64,000 nucleotides of DNA. It comes from an uncultured Bacteroidales bacterium (lineage in GTDB: Bacteria; Bacteroidota; Bacteroidia; Bacteroidales; UBA932). Below are positions 1 to 64,000 of this stretch, piece after piece (position 1 is the first letter of the stretch; each line of letters opens with the position of its first letter). The stretch lies in contig ONEX01000002.1 in assembly GCA_900316955.1 (NCBI GenBank), positions 124,001 to 188,000 on the forward strand, given 5' to 3'. Made by a program: the position numbers and the translations under genes. The notes under the pieces are model-generated. The model saw only the letters and a list, made by a program, of their open reading frames with translations, did no database searches and had not been told where the DNA came from.

Positions 1-480
1 GCTGGCGTCGGTGGGGGCGACCTTGTCGATCATGTCGCGGATGTGCCGCATGCCCTCGGACTGGCCCACCATCTCCTGCCCATAGACCTTCTTCTTGAGG
101 ATCTTGGTCTGGGTGACGAGGTTCGCCTTGTCGGTGGCGTTCTTGATCGTGATGAGGATGCGGTTCAGGTCCAGGGGCTTGCCGATGAAGTCGAACGCGC
201 CCTTCTTGATGCAGTCCACGGCCGTGTCGATGTCCGCGTGGCCGGAGATCATGACGACCGGGGTCTCCACGCCGTCGGCGATGAGCTTCTGGAGGACTTC
301 GGTACCGTCCATCCCGGGCATCTTGATGTCGCAGAAGATGGCGTCGTACTTCTCCTTTTCCGCCATTTCACAGGCGTCAGCGCCGTTTTCGGCGGTGTCC
401 ACCTGGTATTCTTCCATCTCCAGGATCTCCTTGAGGGAGTTGCGGATGGAGCGCTCGTCGTCAACAATCAGAATCTTCAT
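1..480 (-). CDS. NtrC-family sigma-54-dependent response regulator, partial (C-terminus beyond window)
   Basis: The frame is open from the ATG (complement of 478-480) to the window edge, giving 160 residues of the N-terminus. It starts MKILIVDDERSIRNSL, a receiver domain with the acidic pair DD at residues 7-8, the phospho-acceptor Asp in CDIKMPGMDG and the conserved Lys in GKPLDL. It continues into a linker and the beginning of an AAA+ domain (VYGQEMVGQSEGMRHIRDMI, the usual entry of sigma-54 activators). ATPase and Fis-like HTH domains would lie beyond position 1. By family knowledge it is a phosphorylation-controlled activator of RpoN promoters; its kinase partner and targets are not visible. 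It is divergent from cmk, with a shared promoter region. Confidence 0.9.
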   Translation of the reverse strand, partial: MKILIVDDERSIRNSLKEILEMEEYQVDTAENGADACEMAEKEKYDAIFCDIKMPGMDGTEVLQKLIADGVETPVVMISGHADIDTAVDCIKKGAFDFIGKPLDLNRILITIKNATDKANLVTQTKILKKKVYGQEMVGQSEGMRHIRDMIDKVAPTDAS

Positions 481-498
481 ACTCTCGAAACATTTATG

Positions 499-527
499 CA
501 AATATACGGACTTTTTTACTACATTTG
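499..527. promoter_or_regulatory. Divergent Bacteroidota promoters for the response regulator and cmk
   Basis: TACATTTG at 520-527 matches the Bacteroidota -7 consensus TAnnTTTG and lies 23 nt before the cmk ATG. On the other strand CAAATATA at 499-506 reads TATATTTG, placed to serve the response-regulator gene. Convincing -33 TTTG elements are not seen for either. Confidence 0.5.
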
Positions 528-549
528 TAAGATTGATCCTTGAAAGATT

Positions 550-1266
550 ATGAACGTTCCTGACATCATCATCGCCGTTGACGGCTTCTCGGCCACCGGC
601 AAGAGCACCTTCGCGAAAATGGTCGCGAAGGAATTCGGATTCCTGTACCTGGACAGCGGCGCGATGTACCGCGGCGTCACCCTCTTCTCCATGGAGAACG
701 GGATGATCGCGGAGGACGGAGCCATCGACGAAGCGGCCCTGAAGGCCGTCGTGGAGGATCTCGACCTGCACTTCCGCAACATAGACGGGAAAACCTGCCT
801 GTACCTCGGCGAGCGCTGCATCGAAACGGAGATCCGCACCCTCGCCGTGTCCTCGCACGTGAGCCCCGTGTCGGCCATCCCGTTCGTGCGGAACTACGTG
901 GACCGCAAGCTCCGCGCCTTCTCCGAGGGCGGCCGCGTGATCATGGACGGCCGCGACATCGGCACTACCGTGTTCCCGAACGCGGAACTGAAGGTCTTCA
1001 TGACCGCGGATCCCGAAGTCCGCGCCCTGCGCCGCTACGACGAAATGGTGGAGAAGGGCGAAACCCCCGTCTTCGAGGATGTCGTCAAGAACCTCGCGGA
1101 ACGCGACTACATCGACTCCCACCGGGAAACCTCACCCCTGCGGCAGCCGGAGGATGCCTTTGTGATGGACAATACCCACATGACCCTGCACGAGGAGCTC
1201 GTCTGGTGCCTGGGCGTCATCCAGGGCAAGTTCGGCATCCTCGAGGCCCCGGCCCTGTCATGGTAA
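550..1266 (+). CDS. cmk: Cytidylate kinase
   Basis: This 238-residue protein phosphorylates CMP/dCMP with ATP in the cytoplasm. The P-loop GFSATGKST is at residues 12-20. The CMP-binding region includes YLDSGAMYR and the GRDIGTTVFPNA motif typical of bacterial Cmk, followed by the LID-region arginines (RALRRYDEM, RDYIDSHRETSPL). Length fits the family. The 3' end overlaps ispH by 7 bp (ATGGTAA), so the two are translationally coupled; cmk-ispH adjacency is common in Bacteroidales. Confidence 0.97.
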   Translation: MNVPDIIIAVDGFSATGKSTFAKMVAKEFGFLYLDSGAMYRGVTLFSMENGMIAEDGAIDEAALKAVVEDLDLHFRNIDGKTCLYLGERCIETEIRTLAVSSHVSPVSAIPFVRNYVDRKLRAFSEGGRVIMDGRDIGTTVFPNAELKVFMTADPEVRALRRYDEMVEKGETPVFEDVVKNLAERDYIDSHRETSPLRQPEDAFVMDNTHMTLHEELVWCLGVIQGKFGILEAPALSW

Positions 1267-2126
1267 CGGTCGAAACCGACAGCCGGTCCGGCTTCTGCGG
1301 CGGCGTCATCCGCGCCATTTCCCAGGCAGAGCGCTTCCTGCAGGAAAGCGACCACCTCTATTCCCTCGGCGCCATCGTCCACAACGAAGCCGAGCTCGAC
1401 CGCCTCGGCGCGGAAGGGCTCCGGACGGTCGCGTCCATCCCCGACGTCCCCGAAGGCGAGACCGTCCTGATCCGGGCCCATGGCGAGCCGCCATCCACAT
1501 ACGCCGCCGCCCGCGGCCGCGGCCTCACGGTCATCGACTGCACCTGCCCCGTGGTGCTCAAGCTCCAGGAACACATCCGCGAGGCCTATGTCCGCCTGCA
1601 CGCGGACGGCCTGCACGGGACGCTGCTCATTTTCGGGAAGATCGGCCACGCCGAGGTCCTGGGCCTGCTGGGCCAGGTGGACGGCGACGCCATCGTGGTG
1701 GAAAACCGCGCGATGCTGGAGGAGCGCCTCGGGGAGATCGACTTCTCCCAGCCCGTGGAAATCTTCTCCCAGACCACCAAGAGCCCGGCGGAATACGCGG
1801 AAATCTGCGACCGCGTGCGCTCCCTCGGCACCCGGGTGACGGTCCATGACACCATCTGCGCGCAGGTGGCGAACCGGCACGAGCACCTCGCCGCCTTCGC
1901 CCGCGCCCACGACCTCATCCTCTTCGTCGCGGGCGAATCCAGCTCCAACGGCCGCGTCCTCTTCGACCTGTGCCACCGCGTGAACCCGCGCTCCTACCGC
2001 ATCGGCGCCCCCGCCGACATCGACCCCGCCTGGGTCCGCGACGGCGACCGCGTGGGCGTCTGCGGCGCCACCTCCACGCCCCAATGGCTCCTGGAAATGG
2101 TCGCCGGAGCGGTCCGGGGGCTGTAG
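1260..2126 (+). CDS. ispH: 4-hydroxy-3-methylbut-2-enyl diphosphate reductase
   Basis: This is the last enzyme of the MEP isoprenoid pathway, reducing HMBPP to IPP and DMAPP. The ATG at 1260 overlaps the cmk stop and gives a 288-residue protein beginning MVTVETDSRSGFCGGV; an upstream in-frame start would only add residues translated from cmk sequence. The three iron-sulfur cysteines are visible at C13 (GFCGGV), C96 (DCTCPVV) and C200 (DTICAQV). The substrate-binding histidines (VHNE near 41, RAHGEP near 74) and the FSQTTKSP segment are also present. It is a complete cytoplasmic enzyme. Confidence 0.96.
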   Translation: MVTVETDSRSGFCGGVIRAISQAERFLQESDHLYSLGAIVHNEAELDRLGAEGLRTVASIPDVPEGETVLIRAHGEPPSTYAAARGRGLTVIDCTCPVVLKLQEHIREAYVRLHADGLHGTLLIFGKIGHAEVLGLLGQVDGDAIVVENRAMLEERLGEIDFSQPVEIFSQTTKSPAEYAEICDRVRSLGTRVTVHDTICAQVANRHEHLAAFARAHDLILFVAGESSSNGRVLFDLCHRVNPRSYRIGAPADIDPAWVRDGDRVGVCGATSTPQWLLEMVAGAVRGL

Positions 2127-2769
2127 GGAGGCCTTTCCGCCCCCTCCCGGGGGCTCGGCATGGGCTCTGGTAAACTTTTTTCAGGACGTTACGGGGGGTC
2201 TGCAGGCCGATCTCTCATAACTGCTTTATTACCATCACCTTACGAAACAAGAACCTGCAGACCCCGCTGTTTTTCGTAGGGTCTGCCGATGGTCGCCTTG
2301 TAACCATCTCATTATCAACAAGATAAGAATTACACTACGACAGACCCCTGGTAAACGGATAGCCGGACGGACGGGCAGTTTGGTAAACCAATTTCAGGAC
2401 GATACACAGGTTTGGAGCCAGACTCCCTATAAGTAACTGAATAACAAGGTGATGTAAATTAGCAGGTTCCAAACCTGCCAGAAGGAAGAAGGGATGGGAA
2501 CCATTCCATTTATAAGTAGTTGATAATATGAAAGTTGCAAGAGCAATGGTTCCAACCCTCCGTGTCGGCGGGTCCATAAAAACTATAGAGATGCTTTTCG
2601 CTATTTCTATGTAATTGCCATACAGAATTAGCAAACAATTGTTTTAGGATTTCTATACATGATGCCACAAAAGACCATGCTTTTTGATATTTTTTTGAGG
2701 GGCGGAATAAAAAATGTTGATATTTTTTTATATTTGCAGGAAACCAACCCATATTATTAATCACTTACT
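2127..2769. repeat. 643-bp gene-free stretch with four palindromic, AT-cored REP-like elements
   Basis: No credible gene lies here. It holds a series of inverted-repeat units. Arms are at 2195-2206/2254-2265 (12 bp perfect, GGGGTCTGCAGG), 2279-2285/2341-2347 (7 bp), 2407-2416/2468-2477 (10 bp perfect, CAGGTTTGGA) and 2497-2505/2545-2553 (9 bp perfect, GGAACCATT). Each pair encloses 39-55 nt of AT-rich sequence. The third and fourth units carry TAAGTAACTGAATAA and TAAGTAGTTGATAAT in the loop. Arm sequences differ between units but stay complementary within a unit. The same architecture recurs at 34115-34293, 35203-35353 and 37342-37435. Base composition is much lower in GC than the neighbours. 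Confidence 0.75.
2729..2736 (+). promoter_or_regulatory. -7 element TATATTTG for the 2770/2951 peptide-lipoprotein pair
   Basis: TATATTTG is a full match to TAnnTTTG and lies 33 nt before the small ORF at 2770 in a very AT-rich leader. No TTTG is found at the usual 19-22 nt upstream spacing. Confidence 0.5.
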
Positions 2770-2937
2770 ATGCGAGACCAGTCCATGAATTCGTTTTCTG
2801 AAGGCGTCCTGCAGTATGAAACTCCCCTCTGCGAAGTCTTCACGATCTCTACCGAGAAAACGATTTTATCGAATCAGCCCGGAAGGGCGGGGAACTACAA
2901 TAGCGACGATGACTTCGTTGACGAAGTTGATTATTAA
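2770..2937 (+). CDS. Small acidic peptide (55 aa) upstream of a fimbrillin-like lipoprotein
   Basis: An ATG follows a TATATTTG promoter element and opens a 55-codon frame ending 13 nt before the lipoprotein start. The peptide has no signal sequence. The middle reads YETPLCEVFTISTEKTIL, and it ends in an acidic tail (SDDDFVDEVDY). A similar gene (7408-7545, YLTPENRVKDLELEMDFL plus an acidic Asp/Pro/Trp tail) lies in the same place relative to the other fimbrillin-like lipoprotein in this window. That paired recurrence is the main argument that it is real. No function is recognised; candidates are a leader or secreted peptide, or a partner of the lipoprotein. Confidence 0.6.
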   Translation: MRDQSMNSFSEGVLQYETPLCEVFTISTEKTILSNQPGRAGNYNSDDDFVDEVDY

Positions 2938-2950
2938 CAGGAGGATTGCG

Positions 2951-4591
2951 ATGAAAAATAATGTTTACACCCATTGTTTAACCGCCCTGGCCTTGGGCGT
3001 GGCGGTTGCATTCACTTCCTGCAATAAAGTTGAATCGCAGTTGCCTGCCGATGACGGAACTATTACCATCGAATTCCAGCAGGTCGATGCGGATAATTCC
3101 ACCAGGACGGAGTTTTACGAAAATACTATCAGGTGGTCGAAAGATGACAAGGTCAGTTTTTTTCAATATGCGTCGGTCGATGGCACGATGAAATGCGTAT
3201 CCGCGAATTACACATTGAAATCTGCTGCAAAAGTTCTTCTACCTGTTGCAATCAGTTTTAATGCCCCGGATGATGAAACTGATTCGTATTATTTTTCAGT
3301 TTACCCCTCTGCGTCCTTTAAGAGCTACGATCCTTCTTCCGGCCACGTTTGTGCGAAAATCACCACCCCGGACACCCAGAAACCTACTGCTACCGGTTTC
3401 GACCCTGCCGCCGATCTACTCATCTCGAATTATGCTGAGAACTTGACGAAGACTGATGGGAAATATGTCGTGCAACTCGCATATTACCGGCAAGTTGCTA
3501 TCGGCAAAATGCGCCTCAAAAATCTTCCTTCTACGAGCCCGATAGCGTCCATAGAATTCTCAGCGATGCATGGAGAATCATCCGTGACTCTTGCGGGCGA
3601 TACGATGTATGATTTCACGACACAGGCCCCATCCAGTGTCGCTTCTCGGAAATACAAACTCACTCTCGATTATTCAGAACAGAATATTTCGGGCGATATG
3701 ACTGCCTATTTCTGCTGCTATCCTTTCGAACTAGGCTCTGGTGACGCTTTTACCGTCAAGGTCGTTACGGAAGCCGGCGAGGTATTTACACGTAAAGTCA
3801 CGATTCCCGCTTCAAGGACGCTATCTTTTGAGGCCGATCGCGGCACGCAGTTCACGGTGGACATGTCCACGGCGACGAAAACCGACGATTGGCTCACTGT
3901 CAAAGAGAATACATCGTACACCAAGACGGCTAACAAGATTTACTATTCCATCAAGACTTCCAATAATAATGTCAAGTCCGGTAAAATCAAGACTGTATCT
4001 GAAACGGTTTTTGCGGGAATCGACGATATTGGGGACTACATTGAGACCAACAACGGTACGTCCATCACCACCAGTAATATTTCGAAGCTCAATTCAGGAT
4101 CTTCGGTACCATACAGCATGTCCGGCCTGAAGGCCGATTCCTGGTATGTTGTGATGGTCAAACTAGTCCTTGATGATGATACCGAGGGTGTCGCCATCGC
4201 ATACATCAAGACCGACTGGTTCTCAATGACCGCCTCAACGCGCTCCGCGGGCGGCATTAGCTATACTTATTATGGAGCAAACCTTACTCCGGAAACACTC
4301 GCCGCACGTGTTATAGCAACTGGCGAACTCCCAGATGGTGCTACGTATGAAGAGTATTATAATTCCACGCTTGAACCTAGTAGCATTTCAACATCGACAC
4401 TTAATTCAATCAACTCAGCAGCAGGAGGCAACGGTGCCGGATACTATACAACCAAGTATTATACTGACAAGAATACCCAAGTTGCAATGGTTCCTGGCAA
4501 TAATTATACGATAATGATCAAGGCCGTCAACAAACGCGGCGAAACCAAGTTCGTCACAGCCAGCGCCGATGCCGGCGGCTCGACCGAATAA
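2951..4591 (+). CDS. Fimbrillin-like (Mfa-like) surface lipoprotein
   Basis: The ATG at 2951 has an AGGAGG-type ribosome site 8 nt upstream and gives a 546-residue lipoprotein. An in-frame start at 2816 would replace the signal peptide with an arginine-rich leader and run through the small upstream gene. The signal peptide is MKNNVYTHCLTALALGVAVA with lipobox FTSC. After it comes a fimbrillin-type N-terminal pattern (TITIEFQ, then TRTEF and RWSKDDKVSFF) up to about residue 300. Two Fn3-like segments follow, each ending in similar strands (SWYVVMVKLVLDDDTEGVAIAYI, with NNYTIMIKAVNKRGETKFVTA). Codon use is AT-richer than neighbouring genes, suggesting an accessory or variable locus. Precise ligand or fimbrial role is unknown. 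Confidence 0.8.
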   Translation: MKNNVYTHCLTALALGVAVAFTSCNKVESQLPADDGTITIEFQQVDADNSTRTEFYENTIRWSKDDKVSFFQYASVDGTMKCVSANYTLKSAAKVLLPVAISFNAPDDETDSYYFSVYPSASFKSYDPSSGHVCAKITTPDTQKPTATGFDPAADLLISNYAENLTKTDGKYVVQLAYYRQVAIGKMRLKNLPSTSPIASIEFSAMHGESSVTLAGDTMYDFTTQAPSSVASRKYKLTLDYSEQNISGDMTAYFCCYPFELGSGDAFTVKVVTEAGEVFTRKVTIPASRTLSFEADRGTQFTVDMSTATKTDDWLTVKENTSYTKTANKIYYSIKTSNNNVKSGKIKTVSETVFAGIDDIGDYIETNNGTSITTSNISKLNSGSSVPYSMSGLKADSWYVVMVKLVLDDDTEGVAIAYIKTDWFSMTASTRSAGGISYTYYGANLTPETLAARVIATGELPDGATYEEYYNSTLEPSSISTSTLNSINSAAGGNGAGYYTTKYYTDKNTQVAMVPGNNYTIMIKAVNKRGETKFVTASADAGGSTE

Positions 4592-4616
4592 GGTGCATCA
4601 GTCATAAAAACAATAG

Positions 4617-4638
4617 AGGCGGGTCTTGCGACTCGCCT
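4617..4638 (+). terminator. Probable terminator after the lipoprotein gene
   Basis: AGGCGGGT at 4617-4624 pairs with ACTCGCCT at 4631-4638 with one G-T pair, over a 6-nt loop, followed by TAATTGT. It lies 25 nt after the stop codon. Confidence 0.6.
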
Positions 4639-4654
4639 TAATTGTACCTTATTA

Positions 4655-4686
4655 ACCAAACCAACTATTTAACTAACCGGTTTGGT
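4655..4686. repeat. Short inverted repeat between convergent genes
   Basis: ACCAAACC (4655-4662) and GGTTTGGT (4679-4686) form a perfect 8-bp stem around AACTATTTAACTAACC. Arm style (ACCAAACC) and AT-rich loop resemble the REP-like units elsewhere in the window, but the loop is shorter. Confidence 0.4.
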
Positions 4687-4708
4687 ATAATGCAAGCGGT
4701 GTGCCAAA

Positions 4709-5557
4709 CTATTCGGAGGGCTCCGTTTTTTCTTCCGCGGCGGGGGCTTCTACGGCGGGGGCGGGGGCTTCGGCGGCGGCCTTGGCGGCGGCTTCGGCCA
4801 GGGCTTCCTTGCGGGCGCGCTCGACGGAAACGGAGCGCTTGAGGCGGAAGCCGGAGCCGAGGTACTTCGTGCGGACGTCGTCGTCGGCGGCCAGCTCCTC
4901 GGGGGTGCCTTCCTGGAGGATTGTGCCTTCGTACAGGAGGTAGGCGCGGTCCGTGATGGCGAGGGTTTCACCCACATTGTGGTCGGTGATGATGACGCCG
5001 ATGTCGCGGAACTTGAGCTTGGCGATGATGTACTGGATGTCCTCCACGGCAATCGGGTCGACGCCGGCGAAGGGCTCGTCCAGGAGGATGAACTTCGGGT
5101 CCACGGCGAGGGCGCGGGCGATCTCGCAGCGCCGGCGCTCGCCGCCGGAGAGCTGGATGCCCAGCGACTTGCGGACCTTGGAGAGGTTGAACTCGTCGAT
5201 GAGCTGCTCCAGGCGGGCTTCCCGCTCTGCGCGGGTCATGCTGGTCATCTCCATCACGGACATGATGTTGTCCTCGACCGACATCTTGCGGAAGACGGAG
5301 GCCTCCTGCGGCAGGTAGCCGACGCCCTTCTGGGAGCGCTTGTACATCGGCAGGCCGGTGAGTTCGTCATCGTCGATGAAGATGCGGCCCTCGTTCGGGA
5401 CGATCTGGCCGGTGATCATGTAGAAGCTCGTCGTCTTGCCGGCGCCGTTCGGGCCCAGGAAGCCGACGATCTCGCCCTGGCTCACTTCCATCGAGACGCC
5501 CTTCACGACCGTGCGGACGCCGTATTTCTTCACTAAGTTCTCTGCGCGTAACTTCAT
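4709..5557 (-). CDS. lptB: LPS export ABC transporter ATP-binding protein
   Basis: This 282-residue cytoplasmic ATPase should power the LptBFG complex that extracts LPS from the inner membrane. It has Walker [10 protein letters not shown] (about 33-41), Q-loop LPQEAS, signature LSGGERRR, Walker [14 protein letters not shown] and H-loop [10 protein letters not shown]. The core ends near residue 240 as in other LptB proteins. The last 40 residues are an unusual Ala/Pro/Glu-rich tail. It starts 9 nt after dnaX and is presumably cotranscribed with it. LptF, LptG and LptC are not in the window. Confidence 0.93.
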
Positions 5558-5566
5558 GGTATGGGG

Positions 5567-7315
5567 CTATTTGGTATCGAGGCCGAGGTCGGCCACGAAG
5601 GCTCTCACTTCAGGATGCTTGTCCATCAGGTCCTTCGCCTTCTCCTCGGGCATGTAAGGTTTCTTCTCGCCGGGCTCCTCCTCGGGAATGTCGTCCACGT
5701 GGAGATTGACCTTCCGGCATTTCAGGATCTCGCGGAAAGCGGCCTCCATGTCGCGGAGGATCTTGTCCTCGATCCACTTCTTCTGCGCGGCGTTGGACAC
5801 CGAGAAGAACACGGACTTGACGCCGTTCTCCTCCGTCATCCGGAGTTCCGCCTTCGCGAGGGCGCTCGCCAGGCGCGGCTGGGATTCGTACTTCGGAAGG
5901 AGATCCTTCCAGCGGGCGCGGATGGCGTCGTCGTCCGGCAGGGCGGCCTCCACGACAGCGGGCGCCTCCTCCACCGGCTTCTCCTCCTTCTCCTGCAGGA
6001 TGGCGCTCATGGACAAGGCCGATCCGGTCTTGGGCGCGCGGCGCTGGCGCGCAGGCGCGGCGGCCGGAGCAGCTGCCGGAGCGGCAGCAGGCTCAGGCGC
6101 CGGCGCCGGAGCGGGTTTCGGCGCGACGGCGGTCTTGTCGGCCGGAGCGGCGGGAACCGCCGCGGCGGCCGAGGCGGCCTGCGGCACGGCGACCGGCCGC
6201 GGCGCGGTGGACACGTCCGTGCGGCCCGTCAGGAAGCTGAGCTTCATCAGCGCGAACTCGATATGAAGGCGGGGGTTCACGGCCGCCTTGTAGCCGGCCT
6301 CGCAGGCCGTGGTGACGTTCAGGGCGTCATACAGGAACTGCAGCGGGCAGCGGGCCGCCTGCTCGCGGTAGCGCTGCTTCAGCGAGTCCGGGAGCTCCAG
6401 CAGGGAGTCCAGCCCGGCCGTCCGGGCGACCACGAGGTCCCGCAGGTGCGAGCTCAAGGCCGCCACGAAATGCAGGGCATTGAAGCCCTTGGACAGGATT
6501 TCGTCGAAGGAGGACAGGGCGGCGGCGTAGCTTCCGGACAGGAAGTTCTCCACCATCCCGAAACTATAGTCGTAATCGAGCACATTGAGGTTCCGGACCA
6601 CGTCCTCGTACTTGATTTCCGTCCCGCAGAAGGCGACGGTCTGGTCGAAGATCGTGAGCGCGTCGCGCATGGCGCCATCGGCCTTCTGGGCAATCACATG
6701 CAGGGACTCGTCGTCGATGGTGATGCCTTCCTTGGCGGCGATGTCGCGGAGGTTCCGGACCATGTCGGGAATGCCGATGCGGTTGAAGTCGTACGTCTGG
6801 CAGCGGGACAGGATCGTGGGCAGGATCTTGTGCTTCTCGGTGGTGGCGAGGACGAAGATCGCGTGTGCCGGCGGCTCCTCGAGCGTCTTGAGGAAGGCGT
6901 TGAAGGCCGATTGCGACAGCATATGGACCTCGTCGATGATATAGACGCTGTACTTGCCCACCTGCGGCGGGACCTGCACCTGCTCGATCAAGGCCTTGAT
7001 ATCGTCCACGCCGTTGTTGGAGGCGGCGTCCAGCTCATGGATGCAGTACGACCGGCCTTCCTGGAAGGAAACGCATGACTCGCACTCCCCGCAAGGCTCC
7101 ATGTCCGGCCCGGGATGGGCGCAGTTGATCATCTTCGCGAAGATGCGCGCCGTGGTGGTCTTCCCCACCCCGCGCGGGCCGCAGAAGAGATAGGCGTGGG
7201 CGAGCTGCCCCCGCTTGATGGAATTCGACAGGGTCCGGGCGATGTTGTCCTGGCCGAGCAACGTTTCGAAGGAGTCCGGCCTGTATTTGCGTGCCGATAC
7301 GATATACTGACTCAT
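5567..7315 (-). CDS. dnaX: DNA polymerase III subunit gamma/tau
   Basis: The start at 7315 gives MSQYIVSARKYRPDSFETL, the conserved DnaX N-terminus; an upstream in-frame start lies in the promoter. The 582-residue protein is the ATPase of the clamp loader. It has Walker A GPRGVGKTT near residues 44-52, a zinc-binding cysteine set (CAHPGPDMEPCGECESC), Walker B IIDEVHMLS and the sensor SRC motif. A Pro/Ala-rich linker (about 375-440) precedes a C-terminal tau-like domain. A TAACTTTG -7 element lies at 7322-7329 (complement). Confidence 0.96.
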   Translation of the reverse strand: MSQYIVSARKYRPDSFETLLGQDNIARTLSNSIKRGQLAHAYLFCGPRGVGKTTTARIFAKMINCAHPGPDMEPCGECESCVSFQEGRSYCIHELDAASNNGVDDIKALIEQVQVPPQVGKYSVYIIDEVHMLSQSAFNAFLKTLEEPPAHAIFVLATTEKHKILPTILSRCQTYDFNRIGIPDMVRNLRDIAAKEGITIDDESLHVIAQKADGAMRDALTIFDQTVAFCGTEIKYEDVVRNLNVLDYDYSFGMVENFLSGSYAAALSSFDEILSKGFNALHFVAALSSHLRDLVVARTAGLDSLLELPDSLKQRYREQAARCPLQFLYDALNVTTACEAGYKAAVNPRLHIEFALMKLSFLTGRTDVSTAPRPVAVPQAASAAAAVPAAPADKTAVAPKPAPAPAPEPAAAPAAAPAAAPARQRRAPKTGSALSMSAILQEKEEKPVEEAPAVVEAALPDDDAIRARWKDLLPKYESQPRLASALAKAELRMTEENGVKSVFFSVSNAAQKKWIEDKILRDMEAAFREILKCRKVNLHVDDIPEEEPGEKKPYMPEEKAKDLMDKHPEVRAFVADLGLDTK

Positions 7316-7321
7316 AGATGA

Positions 7322-7369
7322 CAAAGTTAGTAATTCTCTTGGATTTTTTCCATACATTCTTTATTTTTG
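7322..7369. promoter_or_regulatory. Divergent promoters: dnaX (minus) and the 7408 peptide gene (plus)
   Basis: CAAAGTTA at 7322-7329 reads TAACTTTG on the minus strand, 7 nt upstream of the dnaX ATG. On the plus strand TATTTTTG at 7362-7369 has CTTG at 7338-7341, 20 nt upstream, fitting the Bacteroidota -33/-7 layout, with the peptide ATG 39 nt downstream. Confidence 0.6.
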
Positions 7370-7407
7370 CGATAATGTGGGTGGACTGTCCCCACAGAAG
7401 TAAGTAT

Positions 7408-7545
7408 ATGAAAAAAACGTACTTAACCCCTGAGAACCGGGTAAAGGACCTGGAACTCGAAATGGATTTCCTGCAGTCCGGAGGACTGAACAATCCCGAC
7501 ATCGGATCGCTGGACGATCCGGCAGATGATGATCCCTGGAATTAA
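7408..7545 (+). CDS. Small acidic peptide (45 aa) upstream of a fimbrillin-like lipoprotein
   Basis: The ATG at 7408 opens a 45-residue frame that ends 13 nt before the downstream lipoprotein ATG. The peptide reads MKKTYLTPENRVKDLELEMD and then FLQSGG, and ends in an acidic tail containing ADDDPWN. It has no transmembrane or signal segment. It resembles the peptide at 2770-2937 in layout: YxTP near the start, a hydrophobic heptad-like centre, a glycine/asparagine turn and an acidic Asp-rich C-terminus. It also precedes the same class of lipoprotein at the same 13-nt distance. Function is unknown. Confidence 0.65.
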   Translation: MKKTYLTPENRVKDLELEMDFLQSGGLNNPDIGSLDDPADDDPWN

Positions 7546-7558
7546 GGAGGAACGCCGT

Positions 7559-9637
7559 ATGAGAAAGATTTCCGTTATCGGAGCTTCCCTGCTCCTCCTC
7601 GCCCTGGGTTCCTGCTCCCGCGAAAAAGACACCAATCCTGCCGACGGTTTCGTGAAGATGCGCTTCACTGCCGTCGTGGGCGACACCAGAACCGCCTATG
7701 AGGGCGACAAGACCGCCTCGTGGGTGGCCGGCGACGCGATCAGCGTCTATGTCACCAACGGGACCGACGGTCAGGTCGTGACCTTCACGGCCGATGAGTC
7801 ATTGACCTTCGAGGGCAACGTGCCCGCCGGGTACACGACCATCGTCGCCGGCGCCTATCCGGCCGATGCCGCCCATACCTTCGACGCCAACGGCGTGAAA
7901 ACCATTCACTTCCCGGCCACCTACAACCTGGAAGAGGGCGACGATCCGGCTTCCGTCATTCCGCTCGCCGGTACCTTTGCCGACGGCGTGATGACCTTCA
8001 CCCACCCGTTCGGCGTGCTGAAGTTCACCATCAACAACGTCCCCGCCAACGCCACCAGCTTCAAGTTCACCACCTTCGGTCACAGGATCAACGGCAACTA
8101 CGCCCTGGACGAGGAACTGGAGGACACCGTCGTGGACTCCGAGAAGTCCGTGCGCATCACCTTCCCCGAAGCGGCAGGTACCCATACCTTCTACGTGCCG
8201 ATGCCCGCCGGTGAGCTCTACGCCGAGTCTGTCATCTCCCTGTACGATTTTGACAACGAAATCCTCTTCCAGAAGGTCGCATCCAAGGAGATCACCGTGA
8301 CCAAGAACGTCATCAAGCGTATCGCCGCCGTGGAGACCTGGAAGAAGAACGAGGCGTGGCAGGTCAAGTACGTGTACGACTCATATAGCACTTCCGCCGA
8401 GAAGGTCTATTCCTATGTCAACATTTCCGGAACGACCGGTTTATATGACATTTCCCTGTCTACGAAGAGTTACTTCGATTCCCATTATGGCTCCATCGAA
8501 GGTTTCCTCACTTCCAGCTACATCCCCAACAGACAGGCCAGTGGAACCACGCCCAAGTCCGGGGACAAGAATTACTATTATAACAGGCTTACTCCCGGCG
8601 GCGAGTACGTCATGGTTGTCTATGGCGTGGACGAAGACTACAACTTCACCGGCGAATACAACCTCGTCGAATTCGAAGTTCCCGAATTCACCCAGCGCGA
8701 CGACTGGCATCTCACGTTCAGGCCCAGCTATAATGTGAATGGCACCCTCTACCCGGCCGTCCATATCCAGGTCCCTGAAGGAACGTCCTATTCGACCGCG
8801 AACCTGAAGAAAGAAACCTTCCTGAACAATTATGGCGGCGATGTCGCGGCCTACATCTGGACCCGGGTCAATCCCTCCACCTCGGTTACCATCCGGACGA
8901 GCAAGGACATCAACCTGTATTTCAGCTCGCTGGATGAAACGGACTATGTCTACATTGTCTACGGTATTCGCGAAGCGGAGCAAACGGGCGGCAATCGGAT
9001 ACTCACCTATGATTACGCCGTGTTGGAGTACACCTATGTCAAGCCGTCCGACGAGCCCACGGCCGCCTACAGCGCCTGGCTTGGAAAATGGACGGTAACG
9101 GAGACCTCCGGCGATGAGCCCTTCACCGATACCTGGACCATCTCCGCCAAGAACAACAACGCTTCCTATACGATTACGGGGTTGGTAAAAAGGAATAGCT
9201 GGGAAGTCCTCGGACTCTTCGAGGAAGATGGCACCCTTCTCATCAAGGCCCAGAAGAATATTGCTACGACGACGACCAGCTCCGGCTACGAGGCAACCGT
9301 GAACCTGTATGGCAAGAGAGCTGACGGAAAGACCTACACCGGCACCTATGATTTGATGCGTGCGACGCTGGATGCTTCGAATCCGGATGCCGCCATGCTT
9401 ACTCCGCCTTCGACTTCGTCTCTCTATGTTTCTTACCTGTTCTATGGAAACTATACGGATGATGAAGGTACAGCCAGATCTGTGACATGGTCAAAAGGAA
9501 CGCGGTCCAATTCCGCGACCATGACCCGCGTCGTCGAAGAGGGTGTCATGGCTCCGGACGGATGGGATGAGGCGGCTGAGGATTTCACGATGGGCCCTGA
9601 GCCCGTGGTGGTGGTCGACGCCCTCCCTGGGGAGTAG
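7559..9637 (+). CDS. Fimbrillin-like (Mfa-like) lipoprotein with Fn3-like repeats
   Basis: The ATG at 7559 follows AAGGAGG; the frame extends upstream to 7526 but would overlap the peptide gene. The 692-residue product has signal peptide MRKISVIGASLLLLA with lipobox LGSC. The fimbrillin-type N-domain (KMRFTAVVGDTRTAYEG, then ASWVAGDAISVYV) extends to about residue 255. Two Fn3-like stretches follow, including LTPGGEYVMVVYGVDED and a second ending near EAEQTGGNRILTYDY. The C-terminal beta-rich domain begins YSAWLGKWTVTETSG, a lipocalin-like opening. Architecture parallels the 2951-4591 lipoprotein, and both have a small acidic peptide gene immediately upstream. It is likely outer-membrane and surface-exposed; ligand unknown. 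Confidence 0.8.
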   Translation: MRKISVIGASLLLLALGSCSREKDTNPADGFVKMRFTAVVGDTRTAYEGDKTASWVAGDAISVYVTNGTDGQVVTFTADESLTFEGNVPAGYTTIVAGAYPADAAHTFDANGVKTIHFPATYNLEEGDDPASVIPLAGTFADGVMTFTHPFGVLKFTINNVPANATSFKFTTFGHRINGNYALDEELEDTVVDSEKSVRITFPEAAGTHTFYVPMPAGELYAESVISLYDFDNEILFQKVASKEITVTKNVIKRIAAVETWKKNEAWQVKYVYDSYSTSAEKVYSYVNISGTTGLYDISLSTKSYFDSHYGSIEGFLTSSYIPNRQASGTTPKSGDKNYYYNRLTPGGEYVMVVYGVDEDYNFTGEYNLVEFEVPEFTQRDDWHLTFRPSYNVNGTLYPAVHIQVPEGTSYSTANLKKETFLNNYGGDVAAYIWTRVNPSTSVTIRTSKDINLYFSSLDETDYVYIVYGIREAEQTGGNRILTYDYAVLEYTYVKPSDEPTAAYSAWLGKWTVTETSGDEPFTDTWTISAKNNNASYTITGLVKRNSWEVLGLFEEDGTLLIKAQKNIATTTTSSGYEATVNLYGKRADGKTYTGTYDLMRATLDASNPDAAMLTPPSTSSLYVSYLFYGNYTDDEGTARSVTWSKGTRSNSATMTRVVEEGVMAPDGWDEAAEDFTMGPEPVVVVDALPGE

Positions 9638-9658
9638 CCTTTCCCCCTTGCTGAACAG

Positions 9659-9688
9659 GGCGGCCGGGACCGGAGGGTTCCGGCCGCC
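9659..9688 (+). terminator. Rho-independent terminator
   Basis: GGCGGCCGG (9659-9667) pairs perfectly with CCGGCCGCC (9680-9688) over a 12-nt loop and is followed by TCTTGTTT. It lies 22 nt past the lipoprotein stop. Confidence 0.75.
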
Positions 9689-9708
9689 TCTTGTTTACGG
9701 CCGCCGAT

Positions 9709-9739
9709 TTTGAAAAAATGGGCCTTAGCATTATCTTTG
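9709..9739 (+). promoter_or_regulatory. Bacteroidota promoter, TTTG-N19-TATCTTTG
   Basis: TTTG at 9709-9712 and TATCTTTG at 9732-9739 are separated by 19 nt, the canonical Bacteroidota spacing. The translation start of the secreted protein follows 14-20 nt downstream. Confidence 0.8.
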
Positions 9740-9759
9740 CAGCGCAAAGAAGTATGAAC

Positions 9760-10593
9760 ATGAAGCGACTGACTCTTTTTTTCGCCCTGCTCGCGGTGAG
9801 CACGGCCCTTTTTGCCCAAGGAAAGGTAACCACCCGGAAACACCTGTTCTCCGACTTCTCCGACAAGATCACGAAGGTCGTGATGAGCGGGAACGAGATA
9901 CTGGACGGCGCGCTGCGCCAGGAGGTGGTGGACCTGTGGACCGCCTCCCCCTTCGAGTTCTGCTCGATGGCCGAGTACGAGTCCCTCAAGAAATCGGACA
10001 CCTACTATTTCCTCCTCATGACGGCCGGCCAGGCCAAGGGCGAGGAAGAGCCCATGGTCCGTTTCCTGACGCTGGAGAAGGGCGGGGCTGACAAGGGTGA
10101 CAACGTCGCCCTCCGGACCGAGGTCATCTCCCTGCCCCTGTGCCCCGTGGAGGGCGGTTCCGGGCGGGAACTCGTGTTCCTCCCGGCCCTCGTGAAGGGC
10201 ATCCAGGAGTTCACGGCAGAGGCCATGGACTCCGAGAAGGTCGCCTACTCCGGCATGACCTGGTTCAACGGACACTTCGACAAGAAAGGCGCGATCAAGC
10301 GCATCTACCTCGCCAAGGAGGACATCTCCGAGTCCGTCTCCACGAAGGAACGTGAAAAGTACATGGACGAGGACATCATCCTCTGCGACGAGGACGAGGC
10401 CGACAAGGCCTACACCGACAAGACCTACAACACGCTGGTCAGCTACACCGTCTCCGCCGGCACCTGGAGCTACAAGATGCTCATCGAGGCCGATACGGAC
10501 ACCGTCTATTACATCCGCAAGCACAAGGTCACTGCGAAGAACGCCCCCGGCTTCCTCACGGACGACCTCAAACGGATCTCAAGGAAGCGGTAA
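9760..10593 (+). CDS. Secreted/periplasmic protein of unknown function
   Basis: The start is at ATG 9760 (MKRLTLFFALLAVSTALFAQ, a clean signal peptide cut after AQ) or the in-frame ATG at 9754; starts further upstream fall on the promoter. The mature part is about 255 residues, rich in charged residues, with no lipobox or transmembrane segment. It has phrases such as SDKITKVVMSGNEILDGALR, MTWFNGHFDKKGAIKRIYLA and YYIRKHKVT. No family is recognised. The stop overlaps the next start (TAATG), so it is translationally coupled to the M16 peptidase gene, which suggests a joint role. Confidence 0.8.
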   Translation: MKRLTLFFALLAVSTALFAQGKVTTRKHLFSDFSDKITKVVMSGNEILDGALRQEVVDLWTASPFEFCSMAEYESLKKSDTYYFLLMTAGQAKGEEEPMVRFLTLEKGGADKGDNVALRTEVISLPLCPVEGGSGRELVFLPALVKGIQEFTAEAMDSEKVAYSGMTWFNGHFDKKGAIKRIYLAKEDISESVSTKEREKYMDEDIILCDEDEADKAYTDKTYNTLVSYTVSAGTWSYKMLIEADTDTVYYIRKHKVTAKNAPGFLTDDLKRISRKR

Positions 10594-11855
10594 TGCGGAG
10601 CGGAACGGCACCCTGCGGACTCCGGTACGCCGTCCGGCGCGGCGGGTCCGCTGTCGGTTACTGCGCCCTGAGCATGCGCTGCGGGACGCGGGACGAGGAC
10701 GGATTCGGCAACGGCATCGCCCATTTCGCGGAGCATACGATGTTCCGCGGGACGGCGCGCAAGAGCGCTTCCGTCATCAACAGTTACTTGGACCGCCTGG
10801 GCGGCGAACTCAACGCCTATACCACCAAGGAGGAGATCGTCCTGCACGCCACCGTGCTGAAGGAGGACCTCGGGAAGGCCGCCGGCCTGCTCTTCGAGCT
10901 GGCGACGGAGGCCACCTTCCCCGACGCCGAGATCGAGACCGAGCGGGGCGTCGTCTTGGACGAGATCATCTCCTACAAGGACAATCCGGTCGAGGACGTG
11001 TACGACAAGTTCGAAGGCATGCTCTTCGAGGGACATCCCCTGGGCCTGCCCATCCTAGGCACCTCCGCGTCCGTCCGCCGCATCAAGCCGGCGGACCTCC
11101 GCCGCTTCGCCCGCACCTTCTTCATTCCCGCCCGCATGGCCTTCACGGTCGTCGCGGACCTGGATGAAAAAGTGATGGAAAAACGGGTGCTGAGGCTGGT
11201 GGAGAAGCTGTTCGGAGAGATCCCCGGTCAAGCCGGGGATGACGCAAAGAATAACCGGGAGCTCCTGAATGCTCCCGTCATTCCCGGCTCGACCGGGAAT
11301 CTGCCCTTCGACAAGACCGTGGACAAGCGGAACCATGAGGTGAACGCCGTCATCGGCAACCGGGCGCCGTCGCTGTACGACAGCGAGGACCGCATCACGG
11401 CCGCCGTGCTGTGCAACATCCTCGGCGGGCCGGCGTCGAACTCCCTACTGAACAAGGTCCTGCGCGAAAAGAACGGCTGGGTGTACGGCGTGGAGTGCAC
11501 CTACACGCAGTATGCCGACACCGGCATCGCCGCCATCACCTTCGGCTGCGACAAGCCCAACCTGGAACGGTGCCTGTCGACACTGGACAAGATTCTCGCG
11601 CGCATCCGCGAGGTCCCGCTCTCCGAGCGCACCCTGAAGGCTTACAAGAAGCAGCTCCTCGGGCAGCTCGCCATCTCCTCCGACAACGGTGAGGCGCAGT
11701 GCCTGTCCATGGGCAAGAGCCTCCTCGCCTGGGGCCGCATCGACACCAGCGCCGAAATGCGCGCCCGCATCGAAGCCGTCACCCCGGCCGCCCTGCAGGC
11801 CATGGCCCGGCGCCTCTTCGATCCGGAGACCCTCTCCCGGCTGATTTACCTGTAA
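10593..11855 (+). CDS. M16-family zinc metallopeptidase (insulinase/processing-peptidase type) with palindrome insertions
   Basis: This 420-residue protein has the inverted zinc motif HFAEH near residue 44 with the downstream Glu in ETERGVVLDEI. The N-terminal M16 half is followed by the inactive C-terminal half (IGNRAPSLYDSEDRITAAVL, then NGWVYGVECTYTQYADTG). No signal peptide is seen, so a cytoplasmic role is likely. Between the halves, residues about 209-237 read EIPGQAGDDAKNN and VIPGSTGNLPF and are translated from two GC-rich palindromes (11220-11244, 11277-11303). That segment is unlike the family and is probably inserted repeat sequence kept in frame. Start by TAATG overlap with the upstream gene. 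Confidence 0.9.
   Translation: MRSGTAPCGLRYAVRRGGSAVGYCALSMRCGTRDEDGFGNGIAHFAEHTMFRGTARKSASVINSYLDRLGGELNAYTTKEEIVLHATVLKEDLGKAAGLLFELATEATFPDAEIETERGVVLDEIISYKDNPVEDVYDKFEGMLFEGHPLGLPILGTSASVRRIKPADLRRFARTFFIPARMAFTVVADLDEKVMEKRVLRLVEKLFGEIPGQAGDDAKNNRELLNAPVIPGSTGNLPFDKTVDKRNHEVNAVIGNRAPSLYDSEDRITAAVLCNILGGPASNSLLNKVLREKNGWVYGVECTYTQYADTGIAAITFGCDKPNLERCLSTLDKILARIREVPLSERTLKAYKKQLLGQLAISSDNGEAQCLSMGKSLLAWGRIDTSAEMRARIEAVTPAALQAMARRLFDPETLSRLIYL
11220..11303. repeat. Two covarying palindromes inside the M16 peptidase gene
   Basis: TCCCCGG-TCAAG-CCGGGGA followed by TGACG (from 11220) and GTCA-TTCCCGG-CTCGA-CCGGGAA-TCT (from 11277) are the same element in opposite orientations. Stem arms differ (TCCCCGG versus TTCCCGG) but each is matched by its own partner. 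Both are read in frame. Confidence 0.75.
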
Positions 11856-11875
11856 TCGCTCCCCCAGGACGATAA

Positions 11876-11965
11876 AAACTGCTGATGGTGGTCCAGTCAC
11901 GGGACCACCATCAGCAGTTTACCCCTGTTTTTGCCGACGGTGGTCCAGCCGTTGGACCACCATCG
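11876..11965. terminator. Tandem hairpins between convergent genes, with shared arm sequence
   Basis: A perfect 19-bp stem (11876-11894 with 11902-11920, loop 7 nt) ends in AAACTG/CAGTTT and could terminate both converging transcripts. A second 13-bp stem (11935-11947 with 11953-11965, one G-T pair) repeats the inner arm GGTGGTCC/GGACCACC. The two hairpins are therefore related copies, not independent terminators. Confidence 0.7.
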
Positions 11966-11972
11966 ACACAGG

Positions 11973-12842
11973 CTATTTGTTCAGATTGATGAACGGCAGG
12001 GCGCTGGAGCCGTTGAACTGCGGGAGTTCGCCGTTCCACTTCTCGATGGCGTACTGCTGGACGAGGAGGGCGTTCAGGGAGGCGGCGACCACGCGGTTGT
12101 AGTAGGCCTCGCCGTCGCCCGTGATCTTCTGCGCCTCGGCCTCACCCTTGGCCTTCGCGATGGCGATCTTCGCCTCGGCTTCGGCCTCTTTCACCTTGTT
12201 CTCGGCCTTGAGGGCGTTCTGGACGGCCTCGTTCTTGGCGTTGATGGCTTCGGTCAATGAAGCCGGCGGGTCGATCTTCGTCGTGAACTCGCGGACGATG
12301 AAGCCTTCGGCGTTCATGGACTCGTCCAGACGCGCGCGGACCTCGGTCTCGAACTTGGCGCGGTTCGCCATCAGCTCGTCGGACGTGTAATTGTTCGCGC
12401 AGGTGCGGTAGGCCTCGAAGATACAGGTGTTGATGTAGCCCATCTCCAGTTCGCGGACCGGCTTGCGGTATTTGACGAAAATGTCCACAGCCTTGTTCTC
12501 GTCGATCTGATAGGCGAGGGTCGGGGTCATGGAGAAGATGGCCGCGTCCTTGGGGTTCACCGTGAAGGGTTCATAGGTAACCCGCTGGATATAAGTCGGA
12601 TACTCGAAGATGCTCTCGGTGATGGGGTTGTACCACACCCAGCCGCGGCAGGTGCCTTCCACACCGCCGCGAAGCTCCGCGTTGGAAGACCATTTCTTGA
12701 ACTTGATGCCCACGGCCGCCGAGTCGATGGTCGTGCAGCAGGAGGCCATCACGATGATGGTGAGGATGGTGACGCCAAGGGAAATCCAGGTGGCCTTTCC
12801 GATGGAGAACTTGTGGGGCTTGATGGTTTTCGTTGCTTGCAT
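11973..12842 (-). CDS. SPFH/band-7 (prohibitin-like) membrane-anchored protein
   Basis: This 289-residue protein has one N-terminal hydrophobic anchor (ISLGVTILTIIVMASC, residues about 21-36) and an SPFH domain (TTIDSAAVGIKFKKW, then YPTYIQRVTYEPF) to about residue 200. A long Ala/Glu/Lys-rich helix follows (NALKAENKVKEAEAEAKIAIA), typical of stomatin/prohibitin oligomerisation. It is likely a scaffold on the inner membrane with the C-terminal part folded as a ring. It lies 18 nt downstream of metG. Family membership is clear, precise role not. Confidence 0.9.
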   Translation of the reverse strand: MQATKTIKPHKFSIGKATWISLGVTILTIIVMASCCTTIDSAAVGIKFKKWSSNAELRGGVEGTCRGWVWYNPITESIFEYPTYIQRVTYEPFTVNPKDAAIFSMTPTLAYQIDENKAVDIFVKYRKPVRELEMGYINTCIFEAYRTCANNYTSDELMANRAKFETEVRARLDESMNAEGFIVREFTTKIDPPASLTEAINAKNEAVQNALKAENKVKEAEAEAKIAIAKAKGEAEAQKITGDGEAYYNRVVAASLNALLVQQYAIEKWNGELPQFNGSSALPFINLNK

Positions 12843-12860
12843 ATCGGGGAGTATTTGTGT

Positions 12861-15080
12861 TTATCCAATCTGGGCGCCGTTGGCGACGACTTCCTGCGGG
12901 GTGATGAAGCGCATCTTGCCGTCGCCCTGCTTGGCCATCAGGATCATGCCCTTGGACTCGATGCCGCGGATGGTGCGGGGGGCGAGGTTCGCGAGGATGC
13001 AGATCTGCTTGCCCAGCATGTCCTCCGGGCTGTAGTATTCGGCGATGCCGGAGACGATCGTGCGGGTGTCGATGCCCGTGTCGATGGTGAGCTTCAGGAG
13101 CTTGTCGGTCTTGGGGACGCGCTCGGCCGCGAGGACCGTGGCCGTGCGGATGTCCATCGCGCCGAACTGGTCGAAGGTCACCTCGGGCTTCTGCGGCTCG
13201 ACCTTCTTCGCGGCCTCCTCGGCGGCCTTGGCGGCCTCGGCCGCTTCGCGCTCGGCCTTGATGGCCGCGAGGCGGGCAATCTGCGCGTCCACGACGCTGT
13301 CCTCGATCTTCTGGAACAGCAGGACGCTCTCGCCGAGGGCGTGGCCGGCGGGCAGGAGCTCGGGCGTGCCCAGCATCGACCAGGACAGGACGATAGATTC
13401 CCGATCGGGGTCGGGAATGACGCCGTTTTCCGTCATGCCCGGCTTGACCGGGCATCCCTTGGTATGCAGGGCCTTGCCCTCGCCCGGCTTGTAGAAGTTC
13501 ACGGTCGGGGCGCCTTCGCCGGCGCGGTGGTCGGTGCCGGCGTCGATGCCCACGCGGAGGATGTCGCGGAGCTTGCCCGCGCTGAACGGGGTGAAGGGCT
13601 CGAAGGCGATGGCGAGATCGGCGCAGATCTGCAGGCAGGTGTACAGGATGGAGGCGGTGCGGTCCATGTCGGTCTTCGCCACCTTCCAGGGCTCCATGTC
13701 GGAGATGTACTTGTTGCCGATGCGGGCGATGTTCATCGCCTCCTTCAGGGCCTCGCGGAAGTGGAAGGTCTCCACATACTTCTCCAGGGCCTCCTTGCAG
13801 GGGACGATGGAGGCGAGCGTCTCGGCGTCGATGGGCTCCGGCTTCAGGTTCTCCGGAACGACACCGTTGAAAAACTTGTGCGTGAGGACGACGGCGCGGT
13901 TCACGAAGTTGCCGAACACGGCGACGAGCTCCGAGTTGTTGCGCTGCTGGAAGTCCTTCCAGGTGAAGTCGTTGTCCTTGGTTTCCGGGGCGTTCGCCGT
14001 GAGGACATACCGCAGGACGTCCTCCTGGCCCGGGAACTGCTCCTCGTACTCATGGACCCAGACGGCCCAGTTGCGGGAGGTGGAGATCTTGTCGCCCTCG
14101 AGGTTCAGGAACTCGTTGGCGGGGACGTTCTCCGGGAGAACGAAGTCGCCGTAGGCCTTGAGCATGGACGGGAACACGATGCAGTGGAACACGATGTTGT
14201 CCTTGCCGATGAAGTGCACGAGACGGGTCTCCGGATCCTTCCACCACTTCTCCCAGCTCTGAGGGAGGAGTTCCTTGGTGTTGGAGATATAGCCGATGGG
14301 CGCGTCGAACCAGACATAGAGGACCTTGCCCTCGGCGCCTTCCACGGGCACCGGGACACCCCAGTCCAGGTCGCGGCTCACGGCGCGGGGCTGCAGGCCG
14401 CCGTCCAGCCAGCTCTTGCACTGGCCGTACACGTTCGTCTTCCATTCCTTGTGCTGCTCCAGGATCCAGTCGCGGAGCCAGGGCTCGTACTGGTCCAGCG
14501 GGAGATACCAGTGCTTGGTCTTCACCTTCTTGGGCGTGGAGCCGGACAGGGCGGAGCGCGGGTCGATCAGTTCCTCCGGGCTCAGCGTGGAGCCGCATTT
14601 CTCGCACTGGTCGCCGTAGGCGCCGGGATTGCCGCACTTGGGGCAGGTGCCCACGATGTAGCGGTCCGCGAGGAAGGTCTTCGCTTCCTCGTCATAGTAC
14701 TGTTCTGTCTCCTTCGTGATGAACTTGCCCTCGTCGTACAGCTTCCGGAAGAACTCGGATGCGGTCTTGTCATGGACCTCCGAGGTCGTGCGGGAGTAGA
14801 TGTCGAAGTTGATGCCGAGGCCGGTGAAGGCGTCCTTCATCACCTGGTGGTACTTGTCCACGATGTCCTGCGGGGTGACGCCCTGGGCGCGCGCCTTGAT
14901 GGTGATGGGCACGCCGTGCTCGTCGGAGCCGCACACGAAGACGACGTCCTCGCCCCGCATGCGGAGGTAGCGGACATAGATGTCGCCGGGGATGTAGGCA
15001 CCGGCCAGGTGGCCGATATGGACAGGACCGTTCGCGTACGGAAGGGCGCAGGTCACGAGGGTTCTCTTGTGGTCGTTCAT
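12861..15080 (-). CDS. metG: Methionyl-tRNA synthetase with C-terminal tRNA-binding domain
   Basis: The ATG at 15080 ([18 protein letters not shown]) overlaps the dnaG stop (ATGA). The 739-residue enzyme charges tRNA-Met. It shows the HIGH motif as HIGHLAG near residue 22 and a zinc knuckle (CPKCG and CEKCGS, near 145-165). The KMSKS-like motif reads KISTS near residue 336, a known Bacteroidota variant. An anticodon-binding helical domain and a C-terminal EMAP/Trbp111-like domain ([20 protein letters not shown] to the end) follow. Between about residues 526 and 555 lies a non-family segment ([19 protein letters not shown]) translated from two palindromes. Confidence 0.95.
13395..13458. repeat. 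Two covarying palindromes inside metG
   Basis: ATTCCCGA-TCGGGG-TCGGGAAT followed by GACG (from about 13396) and CGTCAT-GCCCGG-CTTGA-CCGGGC-ATC (from 13431) are inverted relative to each other. They match the elements in the M16 peptidase and hydF genes. The second has stem GCCCGG/CCGGGC, so both arms changed together relative to the TTCCCGG version. Confidence 0.75.
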
Positions 15081-17053
15081 TTCAATCTTCCGAGTTTGAT
15101 ATTGATTTTTTTCTTGAGTTCGTTGATGCGCTCCAGCGTGGTGAAGATCTCGCGCTGCCGGTCGGGACCGGCCGTGGCGAGCTCCCGCGTCAGGACCGCC
15201 TGGTCCGCCTGGAGCCGCTTGATGTGATAGGCCAGGATGGCCTTGGGGACGAAGTTCGTCAGCCAGGACTCCCGGGTGGTCAGGGCCGCCTGGAAGTTCT
15301 TGACCGTGAGTTCGTACTTGTCGTCGGAGAGCTGGGAGGCGACGAAGCGGACGGCGTCGTCGGCCCCGTTCAGGAGGTCGCGGATGATCTCGTCCTGCCC
15401 CTTGCCGGCTTCGTACAGGGCGAAATACGCCTCGTAGGTGCGCTGGTAGGCATCGTTCGCGAAATCGATCCCGTCGCCGGCGAGGGCCGTGTCGATGAAC
15501 TCGGCCACGGTCTGCGGGGTCTCCGAATAGAATTCCGAGTCGCTCTCGAACGTGAGCGGGGTGCTGCCGTCCCGGAGGATGAAGCCCAGGAGCTCGCGCT
15601 CGGACGGGGCCAGGAGCGGGCTCTGCGTCTCCAGGGCGCGGAGTTCGTTCACCGGGGGCGTATAGGTCGATTCCTGTGGCCGGGGTGCCTCTTCCTCGCG
15701 GCGGGCGCGCACAGCTTCGCGCTGCGCCTGCGTCCGCTCCTCCCCCTGGATCTTCTCCCGGGTGCGGCGGATGCGGTCCGTGAGGATGTCCGCGTCGATG
15801 TGGAACTTCGCGGAAATGGCGTCGGTATAGACCGACCGCTTCACCGCGTCGGGGATGCCGGCGACGGTGTCCGCGATGTCGTTGATGAGGTTCGCCCGCT
15901 TGAGCGGATCGTCCCCCGCCTCGCCCAGCAGGAGGTCCGCCTTGAAGGCGATGAAGTCCTGCTCGTTCGCGGCGATGAAGGCCTCTACTTCCTCCAGCGT
16001 ATGCTTCCGGGCGTAGGAGTCCGGGTCGTCGCCGTCGGGGATGAGGACCACCTTCACGTTCATGCCTTCCTTCAGGATCAGGTCGATGCCCCGGAGGGCG
16101 GCGTGGATGCCGGCCGAGTCGCCGTCGTACATGATGGTGACGTTCTCGGTGAACCGCTTGATGAGGCGGATCTGCTCCACGGTGAGGGAGGTGCCGCTGG
16201 AGGCCACGACGTTCGTGATGCCCAGCTGGTGCATGGACAGGACATCCAGGTAGCCTTCCACGAGGTAGCACTTGTCCGCGCGGGAAATCGCGGACTTGGC
16301 GAAATAGATGCCATACAGGGAGCGGGATTTCACGTAGATTTCCGACTCCTTGGAATTCACGTACTTGGCGATGGACTTGTCGGTGAACAGGGTGCGTCCG
16401 CCGAAGGCGATGACGCGGCCGCTCACCGAATGGATCGGGAACATCACCCGGTCGTAGAAGCGGTCGTGCAGGGAGCCGTCCGTGTCCCACTGGGCGCAGA
16501 GGCCCGTTTCCAGCAGGTATTCGTCCTTGTAGCCCTCCTTCTTCGCCGCTTCCGTGAACGCGCTCTTGGACTTCGGGGCCCATCCCAGGCCGTACTTGGC
16601 GATGGTCTCGTCCTCGAGGCCGCGGGAATGGAAATACTGGACGGCGACGGAGCGGCCTTCGTCCGTCGCAAGCTGGTCCTTGTAGAAGTTGAAGGCGAAC
16701 TCCGAGACGGCGAGGAGGCTCTCGTTGCGCTGGCGCGCGGCGATGTCCTCGGCCGATTCCTCCTTCTCCTTCACCTCGATATGGTACTTGCGGGCCAGGT
16801 ACTTGAGGGCCTCCGTATAGGAGAGCTTCTCGTACTCCATGATAAAGCCCACGGCCGTGCCGGACTTGCCGCAGCCGAAGCACTTGTAGATGCCGCGGGA
16901 AGGCTCCACGTGGAAGGACGGCGTTTTCTCATTGTGGAACGGGCAGCAGGCCCACAGGCTGCTCCCGCGGCGCTTCAGCGTCACGAAATCGCCCACCACG
17001 TCTTCGACGCGGGCCGTGTCCAGAATGAGTTGTACCGTCTCCTGCGGGATCAT
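15077..17053 (-). CDS. dnaG: DNA primase
   Basis: This 658-residue replicative primase has an N-terminal zinc finger ([14 protein letters not shown], then [10 protein letters not shown]), the RNA-polymerase-like domain and a TOPRIM fold. The TOPRIM Glu lies in [14 protein letters not shown] and the DxD in MYDGDSAG. After about residue 430 the C-terminal helicase-interaction region is more variable, with an Arg/Glu-rich linker ([18 protein letters not shown]). It overlaps metG by 3 nt on the same strand and follows a small membrane protein gene with a 3-nt gap. Confidence 0.95.
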
Positions 17054-17056
17054 GTC

Positions 17057-17359
17057 CTATTCTTTCTCGAAATCCACTTCCTTGGCGCCGGACAGGTCCG
17101 TCACCTGGATCTTGCCGTCATCCACGATCGGGGTGTCATCCGCGCGCCGGGCCTCGGAAGGGCGCTCCACGTCGCGCCGGGATTCTTTCGTCTGCCCCAG
17201 CTGCCTGATCCGTAACGAGAAGTCCCGACCGTACCAGAGGAGGGCCAGGACGCCGATGACGGCGCCCAGGAAACGGCCTTTCACGATCAGGAAAAGGGCC
17301 ACCAGGATGAATAGAAGGTCCTTGCCCAGGGTAAGGAGGATCTGTTGTTTCTGCGTCAT
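17057..17359 (-). CDS. Small membrane protein of unknown function
   Basis: The ATG at 17359 gives 100 residues; the frame's earlier start would fall in the divergent promoter. A hydrophobic stretch at about residues 13-45 (LLFILVALFLIVKGRFLGAV, then IGVLALLWYG) forms one or two membrane passes. A charged cytoplasmic tail follows (QTKESRRDVERPSEARRADD), ending DFEKE. It sits directly upstream of dnaG and is likely cotranscribed. No known family is recognised. Confidence 0.75.
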   Translation of the reverse strand: MTQKQQILLTLGKDLLFILVALFLIVKGRFLGAVIGVLALLWYGRDFSLRIRQLGQTKESRRDVERPSEARRADDTPIVDDGKIQVTDLSGAKEVDFEKE

Positions 17360-17380
17360 GTTTTCTCGCTCAGTTATAAC

Positions 17381-17411
17381 TTGCAAATATACGAAATCTT
17401 CCCTACTTTTG
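17381..17411. promoter_or_regulatory. Divergent promoters: hydG (plus) and the small membrane protein/dnaG/metG operon (minus)
   Basis: Plus strand: TTGC at 17381-17384, then TACTTTTG at 17404-17411 (19-nt spacing), 22 nt before the hydG ATG. Minus strand: CAAATATA at 17384-17391 reads TATATTTG, 24 nt upstream of the membrane-protein ATG. The two elements overlap, so the promoters may interfere. Confidence 0.6.
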
Positions 17412-17433
17412 TGTTCCAAATTCAGTTTTGATC

Positions 17434-18846
17434 ATGTATAACCCCAAGTCCGCCCACGCCGAGGAGTTCATCGACCACCAGGAAGTGCTCGATACCCTCG
17501 AGGAAGCCGCCCGAGAAAGTGGCAATCACCAGCGTGTGCTTGAAATCCTGGAGAAGGCCGCCCTCTGCAAGGGCCTGACCCACCGGGAAGCCGCCATCCT
17601 GATGGACTGCAACGAACCCGGACTGGAAGAGAAGATCTATTCCCTCGCCGCGTCGATCAAGCACCGTTTCTACGGCAACCGGATCGTCCTTTTCGCCCCC
17701 CTGTATCTGTCCAATTACTGCATCAACGGATGCACATACTGCCCTTACCACGCCAAGAACCGCACGATTCCCCGCCGGAAGCTTTCCCAGCAGGAGATCG
17801 AGGAGGAAGTCCGCGCGCTGATCCGCATCGGACACAAGCGCCTCGCGGTCGAGGCCGGCGAGGACCCGCGCCACAATCCGCTGGAATACATCATCGACAG
17901 CATCAAGACCATCTACAGCGTCCGCGAAGGCGGGAACAGCATCCGCCGCGTCAATGTCAACATTGCCGCGACGGACGTGGACTCCTACCGCAAGCTGCAC
18001 GAAGCCGGCATCGGCACGTACATCCTGTTCCAGGAAACGTACAACAAGGAAAACTACCAGCGCCTGCACCCCACCGGCCCCAAGAGCAACTACGAGTGGC
18101 ACACCGAGGCGATGGACCGCGCGCAGGAAGGCGGCTGCGACGACGTGGGCATCGGCGTCCTGTTCGGGCTCAGCAGCTACCGCTACGAGCTCGTGGGCCT
18201 GCTGATGCACGCCGAGCACCTCGAGGCCCGCTGGGGCGTCGGCCCGCACACCATCAGCGTCCCGCGCATCTGCCCGGCCGACGACATTTCCGTGAGTGAC
18301 TTCGACGCCCTCCCGGATGCGATCTTCCACAAGCTGGTCGCCGTCCTCCGCATCGCGGTCCCCTACACCGGCATGATCGTCTCCACCCGCGAATCCCAGC
18401 GCATGCGGGAGCAGCTCCTGAACTGCGGCATCTCGCAGATCAGCGGCGGCTCGCGCACCAGCGTCGGCGGTTACACGACCGAGGAGCGGCATGACGAGAC
18501 CGCGCAGTTCGACGTCTCCGACACCCGTCCGCTGGACGAGGTGGTCCGCTGGCTCCTGGAGCAGGACCACATCCCGTCCTTCTGCACCGCCTGCTACCGC
18601 GAAGGCCGCACCGGCGACCGCTTCATGTCCCTGTGCAAGAGCGGCAAGATCACCTACTGCTGCACGCCGAACGCCCTGATGACCCTGAAGGAATACCTGA
18701 TGGACTACGCCTCCCCCGCCACCCGCGAAGAAGGCGAACGGATGATCGCGAAGAGCCTGACGGACATCCCCGAAGGCCGCATCCGCGAGATCGCCATCGA
18801 ACGGCTGAAGCGCATCGAGAACGGCGAACGCGACTTCCGCTTCTAA
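17434..18846 (+). CDS. hydG: [FeFe]-hydrogenase maturase HydG (tyrosine lyase, radical SAM)
   Basis: The ATG at 17434 gives MYNPKSAHAEEF and 470 residues; the TTG two codons earlier is less likely. HydG cleaves tyrosine to supply CO and CN ligands of the H-cluster. The radical-SAM CX3CX2C motif is C96-INGC-TYC103. The C-terminal cluster motif is CTACYREGRTGDR with CCTPNALMTL downstream. Family segments include LAVEAGEDPRHNPLEYI and YILFQETYNKENYQRLHP. It is followed after 1 nt by hydF; the structural hydrogenase genes lie on the opposite strand at 25.8-30.3 kb. Confidence 0.97.
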   Translation: MYNPKSAHAEEFIDHQEVLDTLEEAARESGNHQRVLEILEKAALCKGLTHREAAILMDCNEPGLEEKIYSLAASIKHRFYGNRIVLFAPLYLSNYCINGCTYCPYHAKNRTIPRRKLSQQEIEEEVRALIRIGHKRLAVEAGEDPRHNPLEYIIDSIKTIYSVREGGNSIRRVNVNIAATDVDSYRKLHEAGIGTYILFQETYNKENYQRLHPTGPKSNYEWHTEAMDRAQEGGCDDVGIGVLFGLSSYRYELVGLLMHAEHLEARWGVGPHTISVPRICPADDISVSDFDALPDAIFHKLVAVLRIAVPYTGMIVSTRESQRMREQLLNCGISQISGGSRTSVGGYTTEERHDETAQFDVSDTRPLDEVVRWLLEQDHIPSFCTACYREGRTGDRFMSLCKSGKITYCCTPNALMTLKEYLMDYASPATREEGERMIAKSLTDIPEGRIREIAIERLKRIENGERDFRF

Positions 18847-18847
18847 C

Positions 18848-20065
18848 ATGGACCGGCTGCAAATCGCTTTCTTCGGGGCGACGAACAGCGGCAAATCCAC
18901 GCTGGTGAACGCCCTGGCGGGACAGGAAGTCTCGCTGGTGAGCGAATTGCCCGGCACGACCACGGACCCGGTCCGGAAAGCCATCGAGCTTCCGGGACTG
19001 GGTCCCTGCGTTCTGGTCGATACCGCCGGCTACGGCGACCCCGGCGCCCTGGGCGCCGAGCGCGAACGCCGCAGCCGCGCCACCATCGACGCCACCGACA
19101 TCGCCGTATTGTTGCGCTCCGGCCACCCCGAAGACGACCGCTGGCTCCAGCTCCTCCGCACGGCCCAAATCCCCGTCGTCGAAGTCCCCGGCCGCTCCCT
19201 CATCCCGGACCACTCCCTCATCCCGGACTTGATCCGGGATCTCCACGAACCCCTCACGGCCCCGAACTCCCTCATCCCGGACTTGATCCGGGATCTCCAG
19301 GCCGCGCGCCCCGACGACAAACCCCGCCTCCTCACCGGCGGCCTCGTCGGCAAGGACGACGTCGTCGTCCTCGTGATGCCGCAGGACAGCGAGGCCCCGA
19401 AAGGCCGCCTCATCCTCCCGCAGGTCCAGGTCCTCCGCGAGCTCCTCGACCTCGGCTGCATCCCCGTCTGCTGCCAGCCGGAAGGCCTCCAGCGCGCCCT
19501 GGACGGCCTCAGTGCCCCGCCGGCCCTGACGATCACCGACTCCCAGGCCTTCGCCAAGGTCAATGCCATCCTCCCGGCGGATGCTCCCCTCACGAGCTTC
19601 TCCATCCTCCTCGCCGGCGCCAAAGGCGACATACGCACCTTCGTGGAAAGCGCCAAGGCCATCGACACCCTGAAGCCCGGCGACCGCGTCCTCATCGCCG
19701 AAGCCTGCACGCACGTCCCTGATACTGAAGATATTGGCCGCGTAAAGATTCCGAATCTCCTCCGCAAGAAGGTCGAGATGGCCGGTCAGGCCGGCCATGA
19801 CGCAGTCGTCACTCCCGGCTTGACTCCAGCCGTCACTCCCGGCTTGACCGGGAGTCTGCTCGTCGACATCGCCGCCGGCAACGACTTCCCCGACGACCTC
19901 ACCCCCTACCGCCTCATCATCCAGTGCGGCGGCTGCGTCGCCAGCGAGCGCCTCCTCCGCTCCCGCATCAAAAAGGCACTCCTCGCCGGAGTGCCCATCA
20001 CCAATTACGGCATCGCCCTCGCCGCCCTCACCGGCATCCTGAACCGGGTGGTCATCCCCGGTTAG
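18848..20065 (+). CDS. hydF: [FeFe]-hydrogenase maturation GTPase/scaffold HydF, G4 region replaced by repeats
   Basis: This 405-residue protein should assemble and deliver the diiron subcluster to apo-HydA. P-loop GATNSGKST is at residues 10-18, with switch GTTTDPVRK and G3 DTAGYGD. The cluster domain has EACTHVPDTEDIGRVKIP and IIQCGGCV near the C-terminus; Gln replaces the usual His before CGGC. Where HydF proteins have the G4 NKxD motif and following loop, this protein reads VVEVPGRSLIPDHSLIPDLI and then a second SLIPDLIRDL. These are repeat-encoded peptides, so NKxD and the G5 loop appear missing. A second insertion (AGQAGHDAVVTPGLTPAVTP) precedes AAGNDFPDD. Reading frame is intact. Confidence 0.93.
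   Translation: MDRLQIAFFGATNSGKSTLVNALAGQEVSLVSELPGTTTDPVRKAIELPGLGPCVLVDTAGYGDPGALGAERERRSRATIDATDIAVLLRSGHPEDDRWLQLLRTAQIPVVEVPGRSLIPDHSLIPDLIRDLHEPLTAPNSLIPDLIRDLQAARPDDKPRLLTGGLVGKDDVVVLVMPQDSEAPKGRLILPQVQVLRELLDLGCIPVCCQPEGLQRALDGLSAPPALTITDSQAFAKVNAILPADAPLTSFSILLAGAKGDIRTFVESAKAIDTLKPGDRVLIAEACTHVPDTEDIGRVKIPNLLRKKVEMAGQAGHDAVVTPGLTPAVTPGLTGSLLVDIAAGNDFPDDLTPYRLIIQCGGCVASERLLRSRIKKALLAGVPITNYGIALAALTGILNRVVIPG
19195..19298. repeat. Palindrome cluster at the GTPase G4 position of hydF
   Basis: A half element (CCTCATCCCGGAC, 19196-19209) precedes a full element at 19216-19244 and an almost identical one at 19269-19298, each reading CTCA-TCCCGGA-CTTGA-TCCGGGA-TCTCC. The copies are direct repeats about 53 nt apart and encode SLIPDLIRDL twice. 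Confidence 0.8.
19775..19857. repeat. Palindrome cluster near the 3' end of hydF
   Basis: GAGA-TGGCCGG-TCAGG-CCGGCCA-TGACG (19775-19803) is an inverted copy. A half element CGTCACTCCCGGCTTGAC (19807-19824) and a full element CGTCA-CTCCCGG-CTTGA-CCGGGAG-TCT (19831-19857) follow. The three stems differ in arm sequence but remain self-complementary. Confidence 0.8.
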
Positions 20066-20087
20066 ACGCAAGTGCCGGCACAAGGCC

Positions 20088-20795
20088 CTATTTCACCGCA
20101 TCAAGGAAATACGCTTCCAGTTCCTGGTCCATGCTGCCGGGAACATGGGACTTGTCCATCATGAGGTTGCCCTTCTCCAGGAGCAGGATACGTCCGCAGA
20201 TGTCGCTGATGGAGTTCAGGTTGTGGCTGGAAACAAGGACGGTCGTGCCCAGGTCCCGGTTCATCTCCTGGATCAGCCGGGCGACCACGATCTGGGAGCT
20301 CGGGTCCAGGTAGTTGAACGGCTCGTCCAGGATGAGGATCCGGGGACGGATGAGCATCGCGCCGATGATGCCGATCTTCTGGCGGTTGCCGTTGGAGAAG
20401 TTGTGGAGAAGCTTCCCGGTTCCCAGGATCTCTCCGCTCATCAGCGTCTCGAAATGCTGCAGCCTCAGCTGGATTTCGGCCTGGGGAATCCCATACACCT
20501 CGCCGATGAAGCCGAAGTACTCCTCCGGCGTATAGAAATCGATCAGGAACGTGGAATCCAGGAAGGAGCCCGTGAAGCTCTTCCAGGCATCGTCCTGATC
20601 CACGCGCTTTCCGTCGATGGTGACGAATCCGCTGTTGGCCTGGATCAAATCCAGCATCAGGCGCATCATCGTCGTCTTGCCGGCGCCGTTGTTACCGACC
20701 AGGCCCACCAGTTCCCCTTCTTCGAGGGTCAGTTCCGGGATATTCAGCGCGGAGACGCCGTTGTATTGTTTGCTGAGGTTGGACAGGGTAATCAT
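20088..20795 (-). CDS. ABC transporter ATP-binding protein
   Basis: The ATG at 20795 overlaps the stop of the permease gene (ATGA) and gives 235 residues, MITLSNLSKQYNGVSAL. Motifs: Walker A GNNGAGKTT (about 34-42), signature-like NFSNGNRQK (a deviating LSGGQ), Walker B ILILDEPFNYLD and H-loop VSSHN. It is an exporter-type ATPase paired with the 20792-22006 membrane protein. Substrate is unknown. It converges with hydF. Confidence 0.92.
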   Translation of the reverse strand: MITLSNLSKQYNGVSALNIPELTLEEGELVGLVGNNGAGKTTMMRLMLDLIQANSGFVTIDGKRVDQDDAWKSFTGSFLDSTFLIDFYTPEEYFGFIGEVYGIPQAEIQLRLQHFETLMSGEILGTGKLLHNFSNGNRQKIGIIGAMLIRPRILILDEPFNYLDPSSQIVVARLIQEMNRDLGTTVLVSSHNLNSISDICGRILLLEKGNLMMDKSHVPGSMDQELEAYFLDAVK

Positions 20796-22006
20796 TTCGA
20801 CAGGTATTTTTCCATGTAATGGTATCGGTTCTTCAGGAATTGGCGCTCCACCCACCGGAAGTAAGGACGGTAGAGGACGCAGCCGGCCAGGCCGATGACC
20901 GCCAGGATAAGCAAGGCGGCCCACTCGGGCAGGATGTGCGGGAGGACGATGGGAATGATCATCACCACGAAAAGCGCCAGGAACGCGCTGCCCTTGAAGG
21001 TGCTCGACGAGCCTTGATAGTTGAAGAAGGTCTTTCCGAACAGGTCGAACGGCATGCATTTGTAGGCGTCTATCATGATGAGCAGGATGCCGACGCCCGC
21101 ATTGAACAGGGCATACGCCAGCGGTGCGTAGAGGGGAATCTTGAACCAGTAGCAGAACGGGATGGCGACGAGGGCCGTCACCCCGCCGAGAAACGCCGAG
21201 AAGAGGAACTTGTCCTCCAACAGCCGATGGACGGGAATCGGTTTGGTCCAGATGCCGCAGAAGAAATTGGCCTCGATGCTCAGCCCCCACTGGGAAAGGC
21301 CGATAGCCGCATACAGGATCGTGAAGGTGAGGAAGACAGAATCGAACCGGCCGATCTCGGCGAAACCTTGCGAAATGAACTGGAAGAAGAAGACGCCCGT
21401 CAGGACGAACACGCTGGTTTTCAGCCGCTTGGACCGCAGGAAACTCCTGGACTGGATGCCGAAGACATGATGCCCGCTCCCCTGTCGGAAGGACCGCCCC
21501 GCCTTCGCGGAAACCTGCTTCTCCAGCGGATAATTGCCCTTGTGCTTGAACAGCATCACCAGGAAGCCGCCGAACACGGAGAACAGATAAAGGACCAGCA
21601 GCGTGACAAGTCCCCATCTGAACGGCATGAACAGAAGGCAGGCCGGAGCCAGGATGAGCGGCATCGACAGGTTGGACGCCTTCCAGAACTGGGAAACCGA
21701 CAGGAATCGGTCCCAGCTGCTCTGCGAGATGGGCCGGGTCCGGATGAACGCGTCCATCACGGTCTGGTCATGCTCGAAGATAAGCTTGAGAAGGAAGTCG
21801 GGGACAATGAAGCCCAGGCAAATACCCGCAACCAGCAGTGGCGGGAAATCGGTAATCCCCTCCTTCCGCAGCATGAAGAACAGCAGCAGCTCCAGCAGCC
21901 AGAAATAGACGACGATGATGATCTTCCCCACCAGCCCCTTGTTCTTCTGGCGGAAGAACTGGCGGAAGCGCAGGCGCGTAAGAATACGGATTGTATTGAT
22001 TGCCAT
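20792..22006 (-). CDS. ABC transporter permease, DUF5687-like membrane protein
   Basis: This 404-residue integral membrane protein has many hydrophobic segments, for example LVGKIIIVVYFWLLELLLFF (about 25-45), LLVAGICLGFIVPDFLL, GLVTLLVLYLFSVFGGFLVM and LAVIGLAGCVLYRPYF near the C-terminus. Its N-terminus (NTIRILTRLRFRQFFRQKNKG) resembles the Bacteroidota DUF5687 exporter permeases; this assignment is from memory of the family. It forms a two-gene ABC unit with the overlapping ATPase. It begins 6 nt downstream of the hydrogenase-associated gene series, so cotranscription is possible, but no functional link is evident. Confidence 0.8.
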   Translation of the reverse strand: MAINTIRILTRLRFRQFFRQKNKGLVGKIIIVVYFWLLELLLFFMLRKEGITDFPPLLVAGICLGFIVPDFLLKLIFEHDQTVMDAFIRTRPISQSSWDRFLSVSQFWKASNLSMPLILAPACLLFMPFRWGLVTLLVLYLFSVFGGFLVMLFKHKGNYPLEKQVSAKAGRSFRQGSGHHVFGIQSRSFLRSKRLKTSVFVLTGVFFFQFISQGFAEIGRFDSVFLTFTILYAAIGLSQWGLSIEANFFCGIWTKPIPVHRLLEDKFLFSAFLGGVTALVAIPFCYWFKIPLYAPLAYALFNAGVGILLIMIDAYKCMPFDLFGKTFFNYQGSSSTFKGSAFLALFVVMIIPIVLPHILPEWAALLILAVIGLAGCVLYRPYFRWVERQFLKNRYHYMEKYLSK

Positions 22007-22012
22007 TATGTT

Positions 22013-22546
22013 CTAGGAACCGATATTCTCGTGGATGAGCTCGGTGAGGCTCTGGATGATTTCGTAGTTGTTGAGATTCATACCCTCGAAGACTTCCTTG
22101 ACCTCGGCGGTGGAGAGCTCGAAGGTGTCGTCGTCCGTGATGTAGCGGATGATGAAGTTGATGTCCTGGTACTGGCAGATGAAGTTCGCGAAGCAGCCTG
22201 AGAGGTCGCCCTTGGGCTGGAGGTCGATGTGCGAGCGCTGGTAGGAGGCATAGATTTCCGTGCCGACGCCCACCTTGGACTTCAGGTAGAACTGCCCGTT
22301 GCACATCTCGGAATGGAACTTCAGGAGCGCGATGCCCATCCCGATCTTGCGCTCCTTGCGGCAGGAGTAGAACCGGTCGTTGATGGCCTGGATCATGTCC
22401 TCCGGCATGCCGCAGCCATTGTCGATGATCTTGATGGAGAGGAGGTCGCGCGCCGCGCTGTCCTCCATCTCGATGGTGATTTCGGTGGCACCCGCCCGGA
22501 TGGAGTTGTGGGTGATGTCGATGATGTGCAGGTCGAGACTTTTCAC
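22013..22546 (-). CDS. HATPase_c-domain ATP-binding protein of the hydrogenase regulatory set
   Basis: This 177-residue stand-alone histidine-kinase-type ATPase domain has N-box DITHNSIRAGA (about 10-20), G1 IIDNGCGMPED and G2 GMGIALLKFHSEM. It lacks a dimerisation/phospho-acceptor domain and any membrane segment. The C-terminal 60 residues (KGDLSGCFANFICQYQDINF) are outside the ATPase fold. It ends 6 nt before the ABC permease and starts 1 nt after the PHP gene. Similar HATPase-PHP-DRTGG-Fe/S protein runs accompany [FeFe] hydrogenases in fermentative Firmicutes and Thermotogae, where they are thought to be regulatory. Confidence 0.85.
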   Translation of the reverse strand: MKSLDLHIIDITHNSIRAGATEITIEMEDSAARDLLSIKIIDNGCGMPEDMIQAINDRFYSCRKERKIGMGIALLKFHSEMCNGQFYLKSKVGVGTEIYASYQRSHIDLQPKGDLSGCFANFICQYQDINFIIRYITDDDTFELSTAEVKEVFEGMNLNNYEIIQSLTELIHENIGS

Positions 22547-22547
22547 G

Positions 22548-23282
22548 TTACAGGATCACTTGTTCGCCCTGTCGGAGGGCATCCTTGAAGTTATCAAAAC
22601 TGAAAGAGGGCATCTCCAGGACACTGTAGATCTTGCCGATGTCCTCGACAAAATGGGCGTCGCTGCTCTGGATGAAGTTGAAATCGCTGAACCAGGGGCA
22701 GTCGTCCAGGAACTTGTAATTGTTCCGCTTGCAGTAATAGCTCAGTTCCATCGCATGGAACTTAAGGCCCGACGGGACGAATCCCAGCTGCGAGCTGAGA
22801 CTGAAGGTCGTGCGGTCGATATGGGCGGGAATGAAGATGCCTCCGAGCTCATAGACCTTCTTCTGCAGTTCCAGCATCGGCAGGTCGAGGGCGTTGATCA
22901 GCAGGTGCGGGACCTGGTCCAGGACGTTCTCGTCCTCATCCACCACCAGCTGGTAGCCGAACTTGTCCACGTCGTTCTCGAAAAAGATGACGCGCGAATC
23001 CAGGAAAGCCTGGAACTCGGCGAGCTTTTCCACCGTGGGCATGAAGCCCAGGCAATGGACCTCCTCCTTGGTGGTCACCTCCGCGCCCATCAGCACGTGG
23101 AGCCCCGCCTTCTCCCCGATGCGGCGCGTCACGTCCGCGTTCAAGGTGGAGTTGTGGTCGGTCAGGCCGATGATGTCCAGCCCCTTCGCCTTCGCCTGGG
23201 CGACGATGGCGGAGGGGCTCATCTCGATGTCCCCGCACGGGGAAAGCACCGAGTGGATGTGCATGTCGGCCCGGTACTGCAT
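22548..23282 (-). CDS. PHP-domain metal-dependent phosphoesterase
   Basis: This 244-residue protein has the PHP metal ligands: HxH in DMHIHSVLSPCGDIE (about 7-20), DHNS near 43, EVHCLGF, PAHIDR and SSDAHFVEDIG. These predict a cytoplasmic phosphoesterase, possibly acting on a nucleotide or a phosphoprotein. It sits 5 nt after the DRTGG gene and 1 nt before the HATPase gene, inside the hydrogenase regulatory set. The combination of a HATPase protein and a phosphatase-fold protein suggests a signalling function; substrate unknown. Confidence 0.88.
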   Translation of the reverse strand: MQYRADMHIHSVLSPCGDIEMSPSAIVAQAKAKGLDIIGLTDHNSTLNADVTRRIGEKAGLHVLMGAEVTTKEEVHCLGFMPTVEKLAEFQAFLDSRVIFFENDVDKFGYQLVVDEDENVLDQVPHLLINALDLPMLELQKKVYELGGIFIPAHIDRTTFSLSSQLGFVPSGLKFHAMELSYYCKRNNYKFLDDCPWFSDFNFIQSSDAHFVEDIGKIYSVLEMPSFSFDNFKDALRQGEQVIL

Positions 23283-23287
23283 GGGCG

Positions 23288-23617
23288 CTATCCGATGAGG
23301 GCGTAGAGCTTGCCGCAGACCTGGTAGGTGGCGTCCTTGCTGACGAGGATGCAGATGTCCTCGTCCTTGGCGTGCTCGAGCATGTCGTCGTCCGGCTGGC
23401 CGCCGCGCACGAGGATCACGGCCGGGATGTCCTTCAGGGAGGCGATGGCCGTCACGTTCTTATGGGTCTGCATCGTCACCCATACCTGGCCGGAACGGGC
23501 GTTGCCCATCACGTCGCTCAGGAGGTCGGAGGCGTAGGCCCCGGAGACTTCCACGTCCAGATTGGCCTCGTTCAGGCACTGCAGGTCCAGTTTTTCGATG
23601 ATTTCCTTGACTGTCAT
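23288..23617 (-). CDS. DRTGG-domain protein (first of two)
   Basis: This 109-residue protein, MTVKEIIEKLDLQCLNEANL, resembles the DRTGG fold of pyruvate-kinase-regulating and CBS-associated proteins (SGAYASDLLSDVMGNARSGQ, then WVTMQTHKNVTAIASLKDIP). The namesake motif is degenerate. It is paralogous to the gene at 25398-25742, sharing the ASDLLSDV/ASDLMSDV segment. It is followed 1 nt later by the HydS-like gene. The ligand is unknown; DRTGG domains are suspected nucleotide- or phosphate-binding modules. Confidence 0.85.
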   Translation of the reverse strand: MTVKEIIEKLDLQCLNEANLDVEVSGAYASDLLSDVMGNARSGQVWVTMQTHKNVTAIASLKDIPAVILVRGGQPDDDMLEHAKDEDICILVSKDATYQVCGKLYALIG

Positions 23618-23618
23618 A

Positions 23619-24977
23619 TCACTTGTCTTCTTTGTTTTCCTTGTTGATTTCCTTGGTTTTGACGCGGTCTCCCCAGATGCTCCGGATGGCGTCCTCGGAG
23701 GCCTGCGAGTGGCGGTTGATGAAGATGCACGTGTCGATGCCGGCTTCCCCGCGGACGATGTCCTCGGCGAGGGCGGAGCAGGAAGGCGCCCCGCAGGCCG
23801 AGCAGTTCACGCCCGGCAGGGCCTTCTCGATCTTCTTCATCCGCTCGGCCATCTTGAAGGCCTCGGCGAAGTTGTCGTTGAGCTTGAAGATGGACCGCGG
23901 CTTGATCTCGGGGATGGTCATCACGTCGATCATCTCCGGGGTCAGGGACGTGTCGTCCACGGTCGGCGTCCGGAGTTTGCTGCGCTCCAGGCGCTCGAAC
24001 AGCCGCGCCCGGTACTCCAGCCGCTTGCGGGCCACGAACCGGTTGTTGATGGACAGCACGCCGCCCACGCAGCCCTGGTCGCACATCCGCATCTCCACCA
24101 GGCCCGGGGCGTCCACGGCGTCGTCTTCCAGCTTCTCCAGGAAGTCCAGGACGTTCTTGAGGCCGTCCACGGCGTAATGCGCGCCCTTGAAATGGGGCGC
24201 TTCCCCGCCGGAAAGGGACCACAGCACGTCCTTCGACGTGAGGGCGTGGTTGATGGGCTGGGCGCTCTTGTCCGAATCGTGCAGCATCAGCAGGACCTTG
24301 TTGTACAGGAAGTCCATGTTGATGACGCCCGACACATAGGTCTCCTTGCCGCTCACCGGATACTTGACCGCCGCGATCTTGGCCGCGCAGGGCGTCACGT
24401 AGAAGACGCCGATGGACTGCCGGCTGATGCCTTCGTCCATGAGGCGCTTCGTGATGACGCGGGACGCGAGCTCCAGCGGGGCCCGCACGTGGATGACATT
24501 GTCCACCAGCGACGGGAAGCGCACCTGGATGAGACGCGTGACCGCCGGGCAGTACGGGGAGATGAAGGTCGTGATCTCGGGGTGGTCGTCCATATACATG
24601 TTGTAGAGCTGGACCATGCGGCTCATTTCGTGCTCCACTTCATAGATATGGGTGAACCCCAGCTTCATGATGCAGGAATAGATCGCCTTCGTGTTGTACT
24701 TCTCCTCGAACTGGCCGATGAAGGTGGTGGGCACCAGGCACACCCGGTACCGGTAGTTGAACAGCCGTCCGAAGTCGTCCTGCTTGATGTAGATGGCCTT
24801 GTGCGGGCACACCTGCATGCACTCCCCGCAGTCCACGCACTTGTTGTCATTGACGACCGCCTTCCCGTTCCGGATGCGGATGGCCCCGGTCGGGCAGGAG
24901 CGCATACAGGTGGTGCACCCCTTGCACAGGTAGTCGTTGACCCTGAGCGAATGTCTGAAATAGGGTTCTCCGGCCAT
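23619..24977 (-). CDS. HydS-like [FeFe]-hydrogenase homologue, probable sensor
   Basis: This 452-residue iron-sulfur protein has two 4Fe-4S ferredoxin motifs (C18-C28 and C47-C57). It has an H-cluster-type domain: L1 SPYCPA (140-145), L2 TPCAAK (195-200) and L3 MRMCDQGCVGG (C299, C303). The C-terminal 4Fe-4S motif is C392xxCGxPxC400 with C417. All four cluster cysteines of the H-cluster are kept. The proton-relay Cys just before the L1 Cys, present in HydA as TSCC, is Tyr here. That and the regulatory neighbours point to a non-catalytic, H2- or redox-sensing hydrogenase rather than a main catalyst. No N-terminal 2Fe-2S domain is present. Confidence 0.85.
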   Translation of the reverse strand: MAGEPYFRHSLRVNDYLCKGCTTCMRSCPTGAIRIRNGKAVVNDNKCVDCGECMQVCPHKAIYIKQDDFGRLFNYRYRVCLVPTTFIGQFEEKYNTKAIYSCIMKLGFTHIYEVEHEMSRMVQLYNMYMDDHPEITTFISPYCPAVTRLIQVRFPSLVDNVIHVRAPLELASRVITKRLMDEGISRQSIGVFYVTPCAAKIAAVKYPVSGKETYVSGVINMDFLYNKVLLMLHDSDKSAQPINHALTSKDVLWSLSGGEAPHFKGAHYAVDGLKNVLDFLEKLEDDAVDAPGLVEMRMCDQGCVGGVLSINNRFVARKRLEYRARLFERLERSKLRTPTVDDTSLTPEMIDVMTIPEIKPRSIFKLNDNFAEAFKMAERMKKIEKALPGVNCSACGAPSCSALAEDIVRGEAGIDTCIFINRHSQASEDAIRSIWGDRVKTKEINKENKEDK

Positions 24978-24981
24978 GGTG

Positions 24982-25395
24982 TCAGACTAGATAAACGGTC
25001 ATGGTGACGGTGGTTCCCACGCCCACCTCGGTGTCGATCTTCAGGTCGTCCGTGTTCTTCTTGATGTTCGGAAGGCCCATGCCGGCGCCATAGCCCATCT
25101 CGCGGACCTTGGCGGAAGCCGTGGACCAGCCCTCCTGCATCGCGAGGTCCAGGTTGGGAATGCCCGGGCCCTGGTCGGCGACGACCATCACGATCTTCTC
25201 CCCGTCGATGTCCACGTCGATCGTCCCGCCGTAGGCGTGCGCCACGGCGTTGATCTCCGCCTCGAAGAGGGCGACCACGGTCCGCTTGATGTTGGCAGGT
25301 TCCACGCCCAGCTGCTTGAGGGTGCGCTTGACGCTCGAGGAGGCCTGGCCGGCATCGGTGAAGTTGCCGCGTTCGATGTTGAAAGTGTAATGCAT
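24982..25395 (-). CDS. RsbW-type HATPase (anti-sigma-factor-like kinase)
   Basis: This 137-residue ATPase domain has N-box FEAEINAVAHAYGG, G1 VADQGPGIPN and G2 GYGAGMGLPNI, typical of serine-kinase anti-sigma regulators. It is shorter than, and distinct from, the HATPase at 22013. It is 4 nt upstream of the HydS-like gene and 2 nt after the second DRTGG gene, in one transcription unit. No cognate sigma factor or STAS antagonist is in the window, so the protein partner is unknown. ATP-dependent phosphorylation or switching of a neighbour is an inference. Confidence 0.87.
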   Translation of the reverse strand: MHYTFNIERGNFTDAGQASSSVKRTLKQLGVEPANIKRTVVALFEAEINAVAHAYGGTIDVDIDGEKIVMVVADQGPGIPNLDLAMQEGWSTASAKVREMGYGAGMGLPNIKKNTDDLKIDTEVGVGTTVTMTVYLV

Positions 25396-25397
25396 GG

Positions 25398-25742
25398 CTA
25401 ATAGAGGGGTTCAAGGCCGGCGGCATAGAGGATGCCGCTGAGCTTGAAGATACTGTACTTGGACTTGATGATGGTGATGTCGGCGTCCTCGGCGAGCTCG
25501 AGCATGTCCTCGTCGGGCTGCTTGTCGCGGCCGATGAGGACCACGCGCAGGTCCGCCATCTCGCTGGTGCGCATCGTCTGGTTGTTGCAGAGGCCGGTGA
25601 TGAGCACGGTGTCGTCCATGTGGAAACGCAGGACGTCGCTCATCAGGTCGGAGGCGAAGGCCTTCCTGACCTCGTAGGTCTCGTCCACGGGCGCGCCGAC
25701 GATCTCGCCGTCCACAAGTTTGGCTATTTCCCTGACTTTCAT
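25398..25742 (-). CDS. DRTGG-domain protein (second of two)
   Basis: The ATG at 25742 gives MKVREIAKLVDGEIVGAPVD and 114 residues; an earlier in-frame start crosses the hairpin at 25757-25788. Recognisable pieces are ASDLMSDVLRFHMDDTVLIT, NNQTMRTSEMADLRVVLIGR and DEDMLELAEDADITII, matching the paralogue at 23288 in order and spacing. As the first gene after the hairpin downstream of hydC it opens the regulatory part of the hydrogenase locus. Confidence 0.85.
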   Translation of the reverse strand: MKVREIAKLVDGEIVGAPVDETYEVRKAFASDLMSDVLRFHMDDTVLITGLCNNQTMRTSEMADLRVVLIGRDKQPDEDMLELAEDADITIIKSKYSIFKLSGILYAAGLEPLY

Positions 25743-25756
25743 TGTGTTGGAATTTA

Positions 25757-25788
25757 TTCGGGCCGACTCACCCAAGAGCCGGCCCGAA
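25757..25788 (-). terminator. Hairpin between hydC and the regulatory genes
   Basis: TTCGGGCCG (25757-25765) and CGGCCCGAA (25780-25788) form a perfect 9-bp stem with a 14-nt loop, 21 nt past the hydC stop. In the minus direction it is followed by TAAATTCC. It may terminate or attenuate transcription, giving more structural than regulatory transcript. Confidence 0.6.
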
Positions 25789-25808
25789 ATGATGTCATGA
25801 AGCTTGTC

Positions 25809-26294
25809 TTACTCGGCGTATTCGGCGAGGATCTCCTTCACGTGCTCGGGGACCAGACGGCCGTAGGTCTTGCCGTTGATGGTCATGACCGGAGCGAGGC
25901 CGCAGGCGCCCACGCAGCGGAGGACGTCCAGGGAGAACTTGCCGTCGTCGGTGACACCGCCTTCGGAGATCTTGAGCTCGCTCTTGAGCGCGTCCAGGAT
26001 CTTCTCGGCGCCCTTCACGTAGCAAGCCGTACCCAGGCAGACAGAGATGGCGTACTTGCCCTTCGGCTTCATCGTGAAGAAGCTGTAGAAGGAAACGACA
26101 CCGTACACCCGGCCGACGGGAATGCCCAGGCAGTCGGCAACCACCTGCTGGACTTCTTCGGGAAGATAGCCGAAGTGCTCCTGGGTCTTGTGCAGGACAT
26201 TGATCAGCTCACCCGGATTGTTGTCGAAAGACTCGCAGATTTCCTTGATTTTCAGGAAATTGGATTCGGATATTTTAACTTTGGGTCCAACCAT
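25809..26294 (-). CDS. hydC: Electron-bifurcating [FeFe] hydrogenase, NuoE-like subunit
   Basis: This 161-residue thioredoxin-fold 2Fe-2S subunit is NuoE-like, with a helical N-terminus (ESNFLKIKEICESFDNNPGE, then LINVLHKTQEHFGYLPEEVQ). The four cluster cysteines are in SVCLGTACYVKGAE and LRCVGACGLAP. It passes electrons between the NADH-binding HydB and HydA. It lies 11 nt downstream of hydA. Length and motifs are normal for the family. Confidence 0.93.
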   Translation of the reverse strand: MVGPKVKISESNFLKIKEICESFDNNPGELINVLHKTQEHFGYLPEEVQQVVADCLGIPVGRVYGVVSFYSFFTMKPKGKYAISVCLGTACYVKGAEKILDALKSELKISEGGVTDDGKFSLDVLRCVGACGLAPVMTINGKTYGRLVPEHVKEILAEYAE

Positions 26295-26305
26295 GGTTCA
26301 AAGGA

Positions 26306-28078
26306 TTAGTCGATGTCAAACTTGATTTTCTTGTCGAAGTAAATGGTGTGCAGCAGGTGATGCGACTTCTCGGAGCAAGGCTCGCCGTAGAACTCCTTGT
26401 AGATCGCCTGGACCTCGGGGTTCTCGTGGGACTTGCGGAGCGGCATCCGGCGGTCTACCTCGTAGATCGCGGCGTGACGGGCCCGGATGATGGACGCGTC
26501 GCCGTGGTGGTAAGGCTGGCCGGCGCCGTCGATGCAGCCGCCCGGGCAGGCCATGACCTCCACGAAGTGGTACGGGCATTCGCCGGCCTTGATCTGCTCC
26601 ATGATCATGCGCGCGTTCTTCAGGCCGTAGACGACGGCGACCTTCAGGTCGGCGACACCCGGCACCGGGATCGTGGCCTCACGGACACCGTCCAGGCCGC
26701 GGACTTCTTCGAAGTCGATGCGGGGAAGGGTCTCGCCGGTCAGGACCTCGACGGCGGTACGCAGCGCTGCTTCCATGACACCGCCCGTGGCGCCGAAGAT
26801 GACGGCGGCACCGGTGGATTCGCCCAGCGGGGAGTCGAACTCGGCGTCCGGCAGGCTGTTGAAGTCGATGTTGCAGATCTTGATGAGGCGGGCGAGCTCG
26901 CGGGTCGTGATGGAATAGTTCACGTCCGGATCGCCGTTCACGCCGAGTTCTTCACGCTCGCACTCGTACTTCTTCGCCACGCAAGGCATGACGGAGACGC
27001 AGACGAGGTTCTTGCGCGGGACGCCGATCTTGTCGGCGAAGTAGGTCTTCACCGTCGCGCCGAACATGCCCTGCGGGGACTTCGCCGTGGAAGGATAGTC
27101 GCGGAGCTCCGGATAGAACTTCTCGAAGAAGTTCACCCAGGCCGGGCAGCAGGAGGTCATCACCGGGATCTTGACGTTCTTGTCGCCGGCGAGGTAGGCC
27201 TTGAGGCGGCCGATGACTTCCGTGCCTTCCTCCATGATGGTCAGGTCAGCGGACCAGTCGGTGTCGAAGACATAGTCGAAGCCGATGGCCTTGAGCGCGG
27301 CCGCGATCTTGCCGGTGACGATGCTGCCGGCCGGCATGCCGAACTCTTCGCCGAGGGCCACGCGCACGGCGGGGGCCACCTGGACGCAGGTCTTCACGTT
27401 CGGGTTCGCGATGTCGCGGAGGATCTTGCCGGTGTTGTCCACCTCGGCGAGGGCGCCGGTGGGGCACACGGCGACGCACTGGCCGCAGAGGACGCAGTTG
27501 GTGTCGGTGAGGTTCTTGCCGAACGCGGTGGAAACCACGGCCGGGAAGCCTCTCTCGACAGCGCCGATGGCGCCTACGCTCTGGTACTCATGGCACACGG
27601 ACTCGCAGCGGCGGCACATGATGCACTTGTTCGCATCCCGGACGATGGAAGGAGAGAACTCCTTTGCATACTGGGACTGCTGTCCCTTGTAGGGGATGTC
27701 GCGGATACCCATGTCCGCGGCCAGGGACTGGAGCTCGCACTTGCCGCTCTTGGGGCACTGGAGACAGTCATTGGGGTGGTCGCTGAGCATGAGCTCGAGG
27801 ACGGTCCGACGCGCGTTGAGCGCCCGGAAAGAATTGGTCTTCACGACCATGTCGGGCATGCACTCGGTGATGCAGGCCGGGGCCAGATTCCTGCGGCCGA
27901 CCACTTCCACCACGCACACGCGGCATCCGCCGGGGCGGTTTTCGAGGGCCAGGCCTTCCAGTTCGAAATGGCAGAGGGTAGGAATCTTGATACCCATCTG
28001 CTCGGCAGCTTTGAGAATGGTCGTACCGCGCGGCACTTCCACTTCCCGGTTATCTATGGTCAATTTGATCGTATCCAT
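26306..28078 (-). CDS. hydA: [FeFe] hydrogenase catalytic subunit HydA
   Basis: This 590-residue enzyme reduces protons to H2. It has an N-terminal 2Fe-2S domain (C36, C52, C55, C69), a His-ligated cluster (H101, C105, C108, C114) and two 4Fe-4S clusters (C152-C162, C195-C205). The H-cluster domain has L1 TSCCPAW (308-314), L2 MPCVAKKYE (364-372) and L3 EVMACPGGCIDGAG (C511, C515). The small-subunit-like C-terminus reads RMPLRKSHENPEVQAIYKEF. With hydB, hydC and hydD it matches multimeric NADH/ferredoxin-dependent, electron-bifurcating type hydrogenases. Maturation requires HydE, HydF and HydG. Confidence 0.96.
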   Translation of the reverse strand: MDTIKLTIDNREVEVPRGTTILKAAEQMGIKIPTLCHFELEGLALENRPGGCRVCVVEVVGRRNLAPACITECMPDMVVKTNSFRALNARRTVLELMLSDHPNDCLQCPKSGKCELQSLAADMGIRDIPYKGQQSQYAKEFSPSIVRDANKCIMCRRCESVCHEYQSVGAIGAVERGFPAVVSTAFGKNLTDTNCVLCGQCVAVCPTGALAEVDNTGKILRDIANPNVKTCVQVAPAVRVALGEEFGMPAGSIVTGKIAAALKAIGFDYVFDTDWSADLTIMEEGTEVIGRLKAYLAGDKNVKIPVMTSCCPAWVNFFEKFYPELRDYPSTAKSPQGMFGATVKTYFADKIGVPRKNLVCVSVMPCVAKKYECEREELGVNGDPDVNYSITTRELARLIKICNIDFNSLPDAEFDSPLGESTGAAVIFGATGGVMEAALRTAVEVLTGETLPRIDFEEVRGLDGVREATIPVPGVADLKVAVVYGLKNARMIMEQIKAGECPYHFVEVMACPGGCIDGAGQPYHHGDASIIRARHAAIYEVDRRMPLRKSHENPEVQAIYKEFYGEPCSEKSHHLLHTIYFDKKIKFDID

Positions 28079-28092
28079 GTATTGTTCCTCCC

Positions 28093-29886
28093 TTATCTAA
28101 CGCTGATTGCTCCGAATTTGCACTTCTCGACGCAGGTGCCGCACTTGATGCAGTCCAGCTGGTTGATGACGTGCGGGTTCTTGAGGGTGCCGCTGATGGC
28201 GCTGACGGGGCAAGCCCGGGCGCAGGCCGTGCAGCCCTTGCACTTGGCGGGGTCGATCATGTACTTCTTGAGGGCCTTGCACTGGCCGGCGCGGCACTTC
28301 TTCTCCGTGACGTGCTCGACGTATTCGTCCCAGAAGTTGTTGATGGTGGAGAGAACCGGGTTCGGGGAGGTCTGGCCGAGGCCGCAGAGGGCCGTGTCCT
28401 TGATGACCGCGGAGAGGTTCTTGAGTTCCTCGAGGTCTTCCATGGTACCCTTGCCGTCGGTGATCTTGGTGAGGATCTCCAGGAGGCGGCGGTTACCCAC
28501 GCGGCACGGGGTGCACTTGCCGCAGGACTCGTCCACGGTGAAGCCGAGGTAGAACTTGGCGATGGCGACCATGCAGTCGTCCTCGTCCATGACGATCATG
28601 CCGCCGGAGCCCATCATGGAACCCGCGGCCACGAGGCTGTCGTAATCGATCGGGGTGTCCAGGTGCTTTTCGGTGAGGCAGCCGCCGGAAGGACCGCCGG
28701 TCTGGACGGCCTTGAACTTCTTGCCGCCCTTGATGCCGCCGCCGATCTCGTAGATGATCTCCCGGAGGGTGATGCCCATCGGGACCTCGATGAGACCGAC
28801 GTTGTTGATCTTGCCGGCGAGGGCGAAGACCTTCGTACCCTTGGACTTCTCGGTGCCGATGCTGGAGAACCAGTCCGCGCCCTTGTTGATGATGACGGGG
28901 ATGTTCGCGTAGGTCTCGACGTTGTTCACGTTGGTCGGCTTGCCGAGGTAACCGGACTGGGCCGGGAACGGGGGTTTGAAGGTAGGCTCGCCGCGCTTGC
29001 CCTCCATGGAGTGGATGAGGGCGGTTTCCTCACCGCAGACGAACGCGCCGGCGCCGTAGCGGAGCTCGATCTCGAAGTTGAAACCGGTGCCGAGGATGTC
29101 CTTGCCCAGGAGGCCGTACTCCTCGGCCTGCTGGATCGCGACCTGGAGACGGTGGATGGCGAGGGGATATTCCGCGCGGATGTAGATGAGACCCTTGTCC
29201 GCGCCGATGCAATAGCCGCAGATGGCCATGGCCTCGAGGATGGAGTGCGGGTCGCCCTCCAGCAGGGAACGGTCCATGAACGCGCCCGGGTCACCTTCGT
29301 CCGCGTTGCAGACGACGTACTTCTGCTCGCCCGGACGACTCTTCGCGGCGATCTCCCACTTCAGGCCGGTGGGGAAGCCCGCGCCGCCACGGCCGCGAAG
29401 GCCGGACTTCTTGATTTCGGCGACCACCTGCTCGGGGGTCATCTCGGTGAGGCACTTGCCCAGGGCGGCGTAGCCGTCGCGCGCGATGGCTTCCTCGATG
29501 TTCTCGGGATCGATGAAACCGCAGTTGCGCAGGGCGATGCGGAGCTGCTTCTTGTAGAACTCCATGTGCTTGGAGTCGGGCACGCTCTGCTTGGTGTCGG
29601 GCGCCACATAGAGCAGGCGCTGGACCTTGCGGCCCTTGATGATGTGTTCCTCGATGATTTCCTTCGCATCGGACGGCTTGACCCGGGTGTAGAAGGTGTT
29701 GTCGGGGATGATCTTCACGATGGGACCTCTTTCGCAGAAACCGAAGCAGCCGGTGACGACCACCTTGGCGAAGTCGGTCAGGTCGTGGGCCACGAGCTCC
29801 TTGTTGAGTTCCTCAACGATCTCATGGCTTGCGGATGCGGAGCAACCTGTTCCACCGCATACCAGGATATGCATTTTTACTGCCAT
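28093..29886 (-). CDS. hydB: Hydrogenase NADH-binding subunit HydB (NuoF-like)
   Basis: This 597-residue flavoprotein has an N-terminal thioredoxin-like 2Fe-2S domain (C10, C15, C47, C51). The NuoF-type FMN/NADH domain carries LRGRGGAGFPTGLKWE and CNADEGDPGAFMDR. An SLBB region and the NuoF 4Fe-4S motif (ESCGKCTPCRVGN with CGLGQTSPNP) follow. Two C-terminal 4Fe-4S ferredoxin motifs (CKGCTACARACPVSAIS, CIKCGTCVEKCKFGAIS) complete it. It is the NAD(H)-reacting and probable bifurcation subunit. It starts 24 nt after hydD and ends 14 nt before hydA. Confidence 0.95.
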   Translation of the reverse strand: MAVKMHILVCGGTGCSASASHEIVEELNKELVAHDLTDFAKVVVTGCFGFCERGPIVKIIPDNTFYTRVKPSDAKEIIEEHIIKGRKVQRLLYVAPDTKQSVPDSKHMEFYKKQLRIALRNCGFIDPENIEEAIARDGYAALGKCLTEMTPEQVVAEIKKSGLRGRGGAGFPTGLKWEIAAKSRPGEQKYVVCNADEGDPGAFMDRSLLEGDPHSILEAMAICGYCIGADKGLIYIRAEYPLAIHRLQVAIQQAEEYGLLGKDILGTGFNFEIELRYGAGAFVCGEETALIHSMEGKRGEPTFKPPFPAQSGYLGKPTNVNNVETYANIPVIINKGADWFSSIGTEKSKGTKVFALAGKINNVGLIEVPMGITLREIIYEIGGGIKGGKKFKAVQTGGPSGGCLTEKHLDTPIDYDSLVAAGSMMGSGGMIVMDEDDCMVAIAKFYLGFTVDESCGKCTPCRVGNRRLLEILTKITDGKGTMEDLEELKNLSAVIKDTALCGLGQTSPNPVLSTINNFWDEYVEHVTEKKCRAGQCKALKKYMIDPAKCKGCTACARACPVSAISGTLKNPHVINQLDCIKCGTCVEKCKFGAISVR

Positions 29887-29910
29887 AATCGCACTTGGGG
29901 GAGATGAAGG

Positions 29911-30300
29911 TTAGATGGATCTGTAATTGGCGGGCAGGATGCCTTCGATAAGTTCACCGCCGATGATGTACTTCTCGATGATTTCCTGGGCGCGCGGGAT
30001 CTTCACGTCTCCGAAAACGACCGGGTCCTTGCCCGGGATGGTGACCTCGACGGTGGGTTCCGCATAGCTGTAGCCCATGTCACCGACCTGCATGACCAGC
30101 GCCTTGATCTGGCGCTTGTCGAGTTCCGTGATGAGGTAGCTCATGGTTTCCTTTGCACCCGAGGCGATACCGCTGGTGGCCATTCCGACCTTGATTTGAA
30201 TGATAGCATCGGAAGAGTCGCTGTTCTCACGCATCGACATCCTCGCCTGCATACCCTCTTTCATCTTGCGGAGGTCCGCAAGATTCTTGATTTTATCCAT
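29911..30300 (-). CDS. HydD-like small subunit: ferredoxin-fold protein with no cysteines
   Basis: This 129-residue first gene of the hydrogenase operon has an AGGAGG-like ribosome site (GGAGGAACCCT) before its ATG. The order of segments (MKSL-type start MDKIKNLADLRKMKE, then VGMATSGIASGAKETMSYLI, VGDMGYSYAEPTVEVTIPG, and IIEKYIIGG) matches small thioredoxin-like 2Fe-2S ferredoxins of hydrogenase operons. There the corresponding segments read roughly GTCGIAAGA and TGCIGMC. Here every cysteine is replaced and the protein contains no Cys at all, so it cannot hold that cluster. This fits the cofactor-less HydD described in some bifurcating hydrogenases such as that of Acetobacterium. Likely a structural subunit. 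Confidence 0.8.
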   Translation of the reverse strand: MDKIKNLADLRKMKEGMQARMSMRENSDSSDAIIQIKVGMATSGIASGAKETMSYLITELDKRQIKALVMQVGDMGYSYAEPTVEVTIPGKDPVVFGDVKIPRAQEIIEKYIIGGELIEGILPANYRSI

Positions 30301-30451
30301 AGGGTTCCTCCAATTTAAGTGTGTTAATTGTTAATTATTGTTGTAATTTGGTTATAGTCTAAGCGTAGTGTTTTCAATTTGCTAATATAGGTAATAGTTT
30401 TTGAATTACCATCGTTTTTTTCGTAAAAAGGTTAAGCCGGGACACAAAAAA

Positions 30452-30480
30452 GGGAGCCGGCCCGAAATGGGCCGGCTCCC
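30452..30480 (-). terminator. Strong Rho-independent terminator
   Basis: GGGAGCCGGCCC (30452-30463) and GGGCCGGCTCCC (30469-30480) form a perfect 12-bp stem with loop GAAAT. On the minus strand the stem is followed by CTTTTTTG, so it terminates the DUF3127 transcript 22 nt past its stop. Confidence 0.9.
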
Positions 30481-30502
30481 GTGTTTCCAGGGGATTCCGG
30501 TT

Positions 30503-30919
30503 TTAGAACGGGAGGTCCTCCGCGCCTTCGGAATCCGCGGGCATGTCCTCGAGGGTGGGAGCCGGAGCCTGCTGGTAGGCAGGGGCCTGCGCGAAGGACC
30601 GCGCCTGCGGAGCAGGCTGGGCCGGGGCGGCGGGCTGGGCGCCGGCGGGCGCGATCTTCCAGATCTGGAGATCGTTGTACCAGCGGCCGTTGTACTCGCG
30701 GCTCTTGAGGTTGAAGGACACCTTGACCTTGTCCCCGACCTGGTACTTGCCCAGGTCCTGGACTTTCTCCTGCCCCCAGGCCAGGAAACAGGCCTTGGCG
30801 GTGAAGTTGCCGTCCGGGAATTCCAGGATGAACTCCTGCTTGGTCCAGGGACCGCGCGCGGAGCTCCCGGACTGGACGGGCAGCTTCTGGGCGAGGGTTC
30901 CTTCGATTTCGAGTGCCAT
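30503..30919 (-). CDS. DUF3127 protein (OB-fold-like, ssDNA-binding related)
   Basis: This 138-residue protein has an N-terminal domain of about 90 residues (MALEIEGTLAQKLPVQSGSS, then WTKQEFILEFPDG and SREYNGRWYNDLQIWKI). It matches the Bacteroidota DUF3127 family, related in pattern to single-stranded-DNA-binding OB folds. An Ala/Pro/Gln-rich tail ends in the acidic EGAEDLPF, like the protein-interaction tip of SSB. It ends before a strong terminator. A DNA-binding role is inferred, not proved. Confidence 0.85.
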   Translation of the reverse strand: MALEIEGTLAQKLPVQSGSSARGPWTKQEFILEFPDGNFTAKACFLAWGQEKVQDLGKYQVGDKVKVSFNLKSREYNGRWYNDLQIWKIAPAGAQPAAPAQPAPQARSFAQAPAYQQAPAPTLEDMPADSEGAEDLPF

Positions 30920-30924
30920 GGCGC

Positions 30925-31680
30925 TTACTTCTTGGCGGGTTCCTCGGCCGGCTCCACGAAGGTGCCGACCTTGTTCAGGGTCACGTCGAAGATGAGGGTG
31001 GAGTTGGGCTCGATGCCACGGTTGCCGTACTCGCCGTAAGCGAGGTCACCGGGGATGACGAGCTGCACCTTGCCGCCTTCGCCGACGAGCTTCATGCCCT
31101 CGGTCCAGCCCTTGATCACGCGGTCCAGGGTGAAGTTGATGTTGTCGTTCTGGTCGAACACGGTGCCGTCCAGCTTGGTGCCCTTGTAGTCCACCCACAC
31201 GGTGTCCTTGTCGGAGACGGCCTTCTTCTCGTTACCGGGCTCGATGATCCGGTAGGCGAGGCCGCTCTCGGTCTGCTGGGCGCCTTCTTCCTTGAGGAAG
31301 TTCGCGATGTAGTTCTCACCCTTCTCCTTGTTGAGGGCGCCGGTGTAGGCGCGACGCTTATGGATGAAGCCGTCCAGGACCTCGTTCATCTGGTTGGGAT
31401 CGACCTTGAACTGGTCGAAGAAGGTGGAATCCTGCATGTTGCCCTTCGCGTTGATGAAGTCCTTCATGCCCTTGAGCATCTCGTTGTAGTTGATCTCACC
31501 GAAATCATTGCCCTTGATCCAGGAACCGAAGTTCACACCGATCAGGTAGCTGGTGGAATCAGTCAGGGATTTGCTGGGAAGCAGGTCGCGCACTTCCTTG
31601 CTTCCTTCCACGGCGGAACCGCCGCAAGCCACCATCAGCACTGCGGCCGACGCGATGGCGAAAATCTTGGAAATCTTCAT
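30925..31680 (-). CDS. FKBP-type peptidyl-prolyl isomerase lipoprotein (Mip-like)
   Basis: This 251-residue lipoprotein has signal peptide MKISKIFAIASAAVLM and lipobox VACG. The N-terminal helical dimerisation domain (SYLIGVNFGSWIKGND, then EVLDGFIHKRRAYTG) precedes the C-terminal FKBP domain (about 135-240). The FKBP domain has VWVDYKGTKLDGTVFDQ, GWTEGMKLVGEGGKVQLVIP, and AYGEYGNRGIEPNSTLIFDV. It acts on secreted proteins in the periplasm. TATATTTG (minus, 31741-31748) is its likely -7 element. It is upstream of DUF3127 with a 5-nt gap. Confidence 0.93.
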   Translation of the reverse strand: MKISKIFAIASAAVLMVACGGSAVEGSKEVRDLLPSKSLTDSTSYLIGVNFGSWIKGNDFGEINYNEMLKGMKDFINAKGNMQDSTFFDQFKVDPNQMNEVLDGFIHKRRAYTGALNKEKGENYIANFLKEEGAQQTESGLAYRIIEPGNEKKAVSDKDTVWVDYKGTKLDGTVFDQNDNINFTLDRVIKGWTEGMKLVGEGGKVQLVIPGDLAYGEYGNRGIEPNSTLIFDVTLNKVGTFVEPAEEPAKK

Positions 31681-31857
31681 GTTTTATCAGTTTTTGACTA
31701 GTTTCTCACTCGTTTTGGCACCATTGGAGCCATTATCCTGCAAATATACGGCTTTTTATTCAAATAGCATCAAAAAATATTTTTTCGGCTTCTCGCCGCC
31801 ATTCATTTGCTTTATTCGCTCGATTTTGTTATATTTAGTCCCGAAAACCACGAAACT

Positions 31858-34053
<2,196 letters not shown>

Positions 34054-34114
34054 CCGCCCCTTCCCCTGCCCAAGTACCCGCTCCTGCCCCGCCCGTCGGC
34101 ACACCAGGGGCACC

Positions 34115-34293
34115 GGTCCCCTACCTCATCCTGTCTCTGACAGGTTGGGGACCAGCATCTTTGCAACCAGCTAAGCATCAATACATTACAAAGTGAAAGG
34201 TTCCGAACCTATTCTACTAAAGGAAGGTTCGGAACCTAACTTTACGTAAGCGCTTGATTAATAACAATTCCCTAACAACACGGTTCCGAACCT
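34115..34293. repeat. REP-like palindrome cluster downstream of the RAYT gene
   Basis: Three nested units lie here. GGTCCCCTACC (34115-34125) pairs with GGTTGGGGACC (34143-34153) with one mismatch. AGGTTCCGAACCT (34198-34210) pairs perfectly with AGGTTCGGAACCT (34225-34237) over 14 nt. The latter arm pairs again with 34282-34293 (12 bp) over a 44-nt AT-rich loop containing GTAAGCGCTTGATTAATAAC. AATACATTACAAA at 34180-34192 recurs exactly at 37407-37419. The last arm ends 3 nt before the transposase stop codon. Confidence 0.8.
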
Positions 34294-34296
34294 TTT

Positions 34297-35184
34297 TCAA
34301 AGAAGCTGGTCCAAGACGGAAGGATCGATGCCCAGTAAGCGTGCAATCTGCTTTTTGGGACTGGCGAAGCGCCGGGCGAGGGTACGGGCGAGCCACAGCA
34401 AGTTTTTCCGATCCAACTGGTGATAGGATTCCATGTGGAGTTCATTCGCGCAAACAGCCTTTATCTTCTCCTGCATCTCAGCATCGGTAAAGGTCAACTG
34501 TTCTTCGATGCCATGCGCCTGCTCCACGACAGATTCCAAATCAAACCGTCTCAGCCGGTCAAAAAAGTCAAGGCTGCTTCCGATCTTCTGCTCCACTGTC
34601 CGGTAGTCCACAAAACACTTGTTCAAGATGCGTCCATCGAAATGTTCCCATTCCGCCGGTATCTTGACATGCGTCCCGAACATCCGCTTCACCGCCTTCG
34701 ATCCCGGCAATGGAGAGCCGTGCAGTAAGGGAAGATAAGGGTTGAAGTAACATTCGAACGGAGACCAGGGATATGAATAAGGGCTGCCGATGCGAGCCTT
34801 ATAACTGTTCCGGAGCAAGTAACATACCTCATTCAAGAGCATGTTCCTGTCCACGACCGCCTGCACATCGGAAGCCTGGAGTTTCAGGATGCCGGACACA
34901 CCATATTTCAATTCCAGCATCCTGGCAATCCGATGCAGGACCCAGGCGAAAAATGCAAGGCAATCGGCATACTTTCCCGTCAGCAGAAGGTGGATATGGT
35001 TATCCATCAAGGCATAGCACAGGACCTTGACCGGATATTTCAAGGTGGCGAGCGCAATCGTATTGGAGCCCTGCACAAAGTCTGCGTCATCACGGAACAG
35101 CAGCGAACGCTCCAAATGGTCCGTCGTGAACAGATAGATTCCTTTTCTTCCCGTGAAGGGGTCTTTGAACTCACTGATTCTCAT
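34297..35184 (-). CDS. REP-associated tyrosine transposase (RAYT, Y1/IS200-like)
   Basis: The ATG at 35184 gives MRISEFKDPFTGRKGIYLFT and 295 residues; a longer frame would start in a flanking palindrome. The HUH motif is DNHIHLLLTG (H63, H65). The probable catalytic Tyr is Y122 in CYLLRNSYKARIG, the place of Y-x3-NP in characterised RAYTs. A basic helix-turn-helix-like C-terminus ends it (ARRFASPKKQIARLLGIDPS). RAYTs are single-copy proteins that cut and move REP-like palindromes as single strands. Palindromic units lie on both sides (34115-34293, 35203-35353) and at two further intergenic sites, as expected. It has no inverted-repeat insertion-sequence ends of its own. Confidence 0.85.
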   Translation of the reverse strand: MRISEFKDPFTGRKGIYLFTTDHLERSLLFRDDADFVQGSNTIALATLKYPVKVLCYALMDNHIHLLLTGKYADCLAFFAWVLHRIARMLELKYGVSGILKLQASDVQAVVDRNMLLNEVCYLLRNSYKARIGSPYSYPWSPFECYFNPYLPLLHGSPLPGSKAVKRMFGTHVKIPAEWEHFDGRILNKCFVDYRTVEQKIGSSLDFFDRLRRFDLESVVEQAHGIEEQLTFTDAEMQEKIKAVCANELHMESYHQLDRKNLLWLARTLARRFASPKKQIARLLGIDPSVLDQLL

Positions 35185-35202
35185 CTCTTTTTTTCGACAT
35201 AA

Positions 35203-35353
35203 GGTTTGGCACCAATCCTTACATAAAACACTTATTTTCAACAAGTTGAGAGTTCTATGGTTCCAATCCTCACTTTGAAAGAATAGGTTGGGAACCAGGA
35301 TATGAGTAACAGTTTGTATATTATATAGTTACATAGGAAATGGTTCCCAACCT
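35203..35353. repeat. REP-like palindromes upstream of the RAYT gene
   Basis: A perfect 13-bp pair, AGGTTGGGAACCA (35285-35297) and TGGTTCCCAACCT (35341-35353), encloses 43 nt of AT-rich sequence including GAGTAACAGTTTGTATATTA. A weaker unit precedes it: GGTTTGGCACCAATCC (35203-35218) facing GGTTCCAATCC (35259-35269) around ACACTTATTTTCAACAAGTT. These units lie between the transposase start and the HTH gene. Confidence 0.75.
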
Positions 35354-35371
35354 GTTCTACGAAACGCCAGA

Positions 35372-35782
35372 CTACTCCGCAATGGGGGGCATGCCCGGCG
35401 CATCCGCCGGCGCGACGTCCGGCAGGACGGCGGCGCGAAGGCGGATGAGGCGGGAGAGGATGGCGCCTTCCGTGCGGCCGAAGACGGAGGCGAGTTCGGC
35501 GAAGGAGACTCCATTGCGGTAGAGCTTTACCAGGGAGTGCTCGTCCTCGGGCGTCCAGGGCTTCGACGCCGGTTTCGGGACGTACAGGCCCAGGGACTGG
35601 AGCTTCAGCTTGATGGCATTGGGCGAGCGGCCCAGCTGGGTGGACATTTCCGCGCGGGCGACCCCGTCTGCGGCCATCTGCCTGAGCTCTTCCGCTTCTT
35701 CTTCGGTCCAGGGTTCGTTGAACTTGGCGTAGCGGCCTTTCAGGTCGGAATACTGCTCGGGAGTAAGAAAGAACGATTTCAT
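35372..35782 (-). CDS. Small DNA-binding-like protein with two SANT/HTH-type repeats
   Basis: This 136-residue protein (ATG at 35782; an in-frame ATG lies two codons earlier) contains two similar helical units: EPWTEEEAEELRQMAADGVA then LGRSPNAIKLKLQSLG, and KPWTPEDEHSLVKLYRNGVS then FGRTEGAILSRLIRL. Each has W-T-x-E-(E/D) followed by a helix-turn-helix, like Myb/SANT or GcrA-type units. The C-terminus is Pro/Ala-rich. It is probably a cytoplasmic DNA-binding protein. Target unknown; it lies between RAYT-linked repeats and the DUF1015 gene. Confidence 0.75.
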   Translation of the reverse strand: MKSFFLTPEQYSDLKGRYAKFNEPWTEEEAEELRQMAADGVARAEMSTQLGRSPNAIKLKLQSLGLYVPKPASKPWTPEDEHSLVKLYRNGVSFAELASVFGRTEGAILSRLIRLRAAVLPDVAPADAPGMPPIAE

Positions 35783-35984
35783 AATCAATAACTTATGTAT
35801 TCCGGACGGCAGGCGGGGCGCCCGGTTCCCCGGTCTTTGGGTGACGGGGGCAAGTTACGGAGGAAGAGCCGTGTTCGCAAAAAGGGAAACGGATAAAAAT
35901 GAAAACCGCCGCCCCAGCCGCCTGTGGGCGGGATTCCGGCATCGACATTTACACAAAAATCAAGGAATTTTGCGTAAAAAACGC

Positions 35985-35992
35985 TATCTTTG
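35985..35992 (+). promoter_or_regulatory. -7 element TATCTTTG upstream of the DUF1015 gene
   Basis: A full TAnnTTTG match lies 24 nt before the ATG at 36017. A TTTTG occurs only 12 nt upstream, closer than the canonical spacing. The rest of 35783-36016 shows no gene. Confidence 0.5.
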
Positions 35993-36016
35993 GGAATTGA
36001 ACAACCACAAATCGAC

Positions 36017-37279
36017 ATGGTAAGAGTAAAACCCTTCGCGGCCATCCGCCCGCCGAAAAACCTGGTCACCGAGGTGGCCGCCCCCCCGTATGACGTCCTG
36101 AACTCCGAAGAGGCCCGTGCCATGGCCGGAGAAAAGTCCCTCCTGCATATCACCAAGCCTGAGATCGACTTCGACCCCATCGCCGGCGAGCACGAGCAGC
36201 GCACCTACGACAAGGCCGTGGAGAACTTCAAGGCCTGGCGCGCCAAGGGCTGGCTGGTCCAGGACCCGAAGCCCATGTACTATGTCTATGCGCAGACGAT
36301 GGGCAAGCGCACCCAGTTCGGCCTCGTCCTCTGCGCCCATACCGACGACTACGCCGAGGGCATCATCAAGAAGCACGAGCTCACCCGCAAGGACAAGGAG
36401 GACGATCGCATGATCCACGTCCGCATCCAGAACGCGAACATCGAACCGGTCTTCTTCGCCTTCAAGGACAACGCGGAACTCGCCGCCATCGTCGCGAAGG
36501 CCGCCGCCGGCAAGCCCGAGTACAAGTTCGTGGACGAGAACAAGTTCACCCACACCTTCTGGGTGATCGACGACGACGCCACGATCGCCCGGATCACGGA
36601 GATCTTCACCACCCAGGTCGATGCGTTCTATGTGGCCGACGGCCATCACCGCACCGCCGCGGCCGCCCGCGTGGGCGCCGAGAAGCGGGCGCAGAACCCG
36701 AACCACACCGGCAACGAGGAGTACAACTACTTCATGGCCGTGTGCTTCCCGGAGAGCGAGCTCGCCATCATCGACTACAACCGCGTGGTCAAGGACCTGA
36801 ACGGCTTCACGCCGGAGGACTTCCTGAAGGCCCTGGAGGAGGATTTCGAGGTGAGCCTCGCCACCAAGCCGCGCTGCGGCCGCCCGGCGAAGCCGTACGC
36901 CCCGACGCAGTTGCACAACTTCTCCATGTACCTCGGCGATAAGTGGTACAGCCTCACCGCCAAGCCCGGCCGCTATGACGACAACGACCCGATCGGCGTC
37001 CTGGACGTGACAATCCTCTCCAACCTGGTGCTGGACAAGCTGCTGGGCATCAAGGACCTCCGCACGGACAAGCGCATCGACTTCGTCGGCGGCATCCGCG
37101 GGCTCGGCGAACTCGCCCGCCGCGTGGACTCCGGCGAAATGAAGGTCGCCTTCGCCCTGTACCCGGTCTCCATGCAGCAGCTCATCAACATCGCCGACAC
37201 CGGCAACATCATGCCGCCCAAGACCACCTGGTTCGAGCCCAAGCTCCGTTCCGGCCTGGCGATCCACGAGCTGGTGTAA
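36017..37279 (+). CDS. DUF1015 family protein
   Basis: The ATG at 36017 gives MVRVKPFAAIRPPKNLV and 420 residues; a TTG-initiated extension is unlikely. The DUF1015 pattern is clear: AAPPYDVLNSEEARAMA near 25, ITKPEID, and the conserved FYVADGHHRTAAAAR near 205, then YNYFMAVCFPESELAIIDYN. It is a soluble cytoplasmic protein whose biochemical role is not established. In many Bacteroidales it is a neighbour of serC and serA. Here it is convergent to them, with palindromic repeats in between. Confidence 0.92.
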   Translation: MVRVKPFAAIRPPKNLVTEVAAPPYDVLNSEEARAMAGEKSLLHITKPEIDFDPIAGEHEQRTYDKAVENFKAWRAKGWLVQDPKPMYYVYAQTMGKRTQFGLVLCAHTDDYAEGIIKKHELTRKDKEDDRMIHVRIQNANIEPVFFAFKDNAELAAIVAKAAAGKPEYKFVDENKFTHTFWVIDDDATIARITEIFTTQVDAFYVADGHHRTAAAARVGAEKRAQNPNHTGNEEYNYFMAVCFPESELAIIDYNRVVKDLNGFTPEDFLKALEEDFEVSLATKPRCGRPAKPYAPTQLHNFSMYLGDKWYSLTAKPGRYDDNDPIGVLDVTILSNLVLDKLLGIKDLRTDKRIDFVGGIRGLGELARRVDSGEMKVAFALYPVSMQQLINIADTGNIMPPKTTWFEPKLRSGLAIHELV

Positions 37280-37341
37280 CCTTACAGGTTCGGCACAAGG
37301 TGCCACAGAACCGATTCACTACCAGTAATTTACAATAACAA

Positions 37342-37435
37342 CGGTTCCGAACCCCTCTGAAAGAGTTGAGGTTCGGAACCGTTCATTTAGTAATCACTTG
37401 TCTATTAATACATTACAAAAGAAACCGTTCCGAAC
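37342..37435. repeat. REP-like palindromes between DUF1015 and serA
   Basis: CGGTTCCGAACC (37342-37353) pairs perfectly with GGTTCGGAACCG (37370-37381) over 16 nt. The inner GTTCGGAAC (37371-37379) pairs again with GTTCCGAAC (37427-37435) over 47 nt containing TAGTAATCACTTGTCTATTA and AATACATTACAAA. A small hairpin GGCAC-AAG-GTGCC occurs just upstream near 37292. Arrangement (two stems sharing a middle arm) is the same as at 34198-34293. Confidence 0.8.
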
Positions 37436-37480
37436 CTCCCCGGAGGGAAGCGCGGAACGGTAGAAGGACAGGGCGGAACC

Positions 37481-38401
37481 CTACTTGTTCACCTGGAACT
37501 TCGTGTTGCCGGTGGCGAAGAAGTCCGCGATCTGGCGGGCGGCGGCGAGGCCAGCGTTGACGTTGGCTTCGGAGGTCTGGGCGCCCATCTTCTTGGGCGT
37601 GGCGAAGACGCGGTAGCCGAACTTCTTGGTGAGCTGGTCGTAGTTGTCCGGCATGACGTCGGTGACGTACTTGAGGTCCTCACGCTCCTCCAGGGCCTTC
37701 AGGAGGCCTTCCTCGTCGATGACTTCCTTGCGGGCGGTGTTCACGACCGTCGCGCCCTTGGGCATCTTCATGAGGAGGTCATAGCCGATGCTGCGGATGG
37801 TGGCAGGCAGGGCCGGGATGTGGATGGAGAGGTAGTCGGACGTGGCATAGAGCTCCTCCACGGAGTGGACGGGCTCGGCGCCGCCGGCGACGATCTGCTC
37901 GTCGGTGAGGAACGGGTCCAGGGCGGAGATCTTCATGCCGAGGGCCTTCGCCTTCTGGCCGACCAGCCGGCCCACGTTGCCGTAGGCCTGGACGCCCAGG
38001 CGCTTGCCCTGCAGCTCGCTGCCGGTGGCCGGGGTGAAGTGCGTGCGGGCCATGAAGATCATCAGGCCGAGGGCGAGTTCCGCCACGGCGTTGGAGTTCT
38101 GGCCCGGGGTGTTCATCACGACGACCTTCGCGGCGGTCGCGGCGGCCAGGTCGACGTTGTCGTACCCGGCGCCCGCGCGGACGACGATCTTGAGCTTCGG
38201 GGCGGCGCCGATGACCTCGGCCGTCACCTTGTCGGAACGGATGATGATGGCGTCGACATCGGCCACGGCAGCGACGAAGTCGCTCTGTTCCGCATATTTC
38301 TCCAGCTTCACGACCTCGTGGCCGGCTTCCGTGAGAATCTTCACGATCCCTTCCACCGCCTTCGCGGCGAAAGGCTTCTGGGTAGCAAGTAAGACTTTCA
38401 T
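37481..38401 (-). CDS. serA: D-3-phosphoglycerate dehydrogenase
   Basis: This 306-residue short-form enzyme has no ACT domain; it oxidises 3-phosphoglycerate at the start of serine synthesis. The NAD-binding glycine motif is GVQAYGNVGRLVG near residue 140. The catalytic Arg region is VVNTARKEVIDEEGLL near 225. The segment that usually carries the catalytic His reads KKMGAQTSEAN, so Gln stands in its place; from memory this variant is common in Bacteroidota SerA. It lies 1 nt downstream of serC in the same direction. Confidence 0.93.
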   Translation of the reverse strand: MKVLLATQKPFAAKAVEGIVKILTEAGHEVVKLEKYAEQSDFVAAVADVDAIIIRSDKVTAEVIGAAPKLKIVVRAGAGYDNVDLAAATAAKVVVMNTPGQNSNAVAELALGLMIFMARTHFTPATGSELQGKRLGVQAYGNVGRLVGQKAKALGMKISALDPFLTDEQIVAGGAEPVHSVEELYATSDYLSIHIPALPATIRSIGYDLLMKMPKGATVVNTARKEVIDEEGLLKALEEREDLKYVTDVMPDNYDQLTKKFGYRVFATPKKMGAQTSEANVNAGLAAARQIADFFATGNTKFQVNK

Positions 38402-38402
38402 A

Positions 38403-39476
38403 TTATTTCTTCAAAGCTTCGAATTCCTTCATGCAGTCCACCAGGGCCTGGACATCCTCGATGGAGCAGGCGTTGTACAGGGAGGCGCGGAAGCCGCCGA
38501 CGGAGCGGTGGCCCTTGATGCCCACCATGCCGCGTTCCTTCGCGAAGGCGAAGAACTCGTCCTGCAGGGCCTCCTTGCCGGGAGCCATCACGAAGCAGAC
38601 GTTCATCAGGGAGCGGTCCTCCTTGACGGCGGTGCCCACGAACATGGAGTTGCGGTCGATCTCGTCATAGAGGAGGGCGGCCTTCTTCTTGTTGATCTCG
38701 TACATGGCCTCGACGCCGCCGATGGACTTGAGCCACTTGAGGGTTTCCTTCATCACGAAGATGGCGAACACCGGCGGGGTGTTGAACATGGAGAGCTTGT
38801 CGATGTGGGTGCGGTAGTCGAGCATCGTCGGGATGTAGCGGCTCACGCGGCCCAGGGCGTCCTTGCGGACGATGGCGAAGATGACGCCGGCGGGGCCGAC
38901 GTTCTTCTGCGCGCCGCCGTAGATGAGGTCATACTTGGAGACGTCCACCGGACGGGACATGATGTCGGAGGACATGTCGGCGATGAGCGGGCACGGGACG
39001 TCGAGGTCCTCGTGGATCTCGGTGCCGTAGATGGTGTTGTTCGTGGTGATGTGGAGGTAGTCGAGGTCCGCGGGCACCTCGAAGCCCTTCGGGATATAGG
39101 TGTAGTTCTTGTCCTTGGAGCTGGCGATGGCGTAGGCGTCGCCGAGGCCCTTGGCCTCCTTGAGCGCCTTGCTGGCCCACACGCCGGTGTCCAGGTAGGC
39201 GGCCTTCTTCTCCAGGAAGTTCATCGCAACATAGAGGAACTGGAGGGAGGCGCCGCCGCCGAGGAAGACGACCTCGTGCGTGTCCGGGATATGGAGCAGT
39301 TCCTTCCACAGGGCGCGGCACTCATCCATGACGGCGTCCCACTCCTTGGTACGGTGGGAGACGCAGAGGACGGACATGCCGGTGCCGCTGAAATCCTTCA
39401 GGGCTTCGATGGTGTTGTCGATGGCAACCTGCGGGAGAAGGCAGGGGCCTGCATTGAAAACGTGAACCTTTTTCAT
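38403..39476 (-). CDS. serC: Phosphoserine aminotransferase
   Basis: This 357-residue PLP enzyme converts 3-phosphohydroxypyruvate and glutamate to phosphoserine, the step after SerA. The N-terminus [19 protein letters not shown] is typical. The glycine-rich [20 protein letters not shown] and the PLP-lysine region [20 protein letters not shown] are clear. The C-terminus [20 protein letters not shown] matches the family. It forms an operon with serA. Confidence 0.96.
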
Positions 39477-39536
39477 TTCTAAAAAAATAGTTATCGATTT
39501 GATTGGCCGAAGTTACTGATTTATTATGGAATTTCC

Positions 39537-40139
39537 TTACTTTTCTTCGAGTTTCGCCATATCGCCCATCCTTTTCCGGAAGTCCTCCTCCCACGCGAGC
39601 CGCACCCGGACCTCCAGGGCGCATTCCAGCCCGAAATCCTGCGCGGACGGAGTCAGGCCCATGTCCTTGAGGACCTTCATCACCCCGTTCATGGACAGGT
39701 AGTCGAAGGTGACCCGGAAGGTTTTCCCGGCGACCTTGTCGATGACTTCCGCCTGCGCGAGCGCATCGGCCGTGGAGGTCTTGTACGCCCGGATCAGGCC
39801 CGGGATTCCGAGCTTGATGCCGCCGAAATACCGCACGACCACCACGAGGATGTCGCTCAGGCCCATCGAGTCGATCTGGCCCAGGATCGGGCGGCCGGCC
39901 GAGCCGGAGGGCTCGCCGTCGTCATTGGCCCGGAAGCGGTCCCCCTTGTAGCCCAGGCGATAGGCGTAGCAGTGGTGCCGCGCGTCGTGGTATTCCTTCT
40001 TGAGACCGGCCACGATATCCTTCACTTCCTCCTCCGTTTCCACGGGATAGGCCAGCGCGATGAAGCGGGAGCCGTTGTCCTTGAACAGCCCCTCGCTCCG
40101 GGCCGCGATGCTCCGGTATGCGTCGAAATATTCCACCAC
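39537..40139 (-). CDS. IMPACT/YigZ family protein
   Basis: This protein is about 200 residues if translation begins at GTG 40139 (or GTG 40136). The frame continues upstream to an ATG at 40265, but that would cover the divergent promoter and the first codons of the neighbour. IMPACT-family segments include SRFIALAYPVETEEEVKDIV, HHCYAYRLGYKGDRFRANDD and GEPSGSAGRPILGQID, the family hallmark, followed by VVVVRYFGGIKLGIPGLIRA. The C-terminal ferredoxin-like domain ends MGDMAKLEEK. Role in translation or stress is poorly defined. Confidence 0.9.
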   Translation of the reverse strand: MVEYFDAYRSIAARSEGLFKDNGSRFIALAYPVETEEEVKDIVAGLKKEYHDARHHCYAYRLGYKGDRFRANDDGEPSGSAGRPILGQIDSMGLSDILVVVVRYFGGIKLGIPGLIRAYKTSTADALAQAEVIDKVAGKTFRVTFDYLSMNGVMKVLKDMGLTPSAQDFGLECALEVRVRLAWEEDFRKRMGDMAKLEEK

Positions 40140-40165
40140 GACGAAAGTAGCTTTTTTTAGGGAAA

Positions 40166-40199
40166 TTTGCAATCGGGACGGATTTTTATTGTATCTTTG
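40166..40199 (+). promoter_or_regulatory. Bacteroidota promoter, TTTG-N22-TATCTTTG, for the 40228/miaA operon
   Basis: TTTG at 40166-40169 and TATCTTTG at 40192-40199, 22 nt apart; the ATG follows 28 nt after the -7 element. Its position argues against translation of the neighbouring IMPACT gene through this region. Confidence 0.65.
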
Positions 40200-40227
40200 G
40201 TTTCCGAAAACAAGATTTGCAGCGACT

Positions 40228-40794
40228 ATGGTATTCCGACTCAGAGTGACCTTGACCGGCATCAAGGGTTTCTTCCGAATCTATCACGTGAACGGCGCGA
40301 CGACGCTGTACACCCTCCATAAGCAGATGCGGGCCGACATGGAGTTCCCGCAGGACCAGCTCATCATGTTCAAGGCCCTCGACGTCGAGGGCGCCGTGGT
40401 GGGCCGCTACGGCCTGTTCGACCTGGGCTCCGGCACCGTGGACCAGGTCTCCCTGGAAAAGGCCGTCAAGGCCGGCGCCACCGACTTCGTCTATTTCTAC
40501 GACGTCACGAACCGCAAGAGCGTGAACATCGCCGTGGAAGGCGAGGTGGAAGGAGCCACGGTCAGTCCCGACTCCCCCTTCATCGCTGAATCCAAGGGTC
40601 CCAACCCCATCGAATTCGAGAACGGCTACGTCGCCTACGAGGACCTGCCCGACGAGCAGCGCCACCTCCCCGGCGAGAACAAGGGCGGCATGGACTTCGA
40701 CGACGACGAGGACTTCGACGACGAGGAAGAGGAGGAAGAGGAGGAGGAGGACGACGACGAGGACGGCAAGGAAATCTACGACGAGAACGAATAG
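40228..40794 (+). CDS. pRiA4b ORF-3-like (IS1096 TnpR-type fold) protein with acidic tail
   Basis: The ATG at 40228 gives MVFRLRVTLTGIKGFFRIYH and 188 residues. The first 130 residues resemble the pRiA4b ORF-3-like family (TTLYTLHKQMRADMEFPQDQ, then KAGATDFVYFYDVTNRKSVN). The last 35 residues are almost all Asp and Glu. It is encoded 3 nt before miaA and shares its promoter. The acidic tail could bind basic proteins or ribosomal components; function unknown. Confidence 0.85.
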   Translation: MVFRLRVTLTGIKGFFRIYHVNGATTLYTLHKQMRADMEFPQDQLIMFKALDVEGAVVGRYGLFDLGSGTVDQVSLEKAVKAGATDFVYFYDVTNRKSVNIAVEGEVEGATVSPDSPFIAESKGPNPIEFENGYVAYEDLPDEQRHLPGENKGGMDFDDDEDFDDEEEEEEEEEDDDEDGKEIYDENE

Positions 40795-40797
40795 CGG

Positions 40798-41664
40798 ATG
40801 GGCAGGCGGCTCCTGGTGATCCTCGGCCCGACTGCCGTCGGCAAGACCGACTACAGCATCGAGAAGGCGCTGGAGTACGGAAGTCCCGTCATCTCCTGCG
40901 ATTCCCGCCAGTTTTACAAGGAAATGCGCATCGGCACGGCCGTTCCCACCGAGGAACAGCGCGCGCGGGTGCGCCACTATTTTATCCAGGACCGCTCCGT
41001 CACGGTCAACTACACCGCCGGCATGTACGAGGCGGAAGCCCTCGAACTCATCGGCCGCCTCTTCGCCGAGGGCCACGAGACACTCGTGGTGACGGGCGGC
41101 TCCATGCTCTATATCGACGCCCTCTGCTACGGCCTGGACGACTTTCCGGAAGTGCCCATGATGCTCCGGGAGCACCTCATGGAATGCCTCCGCGACGAAG
41201 GCGTAGAAGTCCTGGCAGACCAGCTCAAGGAACTGGATCCCGTCACCTACGACGAGATCGACCTGTCCAACGGGCAGCGGGTCATCCGCGCCCTGGAGGT
41301 GTGCCTGTACACCGGGCAGCCCTTCTCCTCCTTCAAGACCCGGAGCTTCAAGGAGCGGGAATTCGAGATCGAGAAAGTCGGCCTGACCCGGCCGCGGGAA
41401 GAGCTTTACGCGCGCATAGATGCCCGCGTGCTCAAGATGATGGAGGAAGGGCTGGAAGCCGAGGCCCGGAGTCTCCTCCCGTACCGCGACCTTCCAGCCC
41501 TCCAGACGGTGGGCTACCGCGAAATGTTCGAATATTTCGACGGGAAGCACGACCTGGAGGAGACCGTCCGTCTCATCCAGCGCAACACCCGCCACTACGC
41601 CAAGCGCCAGCTGACCTGGTGGCGCCGCGACCCGTCCATCCGCTGGGTCGAAGCTACTTCGTAA
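40798..41664 (+). CDS. miaA: tRNA dimethylallyltransferase
   Basis: This 288-residue enzyme adds a dimethylallyl group to A37 of tRNAs reading UNN codons, using the DMAPP supplied by the MEP pathway (ispH is at 1260). P-loop ILGPTAVGKTDYS is near residues 8-20. SCDSRQFYKEMRIGTA and VVTGGSMLYIDALCYG follow. The C-terminus has LPALQTVGYREMF and TRHYAKRQLTWWRRD. Its 3' end overlaps the convergent GH51 gene by 11 bp. Confidence 0.96.
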   Translation: MGRRLLVILGPTAVGKTDYSIEKALEYGSPVISCDSRQFYKEMRIGTAVPTEEQRARVRHYFIQDRSVTVNYTAGMYEAEALELIGRLFAEGHETLVVTGGSMLYIDALCYGLDDFPEVPMMLREHLMECLRDEGVEVLADQLKELDPVTYDEIDLSNGQRVIRALEVCLYTGQPFSSFKTRSFKEREFEIEKVGLTRPREELYARIDARVLKMMEEGLEAEARSLLPYRDLPALQTVGYREMFEYFDGKHDLEETVRLIQRNTRHYAKRQLTWWRRDPSIRWVEATS

Positions 41665-43630
41665 TCACAAAGACCGTGAAGCACTGCGGCGGGACCGTCG
41701 CGGTGAGGGACTTGCCCTCGCCGGTGAAGGCGGCCTTGACCGGCGCGATGCGGCCGGGGGCGTCCAGGGTGTTGTCCTCGTAGAGGAGGCCGGAGGTGAA
41801 GTTGACACGCTCCACCGCCTTCACGGTCTCTTTCTTCTTGAGGCCGTTGAACGCGAATTCCACTTCCTGCGGCTTCTCGGAGGTGTTGATCACCTTCACA
41901 TAGACCTTGTCCCCGTCCTTCACGGCGCTGGCGAAGAGGCCGTCCTGGCCTTCGGCGCCGGTGACGTTCACGCCGTCCATCTTGAGCGTCAGCACGTTCT
42001 GGCCCTTGTACTGGCCGTACAGCTGCTGCACGTGCCAGCTGGCGGTGCGCATGGAGCGGAGGTTGTCGAACCAGATGAGGTCCGGACGCCACTGCCAGCC
42101 CTCGACGTGGGCGAACAGCGGAGCGTAAGTGGCCATGTGCACGATGTCGGCGTTGCGCTCGATGGTGGTCATGAAGGCCGCTTCCAGGAGGGAGGCGTGG
42201 AAATGGTTGAACTTCCGGCCGGCCCCGTGGCAGGCGTACTCGCCGGCGAACACCTTCGGGCCCTTGCGGTCGTAGTTGTCATAGCGGGCGCCCTGGGCGA
42301 GGAACCAGGTCTCCGGACGGTAGAAATGCTCGTCCACGAGGTCGGCGCCGAGGCGCTTCATCTCGGGCCAGAGATAGTCGAACTGGTCGCCTTCGGAGTT
42401 CGGGCCGCTGGTGCCGACGATCTTGATGTCGGGATACGCGGCGCGGATGGCCTTCACGAAGGGCTCCAGGTGCTCGGGATAGATCGGATCCCACTGCTCG
42501 TTGCCGATGCCGATGAACTTGAGGTTGAACGGGGCCGGATGGCCCATGTCGGCGCGGACCTTGCCCCAGGTGGAGGTCACGGGGCCGTTCGCGAACTCGA
42601 TGAGGTCCAGGGCGTCCTGGATGAAGGGCTGGAGCTCGTCCACCGGGCAATGGGCGTCCGGATCGTCATTCTGGAACTGGCACGCCAGGCCGCAGCTCAG
42701 GATGGGGAGCGGCTCGGAGCCAATCTCTTCCGAAAGCTGGAAGAACTCGAAGAATCCGAGGCCGTAGCTCTGGAAATAGTCCGGATAGAAACGGTGCGGG
42801 AAGGTGTATTCCCAGCGGTTCTCGTTGATGGGACGGTTCTCCACCGGGCCCACGGTATTCTTCCAGTTGTAGCGGGTCGCGAGGTCCGCGCCTTCCACGA
42901 TGCAGCCTCCGGGGAAGCGGAAAATGCCGGGCTTGAGGTCCGCGAGGGCCTGCGCCAGGTCCTTCCGCATGCCGTTGCGGTGGCCCATCCAGGTGTCCGT
43001 CGGGAACAGGGACACGTGCTCGAGGTCCACGGTCTTGCGGTCGCCCACGAGGAAGATGCGGAGGACCGCCTTCTCCAGCGTCGTATCGGGCTTCAGGATC
43101 ACCTCATACTGCTTCCAGTCCTTGCCGGCGACCTTCAGGGGTTCCTGGCAGACGAACTGGTTCTCGCCCATGGACGCGGTGTTCACCAGCTCGATGCGGA
43201 GCTCGGAGGCGCCGCCGTCCGGGACGCGGGCCCAGACCGTGAAGCGGTAGGTTTCCCCGCCTTTCACGCCGATGCCGAAGAAGCCTTCATTGTCCAGGCC
43301 GGTCCACTTGTGCGGATGGCCGGGATCGACGAGACGCACATAGTGCGGGCAGCGCTCGAACGGGCCGTCGTTCAAGACTTCCACCTTTCCGAAGGCTTTC
43401 CAGCCCTGGAGCGGGTCGTTCGGGAACTCGAAGGAACGGTTCTTCACGAGCTCGGCGTACAGGCCGCCGTCGGCCGCATAGTTGATGTCCTCGAAGAAGA
43501 TGCCGTACATGGTGGGCTGGATGGGCGCGCCGACCTTCTTGAGGTCGATGTCCATGCGGTGGACCTGCGCGAAGGAGACCGCTCCGACAAGGAGGGCCGC
43601 CGCCGTGAGAAGGAGTTGTTTCCGGGTCAT
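41654..43630 (-). CDS. GH51 alpha-L-arabinofuranosidase (658 aa, two-domain form)
   Basis: This secreted enzyme (signal peptide MTRKQLLLTAAALLVGAVSF, cut near AQ) should remove arabinofuranosyl side groups. An N-terminal carbohydrate-binding-like domain (about 70-190, ERCPHYVRLVDPGHPHKWTG, then TYRFTVWARVPDGG) precedes the GH51 barrel. The catalytic acid/base is Glu in GIGNEQWDP, and the nucleophile Glu is in VFAGEYACHG. A C-terminal beta domain follows. It is divergent from the 43706 regulator, whose promoter region it shares. It is a different GH51 subtype from the 512-residue enzyme at 57214. Confidence 0.92.
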   Translation of the reverse strand: MTRKQLLLTAAALLVGAVSFAQVHRMDIDLKKVGAPIQPTMYGIFFEDINYAADGGLYAELVKNRSFEFPNDPLQGWKAFGKVEVLNDGPFERCPHYVRLVDPGHPHKWTGLDNEGFFGIGVKGGETYRFTVWARVPDGGASELRIELVNTASMGENQFVCQEPLKVAGKDWKQYEVILKPDTTLEKAVLRIFLVGDRKTVDLEHVSLFPTDTWMGHRNGMRKDLAQALADLKPGIFRFPGGCIVEGADLATRYNWKNTVGPVENRPINENRWEYTFPHRFYPDYFQSYGLGFFEFFQLSEEIGSEPLPILSCGLACQFQNDDPDAHCPVDELQPFIQDALDLIEFANGPVTSTWGKVRADMGHPAPFNLKFIGIGNEQWDPIYPEHLEPFVKAIRAAYPDIKIVGTSGPNSEGDQFDYLWPEMKRLGADLVDEHFYRPETWFLAQGARYDNYDRKGPKVFAGEYACHGAGRKFNHFHASLLEAAFMTTIERNADIVHMATYAPLFAHVEGWQWRPDLIWFDNLRSMRTASWHVQQLYGQYKGQNVLTLKMDGVNVTGAEGQDGLFASAVKDGDKVYVKVINTSEKPQEVEFAFNGLKKKETVKAVERVNFTSGLLYEDNTLDAPGRIAPVKAAFTGEGKSLTATVPPQCFTVFVITK

Positions 43631-43655
43631 ACGATGGTCGAAATTAGCTTTAGAT

Positions 43656-43686
43656 TTTCAAATGTACGCAAAATTACGTAAGTTTG
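43656..43686. promoter_or_regulatory. Divergent promoters: GH51 (minus) and the regulator (plus)
   Basis: Plus: TTTC at 43656-43659, 19 nt, then TAAGTTTG at 43679-43686, 19 nt before the regulator ATG. Minus: CAAATGTA at 43659-43666 reads TACATTTG, 28 nt before the GH51 ATG. The operator candidate at 43692-43711 lies just outside the minus promoter. Confidence 0.6.
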
Positions 43687-43691
43687 GACGT

Positions 43692-43711
43692 TAAAAGGTG
43701 GACAAATGAAC
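43692..43711 (-). promoter_or_regulatory. Candidate operator GTTCA-N4-TCCACCTTTTA (copy 1)
   Basis: Read on the minus strand, this 20-nt site matches 46632-46651 at 16 positions (GTTCA and TCCACCTTTTA identical, 4 middle bases different). It ends 25 nt upstream of the GH51 -7 element, a position suited to activation. On the plus strand it overlaps the regulator's own start codon, a position suited to autorepression. Confidence 0.5.
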
Positions 43712-46630
43712 TTTCGAGGTGTAAAATCCTGTGGCCTGGCAATCGCGCTCCTTCTCGGTGCGGCGCGCCTTCCGGCCCCGGCCCAGGACCGGTTCGAGGA
43801 CGGCTACCTGCAGAGTACCCTCTCCATGGAGAACGGCCTCCCCTGCAACTTCATCGACGATGTCTGCCTGGACGACGCCGGCTTCCTGTGGCTGGCCACT
43901 TCCGGCGGTGGCCTGTGCCGGTTCGACGGGTACGACCTCCTCACGTTCGGCGCCACTTCCGCCGTCTCCCTGCGGAGCAATTTCATCCGCAACATCTGCG
44001 AAGACCGTTTCCACCGGCTCTGGATCGCCTCGGAAGGCGGCCTGGACCTCCTGGACCTGGGAACGCTGGACCTGCTGGACCTGCCGGATCCCGCCCTCGA
44101 CGCGTTCAAGGACCAGCTCTGCTCTTTCCTGACGCTGGATGCGGCCGGCAACCTATGGTTCAAGACCGGAAATACGCTGGTCCGCGTCTCCTTCGATGAC
44201 AGGGGCGCCGTCCGGGAAGTGCTCGATTTCGTCCACGAAGGGCTCTCGCCCACCAATTTCGTCTTCGAGGATGTCGATGGGGACGGCACCGTCTGGGCCG
44301 GGCTCCAAGGCCGCCTCTACAAGATCGGCGCGGGCCCTTCCGGCCGTCTGCAGGCCGACCCGATCCTCCCGGGCCTGCAATTCGGAGAACAGACCTACCT
44401 CTCCGATTTCCTGGCCGCCGGCCAGGGCGTCTGGATCTCGACGGAGAACGGCCTGTACTTCGTCAACCGCCGGACCGGAGAATGGAAACGGTACGCGCAC
44501 GACCCCGGGAATCCGCGTTCCCTCACGCAGAATTTCATCACCGGCCTCGCGCGGACGGGCGACGGGGAGACCGTCGCCGTGTCGCTGCACGGCGTGAACC
44601 TGTTCAACCCGGTCACCGACGATTTCGAGCGGATCGGCGGCGAGGTCATCAATTGCATCAAGGTCAACGGCGACCAGATTCTCCTGGGCACGGAAACCTC
44701 AGGACTGCTGACATTCATTCCCAAGCAGCTCTTTGTCAATAACTTCCGGCACGACGGACAGAATCCGCGCTCCCTCGCCGCAGGCCCGGTGAACGCCGTC
44801 CTCCAGGAGCCGGACGGCCGGCTCTGGGTCGGGACGGTGGAAGGCGGGCTGAGCATCCGGGAGCCGGGAAGCCGGGACTTCGACCACCTGACCCGGGAAC
44901 GGGGCGGGCTCTGCCACAACAGCGTCAGCGAATTCTGCCTCCTACCCCAGGAACGGATGCTCGTCGGGACATGGGGCGGCGGCATCGACCTCGTCTCCAC
45001 CCGGAAACCTTACCGGGTGCTGGAGCATCTGCTGCCGGGCGACACCCGCCTGGACTTCATCGGCTCGCTGGATTATGATCCGGACAGCGGCCTGCTCTGG
45101 ATCGGCTCCAACCGCGGGGTTTTCCACTACGATTTCCGCACGCGCGTATTGACGCCCGCCCTCGCGGAACAGGCCAGCGGCTGCATCGGCTCGTGCCTGG
45201 ACGCTTCCGGCCGCCTGTGGATCGGATGCCGGGAAGGCCTGTACGCCTTCGACCTGCGGAAGCGCGCCGAGGACGGCAGCTTCCCCGCCACCCTGTATGC
45301 CTACAAGCTGGACGCGCCCGAATCCCATGTCCGGGAAATGATCTGCTGCATCATCGAAGCCGCGGACGGCAGCCTCTGGCTGGGCGGCAACGGAAGCGGC
45401 GTCTATCACGGCGTCCGGCTCGGCGACGGCTTCGTTTTCAAAGGCTACTCCACCCGCGACGGCCTCTCCAACGACCGCGTCCGCGGACTGGCGGAAGACA
45501 CGTCTGGGCATGTCTGGATCAGCACGGAACACGGCCTTAACGTCCTGGACCCGATCAGCGGCAGGATCACGCCCTATTTCCGGGAAGACGGGCTCGCCAG
45601 CGCCCAGTTCCACTGGAACAATGCCTGCCGGGGCACCGACGGCCTGCTCTATTTCGGCCAGGTGAGCGGGCTCTCCGCCGTGGACCCGGCCCGGACGGTC
45701 GCCCGGACGATGGACGGCCCGCTCCGCCTGACGGACGTGCGGATCGGCGACACACACATCCACAACCCCTATCTGGAGAACGTCCGGCTGCACGAACGGG
45801 ACCGGAACATCCGCTTCCAGTTCTCCCTCCTGAGTCCGGCCGCCCGCCGCCAGTACACCTATGAATACCGGCTGGAAGGCTTCGACAAAGATTGGACCCG
45901 GCTCTCGGACGACCGGCACGAAGCCGCCTACTCCACGCTGCCCCACGGGGACTACCGCTTCGTCGTGCGGGCGATCCCGCGCAATGCGGGGCCCGGCAAG
46001 ACTCTGACCCTGCAGGTGGATGTCCGGCCGTATTTCTACAAGACCTGGTGGTTCCTCCTCCTCTCGGCCATCGCCCTCGCCGCGGCCGCGTACGCCGGGC
46101 TCACCTGGCGGACCCGGGCGCTCGTCCGGCAGCAGGAGCTGCTCCAGCGGACCGTGGACGAACGGACCCGGGAAATCCGGGAGCAGAAGAAGCTCGTCGA
46201 GCAGAAGGCCGACGAACTCGCCCGCCAGAATGTCGTCCTGCGGCACCAGAACGAGGAACTGGCCGGACGGCGGCTCCTGGCCGCGCCCCAGGCGCAGCCG
46301 GAGGACCCGTTCGCGGACAAGGTCCTCCAGACCGTCCGCTCCATGTACAAGGATCCCGACCTGGACGTCCCGGCCCTGTGCAACGCGATGGGCATGAGCA
46401 AGACCCTCCTCAACAAGCGGATCCAGGAAGCCTTCGGCCAGCCCGTCGCGCAGTTCATCCGGACCTACCGGCTGTCCGTCGCCCGGGAAATGCTCCGCAC
46501 CAACCGGGAGAACAAGACGCTCAACATTTCCGAGATCGCGTACGAGGTCGGATTCAACGACCCGAAGTATTTCAGCCGCTGCTTCGCCAAGGAGTTCGGC
46601 TTCCCGCCCAGCAACTTGGCCGAGGACTAG
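43706..46630 (+). CDS. Transmembrane one-component regulator: Reg_prop propeller, Y_Y_Y, coiled coil, AraC HTH
   Basis: This 974-residue protein has signal sequence MNFRGVKSCGLAIALLLGAA. A periplasmic propeller of Reg_prop repeats follows (FLWLATSGGGLCRFDGYD, RLWVGTVEGGLSIREPG, HVWISTEHGLNVLDPISG), then a Y_Y_Y domain (YEYRLEGFDKDWTRLSD). One transmembrane helix (WWFLLLSAIALAAAAYAGL, about 780-800) leads into a coiled coil (QRTVDERTREIREQKKLVEQ). It then goes directly to an AraC-type HTH (LNISEIAYEVGFNDPKYFSR). Hybrid two-component regulators of Bacteroidota have a histidine kinase and receiver between these parts; both are absent here. It is likely the glycan sensor-activator of the flanking locus. 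Confidence 0.9.
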   Translation: MNFRGVKSCGLAIALLLGAARLPAPAQDRFEDGYLQSTLSMENGLPCNFIDDVCLDDAGFLWLATSGGGLCRFDGYDLLTFGATSAVSLRSNFIRNICEDRFHRLWIASEGGLDLLDLGTLDLLDLPDPALDAFKDQLCSFLTLDAAGNLWFKTGNTLVRVSFDDRGAVREVLDFVHEGLSPTNFVFEDVDGDGTVWAGLQGRLYKIGAGPSGRLQADPILPGLQFGEQTYLSDFLAAGQGVWISTENGLYFVNRRTGEWKRYAHDPGNPRSLTQNFITGLARTGDGETVAVSLHGVNLFNPVTDDFERIGGEVINCIKVNGDQILLGTETSGLLTFIPKQLFVNNFRHDGQNPRSLAAGPVNAVLQEPDGRLWVGTVEGGLSIREPGSRDFDHLTRERGGLCHNSVSEFCLLPQERMLVGTWGGGIDLVSTRKPYRVLEHLLPGDTRLDFIGSLDYDPDSGLLWIGSNRGVFHYDFRTRVLTPALAEQASGCIGSCLDASGRLWIGCREGLYAFDLRKRAEDGSFPATLYAYKLDAPESHVREMICCIIEAADGSLWLGGNGSGVYHGVRLGDGFVFKGYSTRDGLSNDRVRGLAEDTSGHVWISTEHGLNVLDPISGRITPYFREDGLASAQFHWNNACRGTDGLLYFGQVSGLSAVDPARTVARTMDGPLRLTDVRIGDTHIHNPYLENVRLHERDRNIRFQFSLLSPAARRQYTYEYRLEGFDKDWTRLSDDRHEAAYSTLPHGDYRFVVRAIPRNAGPGKTLTLQVDVRPYFYKTWWFLLLSAIALAAAAYAGLTWRTRALVRQQELLQRTVDERTREIREQKKLVEQKADELARQNVVLRHQNEELAGRRLLAAPQAQPEDPFADKVLQTVRSMYKDPDLDVPALCNAMGMSKTLLNKRIQEAFGQPVAQFIRTYRLSVAREMLRTNRENKTLNISEIAYEVGFNDPKYFSRCFAKEFGFPPSNLAED

Positions 46631-46631
46631 T

Positions 46632-46651
46632 GTTCAAAAATCCACCTTTTA
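46632..46651 (+). promoter_or_regulatory. Candidate operator GTTCA-N4-TCCACCTTTTA (copy 2)
   Basis: Same orientation relative to its promoter as copy 1. It ends 36 nt upstream of the TAATTTTG -7 element of the GH43-SusCD operon, 11 nt (about one helical turn) further than copy 1 is from the GH51 promoter. Confidence 0.5.
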
Positions 46652-46687
46652 GGTTTGATTGTACACCACAGGCACCCGGAAAGTGCC

Positions 46688-46695
46688 TAATTTTG
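46688..46695 (+). promoter_or_regulatory. -7 element TAATTTTG for the GH43-SusCD operon
   Basis: A full TAnnTTTG match 23 nt before the ATG at 46719. No good -33 TTTG is seen, consistent with an activator-dependent promoter. Confidence 0.55.
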
Positions 46696-46718
46696 CCGTT
46701 GATTAACCAATACAATCG

Positions 46719-47774
46719 ATGGCACTGAAACATTTGACCGCCCTTTTCGGCACCCTTTTCCTCGTTCTGGCCGCCTCGGCCCAGGGTGTTCGCCGTGAAC
46801 CGGCCTTCAATCCGCTCCAACCCGCCGCCCACGATCCCGTCGCCGTCCGCTGCGGAGACACCTGGTATCTGTTCAGCACCGGGTTCGGCATCAGCGTCCT
46901 CACTTCACAAGACCTCAAGTCCTGGGAACCCGCCGGAAGAGTCTTCGACACCCCGCCGCAGTGGGCCCTGGACACCGTTCCGGGTTACCATGGGCACACC
47001 TGGGCCCCGGATATCCTCTACCACGGGGGCAAATACTACCTGTACTACTCCTGCTCTTCCTTCGGGAAGAACGACTCCGCCATCGGCGTCGCGACCAACC
47101 GCACCCTGGACCCGTCCTCCCCGGACTACCGCTGGGAAGACCAGGGATGCGTCGTCCGCTCCGTCGCGGGCCGTGACAACTGGAACGCCATCGACCCGAA
47201 CGTCTTCATCGACACGGACGGGACCGGCTGGATGAGCTTCGGCTCCTTCTGGGGCGGGATCAAGCTCGTCCGCCTGGACGCCTCCCTCACCCGCGTCGCG
47301 GAGCCCCAGGAATGGTTCCCGCTCTGCCGGCGTCCGGAAGGGACGGCCGAAGACACCTCCGAGACCGACGACGCCATCAAGGCGGACCCCCGCGGCAAGG
47401 ACTTCGACCCCGGCAACGGCGCGGTGGAAGCCCCGTTCATCGTCCGACACGGGGACTGGTACTATCTGTTCGTCTCCTACGACCTCTGCTGCAGGGGGCC
47501 GAAGAGCACCTATAAAGTAGTGGTGGGCCGCTCCGACAAGGTGACCGGCCCCTATGTCGACGCCGCCGGCACGCCCCTGATGGAAGGCGGCGGGACCGTC
47601 GTCGCCAGCGGAAACGACCGCTACCCCGGCGTGGGCCACTGCGCCGTGGTTTCCACGAAGGAAGGCGAGAAGATGCTCTTCCACGCCTACGACCGCGAAA
47701 CCGGCTACAACGCCGGGCTCCTGGTCCGCCCTATCACCTGGGACCGGGACGGCTGGCCTTCCATCCGACTGTGA
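46719..47774 (+). CDS. GH43 endo-arabinanase-type enzyme
   Basis: This 351-residue secreted enzyme has signal peptide MALKHLTALFGTLFLVLAAS. The five-bladed GH43 propeller carries the three catalytic acids in AAHDPVAV (general base Asp), NAIDPNVF (pKa-tuning Asp) and VEAPFIVRHG (general acid Glu). WYLFSTGFGISVLTSQDLKS and HTWAPDILYHGGKYYLYYS fit the single-domain arabinan endo-1,5-alpha-L-arabinosidases. It is the first gene of the SusCD operon. Arabinan specificity is inferred from family resemblance. Confidence 0.88.
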   Translation: MALKHLTALFGTLFLVLAASAQGVRREPAFNPLQPAAHDPVAVRCGDTWYLFSTGFGISVLTSQDLKSWEPAGRVFDTPPQWALDTVPGYHGHTWAPDILYHGGKYYLYYSCSSFGKNDSAIGVATNRTLDPSSPDYRWEDQGCVVRSVAGRDNWNAIDPNVFIDTDGTGWMSFGSFWGGIKLVRLDASLTRVAEPQEWFPLCRRPEGTAEDTSETDDAIKADPRGKDFDPGNGAVEAPFIVRHGDWYYLFVSYDLCCRGPKSTYKVVVGRSDKVTGPYVDAAGTPLMEGGGTVVASGNDRYPGVGHCAVVSTKEGEKMLFHAYDRETGYNAGLLVRPITWDRDGWPSIRL

Positions 47775-47813
47775 TCAATTACAAACATCCATAAATCAAC
47801 CAACAACCACATT

Positions 47814-50348
47814 ATGAAAACCAGAGATTTGATGCTTAAGGCACTCATCGCCACGGCCTTCACGGCAGTGGTTTCGGTGGGTTGCACGGGCCTCGAGCCC
47901 TACACCATCGACGCTCCGGACGACCTGGCCGACAAGATCGCCGCCTACAAGGCGGAGAAGGAGGCCCAGAACGTCGTCCCCGACGATGCCGTGCCGATTG
48001 AAATCTCCCCCGCCGTTGTCGGCCAGGAAGACAACAATTCCGGCTGGTGGGCGGACTTCAGCCAGTACTTCACCATTCCGGTGGCGAAGAAACTCGTCCT
48101 CAAATTCAAGAACTACTCCCTCGGAGAGGCCAACTACCAGAACTGGGTTCTCGCCGTCACGAACGCGAAAGAGCGCGGCGGCGACGGTTACTCCGAGTAT
48201 TTCGTCCTCCGCTCCGACATGTGGAAATGGGGAAGCGGGGACAACGGTTCCAACACCGGCGTCTCCCTCGACATGGACGGGGTCGCCCCTGACAGCGACG
48301 CCTGGTGGGAGAACTTCCGCGCCAAGATGAACGGAGCCGACGTGGAGATGACCGTGGACCACGCCAGCGAGGGTACCGCCTATGTGAAGGCGGTCGCCAC
48401 CGCGACGGACGGCACGGTGATCACCGAGACCTACAGCCAGGCCGTCTCCTTCGTGGACGACATCAACGCCTTCCTGGTGGCCGACCACGACCATTTCGTG
48501 CTCGAGAGCGCTTTCCTCGCCACTTCGGACTACCCGATCATCCCGGATTCCGACCCGGACTACCTCGTCGTCACGGACTATCCCAAGGCCGTCAACTACA
48601 GCGAGAATCCGGAGGAGATGGACTTCTGGGGCACGGCCGTCGTGACCGTCTTCTTCAAGGACGGCTCTTCGATGCAGGTGGCCAAGGATGCCGTGAGCAT
48701 CACCGAACCGGATCTCACCACGCCCGGCAACAAGACCGTGGTCGTGACCTACAGCCGCTCCAAGAAGGGCGTCCTCACCGAGGCCGCCGCCGGCTACTAC
48801 AACTTCGAGCTGGTGGCCGACCTGGAGAGCCTGCAGATCACGCAGGCGCCTTCGCACAATACCTACTATTTCTACGACAACACCGGCCTGGACTTCCGTC
48901 CGTACGGCATCCAGTTCCAGGCGGTCTATCAGGGCGGCACCACCGTGGACCTCACCCTGGACGACGTGACCGTCTCCCCGATCGCCCTCGTGGAGGGTGA
49001 GCAGGACGTGACCTTCACCTACAAGCCCGGCTCCAAGCCCGTCACCGCCACCACCCGCATCAACCTCGTCAAGGGCGGCCTCGCCCTGGGCGTTCCGGAG
49101 CTGAACTCCGCCTGGTGGACCTACTTCGCGCCCGACCGGAAGGTTCCGCAGGGTGAAAGCGTCTCCTTCGAGATGGACGTCTATTCCCTCGCGGCTTCCA
49201 ACTGGCAGGCCCCCGTCGCCATCCTCCGCAAGGGCGACCTCGCGCTCGGCGGCGCCGGCGAATATGCCGTGGTCCGTATCGACAACTTCGGCTGGGGCTC
49301 CAACTTCGTCAATGCCGACGAGAACAAGGAGAGCGACTGGAACTGGGATCTGTTCCTCCCGATGCTCACCAACGCCCACGTCACCATCACGGCCACCAAC
49401 AACGGCGACAACGCCGTCGTCCGCTACGACGTCCTCTGGGCCAATGGCGAGGAGCACTTCCAGCTGTACAAGAACATCGCCATCAACGATCCGGACGATG
49501 TGTACCTCTCCTGCACCGTGGACAACTGCTACGCGGTCCTCGTGCCCGGCGACTACAGCACCCCGGATCCCGACCCGGAGGATCCCACCAAGATCGTGAG
49601 CCTCTCCGCCGGCGCCACGGCCAAGGTCGTGGGCGGGACGAAGGTCGTCACCCTCTCCCCCGAGAACGTCGTGGTGAAGGCCACCCGCGCCAATGGCGAG
49701 GAGATCACCCTCCCGGGCGGCTATACCGTCAGTTTCACGGGCGACAAGGTGGTCTATGACGCCACGCCCGGCACCTACGCCGACGCCTTCACGGTGACCT
49801 ACACCCCGGCCGGCGGCGAGCCGCTGACCGCCCAGGGCGCCCTCACCATCGCCGCCAGCGACCAGGCGAAGCAGGCCGCCCGCGTGGGCGCCGACGACTT
49901 CAGCAACGCCTGGTGGAGCACCTTCTCCAAGGACTGGACCGTCGCTGCGGGCGAGAGCCTGAGCGTCGGCATGGAGGTCCATTCGCTCGCGCAGCTGAAC
50001 CACCAGAGCCCCTGCACCATCGTCCGCAAGGCCGACGGAACCGAGTACGGCGTCGTCCGCATGGACCACTTCGGCTGGCTCTACGCGACCAACACCAACG
50101 AAGGTCTCGCCGAACTGGGCTGGAACCTCGCCAGCAACTGGACCTGGGACGGCTTCGCCGCGAACATCGAAGGCTCGCACGTCACGGTGACCGTCGCCAA
50201 CAGCGGCAACGGCAAGGCCTCCGTCCGCTACCACGTGGTTTACGCCAACGGCGAAACCCACTTCCAGTACTACGACAACATCACGGTGGACAGCGCCGAC
50301 GTGCAGTTCGCCTTCGTCACCGAAGCTTCCTACCTTGATTTCGACTGA
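47814..50348 (+). CDS. Surface glycan-binding lipoprotein with three repeated aromatic modules
   Basis: This 844-residue lipoprotein (signal MKTRDLMLKALIATAFTAVV, lipobox SVGC) lies directly upstream of susC. Three homologous modules begin NSGWWADFSQYF (about 78), NSAWWTYFAPDRKV (about 430) and SNAWWSTFSKDWTV (about 700). Each continues with a SL-x3-N-x-Q strand, a (M/F)-x-W-G turn (DMWKWG, NFGWGS, HFGWLY), a W-x-x-F helix-like step and a closing strand such as YANGETHFQYYDN. Bacterial Ig-like domains (KLVxx/TAVVTVFFKDGSSMQV, TKVVTLSPENVVVKA) separate them. Conserved tryptophans suggest sugar stacking, so it is a probable SusE/F-like or SGBP-type protein. The module itself is not one recognised here. 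Confidence 0.8.
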   Translation: MKTRDLMLKALIATAFTAVVSVGCTGLEPYTIDAPDDLADKIAAYKAEKEAQNVVPDDAVPIEISPAVVGQEDNNSGWWADFSQYFTIPVAKKLVLKFKNYSLGEANYQNWVLAVTNAKERGGDGYSEYFVLRSDMWKWGSGDNGSNTGVSLDMDGVAPDSDAWWENFRAKMNGADVEMTVDHASEGTAYVKAVATATDGTVITETYSQAVSFVDDINAFLVADHDHFVLESAFLATSDYPIIPDSDPDYLVVTDYPKAVNYSENPEEMDFWGTAVVTVFFKDGSSMQVAKDAVSITEPDLTTPGNKTVVVTYSRSKKGVLTEAAAGYYNFELVADLESLQITQAPSHNTYYFYDNTGLDFRPYGIQFQAVYQGGTTVDLTLDDVTVSPIALVEGEQDVTFTYKPGSKPVTATTRINLVKGGLALGVPELNSAWWTYFAPDRKVPQGESVSFEMDVYSLAASNWQAPVAILRKGDLALGGAGEYAVVRIDNFGWGSNFVNADENKESDWNWDLFLPMLTNAHVTITATNNGDNAVVRYDVLWANGEEHFQLYKNIAINDPDDVYLSCTVDNCYAVLVPGDYSTPDPDPEDPTKIVSLSAGATAKVVGGTKVVTLSPENVVVKATRANGEEITLPGGYTVSFTGDKVVYDATPGTYADAFTVTYTPAGGEPLTAQGALTIAASDQAKQAARVGADDFSNAWWSTFSKDWTVAAGESLSVGMEVHSLAQLNHQSPCTIVRKADGTEYGVVRMDHFGWLYATNTNEGLAELGWNLASNWTWDGFAANIEGSHVTVTVANSGNGKASVRYHVVYANGETHFQYYDNITVDSADVQFAFVTEASYLDFD

Positions 50349-50363
50349 TAACCGCCTTCCGAT

Positions 50364-53300
50364 ATGAAAAACCTGTTTAATACGATATTCCTTTGCGCCC
50401 TCCTGGCCCTCGCGCCCGCCGCTTTCAGCGGCAGGGACGGCGGCTATGCAGCCTTCGCGCAGAACAACGTGACCGTCACGGGCACCGTCGTGGACGAGCT
50501 CGGCGAACCCCTGCTGGGCGCCGGCATCGTGGTGAAGGACACCACGACCGGCACCACGGCCGACCTGGACGGCAACTTCGTCCTCACGGTGCCGGAAGGC
50601 TCCGTCCTCCAGTTCATCTCCGTGGGCTTCCAGACGGTGGAGATCACCGTCGGCCCGAACGGCAACCTCGGCACCATCACGATGAAGACCGAGACCACGC
50701 TCCTGGACCAGGTGGTCGTCGTGGGTTACGGCTCCCAGAAGAAGGTGGACCTGACCGGTTCGGTCGCCATCGTCGATGCCGACGAGATGAAGAAGGTCTC
50801 CCACTCCAACATCTCCTCCATGCTCGAGGGTAAGGTCGCCGGCGTGCAGATCACCTCGGACGGCCAGCCGGGCGCCGACCCGGCAGTCCGCATCCGCGGT
50901 ATCGGCTCCTTCGGCGACACCAGCCCGCTGTACGTGATCGACGGCGTTCCGATGGGCACCACCATCCGCGACTTCTCCCCGAACGACATCGAGACCATCC
51001 AGGTCCTCAAGGACGCTTCCGCGGCCGCCATCTACGGTTCCCGCGCGGCGAACGGCGTCGTGATCATCACCACCAAGAACGGCAAGAAGAACCAGCCCAT
51101 CCGCGTGGAATACCGCGGCTATGCGGGCGTGGACCAGATCCGCAAGGGTGTGTACGACGTGATGGACGCCGCCCAGTACGGCGACTACATCCGGATGTCC
51201 TATGAGAACAACGGCCTCGGCGACAAGGTTCCCGCCGGCTACGTGAAGGGTTCCGAGAGCTACCTCGATCCCGCCACCAACAACACCGACTGGTTCAAGG
51301 AGATGTTCAAGACCGGCATCCGCCAGAACCACAACGTGAACCTCTCCGGCGGTGGCGAGAGCAGCACCTTCAACGTGGGCCTCGACTACTTCAGCCAGAA
51401 GGGCACCCTCGTAGGCGCGGGCCCGAACTTCGACCGTTTCACCGCCCGTGTGAACAACACCATGGACGTGAAGTTCGTCAAGCTCCGCACCGGTATCGTC
51501 TATTCCCATTCCGACCAGGACAACATGTCCTCCTCCAACGCCAACGAGTACGTCCAGGGCCTGTACGGCACCCAGTACCCGATCATGGCGACGACCCTGT
51601 TCATCCCGCCGACCATCAAGGCCTATGACGCGAGCACCTGGTTCCTGGACCGGGTCGTGGGCGCCGCCTCCGACTACTCGTACGACGCTTATGGGTTCGG
51701 CACCTACTATGACGCCGTCCATGGCGACATCCGTATCGCCAACCCGCTGCTGTACAACACCCTCATCCAGCGCAAATCCACGGTGGACCGCGTAGTCGCC
51801 ACCGGCTCCGCCACGGTGGACCTGCTGGGCATGGTGGGCGTGAAGAGCGACAACCACAAGCTGGACTACAACCTGAACCTCTCCTACAGCCGCTCCTTCG
51901 TGAAAGGCTTCACCTTCCTCCCGGCCTTCATCCTCTCCAACGCCAACTACCTGGCCAAGAGCAACGAGCGCCTGAGCGAGAACTACAACAACTACTCCGA
52001 CTTCCTGGTGGAGAACTACCTGACCTATGACGGCAAGATGGGCAACCACCACCTGAACACCGTGGTGGGCATGACCTTCCAGCGGGAGCGCTACCACACC
52101 CTCTCCGGCTGGGGCAACAACCTGCCGGAGCCGTACTACCTCCAGGTGGGCAACGCCACCGACCGCGACGCCAGCTCCTACGAGAGCGAGCACGTGCTTG
52201 CCTCCCTCATCGGCCGTGTCAATTACGACTACGACAGCCGCTACCTGTTCCAGGCCACGGTCCGCCGGGACGGTTCCTCCCGCCTGAGCGTGAACCGCTA
52301 CGACTGGTTCCCGTCCTTCTCCGTGGGTTGGAGAGTGGACAAGGAGCCCTTCTTCAGCGTGGATCCCCAGCTGGTGAGCCTCCTGAAATTCCGCGCCAGC
52401 TACGGTATCCTGGGTAACGAGAACATCGGCGACTACGCCTTCATGGACACGATGGCCCGCGGCAACTACACCTATAGTTTCGGCGGCCAGAAGGTCACCG
52501 GTTCGGCCATCTCCAACTACGTGAACGAGTTCATCCGCTGGGAGAAGAAGAAATCCCTGGACATCGGTATGGACTTTTCCATGTTCGGCGGCGCCTTCGA
52601 GTTCAACGCGGACTACTACCGCAACGTCTCCGAGGACCTGCTGTACTCCGTCCCGGTCCCGGCCGAGGCCGGCGCTACCAACGGCAGCGTGACGATGAAC
52701 GCCGCCACGATGGTGAACTCCGGTGTCGAGCTCAGCGCCAGCTACCGCAACTACAGCCGCGAATTCAAGTACGACCTCTCCGGCAACGTCACGTTCCCGA
52801 AGAACGTCGTGACTTCCCTGGGCATGGGCACCGTCTCCCGGGACGATGCGATGTGCCGCACCGTCGTGGGCGAGGAAGTGGGCCGCTTCTACGGCTATGT
52901 CTATGAGGGCATCTTCCAGAACCAGTACGAGATTGACCACCACATCAACGAGAACGGCGACTTCGTGATCCAGAACGGCGCCCATCCCGGCGACGTGGCC
53001 TACCGCGACATCAACAACGACGGCCAGATCACGGCCGACGACCGCACCTTCCTCGGCAGCGGCATGCCCAAGGTCACCTTCGGCCTGAGCGCCCGCTTCG
53101 AGTACAAGAACATCGACCTCACCCTGTCCACTTACGGCGCCGCGGGCCACAAGCTCGTGGACTATGTGGACCAGGCCCTGCACAGCTCCTACGGCATCAA
53201 CAACAAGAGCGTGGACCTCGTGAACGCCTGGACGCCGGAGAATCCGAACACCACCGTGCCGCGCGTCGCGAACAGCGCCGACGGTACCGTGAACAACGAC

Positions 53301-53564
53301 TTCTTCAGCTCCCGCTTCCTGCAGAACGGCGCCTACTGGAAGATCGCGAACGTCGAACTCGGCTACAACTTCCCTTCGAAGTGGTTCGAAGACGCGTTCC
53401 TTTCCAGCGCCCGCGTCTATCTGTCGGGCCAGAACCTCTACACCCTCACCGCTTACCGCGGTTACAACATCGACTTCGCCGGCGGCGTCTTCACCCCGGG
53501 CTTCAACTACTGCTCGTATCCGGCCCCGATGACCTTCATGCTGGGCGTGAACCTGTCCTTCTAA
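50364..53564 (+). CDS. SusC-like TonB-dependent outer-membrane transporter
   Basis: This 1066-residue porin imports oligosaccharides with its SusD lid. It has a signal peptide (MKNLFNTIFLCALLALAPAA) and a CarboxypepD_reg-like domain (VTGTVVDELGEPLLGAGIVV, about 35-115). A SusC TonB-box region (LLDQVVVVGYGSQKKVDLTG) and plug (IRGIGSFGDTSPLYVIDGVP, then GSRAANGVVIITTK) follow, then a long beta barrel ending FMLGVNLSF. The terminal Phe is the usual barrel signature. It is 15 nt downstream of the glycan-binding gene and 12 nt upstream of susD. Confidence 0.95.
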   Translation: MKNLFNTIFLCALLALAPAAFSGRDGGYAAFAQNNVTVTGTVVDELGEPLLGAGIVVKDTTTGTTADLDGNFVLTVPEGSVLQFISVGFQTVEITVGPNGNLGTITMKTETTLLDQVVVVGYGSQKKVDLTGSVAIVDADEMKKVSHSNISSMLEGKVAGVQITSDGQPGADPAVRIRGIGSFGDTSPLYVIDGVPMGTTIRDFSPNDIETIQVLKDASAAAIYGSRAANGVVIITTKNGKKNQPIRVEYRGYAGVDQIRKGVYDVMDAAQYGDYIRMSYENNGLGDKVPAGYVKGSESYLDPATNNTDWFKEMFKTGIRQNHNVNLSGGGESSTFNVGLDYFSQKGTLVGAGPNFDRFTARVNNTMDVKFVKLRTGIVYSHSDQDNMSSSNANEYVQGLYGTQYPIMATTLFIPPTIKAYDASTWFLDRVVGAASDYSYDAYGFGTYYDAVHGDIRIANPLLYNTLIQRKSTVDRVVATGSATVDLLGMVGVKSDNHKLDYNLNLSYSRSFVKGFTFLPAFILSNANYLAKSNERLSENYNNYSDFLVENYLTYDGKMGNHHLNTVVGMTFQRERYHTLSGWGNNLPEPYYLQVGNATDRDASSYESEHVLASLIGRVNYDYDSRYLFQATVRRDGSSRLSVNRYDWFPSFSVGWRVDKEPFFSVDPQLVSLLKFRASYGILGNENIGDYAFMDTMARGNYTYSFGGQKVTGSAISNYVNEFIRWEKKKSLDIGMDFSMFGGAFEFNADYYRNVSEDLLYSVPVPAEAGATNGSVTMNAATMVNSGVELSASYRNYSREFKYDLSGNVTFPKNVVTSLGMGTVSRDDAMCRTVVGEEVGRFYGYVYEGIFQNQYEIDHHINENGDFVIQNGAHPGDVAYRDINNDGQITADDRTFLGSGMPKVTFGLSARFEYKNIDLTLSTYGAAGHKLVDYVDQALHSSYGINNKSVDLVNAWTPENPNTTVPRVANSADGTVNNDFFSSRFLQNGAYWKIANVELGYNFPSKWFEDAFLSSARVYLSGQNLYTLTAYRGYNIDFAGGVFTPGFNYCSYPAPMTFMLGVNLSF

Positions 53565-53576
53565 ATGCTTGAGACC

Positions 53577-55403
53577 ATGAAAAAGATATCGTACATCCTG
53601 GCTTCCCTCACCGTCCTCGCCGCTTTCGTCTCCTGCGACAAGCAGCTGGCCGTGAAGAACGTGAACAACCAGACCACCTACGACTTCGGCAATACCGAGT
53701 CCGACCTCCAGGAGGCCGTGATCGCCTGCTACAACCGCATCCGCCTGGAGGGCACCTTCGCCCGCGTGGGCTACATGCACGACGTCGTCCGCGGCGACGA
53801 GGCCTGGAACCCCCAGAACGCCTGGTACCTTCCGGCCGACCACCTGAATTCCCCGGGCACCATCGACGTCACCGACCAGTGGATCTGGCGCGACTGCTTC
53901 CACGTGGTGAACCGCTGCAACTTCGTCCTCTCCAAGATCACCGGCGAGGAGGAGAACCTCAAGGACAGCTACAAGCGGATGCGCGGCGAGGCGCTGTTCC
54001 TCCGCGCCCTCGCCTACTATACGCTGGCCACCTATTACCAGACCGTTCCGCTGTTCACGGACTACGCCCAGTACGGCTCCCTGGAGACCATCTACTCCGA
54101 GAACGTGCCCCAGGACGAGATCCTGGACCAGGTGGAGAAGGACCTCACCGAGGCAATGACCCTCCTGCCCAAGCGCGATGTCGGCGGTGAATGGGCCAAG
54201 GGACGCGCCACCTGCGGCGCCGCCGCCGGCTACTACGCCCGCGTGCTGATGTTCCGCCACAAGTACAGCGAGGCCCTCACCGTCCTGAAGGACCTCCTGA
54301 ATTCCACGGACGGCGGCAGCGAGCGCTACGGCCACTATGAGCTGGTCGCCGACTACGGCGCCAACTTCCGCGAAGGCACCGCCGACGAGAACAACGTCGA
54401 GAGCCTGTTCGAGGTCCAGTTCATGGACTACGGCACCGGCGGCACCGACGAGGAATGGACCCCGGTGAACATCTCTTCCAACGCCACGCAGGGCCACGCC
54501 CTCGAGGCCAACTTCGGTCCCGGCAACTTCGGCGGCTGGAGCGACGTCGCGGTGAGCAACTGGCTCTACAACCTGTACAAGGCCGAGCGCTGCACCGACG
54601 GCCGCCTGGATCCCCGCCTGTACTGGACGGTCCTCTCCTACGAGGCCGAGTACAACACCTACACGGGCGTGGCGACGGCCGCCTACCCGAACGGCGACCC
54701 GCGCAAGAACGAGGCGTACCAGGTGGTCATCACCGACGCCAACAAGGGGATTCTCCGCACCAACAATGACAACGGCGGCATCCCGGTGGCCAAGTGGACC
54801 AACGCCCGCACCGGCCTGTACGGCAGCGTCGTCACGGGCCTGCACTGCGGCATCAACATCCGTCTGATGCGCTATGCCGACGTCCTCCTCCGTGCCGCCG
54901 AGTGCGAGAACGAGGTGAACGGTCCTACCCAGCAAGCCATCGACTGGATCAATGCGGTCCGCACCCGCGCCGCCCTCGCCCCGCTGCAGCTCTCCGCCTT
55001 CGCCGGCAACGCCAACAAGCTCTTCGAGCAGATCGCCAACGTCGAGCGCCCGAAGGAGTTCGGCCTGGAGAACGGCCGCGGCATCGACCTCATCCGCTGG
55101 GGCTTCTTCTACAACACCGACCGCCTGCGCCAGATTGCCGAGCACAGCCGCTACCTGTTCGAGAAATACGACAAGGACAATCCCGTGCCCGTCACGACCG
55201 AGAACCTCGCCGCCAAGAACGCCGGCTCCGGCATCCCCTGCACCGACGACTCCTACACCTCCTATTTCCGCGAGGGACACGAGTATTTCCCGATCTTCCA
55301 GGGCACGCTCAACGAGAACCCCAAACTGCACGGGAATTCCGCCAATACCAACACGTCCAACACGCCTTCCTGGCCCATCCGCCCGGTGACGTCCCTGAAC
55401 TAA
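53577..55403 (+). CDS. SusD-like starch/glycan-binding lipoprotein
   Basis: This 608-residue partner of SusC starts at ATG 53577, giving MKKISYILASLTVLAAFVSC with the lipobox Cys; an in-frame ATG at 53565 is less likely. SusD features are the TPR-like helices with RGEALFLRALAYYTLATYYQ near 143 and the C-terminal RagB/SusD region ([20 protein letters not shown] and WINAVRTRAALAPL). It ends FPIFQGTLNENPKL with a short tail. It captures oligosaccharide at the cell surface. Confidence 0.94.
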   Translation: MKKISYILASLTVLAAFVSCDKQLAVKNVNNQTTYDFGNTESDLQEAVIACYNRIRLEGTFARVGYMHDVVRGDEAWNPQNAWYLPADHLNSPGTIDVTDQWIWRDCFHVVNRCNFVLSKITGEEENLKDSYKRMRGEALFLRALAYYTLATYYQTVPLFTDYAQYGSLETIYSENVPQDEILDQVEKDLTEAMTLLPKRDVGGEWAKGRATCGAAAGYYARVLMFRHKYSEALTVLKDLLNSTDGGSERYGHYELVADYGANFREGTADENNVESLFEVQFMDYGTGGTDEEWTPVNISSNATQGHALEANFGPGNFGGWSDVAVSNWLYNLYKAERCTDGRLDPRLYWTVLSYEAEYNTYTGVATAAYPNGDPRKNEAYQVVITDANKGILRTNNDNGGIPVAKWTNARTGLYGSVVTGLHCGINIRLMRYADVLLRAAECENEVNGPTQQAIDWINAVRTRAALAPLQLSAFAGNANKLFEQIANVERPKEFGLENGRGIDLIRWGFFYNTDRLRQIAEHSRYLFEKYDKDNPVPVTTENLAAKNAGSGIPCTDDSYTSYFREGHEYFPIFQGTLNENPKLHGNSANTNTSNTPSWPIRPVTSLN

Positions 55404-55419
55404 GAAACGAAGAAGGATC

Positions 55420-57099
55420 ATGAAAAACAGACTCTATATCGCAGCGGCCCTCTGCGGCCTCCTGGCTGCCGCCTCCTGCACCAAGGACAACGGCGTGGGC
55501 ATCATGACCAAGGAAGACTACGAAGGCGCCGTCGAGAACGGCATCCCGACGTACGCCGACGACTACTCCCCCATCTCCAACTGGGATTTCCACCCGAACT
55601 GGAACCTGGCCAACGTCCACGACCCCTCCGTCGCCTACTATGACGGTTACTACTATATGTTCGGCACCTCCGCTTCGTACGGAAACGAGCACGACAAGGC
55701 CACCATCGGCCGTCAGTACCAGGGCAAGCGCTCCAAGGACCTCGTGAACTGGACCCATGTGTACGGGCCCATGAGCACCGCCCCGGCGTGGGTGAAGGAC
55801 TCCCTGAACAGCATCCGCGGCCGGATGGACCTGCCCGCCATCGAGAACCCCGTGTACGGGTACTGGGCGCCGGTCATCCGCGTGGTGGACGGCAAGCTCC
55901 GGATGTACTACAGCATCGTGGTGGACAACTGCATCAAGACCGGCGGCACCGGCTTCGACGGAAGCTGGACCGAGCGCGCCTTCATCGGCATGGCCGAGAC
56001 CACCGACCCGTCCAACCCGGACGCCTGGGAGGACAAGGGCTTCGTGGTGTGCTCCTCCACGGCCAAGGCCGCAAATGACTGGGGCCGCGCCAGCGCCGGC
56101 GGCGACTACGGCAACGCCTACTTCTACTACAACGCCATCGACCCGACGTACATCGTCGCCCCCGACGGCAAGCACTGGCTCATCTACGGTTCCTGGCACA
56201 GCGGTTTCGCGCTCCTGGAGATCAATCCCGCGACCGGTAAGCCCGTGAATACCCTCGGCAATCCGTGGGCCAACGGCGACGTCGCCGACCTCCAGTCCCG
56301 CTACGGCGTCCGCATCGCCACCCGTGTCCCGACCGGCACCTGGTCGCACTGGCAGGGCAGCGAAGCCCCGGAGATCATCTACAACAACGGCTACTACTAC
56401 CTGTTCATGGCCTATGACGGCCTGGACATCCCCTACAACACCCGCGTGGCCCGCAGCGAGAAGATCGAGGGCCCGTACTTTGACATCAAGGGGACCAACA
56501 TCACCGACGGCGGCGTGGCCTATCCCATCGTGACTCATCCGTACAAGTTCTCGCAAGGTGACGGCTGGGTGGGCATCTCCCACTGCGGCGTCTTCCAGCA
56601 GGACGGCACCGGCGACTGGTTCTACGCCTCGCAAGGCCGCCTTCCGGCCGGCGTGAACGGCAACGAGAGCTCCAACGCCCTGATGATGGGCCATATCCGC
56701 CGCATCGTCTGGTGCCCTTCCTCCGCCGACAGCCTCAACGACCTGTGGCCGATCGCCCTTCCGGAGCGCTACGCCGGCGTGGAAGGCGGCAAGGTGACCT
56801 CCGCGGAGATCGCCGGCACCTGGGAGCACATCAACCTCACGTACCAGCAGGGTGTGATGGATACCTCCGAGACGCTGACGCTCGCTTCCGGCGGCCAGAT
56901 GAGCGGCAAGTTCGACGGCACATGGACCTTCGACGAGAGCTCCCAGTATCTGACGCTTGCGCCCGACAAGGGCCCGAAAGTGGTCGTGGTCGTCGCCCGG
57001 GAGGCCGATTGGGAAGCCTCCCCGCGCCAGGCGACCCTCGTGTACGCCGGTACGGAGAAGACCCTGGACGCCACCTGGTGGGGAAAGAAGGTCAACTGA
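55420..57099 (+). CDS. GH43 arabinanase-like lipoprotein with C-terminal beta domain
   Basis: This 559-residue lipoprotein (signal MKNRLYIAAALCGLLAA, lipobox ASC) has a GH43 propeller. Catalytic acids are in NVHDPSVAYYDG (base), NAIDPTYIVAPDG (pKa Asp) and GSEAPEIIYNNG (acid Glu). It resembles endo-arabinanases of the larger GH43 subfamilies. After about residue 455 a separate beta-rich domain (AGTWEHINLTYQQGVMDTSE, then KFDGTWTFDESSQYLTLAPD) follows, typical of two-domain arabinanases. Attached to the outer membrane, it would cut arabinan for SusCD uptake. Confidence 0.88.
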   Translation: MKNRLYIAAALCGLLAAASCTKDNGVGIMTKEDYEGAVENGIPTYADDYSPISNWDFHPNWNLANVHDPSVAYYDGYYYMFGTSASYGNEHDKATIGRQYQGKRSKDLVNWTHVYGPMSTAPAWVKDSLNSIRGRMDLPAIENPVYGYWAPVIRVVDGKLRMYYSIVVDNCIKTGGTGFDGSWTERAFIGMAETTDPSNPDAWEDKGFVVCSSTAKAANDWGRASAGGDYGNAYFYYNAIDPTYIVAPDGKHWLIYGSWHSGFALLEINPATGKPVNTLGNPWANGDVADLQSRYGVRIATRVPTGTWSHWQGSEAPEIIYNNGYYYLFMAYDGLDIPYNTRVARSEKIEGPYFDIKGTNITDGGVAYPIVTHPYKFSQGDGWVGISHCGVFQQDGTGDWFYASQGRLPAGVNGNESSNALMMGHIRRIVWCPSSADSLNDLWPIALPERYAGVEGGKVTSAEIAGTWEHINLTYQQGVMDTSETLTLASGGQMSGKFDGTWTFDESSQYLTLAPDKGPKVVVVVAREADWEASPRQATLVYAGTEKTLDATWWGKKVN

Positions 57100-57175
57100 C
57101 CTTCTTTCCCGGAGAATTGGTTTGTTCTTCATAGCAAATGAACCATTTTTCACACCCGATACGCGAGAAAAGGAC

Positions 57176-57183
57176 TATTTTTG
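57176..57183 (+). promoter_or_regulatory. -7 element TATTTTTG upstream of the second GH51 gene
   Basis: A TAnnTTTG match 31 nt before the ATG at 57214, in a 114-nt gap following the susCD/GH43 genes. It suggests an internal promoter for the GH51-GH43 pair. CAAATGAAC at 57135-57143 repeats nine bases of the operator-copy-1 region but lacks its TCCACC part. Confidence 0.45.
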
Positions 57184-57213
57184 CGTATTGAGACTAATAA
57201 CTTGATAATAATT

Positions 57214-58752
57214 ATGATAAAGAAGACTCTGACCCTCATCGCAGCGCTTGCCGCCGCCCTGGCCGCCACGGCGCAGGTCAAGGTTTCCGTCCACGAGACG
57301 GCGCAGGACCAGCCGGTCATCCCGGCCGAAATCTACGGACAGTTCTCCGAGCACCTCGGGAAGTGCATCTACGAGGGCATCTGGGTGGGCAAGGATTCCT
57401 CCATCCCGAACGTGGACGGTTACCGCACGGACGTGCTGGAGGCCTTCAAGGCCCTGAAAGTCCCCGTGCTCCGCTGGCCGGGCGGCTGCTTCGGCGACGA
57501 GTACCACTGGATGGACGGCATCGGCCCGCAGGAGAACCGCAAGAAGCTCGTGAACAACAACTGGGGCAGCACGGTGGAGGACAACTCCTTCGGCACCCAC
57601 GAGTTCCTGAACCTCTGTGAGATGCTGGGCATCGAGCCCTACATCTCCGGCAACGTGGGTTCCGGCACCGTCGAGGAGCTGGCCAAGTGGGTCGAATACA
57701 TGACCGCCAAGGAAGGTTCCATGGCCGAGCTCCGCGCCAAGAACGGCCGCAAGGAGCCCTGGAAGGTCAAGTACCTCGGCGTCGGCAACGAAAGCTGGGG
57801 CTGCGGCGGCGACATGACCGCGGACTACTACTCCGACGTGTACAAGCGCTACGCCCTCTACGCCCGCAACTACAGCGGCAACCGCCTGTACAAGGTGGCC
57901 TGCGGCGCTTCCGACTACGACTACAACTGGACGAAGGTGATGATGCAGAACGCCCGCACGAAGATGGACGCCCTGTCCCTGCACTACTACACCTGCAAGG
58001 GCTGGACGGGCAGCAAGGGCTCCGCGACGCAGTTCACCACCGAGGAGTACTACAACGTCCTCGCGAAGACCTGCGAGATCGAGGAGGTCCTGAAGAACCA
58101 CTTCGCCATCATGGACGCCTACGACCCGGACAAGAAGGTCGCCCTCATCCTGGACGAGTGGGGCACCTGGTTCGACGTGGAGCCCGGCACCAACCCCGGC
58201 TGGCTGTTCCAGCAGAACACCATGCGTGACGCGATGGTCGCGGCCCTGAACCTCAACATCTTCCAGAAGCACACCGACCGCCTGAAGATGGCGAACATCG
58301 CCCAGATCGTGAACGTCCTGCAGGCCATGGTCCTCACCGACGGCGAGAAGATGGTCCTCACCCCGACCTACCACGTCTTCCGGATGTTCAATGTCCATCA
58401 GAAGGCCACCTACGTCCCTTCCGACTACACGACCGGCAACATCGTCTCCGCCGAGGGCCGGATCATGGACGACTTCAGCGCCTGCGCCTCCCGCGACGCC
58501 GCCGGCAAGCTCCATGTCTCCCTGGCGAACCCGTACCTGGACAAGCCCGTCACCGTGGAACTCGCCTTCGACCAGCTGAAGCCGAAGACCGTCACCGGTG
58601 AGATCCTCAAGGCCGACAGGATCAACGCGTACAACGAGTTCGGCAAGGCCCCGGCCGTCGCTCCCGTTGCCTTCACCGGCGCAAAGGCCACCGGCAAGGG
58701 CGTGAAACTCACCCTGCCCGCCGCCTCCGTCATCGTTCTGGAAATCCAATAA
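57214..58752 (+). CDS. GH51 alpha-L-arabinofuranosidase (512 aa)
   Basis: The ATG at 57214 gives [20 protein letters not shown] with cleavage near AQ; an earlier in-frame start sits on the promoter. The classical GH51 layout follows: [19 protein letters not shown] near 25, [19 protein letters not shown], acid/base Glu in [22 protein letters not shown], and nucleophile Glu in [17 protein letters not shown]-terminal beta-sandwich completes it. Periplasmic release of arabinose from arabino-oligosaccharides is the likely role. It is 4 nt upstream of the GH43 lipoprotein gene. Confidence 0.94.
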
Positions 58753-58756
58753 TACG

Positions 58757-60364
58757 ATGAAACACAGTCTCTTACTGCTTGCAGCCTGCCTCGTCCTCGC
58801 GGCAGGCTGCACTGCGTCACCGAAGGAACAGGTGGCCGTCAATCCGCTGACCTACACGGACATTCCCGACCCGGACATCATCCGTGTGGGGGAAGACTAC
58901 TACATGGTCTCCACCACGATGTACTTCTGCCCGGGCGCGCCCATCATGCACTCCCGTGACCTCGTGCATTGGGAGATTGTGAACTACATTTACGACGTCA
59001 TCGAGGACGATGACATCTACAACCTCCGGGACGGCCGGAACGCCTATGGCAAGGGCCAGTGGGCGACGACGCTCCGCTACCACGACGGCACCTACTACGC
59101 CCTGTTCGTCGCGAATGACCAGCAGAAGACGTACATGTACCGCACGAAGGACATCGTGAACGGTCCGTGGGAACGGAATGTGATCGAAGGCTACTTCATG
59201 CACGACGCCTCCCTGCTGTTCGACGACGGCCGCCTCTGGGTGGTCTGGGGCAACGGCGACCTGCACCTCGTGGAACTCGAGCCGGACGGCAGCGCCGTCA
59301 AGGCCGGCGCGGAAGCCGAGCTCCTCATCGAGTCCCCGCGCGAGGGCTGGAACCTCCGGGCGGAAGGCGCCCATTTCTATCACATCGGCGATTACTACTA
59401 CGTGCTGGAGATCGACTGGCCGCGGGACAAGCCACGCACGGCCACCATCTGGCGCAGCAAGGACATCCACGGACCGTATGAGTCCAAGGTCGTGCTGCAG
59501 GGCACCCTGGGCGGCCGCGGCGACGGCATCGCGCAGGGCCCGATCGTCGAGACGCAGAACGGCGACTGGTACGCCGTCCAGTTCCAGGACCACGGCGCCG
59601 TGGGCCGCATCCCCTGCCTCCAGCCCGTCACCTGGGTGGACGGCTGGCCGATGATGGGCGAAAACGGCGTCCCGCTGGAGGAAGTGACCGTGAACCTGCC
59701 GCCGCAGGGCCGCGACTACGTGTGGGACAACGACGAGTTCGACAGCGACAAGCTGGCGCTCGTCTGGCAGTGGAACCACAAGGCGCCCGAAGGCTGGTCG
59801 CTCACCGAGCGGCCGGGCTGGCTGCGGCTGCGCGCCACGAAGGCCACCGGCCTCGCAGACGCCCGCGGCACGCTCACCCAGCGCACCGTCGGCCCCCGCT
59901 GCATCAGCGAGGTGCTGCTGGACGCGTCCGGGATGAAGCCCGGCGACGAGGCGGGTCTCGCCGCTTTCCAGAGCGCCAGCGCCCGCATCGGCGTCCGCGT
60001 CTCCCCGACCGGCCAGCGCTTCATCGTCCTGCACGAGAACGCCCGCGTCTTCGCGCGCGGCGAGGACGGCAGGCCCACCTTCGAGAGAAAGGACCAGGAC
60101 GTGGGCGTCGGCTTCCTGGAAGGCGACCAGGTCTGGCTCCGCATCAACTACATCTTCACACCGCAGGAGGACGGCGAGGAGGCCGATACGGCCTACTTCA
60201 GCTACTCGTACGACGGGGAGGAGTGGCTCGAATTCCCCTTCTCGCTCTCCATGCGCTTCTCGCTGGACTACTTCACCGGCTACCGCAGCGCCCTGTACAA
60301 CTACGCCACCCTCGAGGAGGGCGGCATCGCGGACTTCGACTGGTTCCACCAGCGGGTCTATTGA
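58757..60364 (+). CDS. GH43 beta-xylosidase/arabinofuranosidase-like lipoprotein
   Basis: This 535-residue lipoprotein has signal MKHSLLLLAACLVL and lipobox AAGC. The GH43 propeller has IPDPDIIRVGEDYYMVSTTM (base Asp), YFMHDASLLFDDG (pKa Asp) and RAEGAHFYHIGDYYYVLEI (acid Glu). From about residue 330 a concanavalin-like C-terminal domain follows (WNHKAPEGWSLTERPGWLRL, then RTVGPRCISEVLLDASGMKP), as in beta-xylosidases with a XynB-type C-terminal domain. It is cotranscribed with the GH51 gene and terminated at 60415-60444. Substrate (xylan versus arabinan) is uncertain. Confidence 0.9.
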   Translation: MKHSLLLLAACLVLAAGCTASPKEQVAVNPLTYTDIPDPDIIRVGEDYYMVSTTMYFCPGAPIMHSRDLVHWEIVNYIYDVIEDDDIYNLRDGRNAYGKGQWATTLRYHDGTYYALFVANDQQKTYMYRTKDIVNGPWERNVIEGYFMHDASLLFDDGRLWVVWGNGDLHLVELEPDGSAVKAGAEAELLIESPREGWNLRAEGAHFYHIGDYYYVLEIDWPRDKPRTATIWRSKDIHGPYESKVVLQGTLGGRGDGIAQGPIVETQNGDWYAVQFQDHGAVGRIPCLQPVTWVDGWPMMGENGVPLEEVTVNLPPQGRDYVWDNDEFDSDKLALVWQWNHKAPEGWSLTERPGWLRLRATKATGLADARGTLTQRTVGPRCISEVLLDASGMKPGDEAGLAAFQSASARIGVRVSPTGQRFIVLHENARVFARGEDGRPTFERKDQDVGVGFLEGDQVWLRINYIFTPQEDGEEADTAYFSYSYDGEEWLEFPFSLSMRFSLDYFTGYRSALYNYATLEEGGIADFDWFHQRVY

Positions 60365-60414
60365 GATCCGAACGCTAGTTAACCTAAAGATATACCCACT
60401 ATCAAGTAGCAAGA

Positions 60415-60444
60415 AACCCCCTGGGAAGGCTTTCCCAGGGGGTT
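60415..60444. terminator. Bidirectional terminator between GH43 and the esterase
   Basis: AACCCCCTGGGAA (60415-60427) and TTCCCAGGGGGTT (60432-60444) form a perfect 13-bp stem with a 4-nt loop, between converging genes. Confidence 0.85.
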
Positions 60445-60463
60445 CCCCATGCTCGGGCCCCGG

Positions 60464-61591
<1,128 letters not shown>

Positions 61592-61608
61592 TAAAAATAA
61601 CCAATACC

Positions 61609-64000
61609 ATGAAACGGATCCTCTCTTTTTCCCTGACTCTTCTGGCTTTCCTGCCCATCCTGGCGCAAAATCCCATCATCGGCACCTCCTACACGCCCGA
61701 CCCGGCACCCTACGTGCACGGGGACAAGGTGTACCTGTTCGTGGACCATGACGAGGACGACGCCGTCTATTTCAAGATGAAGGACTGGCTGCTGTACAGC
61801 ACGGAGGACATGGTGAACTGGACCTACCTCGGCGCGCCCGTGTCCACGGCCACGTTCCCGTGGGCCTTCCAGGGCGACCGCGCCTGGGCCTCGCAGGCCG
61901 TGGAACGGAACGGGAAATGGTACTGGTACGTGTGCCTGACCGAGGCCGCCACCCGGGCGGACGCCCTCGCCGTGGCGGTCGCGGACCGGCCCGAAGGGCC
62001 CTACACCGACGCCATCGGCGGCCCGCTCGCGACCGGGTTCTCGTTCATCGACCCGACCGTCTTCATCGACGATGACGGCACGCCGTGGCTGTTCTGGGGC
62101 AACAAGGGCTGCTGGTACGGCCGCCTGGGGGATGACATGGTCTCCTTCCCGGACGGCTGGAAGGAAGTCCCCGGCTTCCACGATCCCGCCTGCTTCGGTC
62201 CCGAGTCCATGAAACCGGACTGGTCCGACGGCGGCAAGGAGAAGATGATGGTCGGCTACGAGGAAGGCCCCTGGCTCATGAAGCGGGGCGACACCTACTA
62301 CCTGTCGTATCCCGCCGGCGGCGTGCCGGAGCACATGGCCTATTCCACGGCGAAATCCATCCATGGGCCTTGGACCTACCGCGGTCGGATCATGGACGAG
62401 GCGGAGAACAGCTTCACCATCCACGGCGGCAACATCACCTTCCGCGGGCACGATTACATGTTCTACCACAACGGCAAGCTGCCCAACGGCGGCGGTTTCC
62501 ACCGGTCCACCTGCGTGGAGGAATTCACCTTCGGGGCCGACGGTTCCATCCCCTTCATCCCCTTCACGGAAAAGGGCGTGGAACCCCTCCAGACCCTGAA
62601 TCCCTACGTGATGACCCAGGCCGAGACCATGGCCGCCTCCTATGGGCTCAAGACGGACCGCACCGCCGGCAGCCGCCACTGGGTGACCTCCGTCCACAAC
62701 GGCGACTGGCTCAAGGTCCGGAATGTCGATTTCGGCGACGAGCCCGCCGTCCTCGTGTCGCTGGAGATGCTCAACTTCAAGAATCCCGGCACCGTGGACT
62801 TCTACCTGGACGAGCTGGGCGGCCGTCCGATCGCTTCGGTTCCCGTCAACGGCGAGAACATGCTGGTCAAGGCGTCCGTCTCCCCCCGGGCGAAGGGCGT
62901 GCACGACCTGTACCTGATGTTCCGCGGCGGCGACGAGGAACTCTTCGACCTGGACTGGTGGGTGTTCAACCACCACCTGAACATGCCCATCATCCAGACC
63001 AAGTTCACGGCGGACCCGGCGCCGATGGTGTATGACGGCACGGTGTACCTGTACACCACGCACGACGAGGACGGCGCGAAAGGCTTCCAGATGTTCGACT
63101 GGCTCCTCTACACCTCCACCGACATGGTCAACTGGACGGACCACGGGGCCGTGGCCTCGCTGGACAGCTTCGCCTGGTACGACGGCAAGAACGGCGCCTG
63201 GGCCGAGTGCGTGGTGGAGCGGAACGGAAAGTTCTACATGTACTGCCCCATCCACGGGCACGGCATCGGCGTGCTGGTCGCAGATTCGCCCTTCGGTCCC
63301 TTCAAGGACCCGATCGGGCAGCCGCTCGTGTGGCAGAAGGAGCACTGGGAGGACATCGACCCTTCCGTGTTCGTCGATGACGACGGCCAGGCCTACATGT
63401 ACTGGGGCAACCCGCATGTGTACTGGTGCCGGCTGAACGAAGACATGATTTCCGTCGATGGCGAGATCCACCGGATCGAGTATCCCATCGACACGTACCA
63501 GGAAGGTCCCTGGTTCTACAAGCACGACGGGAAGTATTACCTCGCGTTCGCGTCCACCTGCTGCCCGGAGGGCATCGGGTACGCGATGAGCGACTCCCCC
63601 GTCGGCCCGTGGAAGTCCATGGGCGCGATCATGGACCGCACCTGGCGCACCCGGGGCAACCATCCCGGCATCATCGAGTACAAGGGGCAGTCCTACGTGT
63701 TCGGCCTCAACTACGACCTGCATCACCTGGAAACCTTCCAGCACGCGGAACAGCGGAGCGTTTCCGTCGCGCCCTTGTACTACGAGCCCGACGGCTCCAT
63801 CCGCAAGGTCCCGTACTGGCTGGACAACGTCGTGGAACAGGTGGAAGCCTTCAATCCCTACCGCAAGGTGGAAGCCGAGACGATGGCCTGGGGCTACGGC
63901 CTCAAGACGGACGTCGTGGAGGGCCGTGGCATCGTCCTCCGCGACATCGACGAAGGCGAGCACCTGCTCCTGAAGGGCGTCGATTTCGGCAAGGGCGCCC
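61609..64000 (+). CDS. GH43-CBM6-GH43-CBM6 tandem enzyme, partial (runs off window)
   Basis: The ATG at 61609 gives signal peptide MKRILSFSLTLLAFLPILAQ; the frame is open to the window end (797 codons). GH43 domain 1 (about 25-330) has SYTPDPAPYVHGDKVYLFVD, SFIDPTVFIDDDG and YEEGPWLMKRGD. A CBM6-like module (about 335-450, QAETMAASYGLKTDRTAG to LDWWVFN) follows. GH43 domain 2 (about 455-745) has FTADPAPMVYDGTVYLYTTH, EDIDPSVFVDDDG and YQEGPWFYKHDG. A second CBM6-like module begins VEAETMAWGYGLKTDVVEG. All six catalytic acids are present, so both catalytic units should be active. The halves are clearly homologous. Confidence 0.9.
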   Translation, partial: MKRILSFSLTLLAFLPILAQNPIIGTSYTPDPAPYVHGDKVYLFVDHDEDDAVYFKMKDWLLYSTEDMVNWTYLGAPVSTATFPWAFQGDRAWASQAVERNGKWYWYVCLTEAATRADALAVAVADRPEGPYTDAIGGPLATGFSFIDPTVFIDDDGTPWLFWGNKGCWYGRLGDDMVSFPDGWKEVPGFHDPACFGPESMKPDWSDGGKEKMMVGYEEGPWLMKRGDTYYLSYPAGGVPEHMAYSTAKSIHGPWTYRGRIMDEAENSFTIHGGNITFRGHDYMFYHNGKLPNGGGFHRSTCVEEFTFGADGSIPFIPFTEKGVEPLQTLNPYVMTQAETMAASYGLKTDRTAGSRHWVTSVHNGDWLKVRNVDFGDEPAVLVSLEMLNFKNPGTVDFYLDELGGRPIASVPVNGENMLVKASVSPRAKGVHDLYLMFRGGDEELFDLDWWVFNHHLNMPIIQTKFTADPAPMVYDGTVYLYTTHDEDGAKGFQMFDWLLYTSTDMVNWTDHGAVASLDSFAWYDGKNGAWAECVVERNGKFYMYCPIHGHGIGVLVADSPFGPFKDPIGQPLVWQKEHWEDIDPSVFVDDDGQAYMYWGNPHVYWCRLNEDMISVDGEIHRIEYPIDTYQEGPWFYKHDGKYYLAFASTCCPEGIGYAMSDSPVGPWKSMGAIMDRTWRTRGNHPGIIEYKGQSYVFGLNYDLHHLETFQHAEQRSVSVAPLYYEPDGSIRKVPYWLDNVVEQVEAFNPYRKVEAETMAWGYGLKTDVVEGRGIVLRDIDEGEHLLLKGVDFGKGA

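Follow-up and report, generated by a model that had tools for sequence, protein, structure and literature searches.

Hairpin elements inside three genes

The window, by which we mean the whole 64-kb stretch of DNA analysed here, carries copies of a short palindromic element inside three protein-coding genes, those for an M16 peptidase, methionyl-tRNA synthetase (metG) and the hydrogenase maturase HydF. The element is 27-28 nt long and consists of CGTC, an 8-bp stem, a CTTGA loop, the second stem arm and CT. A search of all 64 kb with covariance model R1, with filters off, gave eight strong matches (E 3.3e-13 to 2.3e-7), six of which match by construction because the training set of R1 includes those copies (one as L015). 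An independent scan for perfect stems recovered 5 copies, against 4 hits in total over 20 block shuffles of the window. No known RNA family was found in the window at Rfam gathering scores. The host genes and copies are:

10593..11855, + strand: host gene, M16 peptidase (ORF list; Pfam)
11218..11244, - strand: CGTC-type hairpin, first half of the M16 dimer, reads EIPGQAGDDA; R1 match
11276..11302, + strand: CGTC-type hairpin, second half of the M16 dimer, reads PVIPGSTGNL; R1 match
12861..15080, - strand: host gene metG, methionyl-tRNA synthetase (Pfam; relatives)
13395..13422, - strand: 28-nt form, half of the metG dimer, 6-nt loop without TGA; R1 match
13431..13457, + strand: CGTC-type hairpin, other half of the metG dimer, reads GCPVKPGMT; R1 match
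18848..20065, + strand: host gene hydF, hydrogenase maturase (Pfam; PDB relatives)
19216..19242, + strand: CCTC-tagged hairpin, first of the hydF tandem pair, reads SLIPDLIRDL; R1 match
19270..19296, + strand: CCTC-tagged hairpin, second of the hydF tandem pair, reads SLIPDLIRDL; R1 match
19776..19802, - strand: CGTC-type hairpin, first half of the hydF dimer, reads EMAGQAGHDA; R1 match
19831..19857, + strand: CGTC-type hairpin, second half of the hydF dimer, reads AVTPGLTGSL; R1 match

Six copies thus form three head-to-head (HH) dimers, one per gene, and the other two form a tandem pair in hydF. Their tag is CGTC or CCTC and their tail CT, or CC once. An earlier examination of this DNA, the sequence-only reading, had described such a hairpin in both orientations, each copy with its own matched arms, and had placed it exclusively in these three genes. 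The R1 search and the comparison of perfect stems with shuffles confirm the hairpin, its matched arms and both orientations are seen in the window copies, and all eight lie inside M16, metG or hydF; the earlier count of six complete copies was too low.

The hydF dimer amounts to 72 nt and adds 24 residues to HydF that are absent from all 31 orthologues compared (G088, G093 and 29 others of the order, one of them from the same genus). The dimer does not occupy a variable linker, in that none of the 31 has a gap at that place. The Pfam tetramerisation domain of HydF is found as two stretches, the second beginning just behind the insert, which maps between residues 320 and 328 of the solved HydF 5lad. 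The sequence-only reading had held that orthologues sharing its peptides without the palindrome would speak against it; none of the 31 has the 24-residue peptide. At the hydF tandem site, by contrast, G088 has a variant copy and G093 a stretch that is either decayed or a look-alike (DNA 21/27 identical to the G088 copy, counted by eye). The G093 stretch encodes a similar peptide, VVPDLLRSL, but forms no clean hairpin, which speaks against the sequence-only reading and makes insertion here ambiguous.

At the M16 site at 11276..11302, the G088 sequence includes part of a hairpin from another family. At the metG site at 13431..13457, both G088 and G093 are 45 nt shorter and have no copy. Across the genus, the relatives shown carry many kinds of insert in this metG loop, several of them recognisably palindromic, and the block is missing in all five relatives shown from outside the genus. 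Judged by metG, the closest named relatives are MAGs of Bacteroidales from the rumen, at 92 and 91% protein identity, with Candidatus Cryptobacteroides intestinigallinarum more distant at 77%.

Number, form and position of copies in the genome

The genome of the window (G000; 3.13 Mb in 38 contigs) contains many more copies. Searching it with a single consensus and at most 3 mismatches gave 88 matches, compared with 0 for the reversed pattern, and a covariance-model search gave at least 138 among the best 150 of 2907 candidates scored. We re-searched 75 stretches around all matches outside the window, together with the window itself, and obtained 145 matches, with genes called by the codon model of a home-made gene finder. 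Leaving out one partial match (L128:7827, 22 nt), we classified 144 copies.

Nearly all of the 144 begin with an unpaired head of CGTC, TGTC or CCTC (a few have AGTC, CATC, CTTC or CGGC), followed by a stem of 8 bp that begins AT, or AC in a few; the loop is 5 nt in 123 copies and 6 nt in 21, and the tail nearly always opens CT. Head-to-head dimers outnumber tail-to-tail (TT) dimers by 26 to 2, beside 77 singles, and not one of the 26 has identical stems in its two halves. The 28-nt form, with a 6-nt loop and no TGA, is genic in 20 of 21 cases, compared with 61 of 123 copies of 27 nt (p 6e-5), and dimers are genic more often than singles (22/26 versus 28/77, p 2e-5). Genic 27-nt copies are spread unevenly over four always-open frames (31/17/7/5, plus 1 in another frame), the favoured peptides including EIPGQAGND and VIPGLTGNL. 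Survivor bias can explain the bias in frame, in 28-nt form and in dimers within genes without any benefit to the host.

By position, genes hold 81 of the 144 copies, while 46 are intergenic and 17 straddle or adjoin gene edges; counted as clusters, 54 of 109 lie in genes. The sequence-only reading had seen no copy between genes, which holds for the window but not for the genome. The 63 copies between genes or at their edges rule out exclusive residence in genes. Since genes cover 87% of the stretches searched, random placement would have put more copies in genes than are found there. Though below random, the genic share is far above what the name REP implies.

Stop codons are a preferred place for the remaining copies. 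As many as 32 of the 55 non-genic clusters start between -5 and +15 nt from a stop codon: 20 are singles with the tail towards the stop, 8 are reversed singles and 4 are dimers, and in 8 of the 32 the element's own AG completes a TAG stop. Another 18 of the 55 lie more than 60 nt from any gene 3' end. Copies scattered at random with respect to genes were the other observation that the sequence-only reading thought would undermine it, and the 32 clusters at stop codons show that placement is not of that kind. This preferred place suggests targeted insertion.

In-frame insertion and turnover at orthologous sites

Three sister genomes, with DNA identities over the window region of 95-96% (G003), 92% (G088) and 89% (G093), allowed us to compare sites codon by codon. 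In each of them we looked for pieces of 50 genic sites outside the window and found 43 matches. This yielded 127 ortholog pairs, of which 120 could be anchored by their flanks and 7 were left out. All 120 anchored pairs differ by a multiple of three nucleotides, a non-zero one in 103 of them, and no stop codon lies between the anchors in any of them, which bears out the earlier claim that copies keep the frame open. The clearest insertions, judged by eye, displace a few to about two dozen bases, and no target duplication was seen at the insertion sites inspected in the same way. We know of no transposition chemistry that replaces a few bases without target duplication. Site 54 is filled in one genome only, with no earlier copy there.

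By Pfam, the host genes include folA (dihydrofolate reductase), atpG, murB, dapF, ispG, uvrA and metH types, together with SufE, shikimate kinase, RecN-like and TruA types; 4 of 48 host proteins have no Pfam match. The insert in AtpG is flanked on both sides by stretches that align with a solved gamma subunit.

Pairing elements between anchors, and leaving out 3 ambiguous cases, we obtained 51 one-to-one orthologous element pairs, 35 with the same stems and 16 with differing stems, from stem scans that demand 7 of 8 pairs and therefore miss broken hairpins. Among the 16 changed pairs, 12 (at 9 sites) differ at the same positions of both arms, 3 in one arm and 1 in a mixed fashion. All 12 two-arm changes are perfectly paired in both genomes, and 11 of them also differ in the unpaired head. 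Counted less restrictively, by position, 21 stem changes are two-sided and 11 one-sided, a tally in which compensatory mutation could still have a part; by our estimate, one or two two-sided changes would be expected if the arms changed independently at about 6% divergence per arm. The sequence-only reading had attributed the matched arms to compensatory change. The arms are indeed matched, but the 12 of 16 pairs changed in both arms, 11 of them with a changed head as well, seem to fit the exchange of a whole element for another variant better than stepwise compensation.

Two further observations concern replacement. Among 391 loci retrieved, which cover parts of the sister genomes, only those of G000 have the exact CCTC-ATTCCGGG copy, which points to its recency; at sites 2, 31, 35, 43, 98 and 100 it takes the place of a different variant present in a sister. 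In 10 of 46 pairs with G088, 2 of 42 with G003 and 0 of 39 with G093, or 12 of 127 in total, the same interval contains a motif from another hairpin family (TGTCATTTCGAGC... and the like). The most economical reading is that one element has been replaced by another at a tolerated site, and the common ends (GTCAT...ATCT) could permit such replacement.

Occurrence in other genomes

Copies are present in 66 of the 101 genomes sampled from the genus. Among Bacteroidales at large, 43 of 393 genomes have a match at E <= 1e-4, which rules out restriction of the element to this genus. In genomes of two other Bacteroidales families, genic copies number 0 of 15 (G058) and 3 of 21 (G400), counts obtained at coding fractions of 0.60 and 0.65, at which the gene finder may under-call. 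A stop-to-stop check backs the non-genic calls in G058, where 14 of 15 copies have no open frame over 113 aa, and makes the G400 count of 3/21 less certain, as 9 of its 21 copies lie inside open frames of at least 204 aa. Because of these low genic counts, gene residence seems to be a trait of this lineage and not of the element.

A candidate mobiliser

CGTC REPs have no known transposase (Di Nocera et al. 2013, PMC3733652). The window contains one gene of interest in this respect:

34297..35244, - strand: RAYT-like (REP-associated tyrosine transposase-like) protein; NCBIfam NF047646, 26 bits, below the cut-off of 80

The nearest clear CGTC copy in the window is over 14 kb from this gene, which is one of seven matches to the RAYT-like family in G000. 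The HUH and tyrosine motifs look intact by our reading. Within the genus, the family is present in 64 of 66 genomes with elements and in 21 of 35 without (p 3e-6); put the other way, elements are present in 64 of 85 genomes with the family and in 2 of 16 without, and copy numbers of the two correlate (Spearman 0.42), all of these statistics ignoring phylogeny and genome completeness.

No full-length RAYT-like gene that we examined, in the G000 regions, the window and three other genomes, is closely flanked by CGTC copies. Only one of four RAYT-like regions in G000 has any match at all, the nearest being a 22-nt partial one at 1.6 kb and a weak one at 1.3 kb (E 0.0025). Three further genomes have a single L200-type match apiece; among the copies listed, the closest lies at 1.9 kb in one and 7 kb in another, and in the third none is on that contig. 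A copy does lie about 165 bp from a 122-aa Y1 ORF in G089. G014, with 24 copies in a genome 70% complete, has no match of either mobiliser-candidate kind. A transposase beside the repeats was thus not found among the genes examined. We regard the RAYT-like HUH family, acting in trans, as the likeliest mobiliser, a tentative candidate at odds below even.

Explanations for the copies

The genome holds many near-identical copies, both beside stop codons and inside genes; those in genes keep the reading frame, and sister genomes show empty sites and turnover of variants and families at the same site. We favour, with a probability of roughly two in three, the interpretation that they are non-autonomous mobile palindromes of the CGTC REP superfamily, nearest to CGTC-2, multiplying in a Cryptobacteroides-like rumen bacterium. 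New copies would be made from a folded single strand and enter coding sequence or the ends of genes, where the clearest of them take the place of a few target bases. Within genes, in which heterodimers and the TGA-free 28-nt form are over-represented, only copies that keep the frame and lack stops would last. Existing copies may in turn serve as acceptors and be overwritten by newer subfamilies, which would explain why both arms and the head change together. The enzyme could be a RAYT-like HUH protein supplied in trans; the alternative is host recombination at hairpins. A more specific version, in which essential proteins of this genus contain fixed docking loops where palindrome families are swapped in frame by a trans-acting RAYT-like HUH protein, the missing mobiliser of CGTC REPs, strikes us as possible though doubtful.

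The strongest rival dispenses with a transposase and leaves both the spread and the homogenisation of copies to the host, for instance through template switching at hairpins or short-tract ectopic gene conversion between copies already present. Such processes would sit well with the want of a mobiliser gene closely linked to the copies, the concerted change of both arms at old sites and the few bases replaced by the clearest insertions, as well as with half copies found in tandem at site 93, as in slippage. They account less readily for sites filled in one genome only where no earlier copy existed (site 54; HydF), for the preference of non-genic copies for stop codons, with 20 of 32 being singles whose tail points towards the stop, and for the way in which presence of the RAYT-like family tracks presence of the element. 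We consider host processes as the sole cause unlikely.

Selection for a function of the hairpin at the RNA or DNA level, such as a role in mRNA stability or in termination, with arms covarying by compensatory mutation, is improbable. Many sites are empty or different in genomes only 4-11% apart, the host genes are functionally unrelated, and head and both arms differ at once between variants. These observations outweigh, in our judgement, the copies at gene 3' ends that abut stop codons, the lower divergence of shared elements than of their flanks (7.1% versus 9.7%, or 5.1% versus 9.2% without the newest subfamily) and the 98.6% pairing of stems in alignment A2, whose rows were chosen, which makes the covariation test weak. 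Chance or convergent peptides encoded by near palindromes, for which the look-alike G093 peptide at one hydF site, where no clean hairpin forms, might be cited, are very improbable in view of the 88 matches against 0 for the reversed pattern, the dozens of near-identical copies and insertions absent from orthologues.

Comparison with known systems

Palindromic elements within genes are best known from Rickettsia, whose short palindromes lie in frame in many unrelated protein-coding genes. The sequence-only reading had noted this resemblance, and its interpretation as a whole is partly supported. According to Di Nocera et al. (2013, PMC3733652), the Rickettsia elements RPE-4 and RPE-6 belong to the CGTC superfamily, which the present copies fit; Bacteroidetes are among the phyla of that superfamily, and intragenic copies have already been reported. 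CGTC REPs are defined there by an unpaired CGTC, TGTC or CCTC at one end, a stem of 8-9 bp starting AT, a loop of 4-5 nt and a tail that is mostly CCA, and HH dimers predominate among their dimers while TT dimers are rare. We found no report, in the open-licence PMC literature, of the gene-resident mode in Bacteroidales or Cryptobacteroides or of site-by-site exchange. What is known, then, is the CGTC superfamily, its intragenic copies and its presence in Bacteroidetes; the gene-resident mode and the site-by-site exchange seen here appear to be new to that literature.

The closest match is CGTC-2 as described in PMC3733652. Both have a CGTC tag with TGTC and CCTC variants and an 8-bp stem beginning AT, and most copies here share its 5-nt loop; in both, heterodimeric HH dimers predominate among the dimers, no transposase gene adjoins (here among the genes examined) and some units are intragenic. 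Unlike CGTC-2, the present element has a tail that begins CT rather than CCA and a nearly exclusively genic 28-nt form with a 6-nt loop; about half of its copies are genic, and replacement is visible site by site. Strict (extragenic) REPs lie mainly outside genes, in contrast to the 81 of 144 copies that are genic here. The element shares with GTAG REPs and their RAYTs the short hairpins, the dimers, the position at gene 3' ends and the HUH tyrosine proteins in the genome, but its tag is CGTC, and the RAYT-like genes are unflanked by repeats and score below the RAYT family cut-off.

With RPE-4 and RPE-6 the element shares in-frame residence in protein-coding genes and, by their placement in PMC3733652, probably the superfamily. 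The differences are that the present host is a rumen Bacteroidales genus, that the copies are often dimers, and that close sisters show empty, swapped and re-used sites. The genus is large (101 genomes sampled, 66 with copies) and the sisters are only 4-11% apart in DNA, so that arrival, frame filtering, swapping of variants and exchange of families can be read at orthologous codons. Two questions become testable in this way, namely by what route selfish DNA turns into protein sequence and whether any mobiliser serves the CGTC REPs.

Other hairpins in the same genes

The loops that carry the 27-28 nt element also accommodate longer palindromes in related genomes. Palindromes of approximately 70-110 nt, with long and matched outer arms, were observed in the M16 peptidase gene of four relatives (loci L031, L032, L035 and L038) and in metG at a fifth locus, L050. 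Palindromes of the same description and roughly the same length lie at element sites 35 and 44 in the sister genomes G088 and G093. They are in frame and occupy the same gene loops, and some of them contain a core resembling CTCCGCGTYGCTTCGCRACCC. They constitute additional gene-resident hairpin families of the genus.

In five relatives (L037, L039, L050, L051 and L052), the M16 peptidase is encoded by two overlapping ORFs, and the split point is the loop that bears palindromes in other species. One further repeat feature was noted by eye 3' of the M16 stop codon in the window:

11885-11965: a pair of imperfect repeats that resemble one another, both of which have an inverted repeat of their own

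Variation at individual element sites

The stretch of HydF that bears an NKSD-like motif in most other Bacteroidales in our comparison is missing from the HydF encoded here (window 19190-19300) and from the G088 and G093 orthologues. For the window and G088, peptide encoded by the hairpins occupies its position.

At L151:2503-2530 in the genome under study (G000), the element lies within a GDP-mannose dehydratase gene, and G000 and G093 are identical over the 77 nt shown, element included. The gene with its element is missing from G003 and G088, even though G093 is the more distant from G000. The identity may reflect either interspecies transfer or contamination of a MAG.

Within the linker of an HU-domain protein (site 93, L176:2503-2760 in G000), half-hairpins are multiplied in tandem. 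Their number varies between species, and they resemble slippage products of the element.
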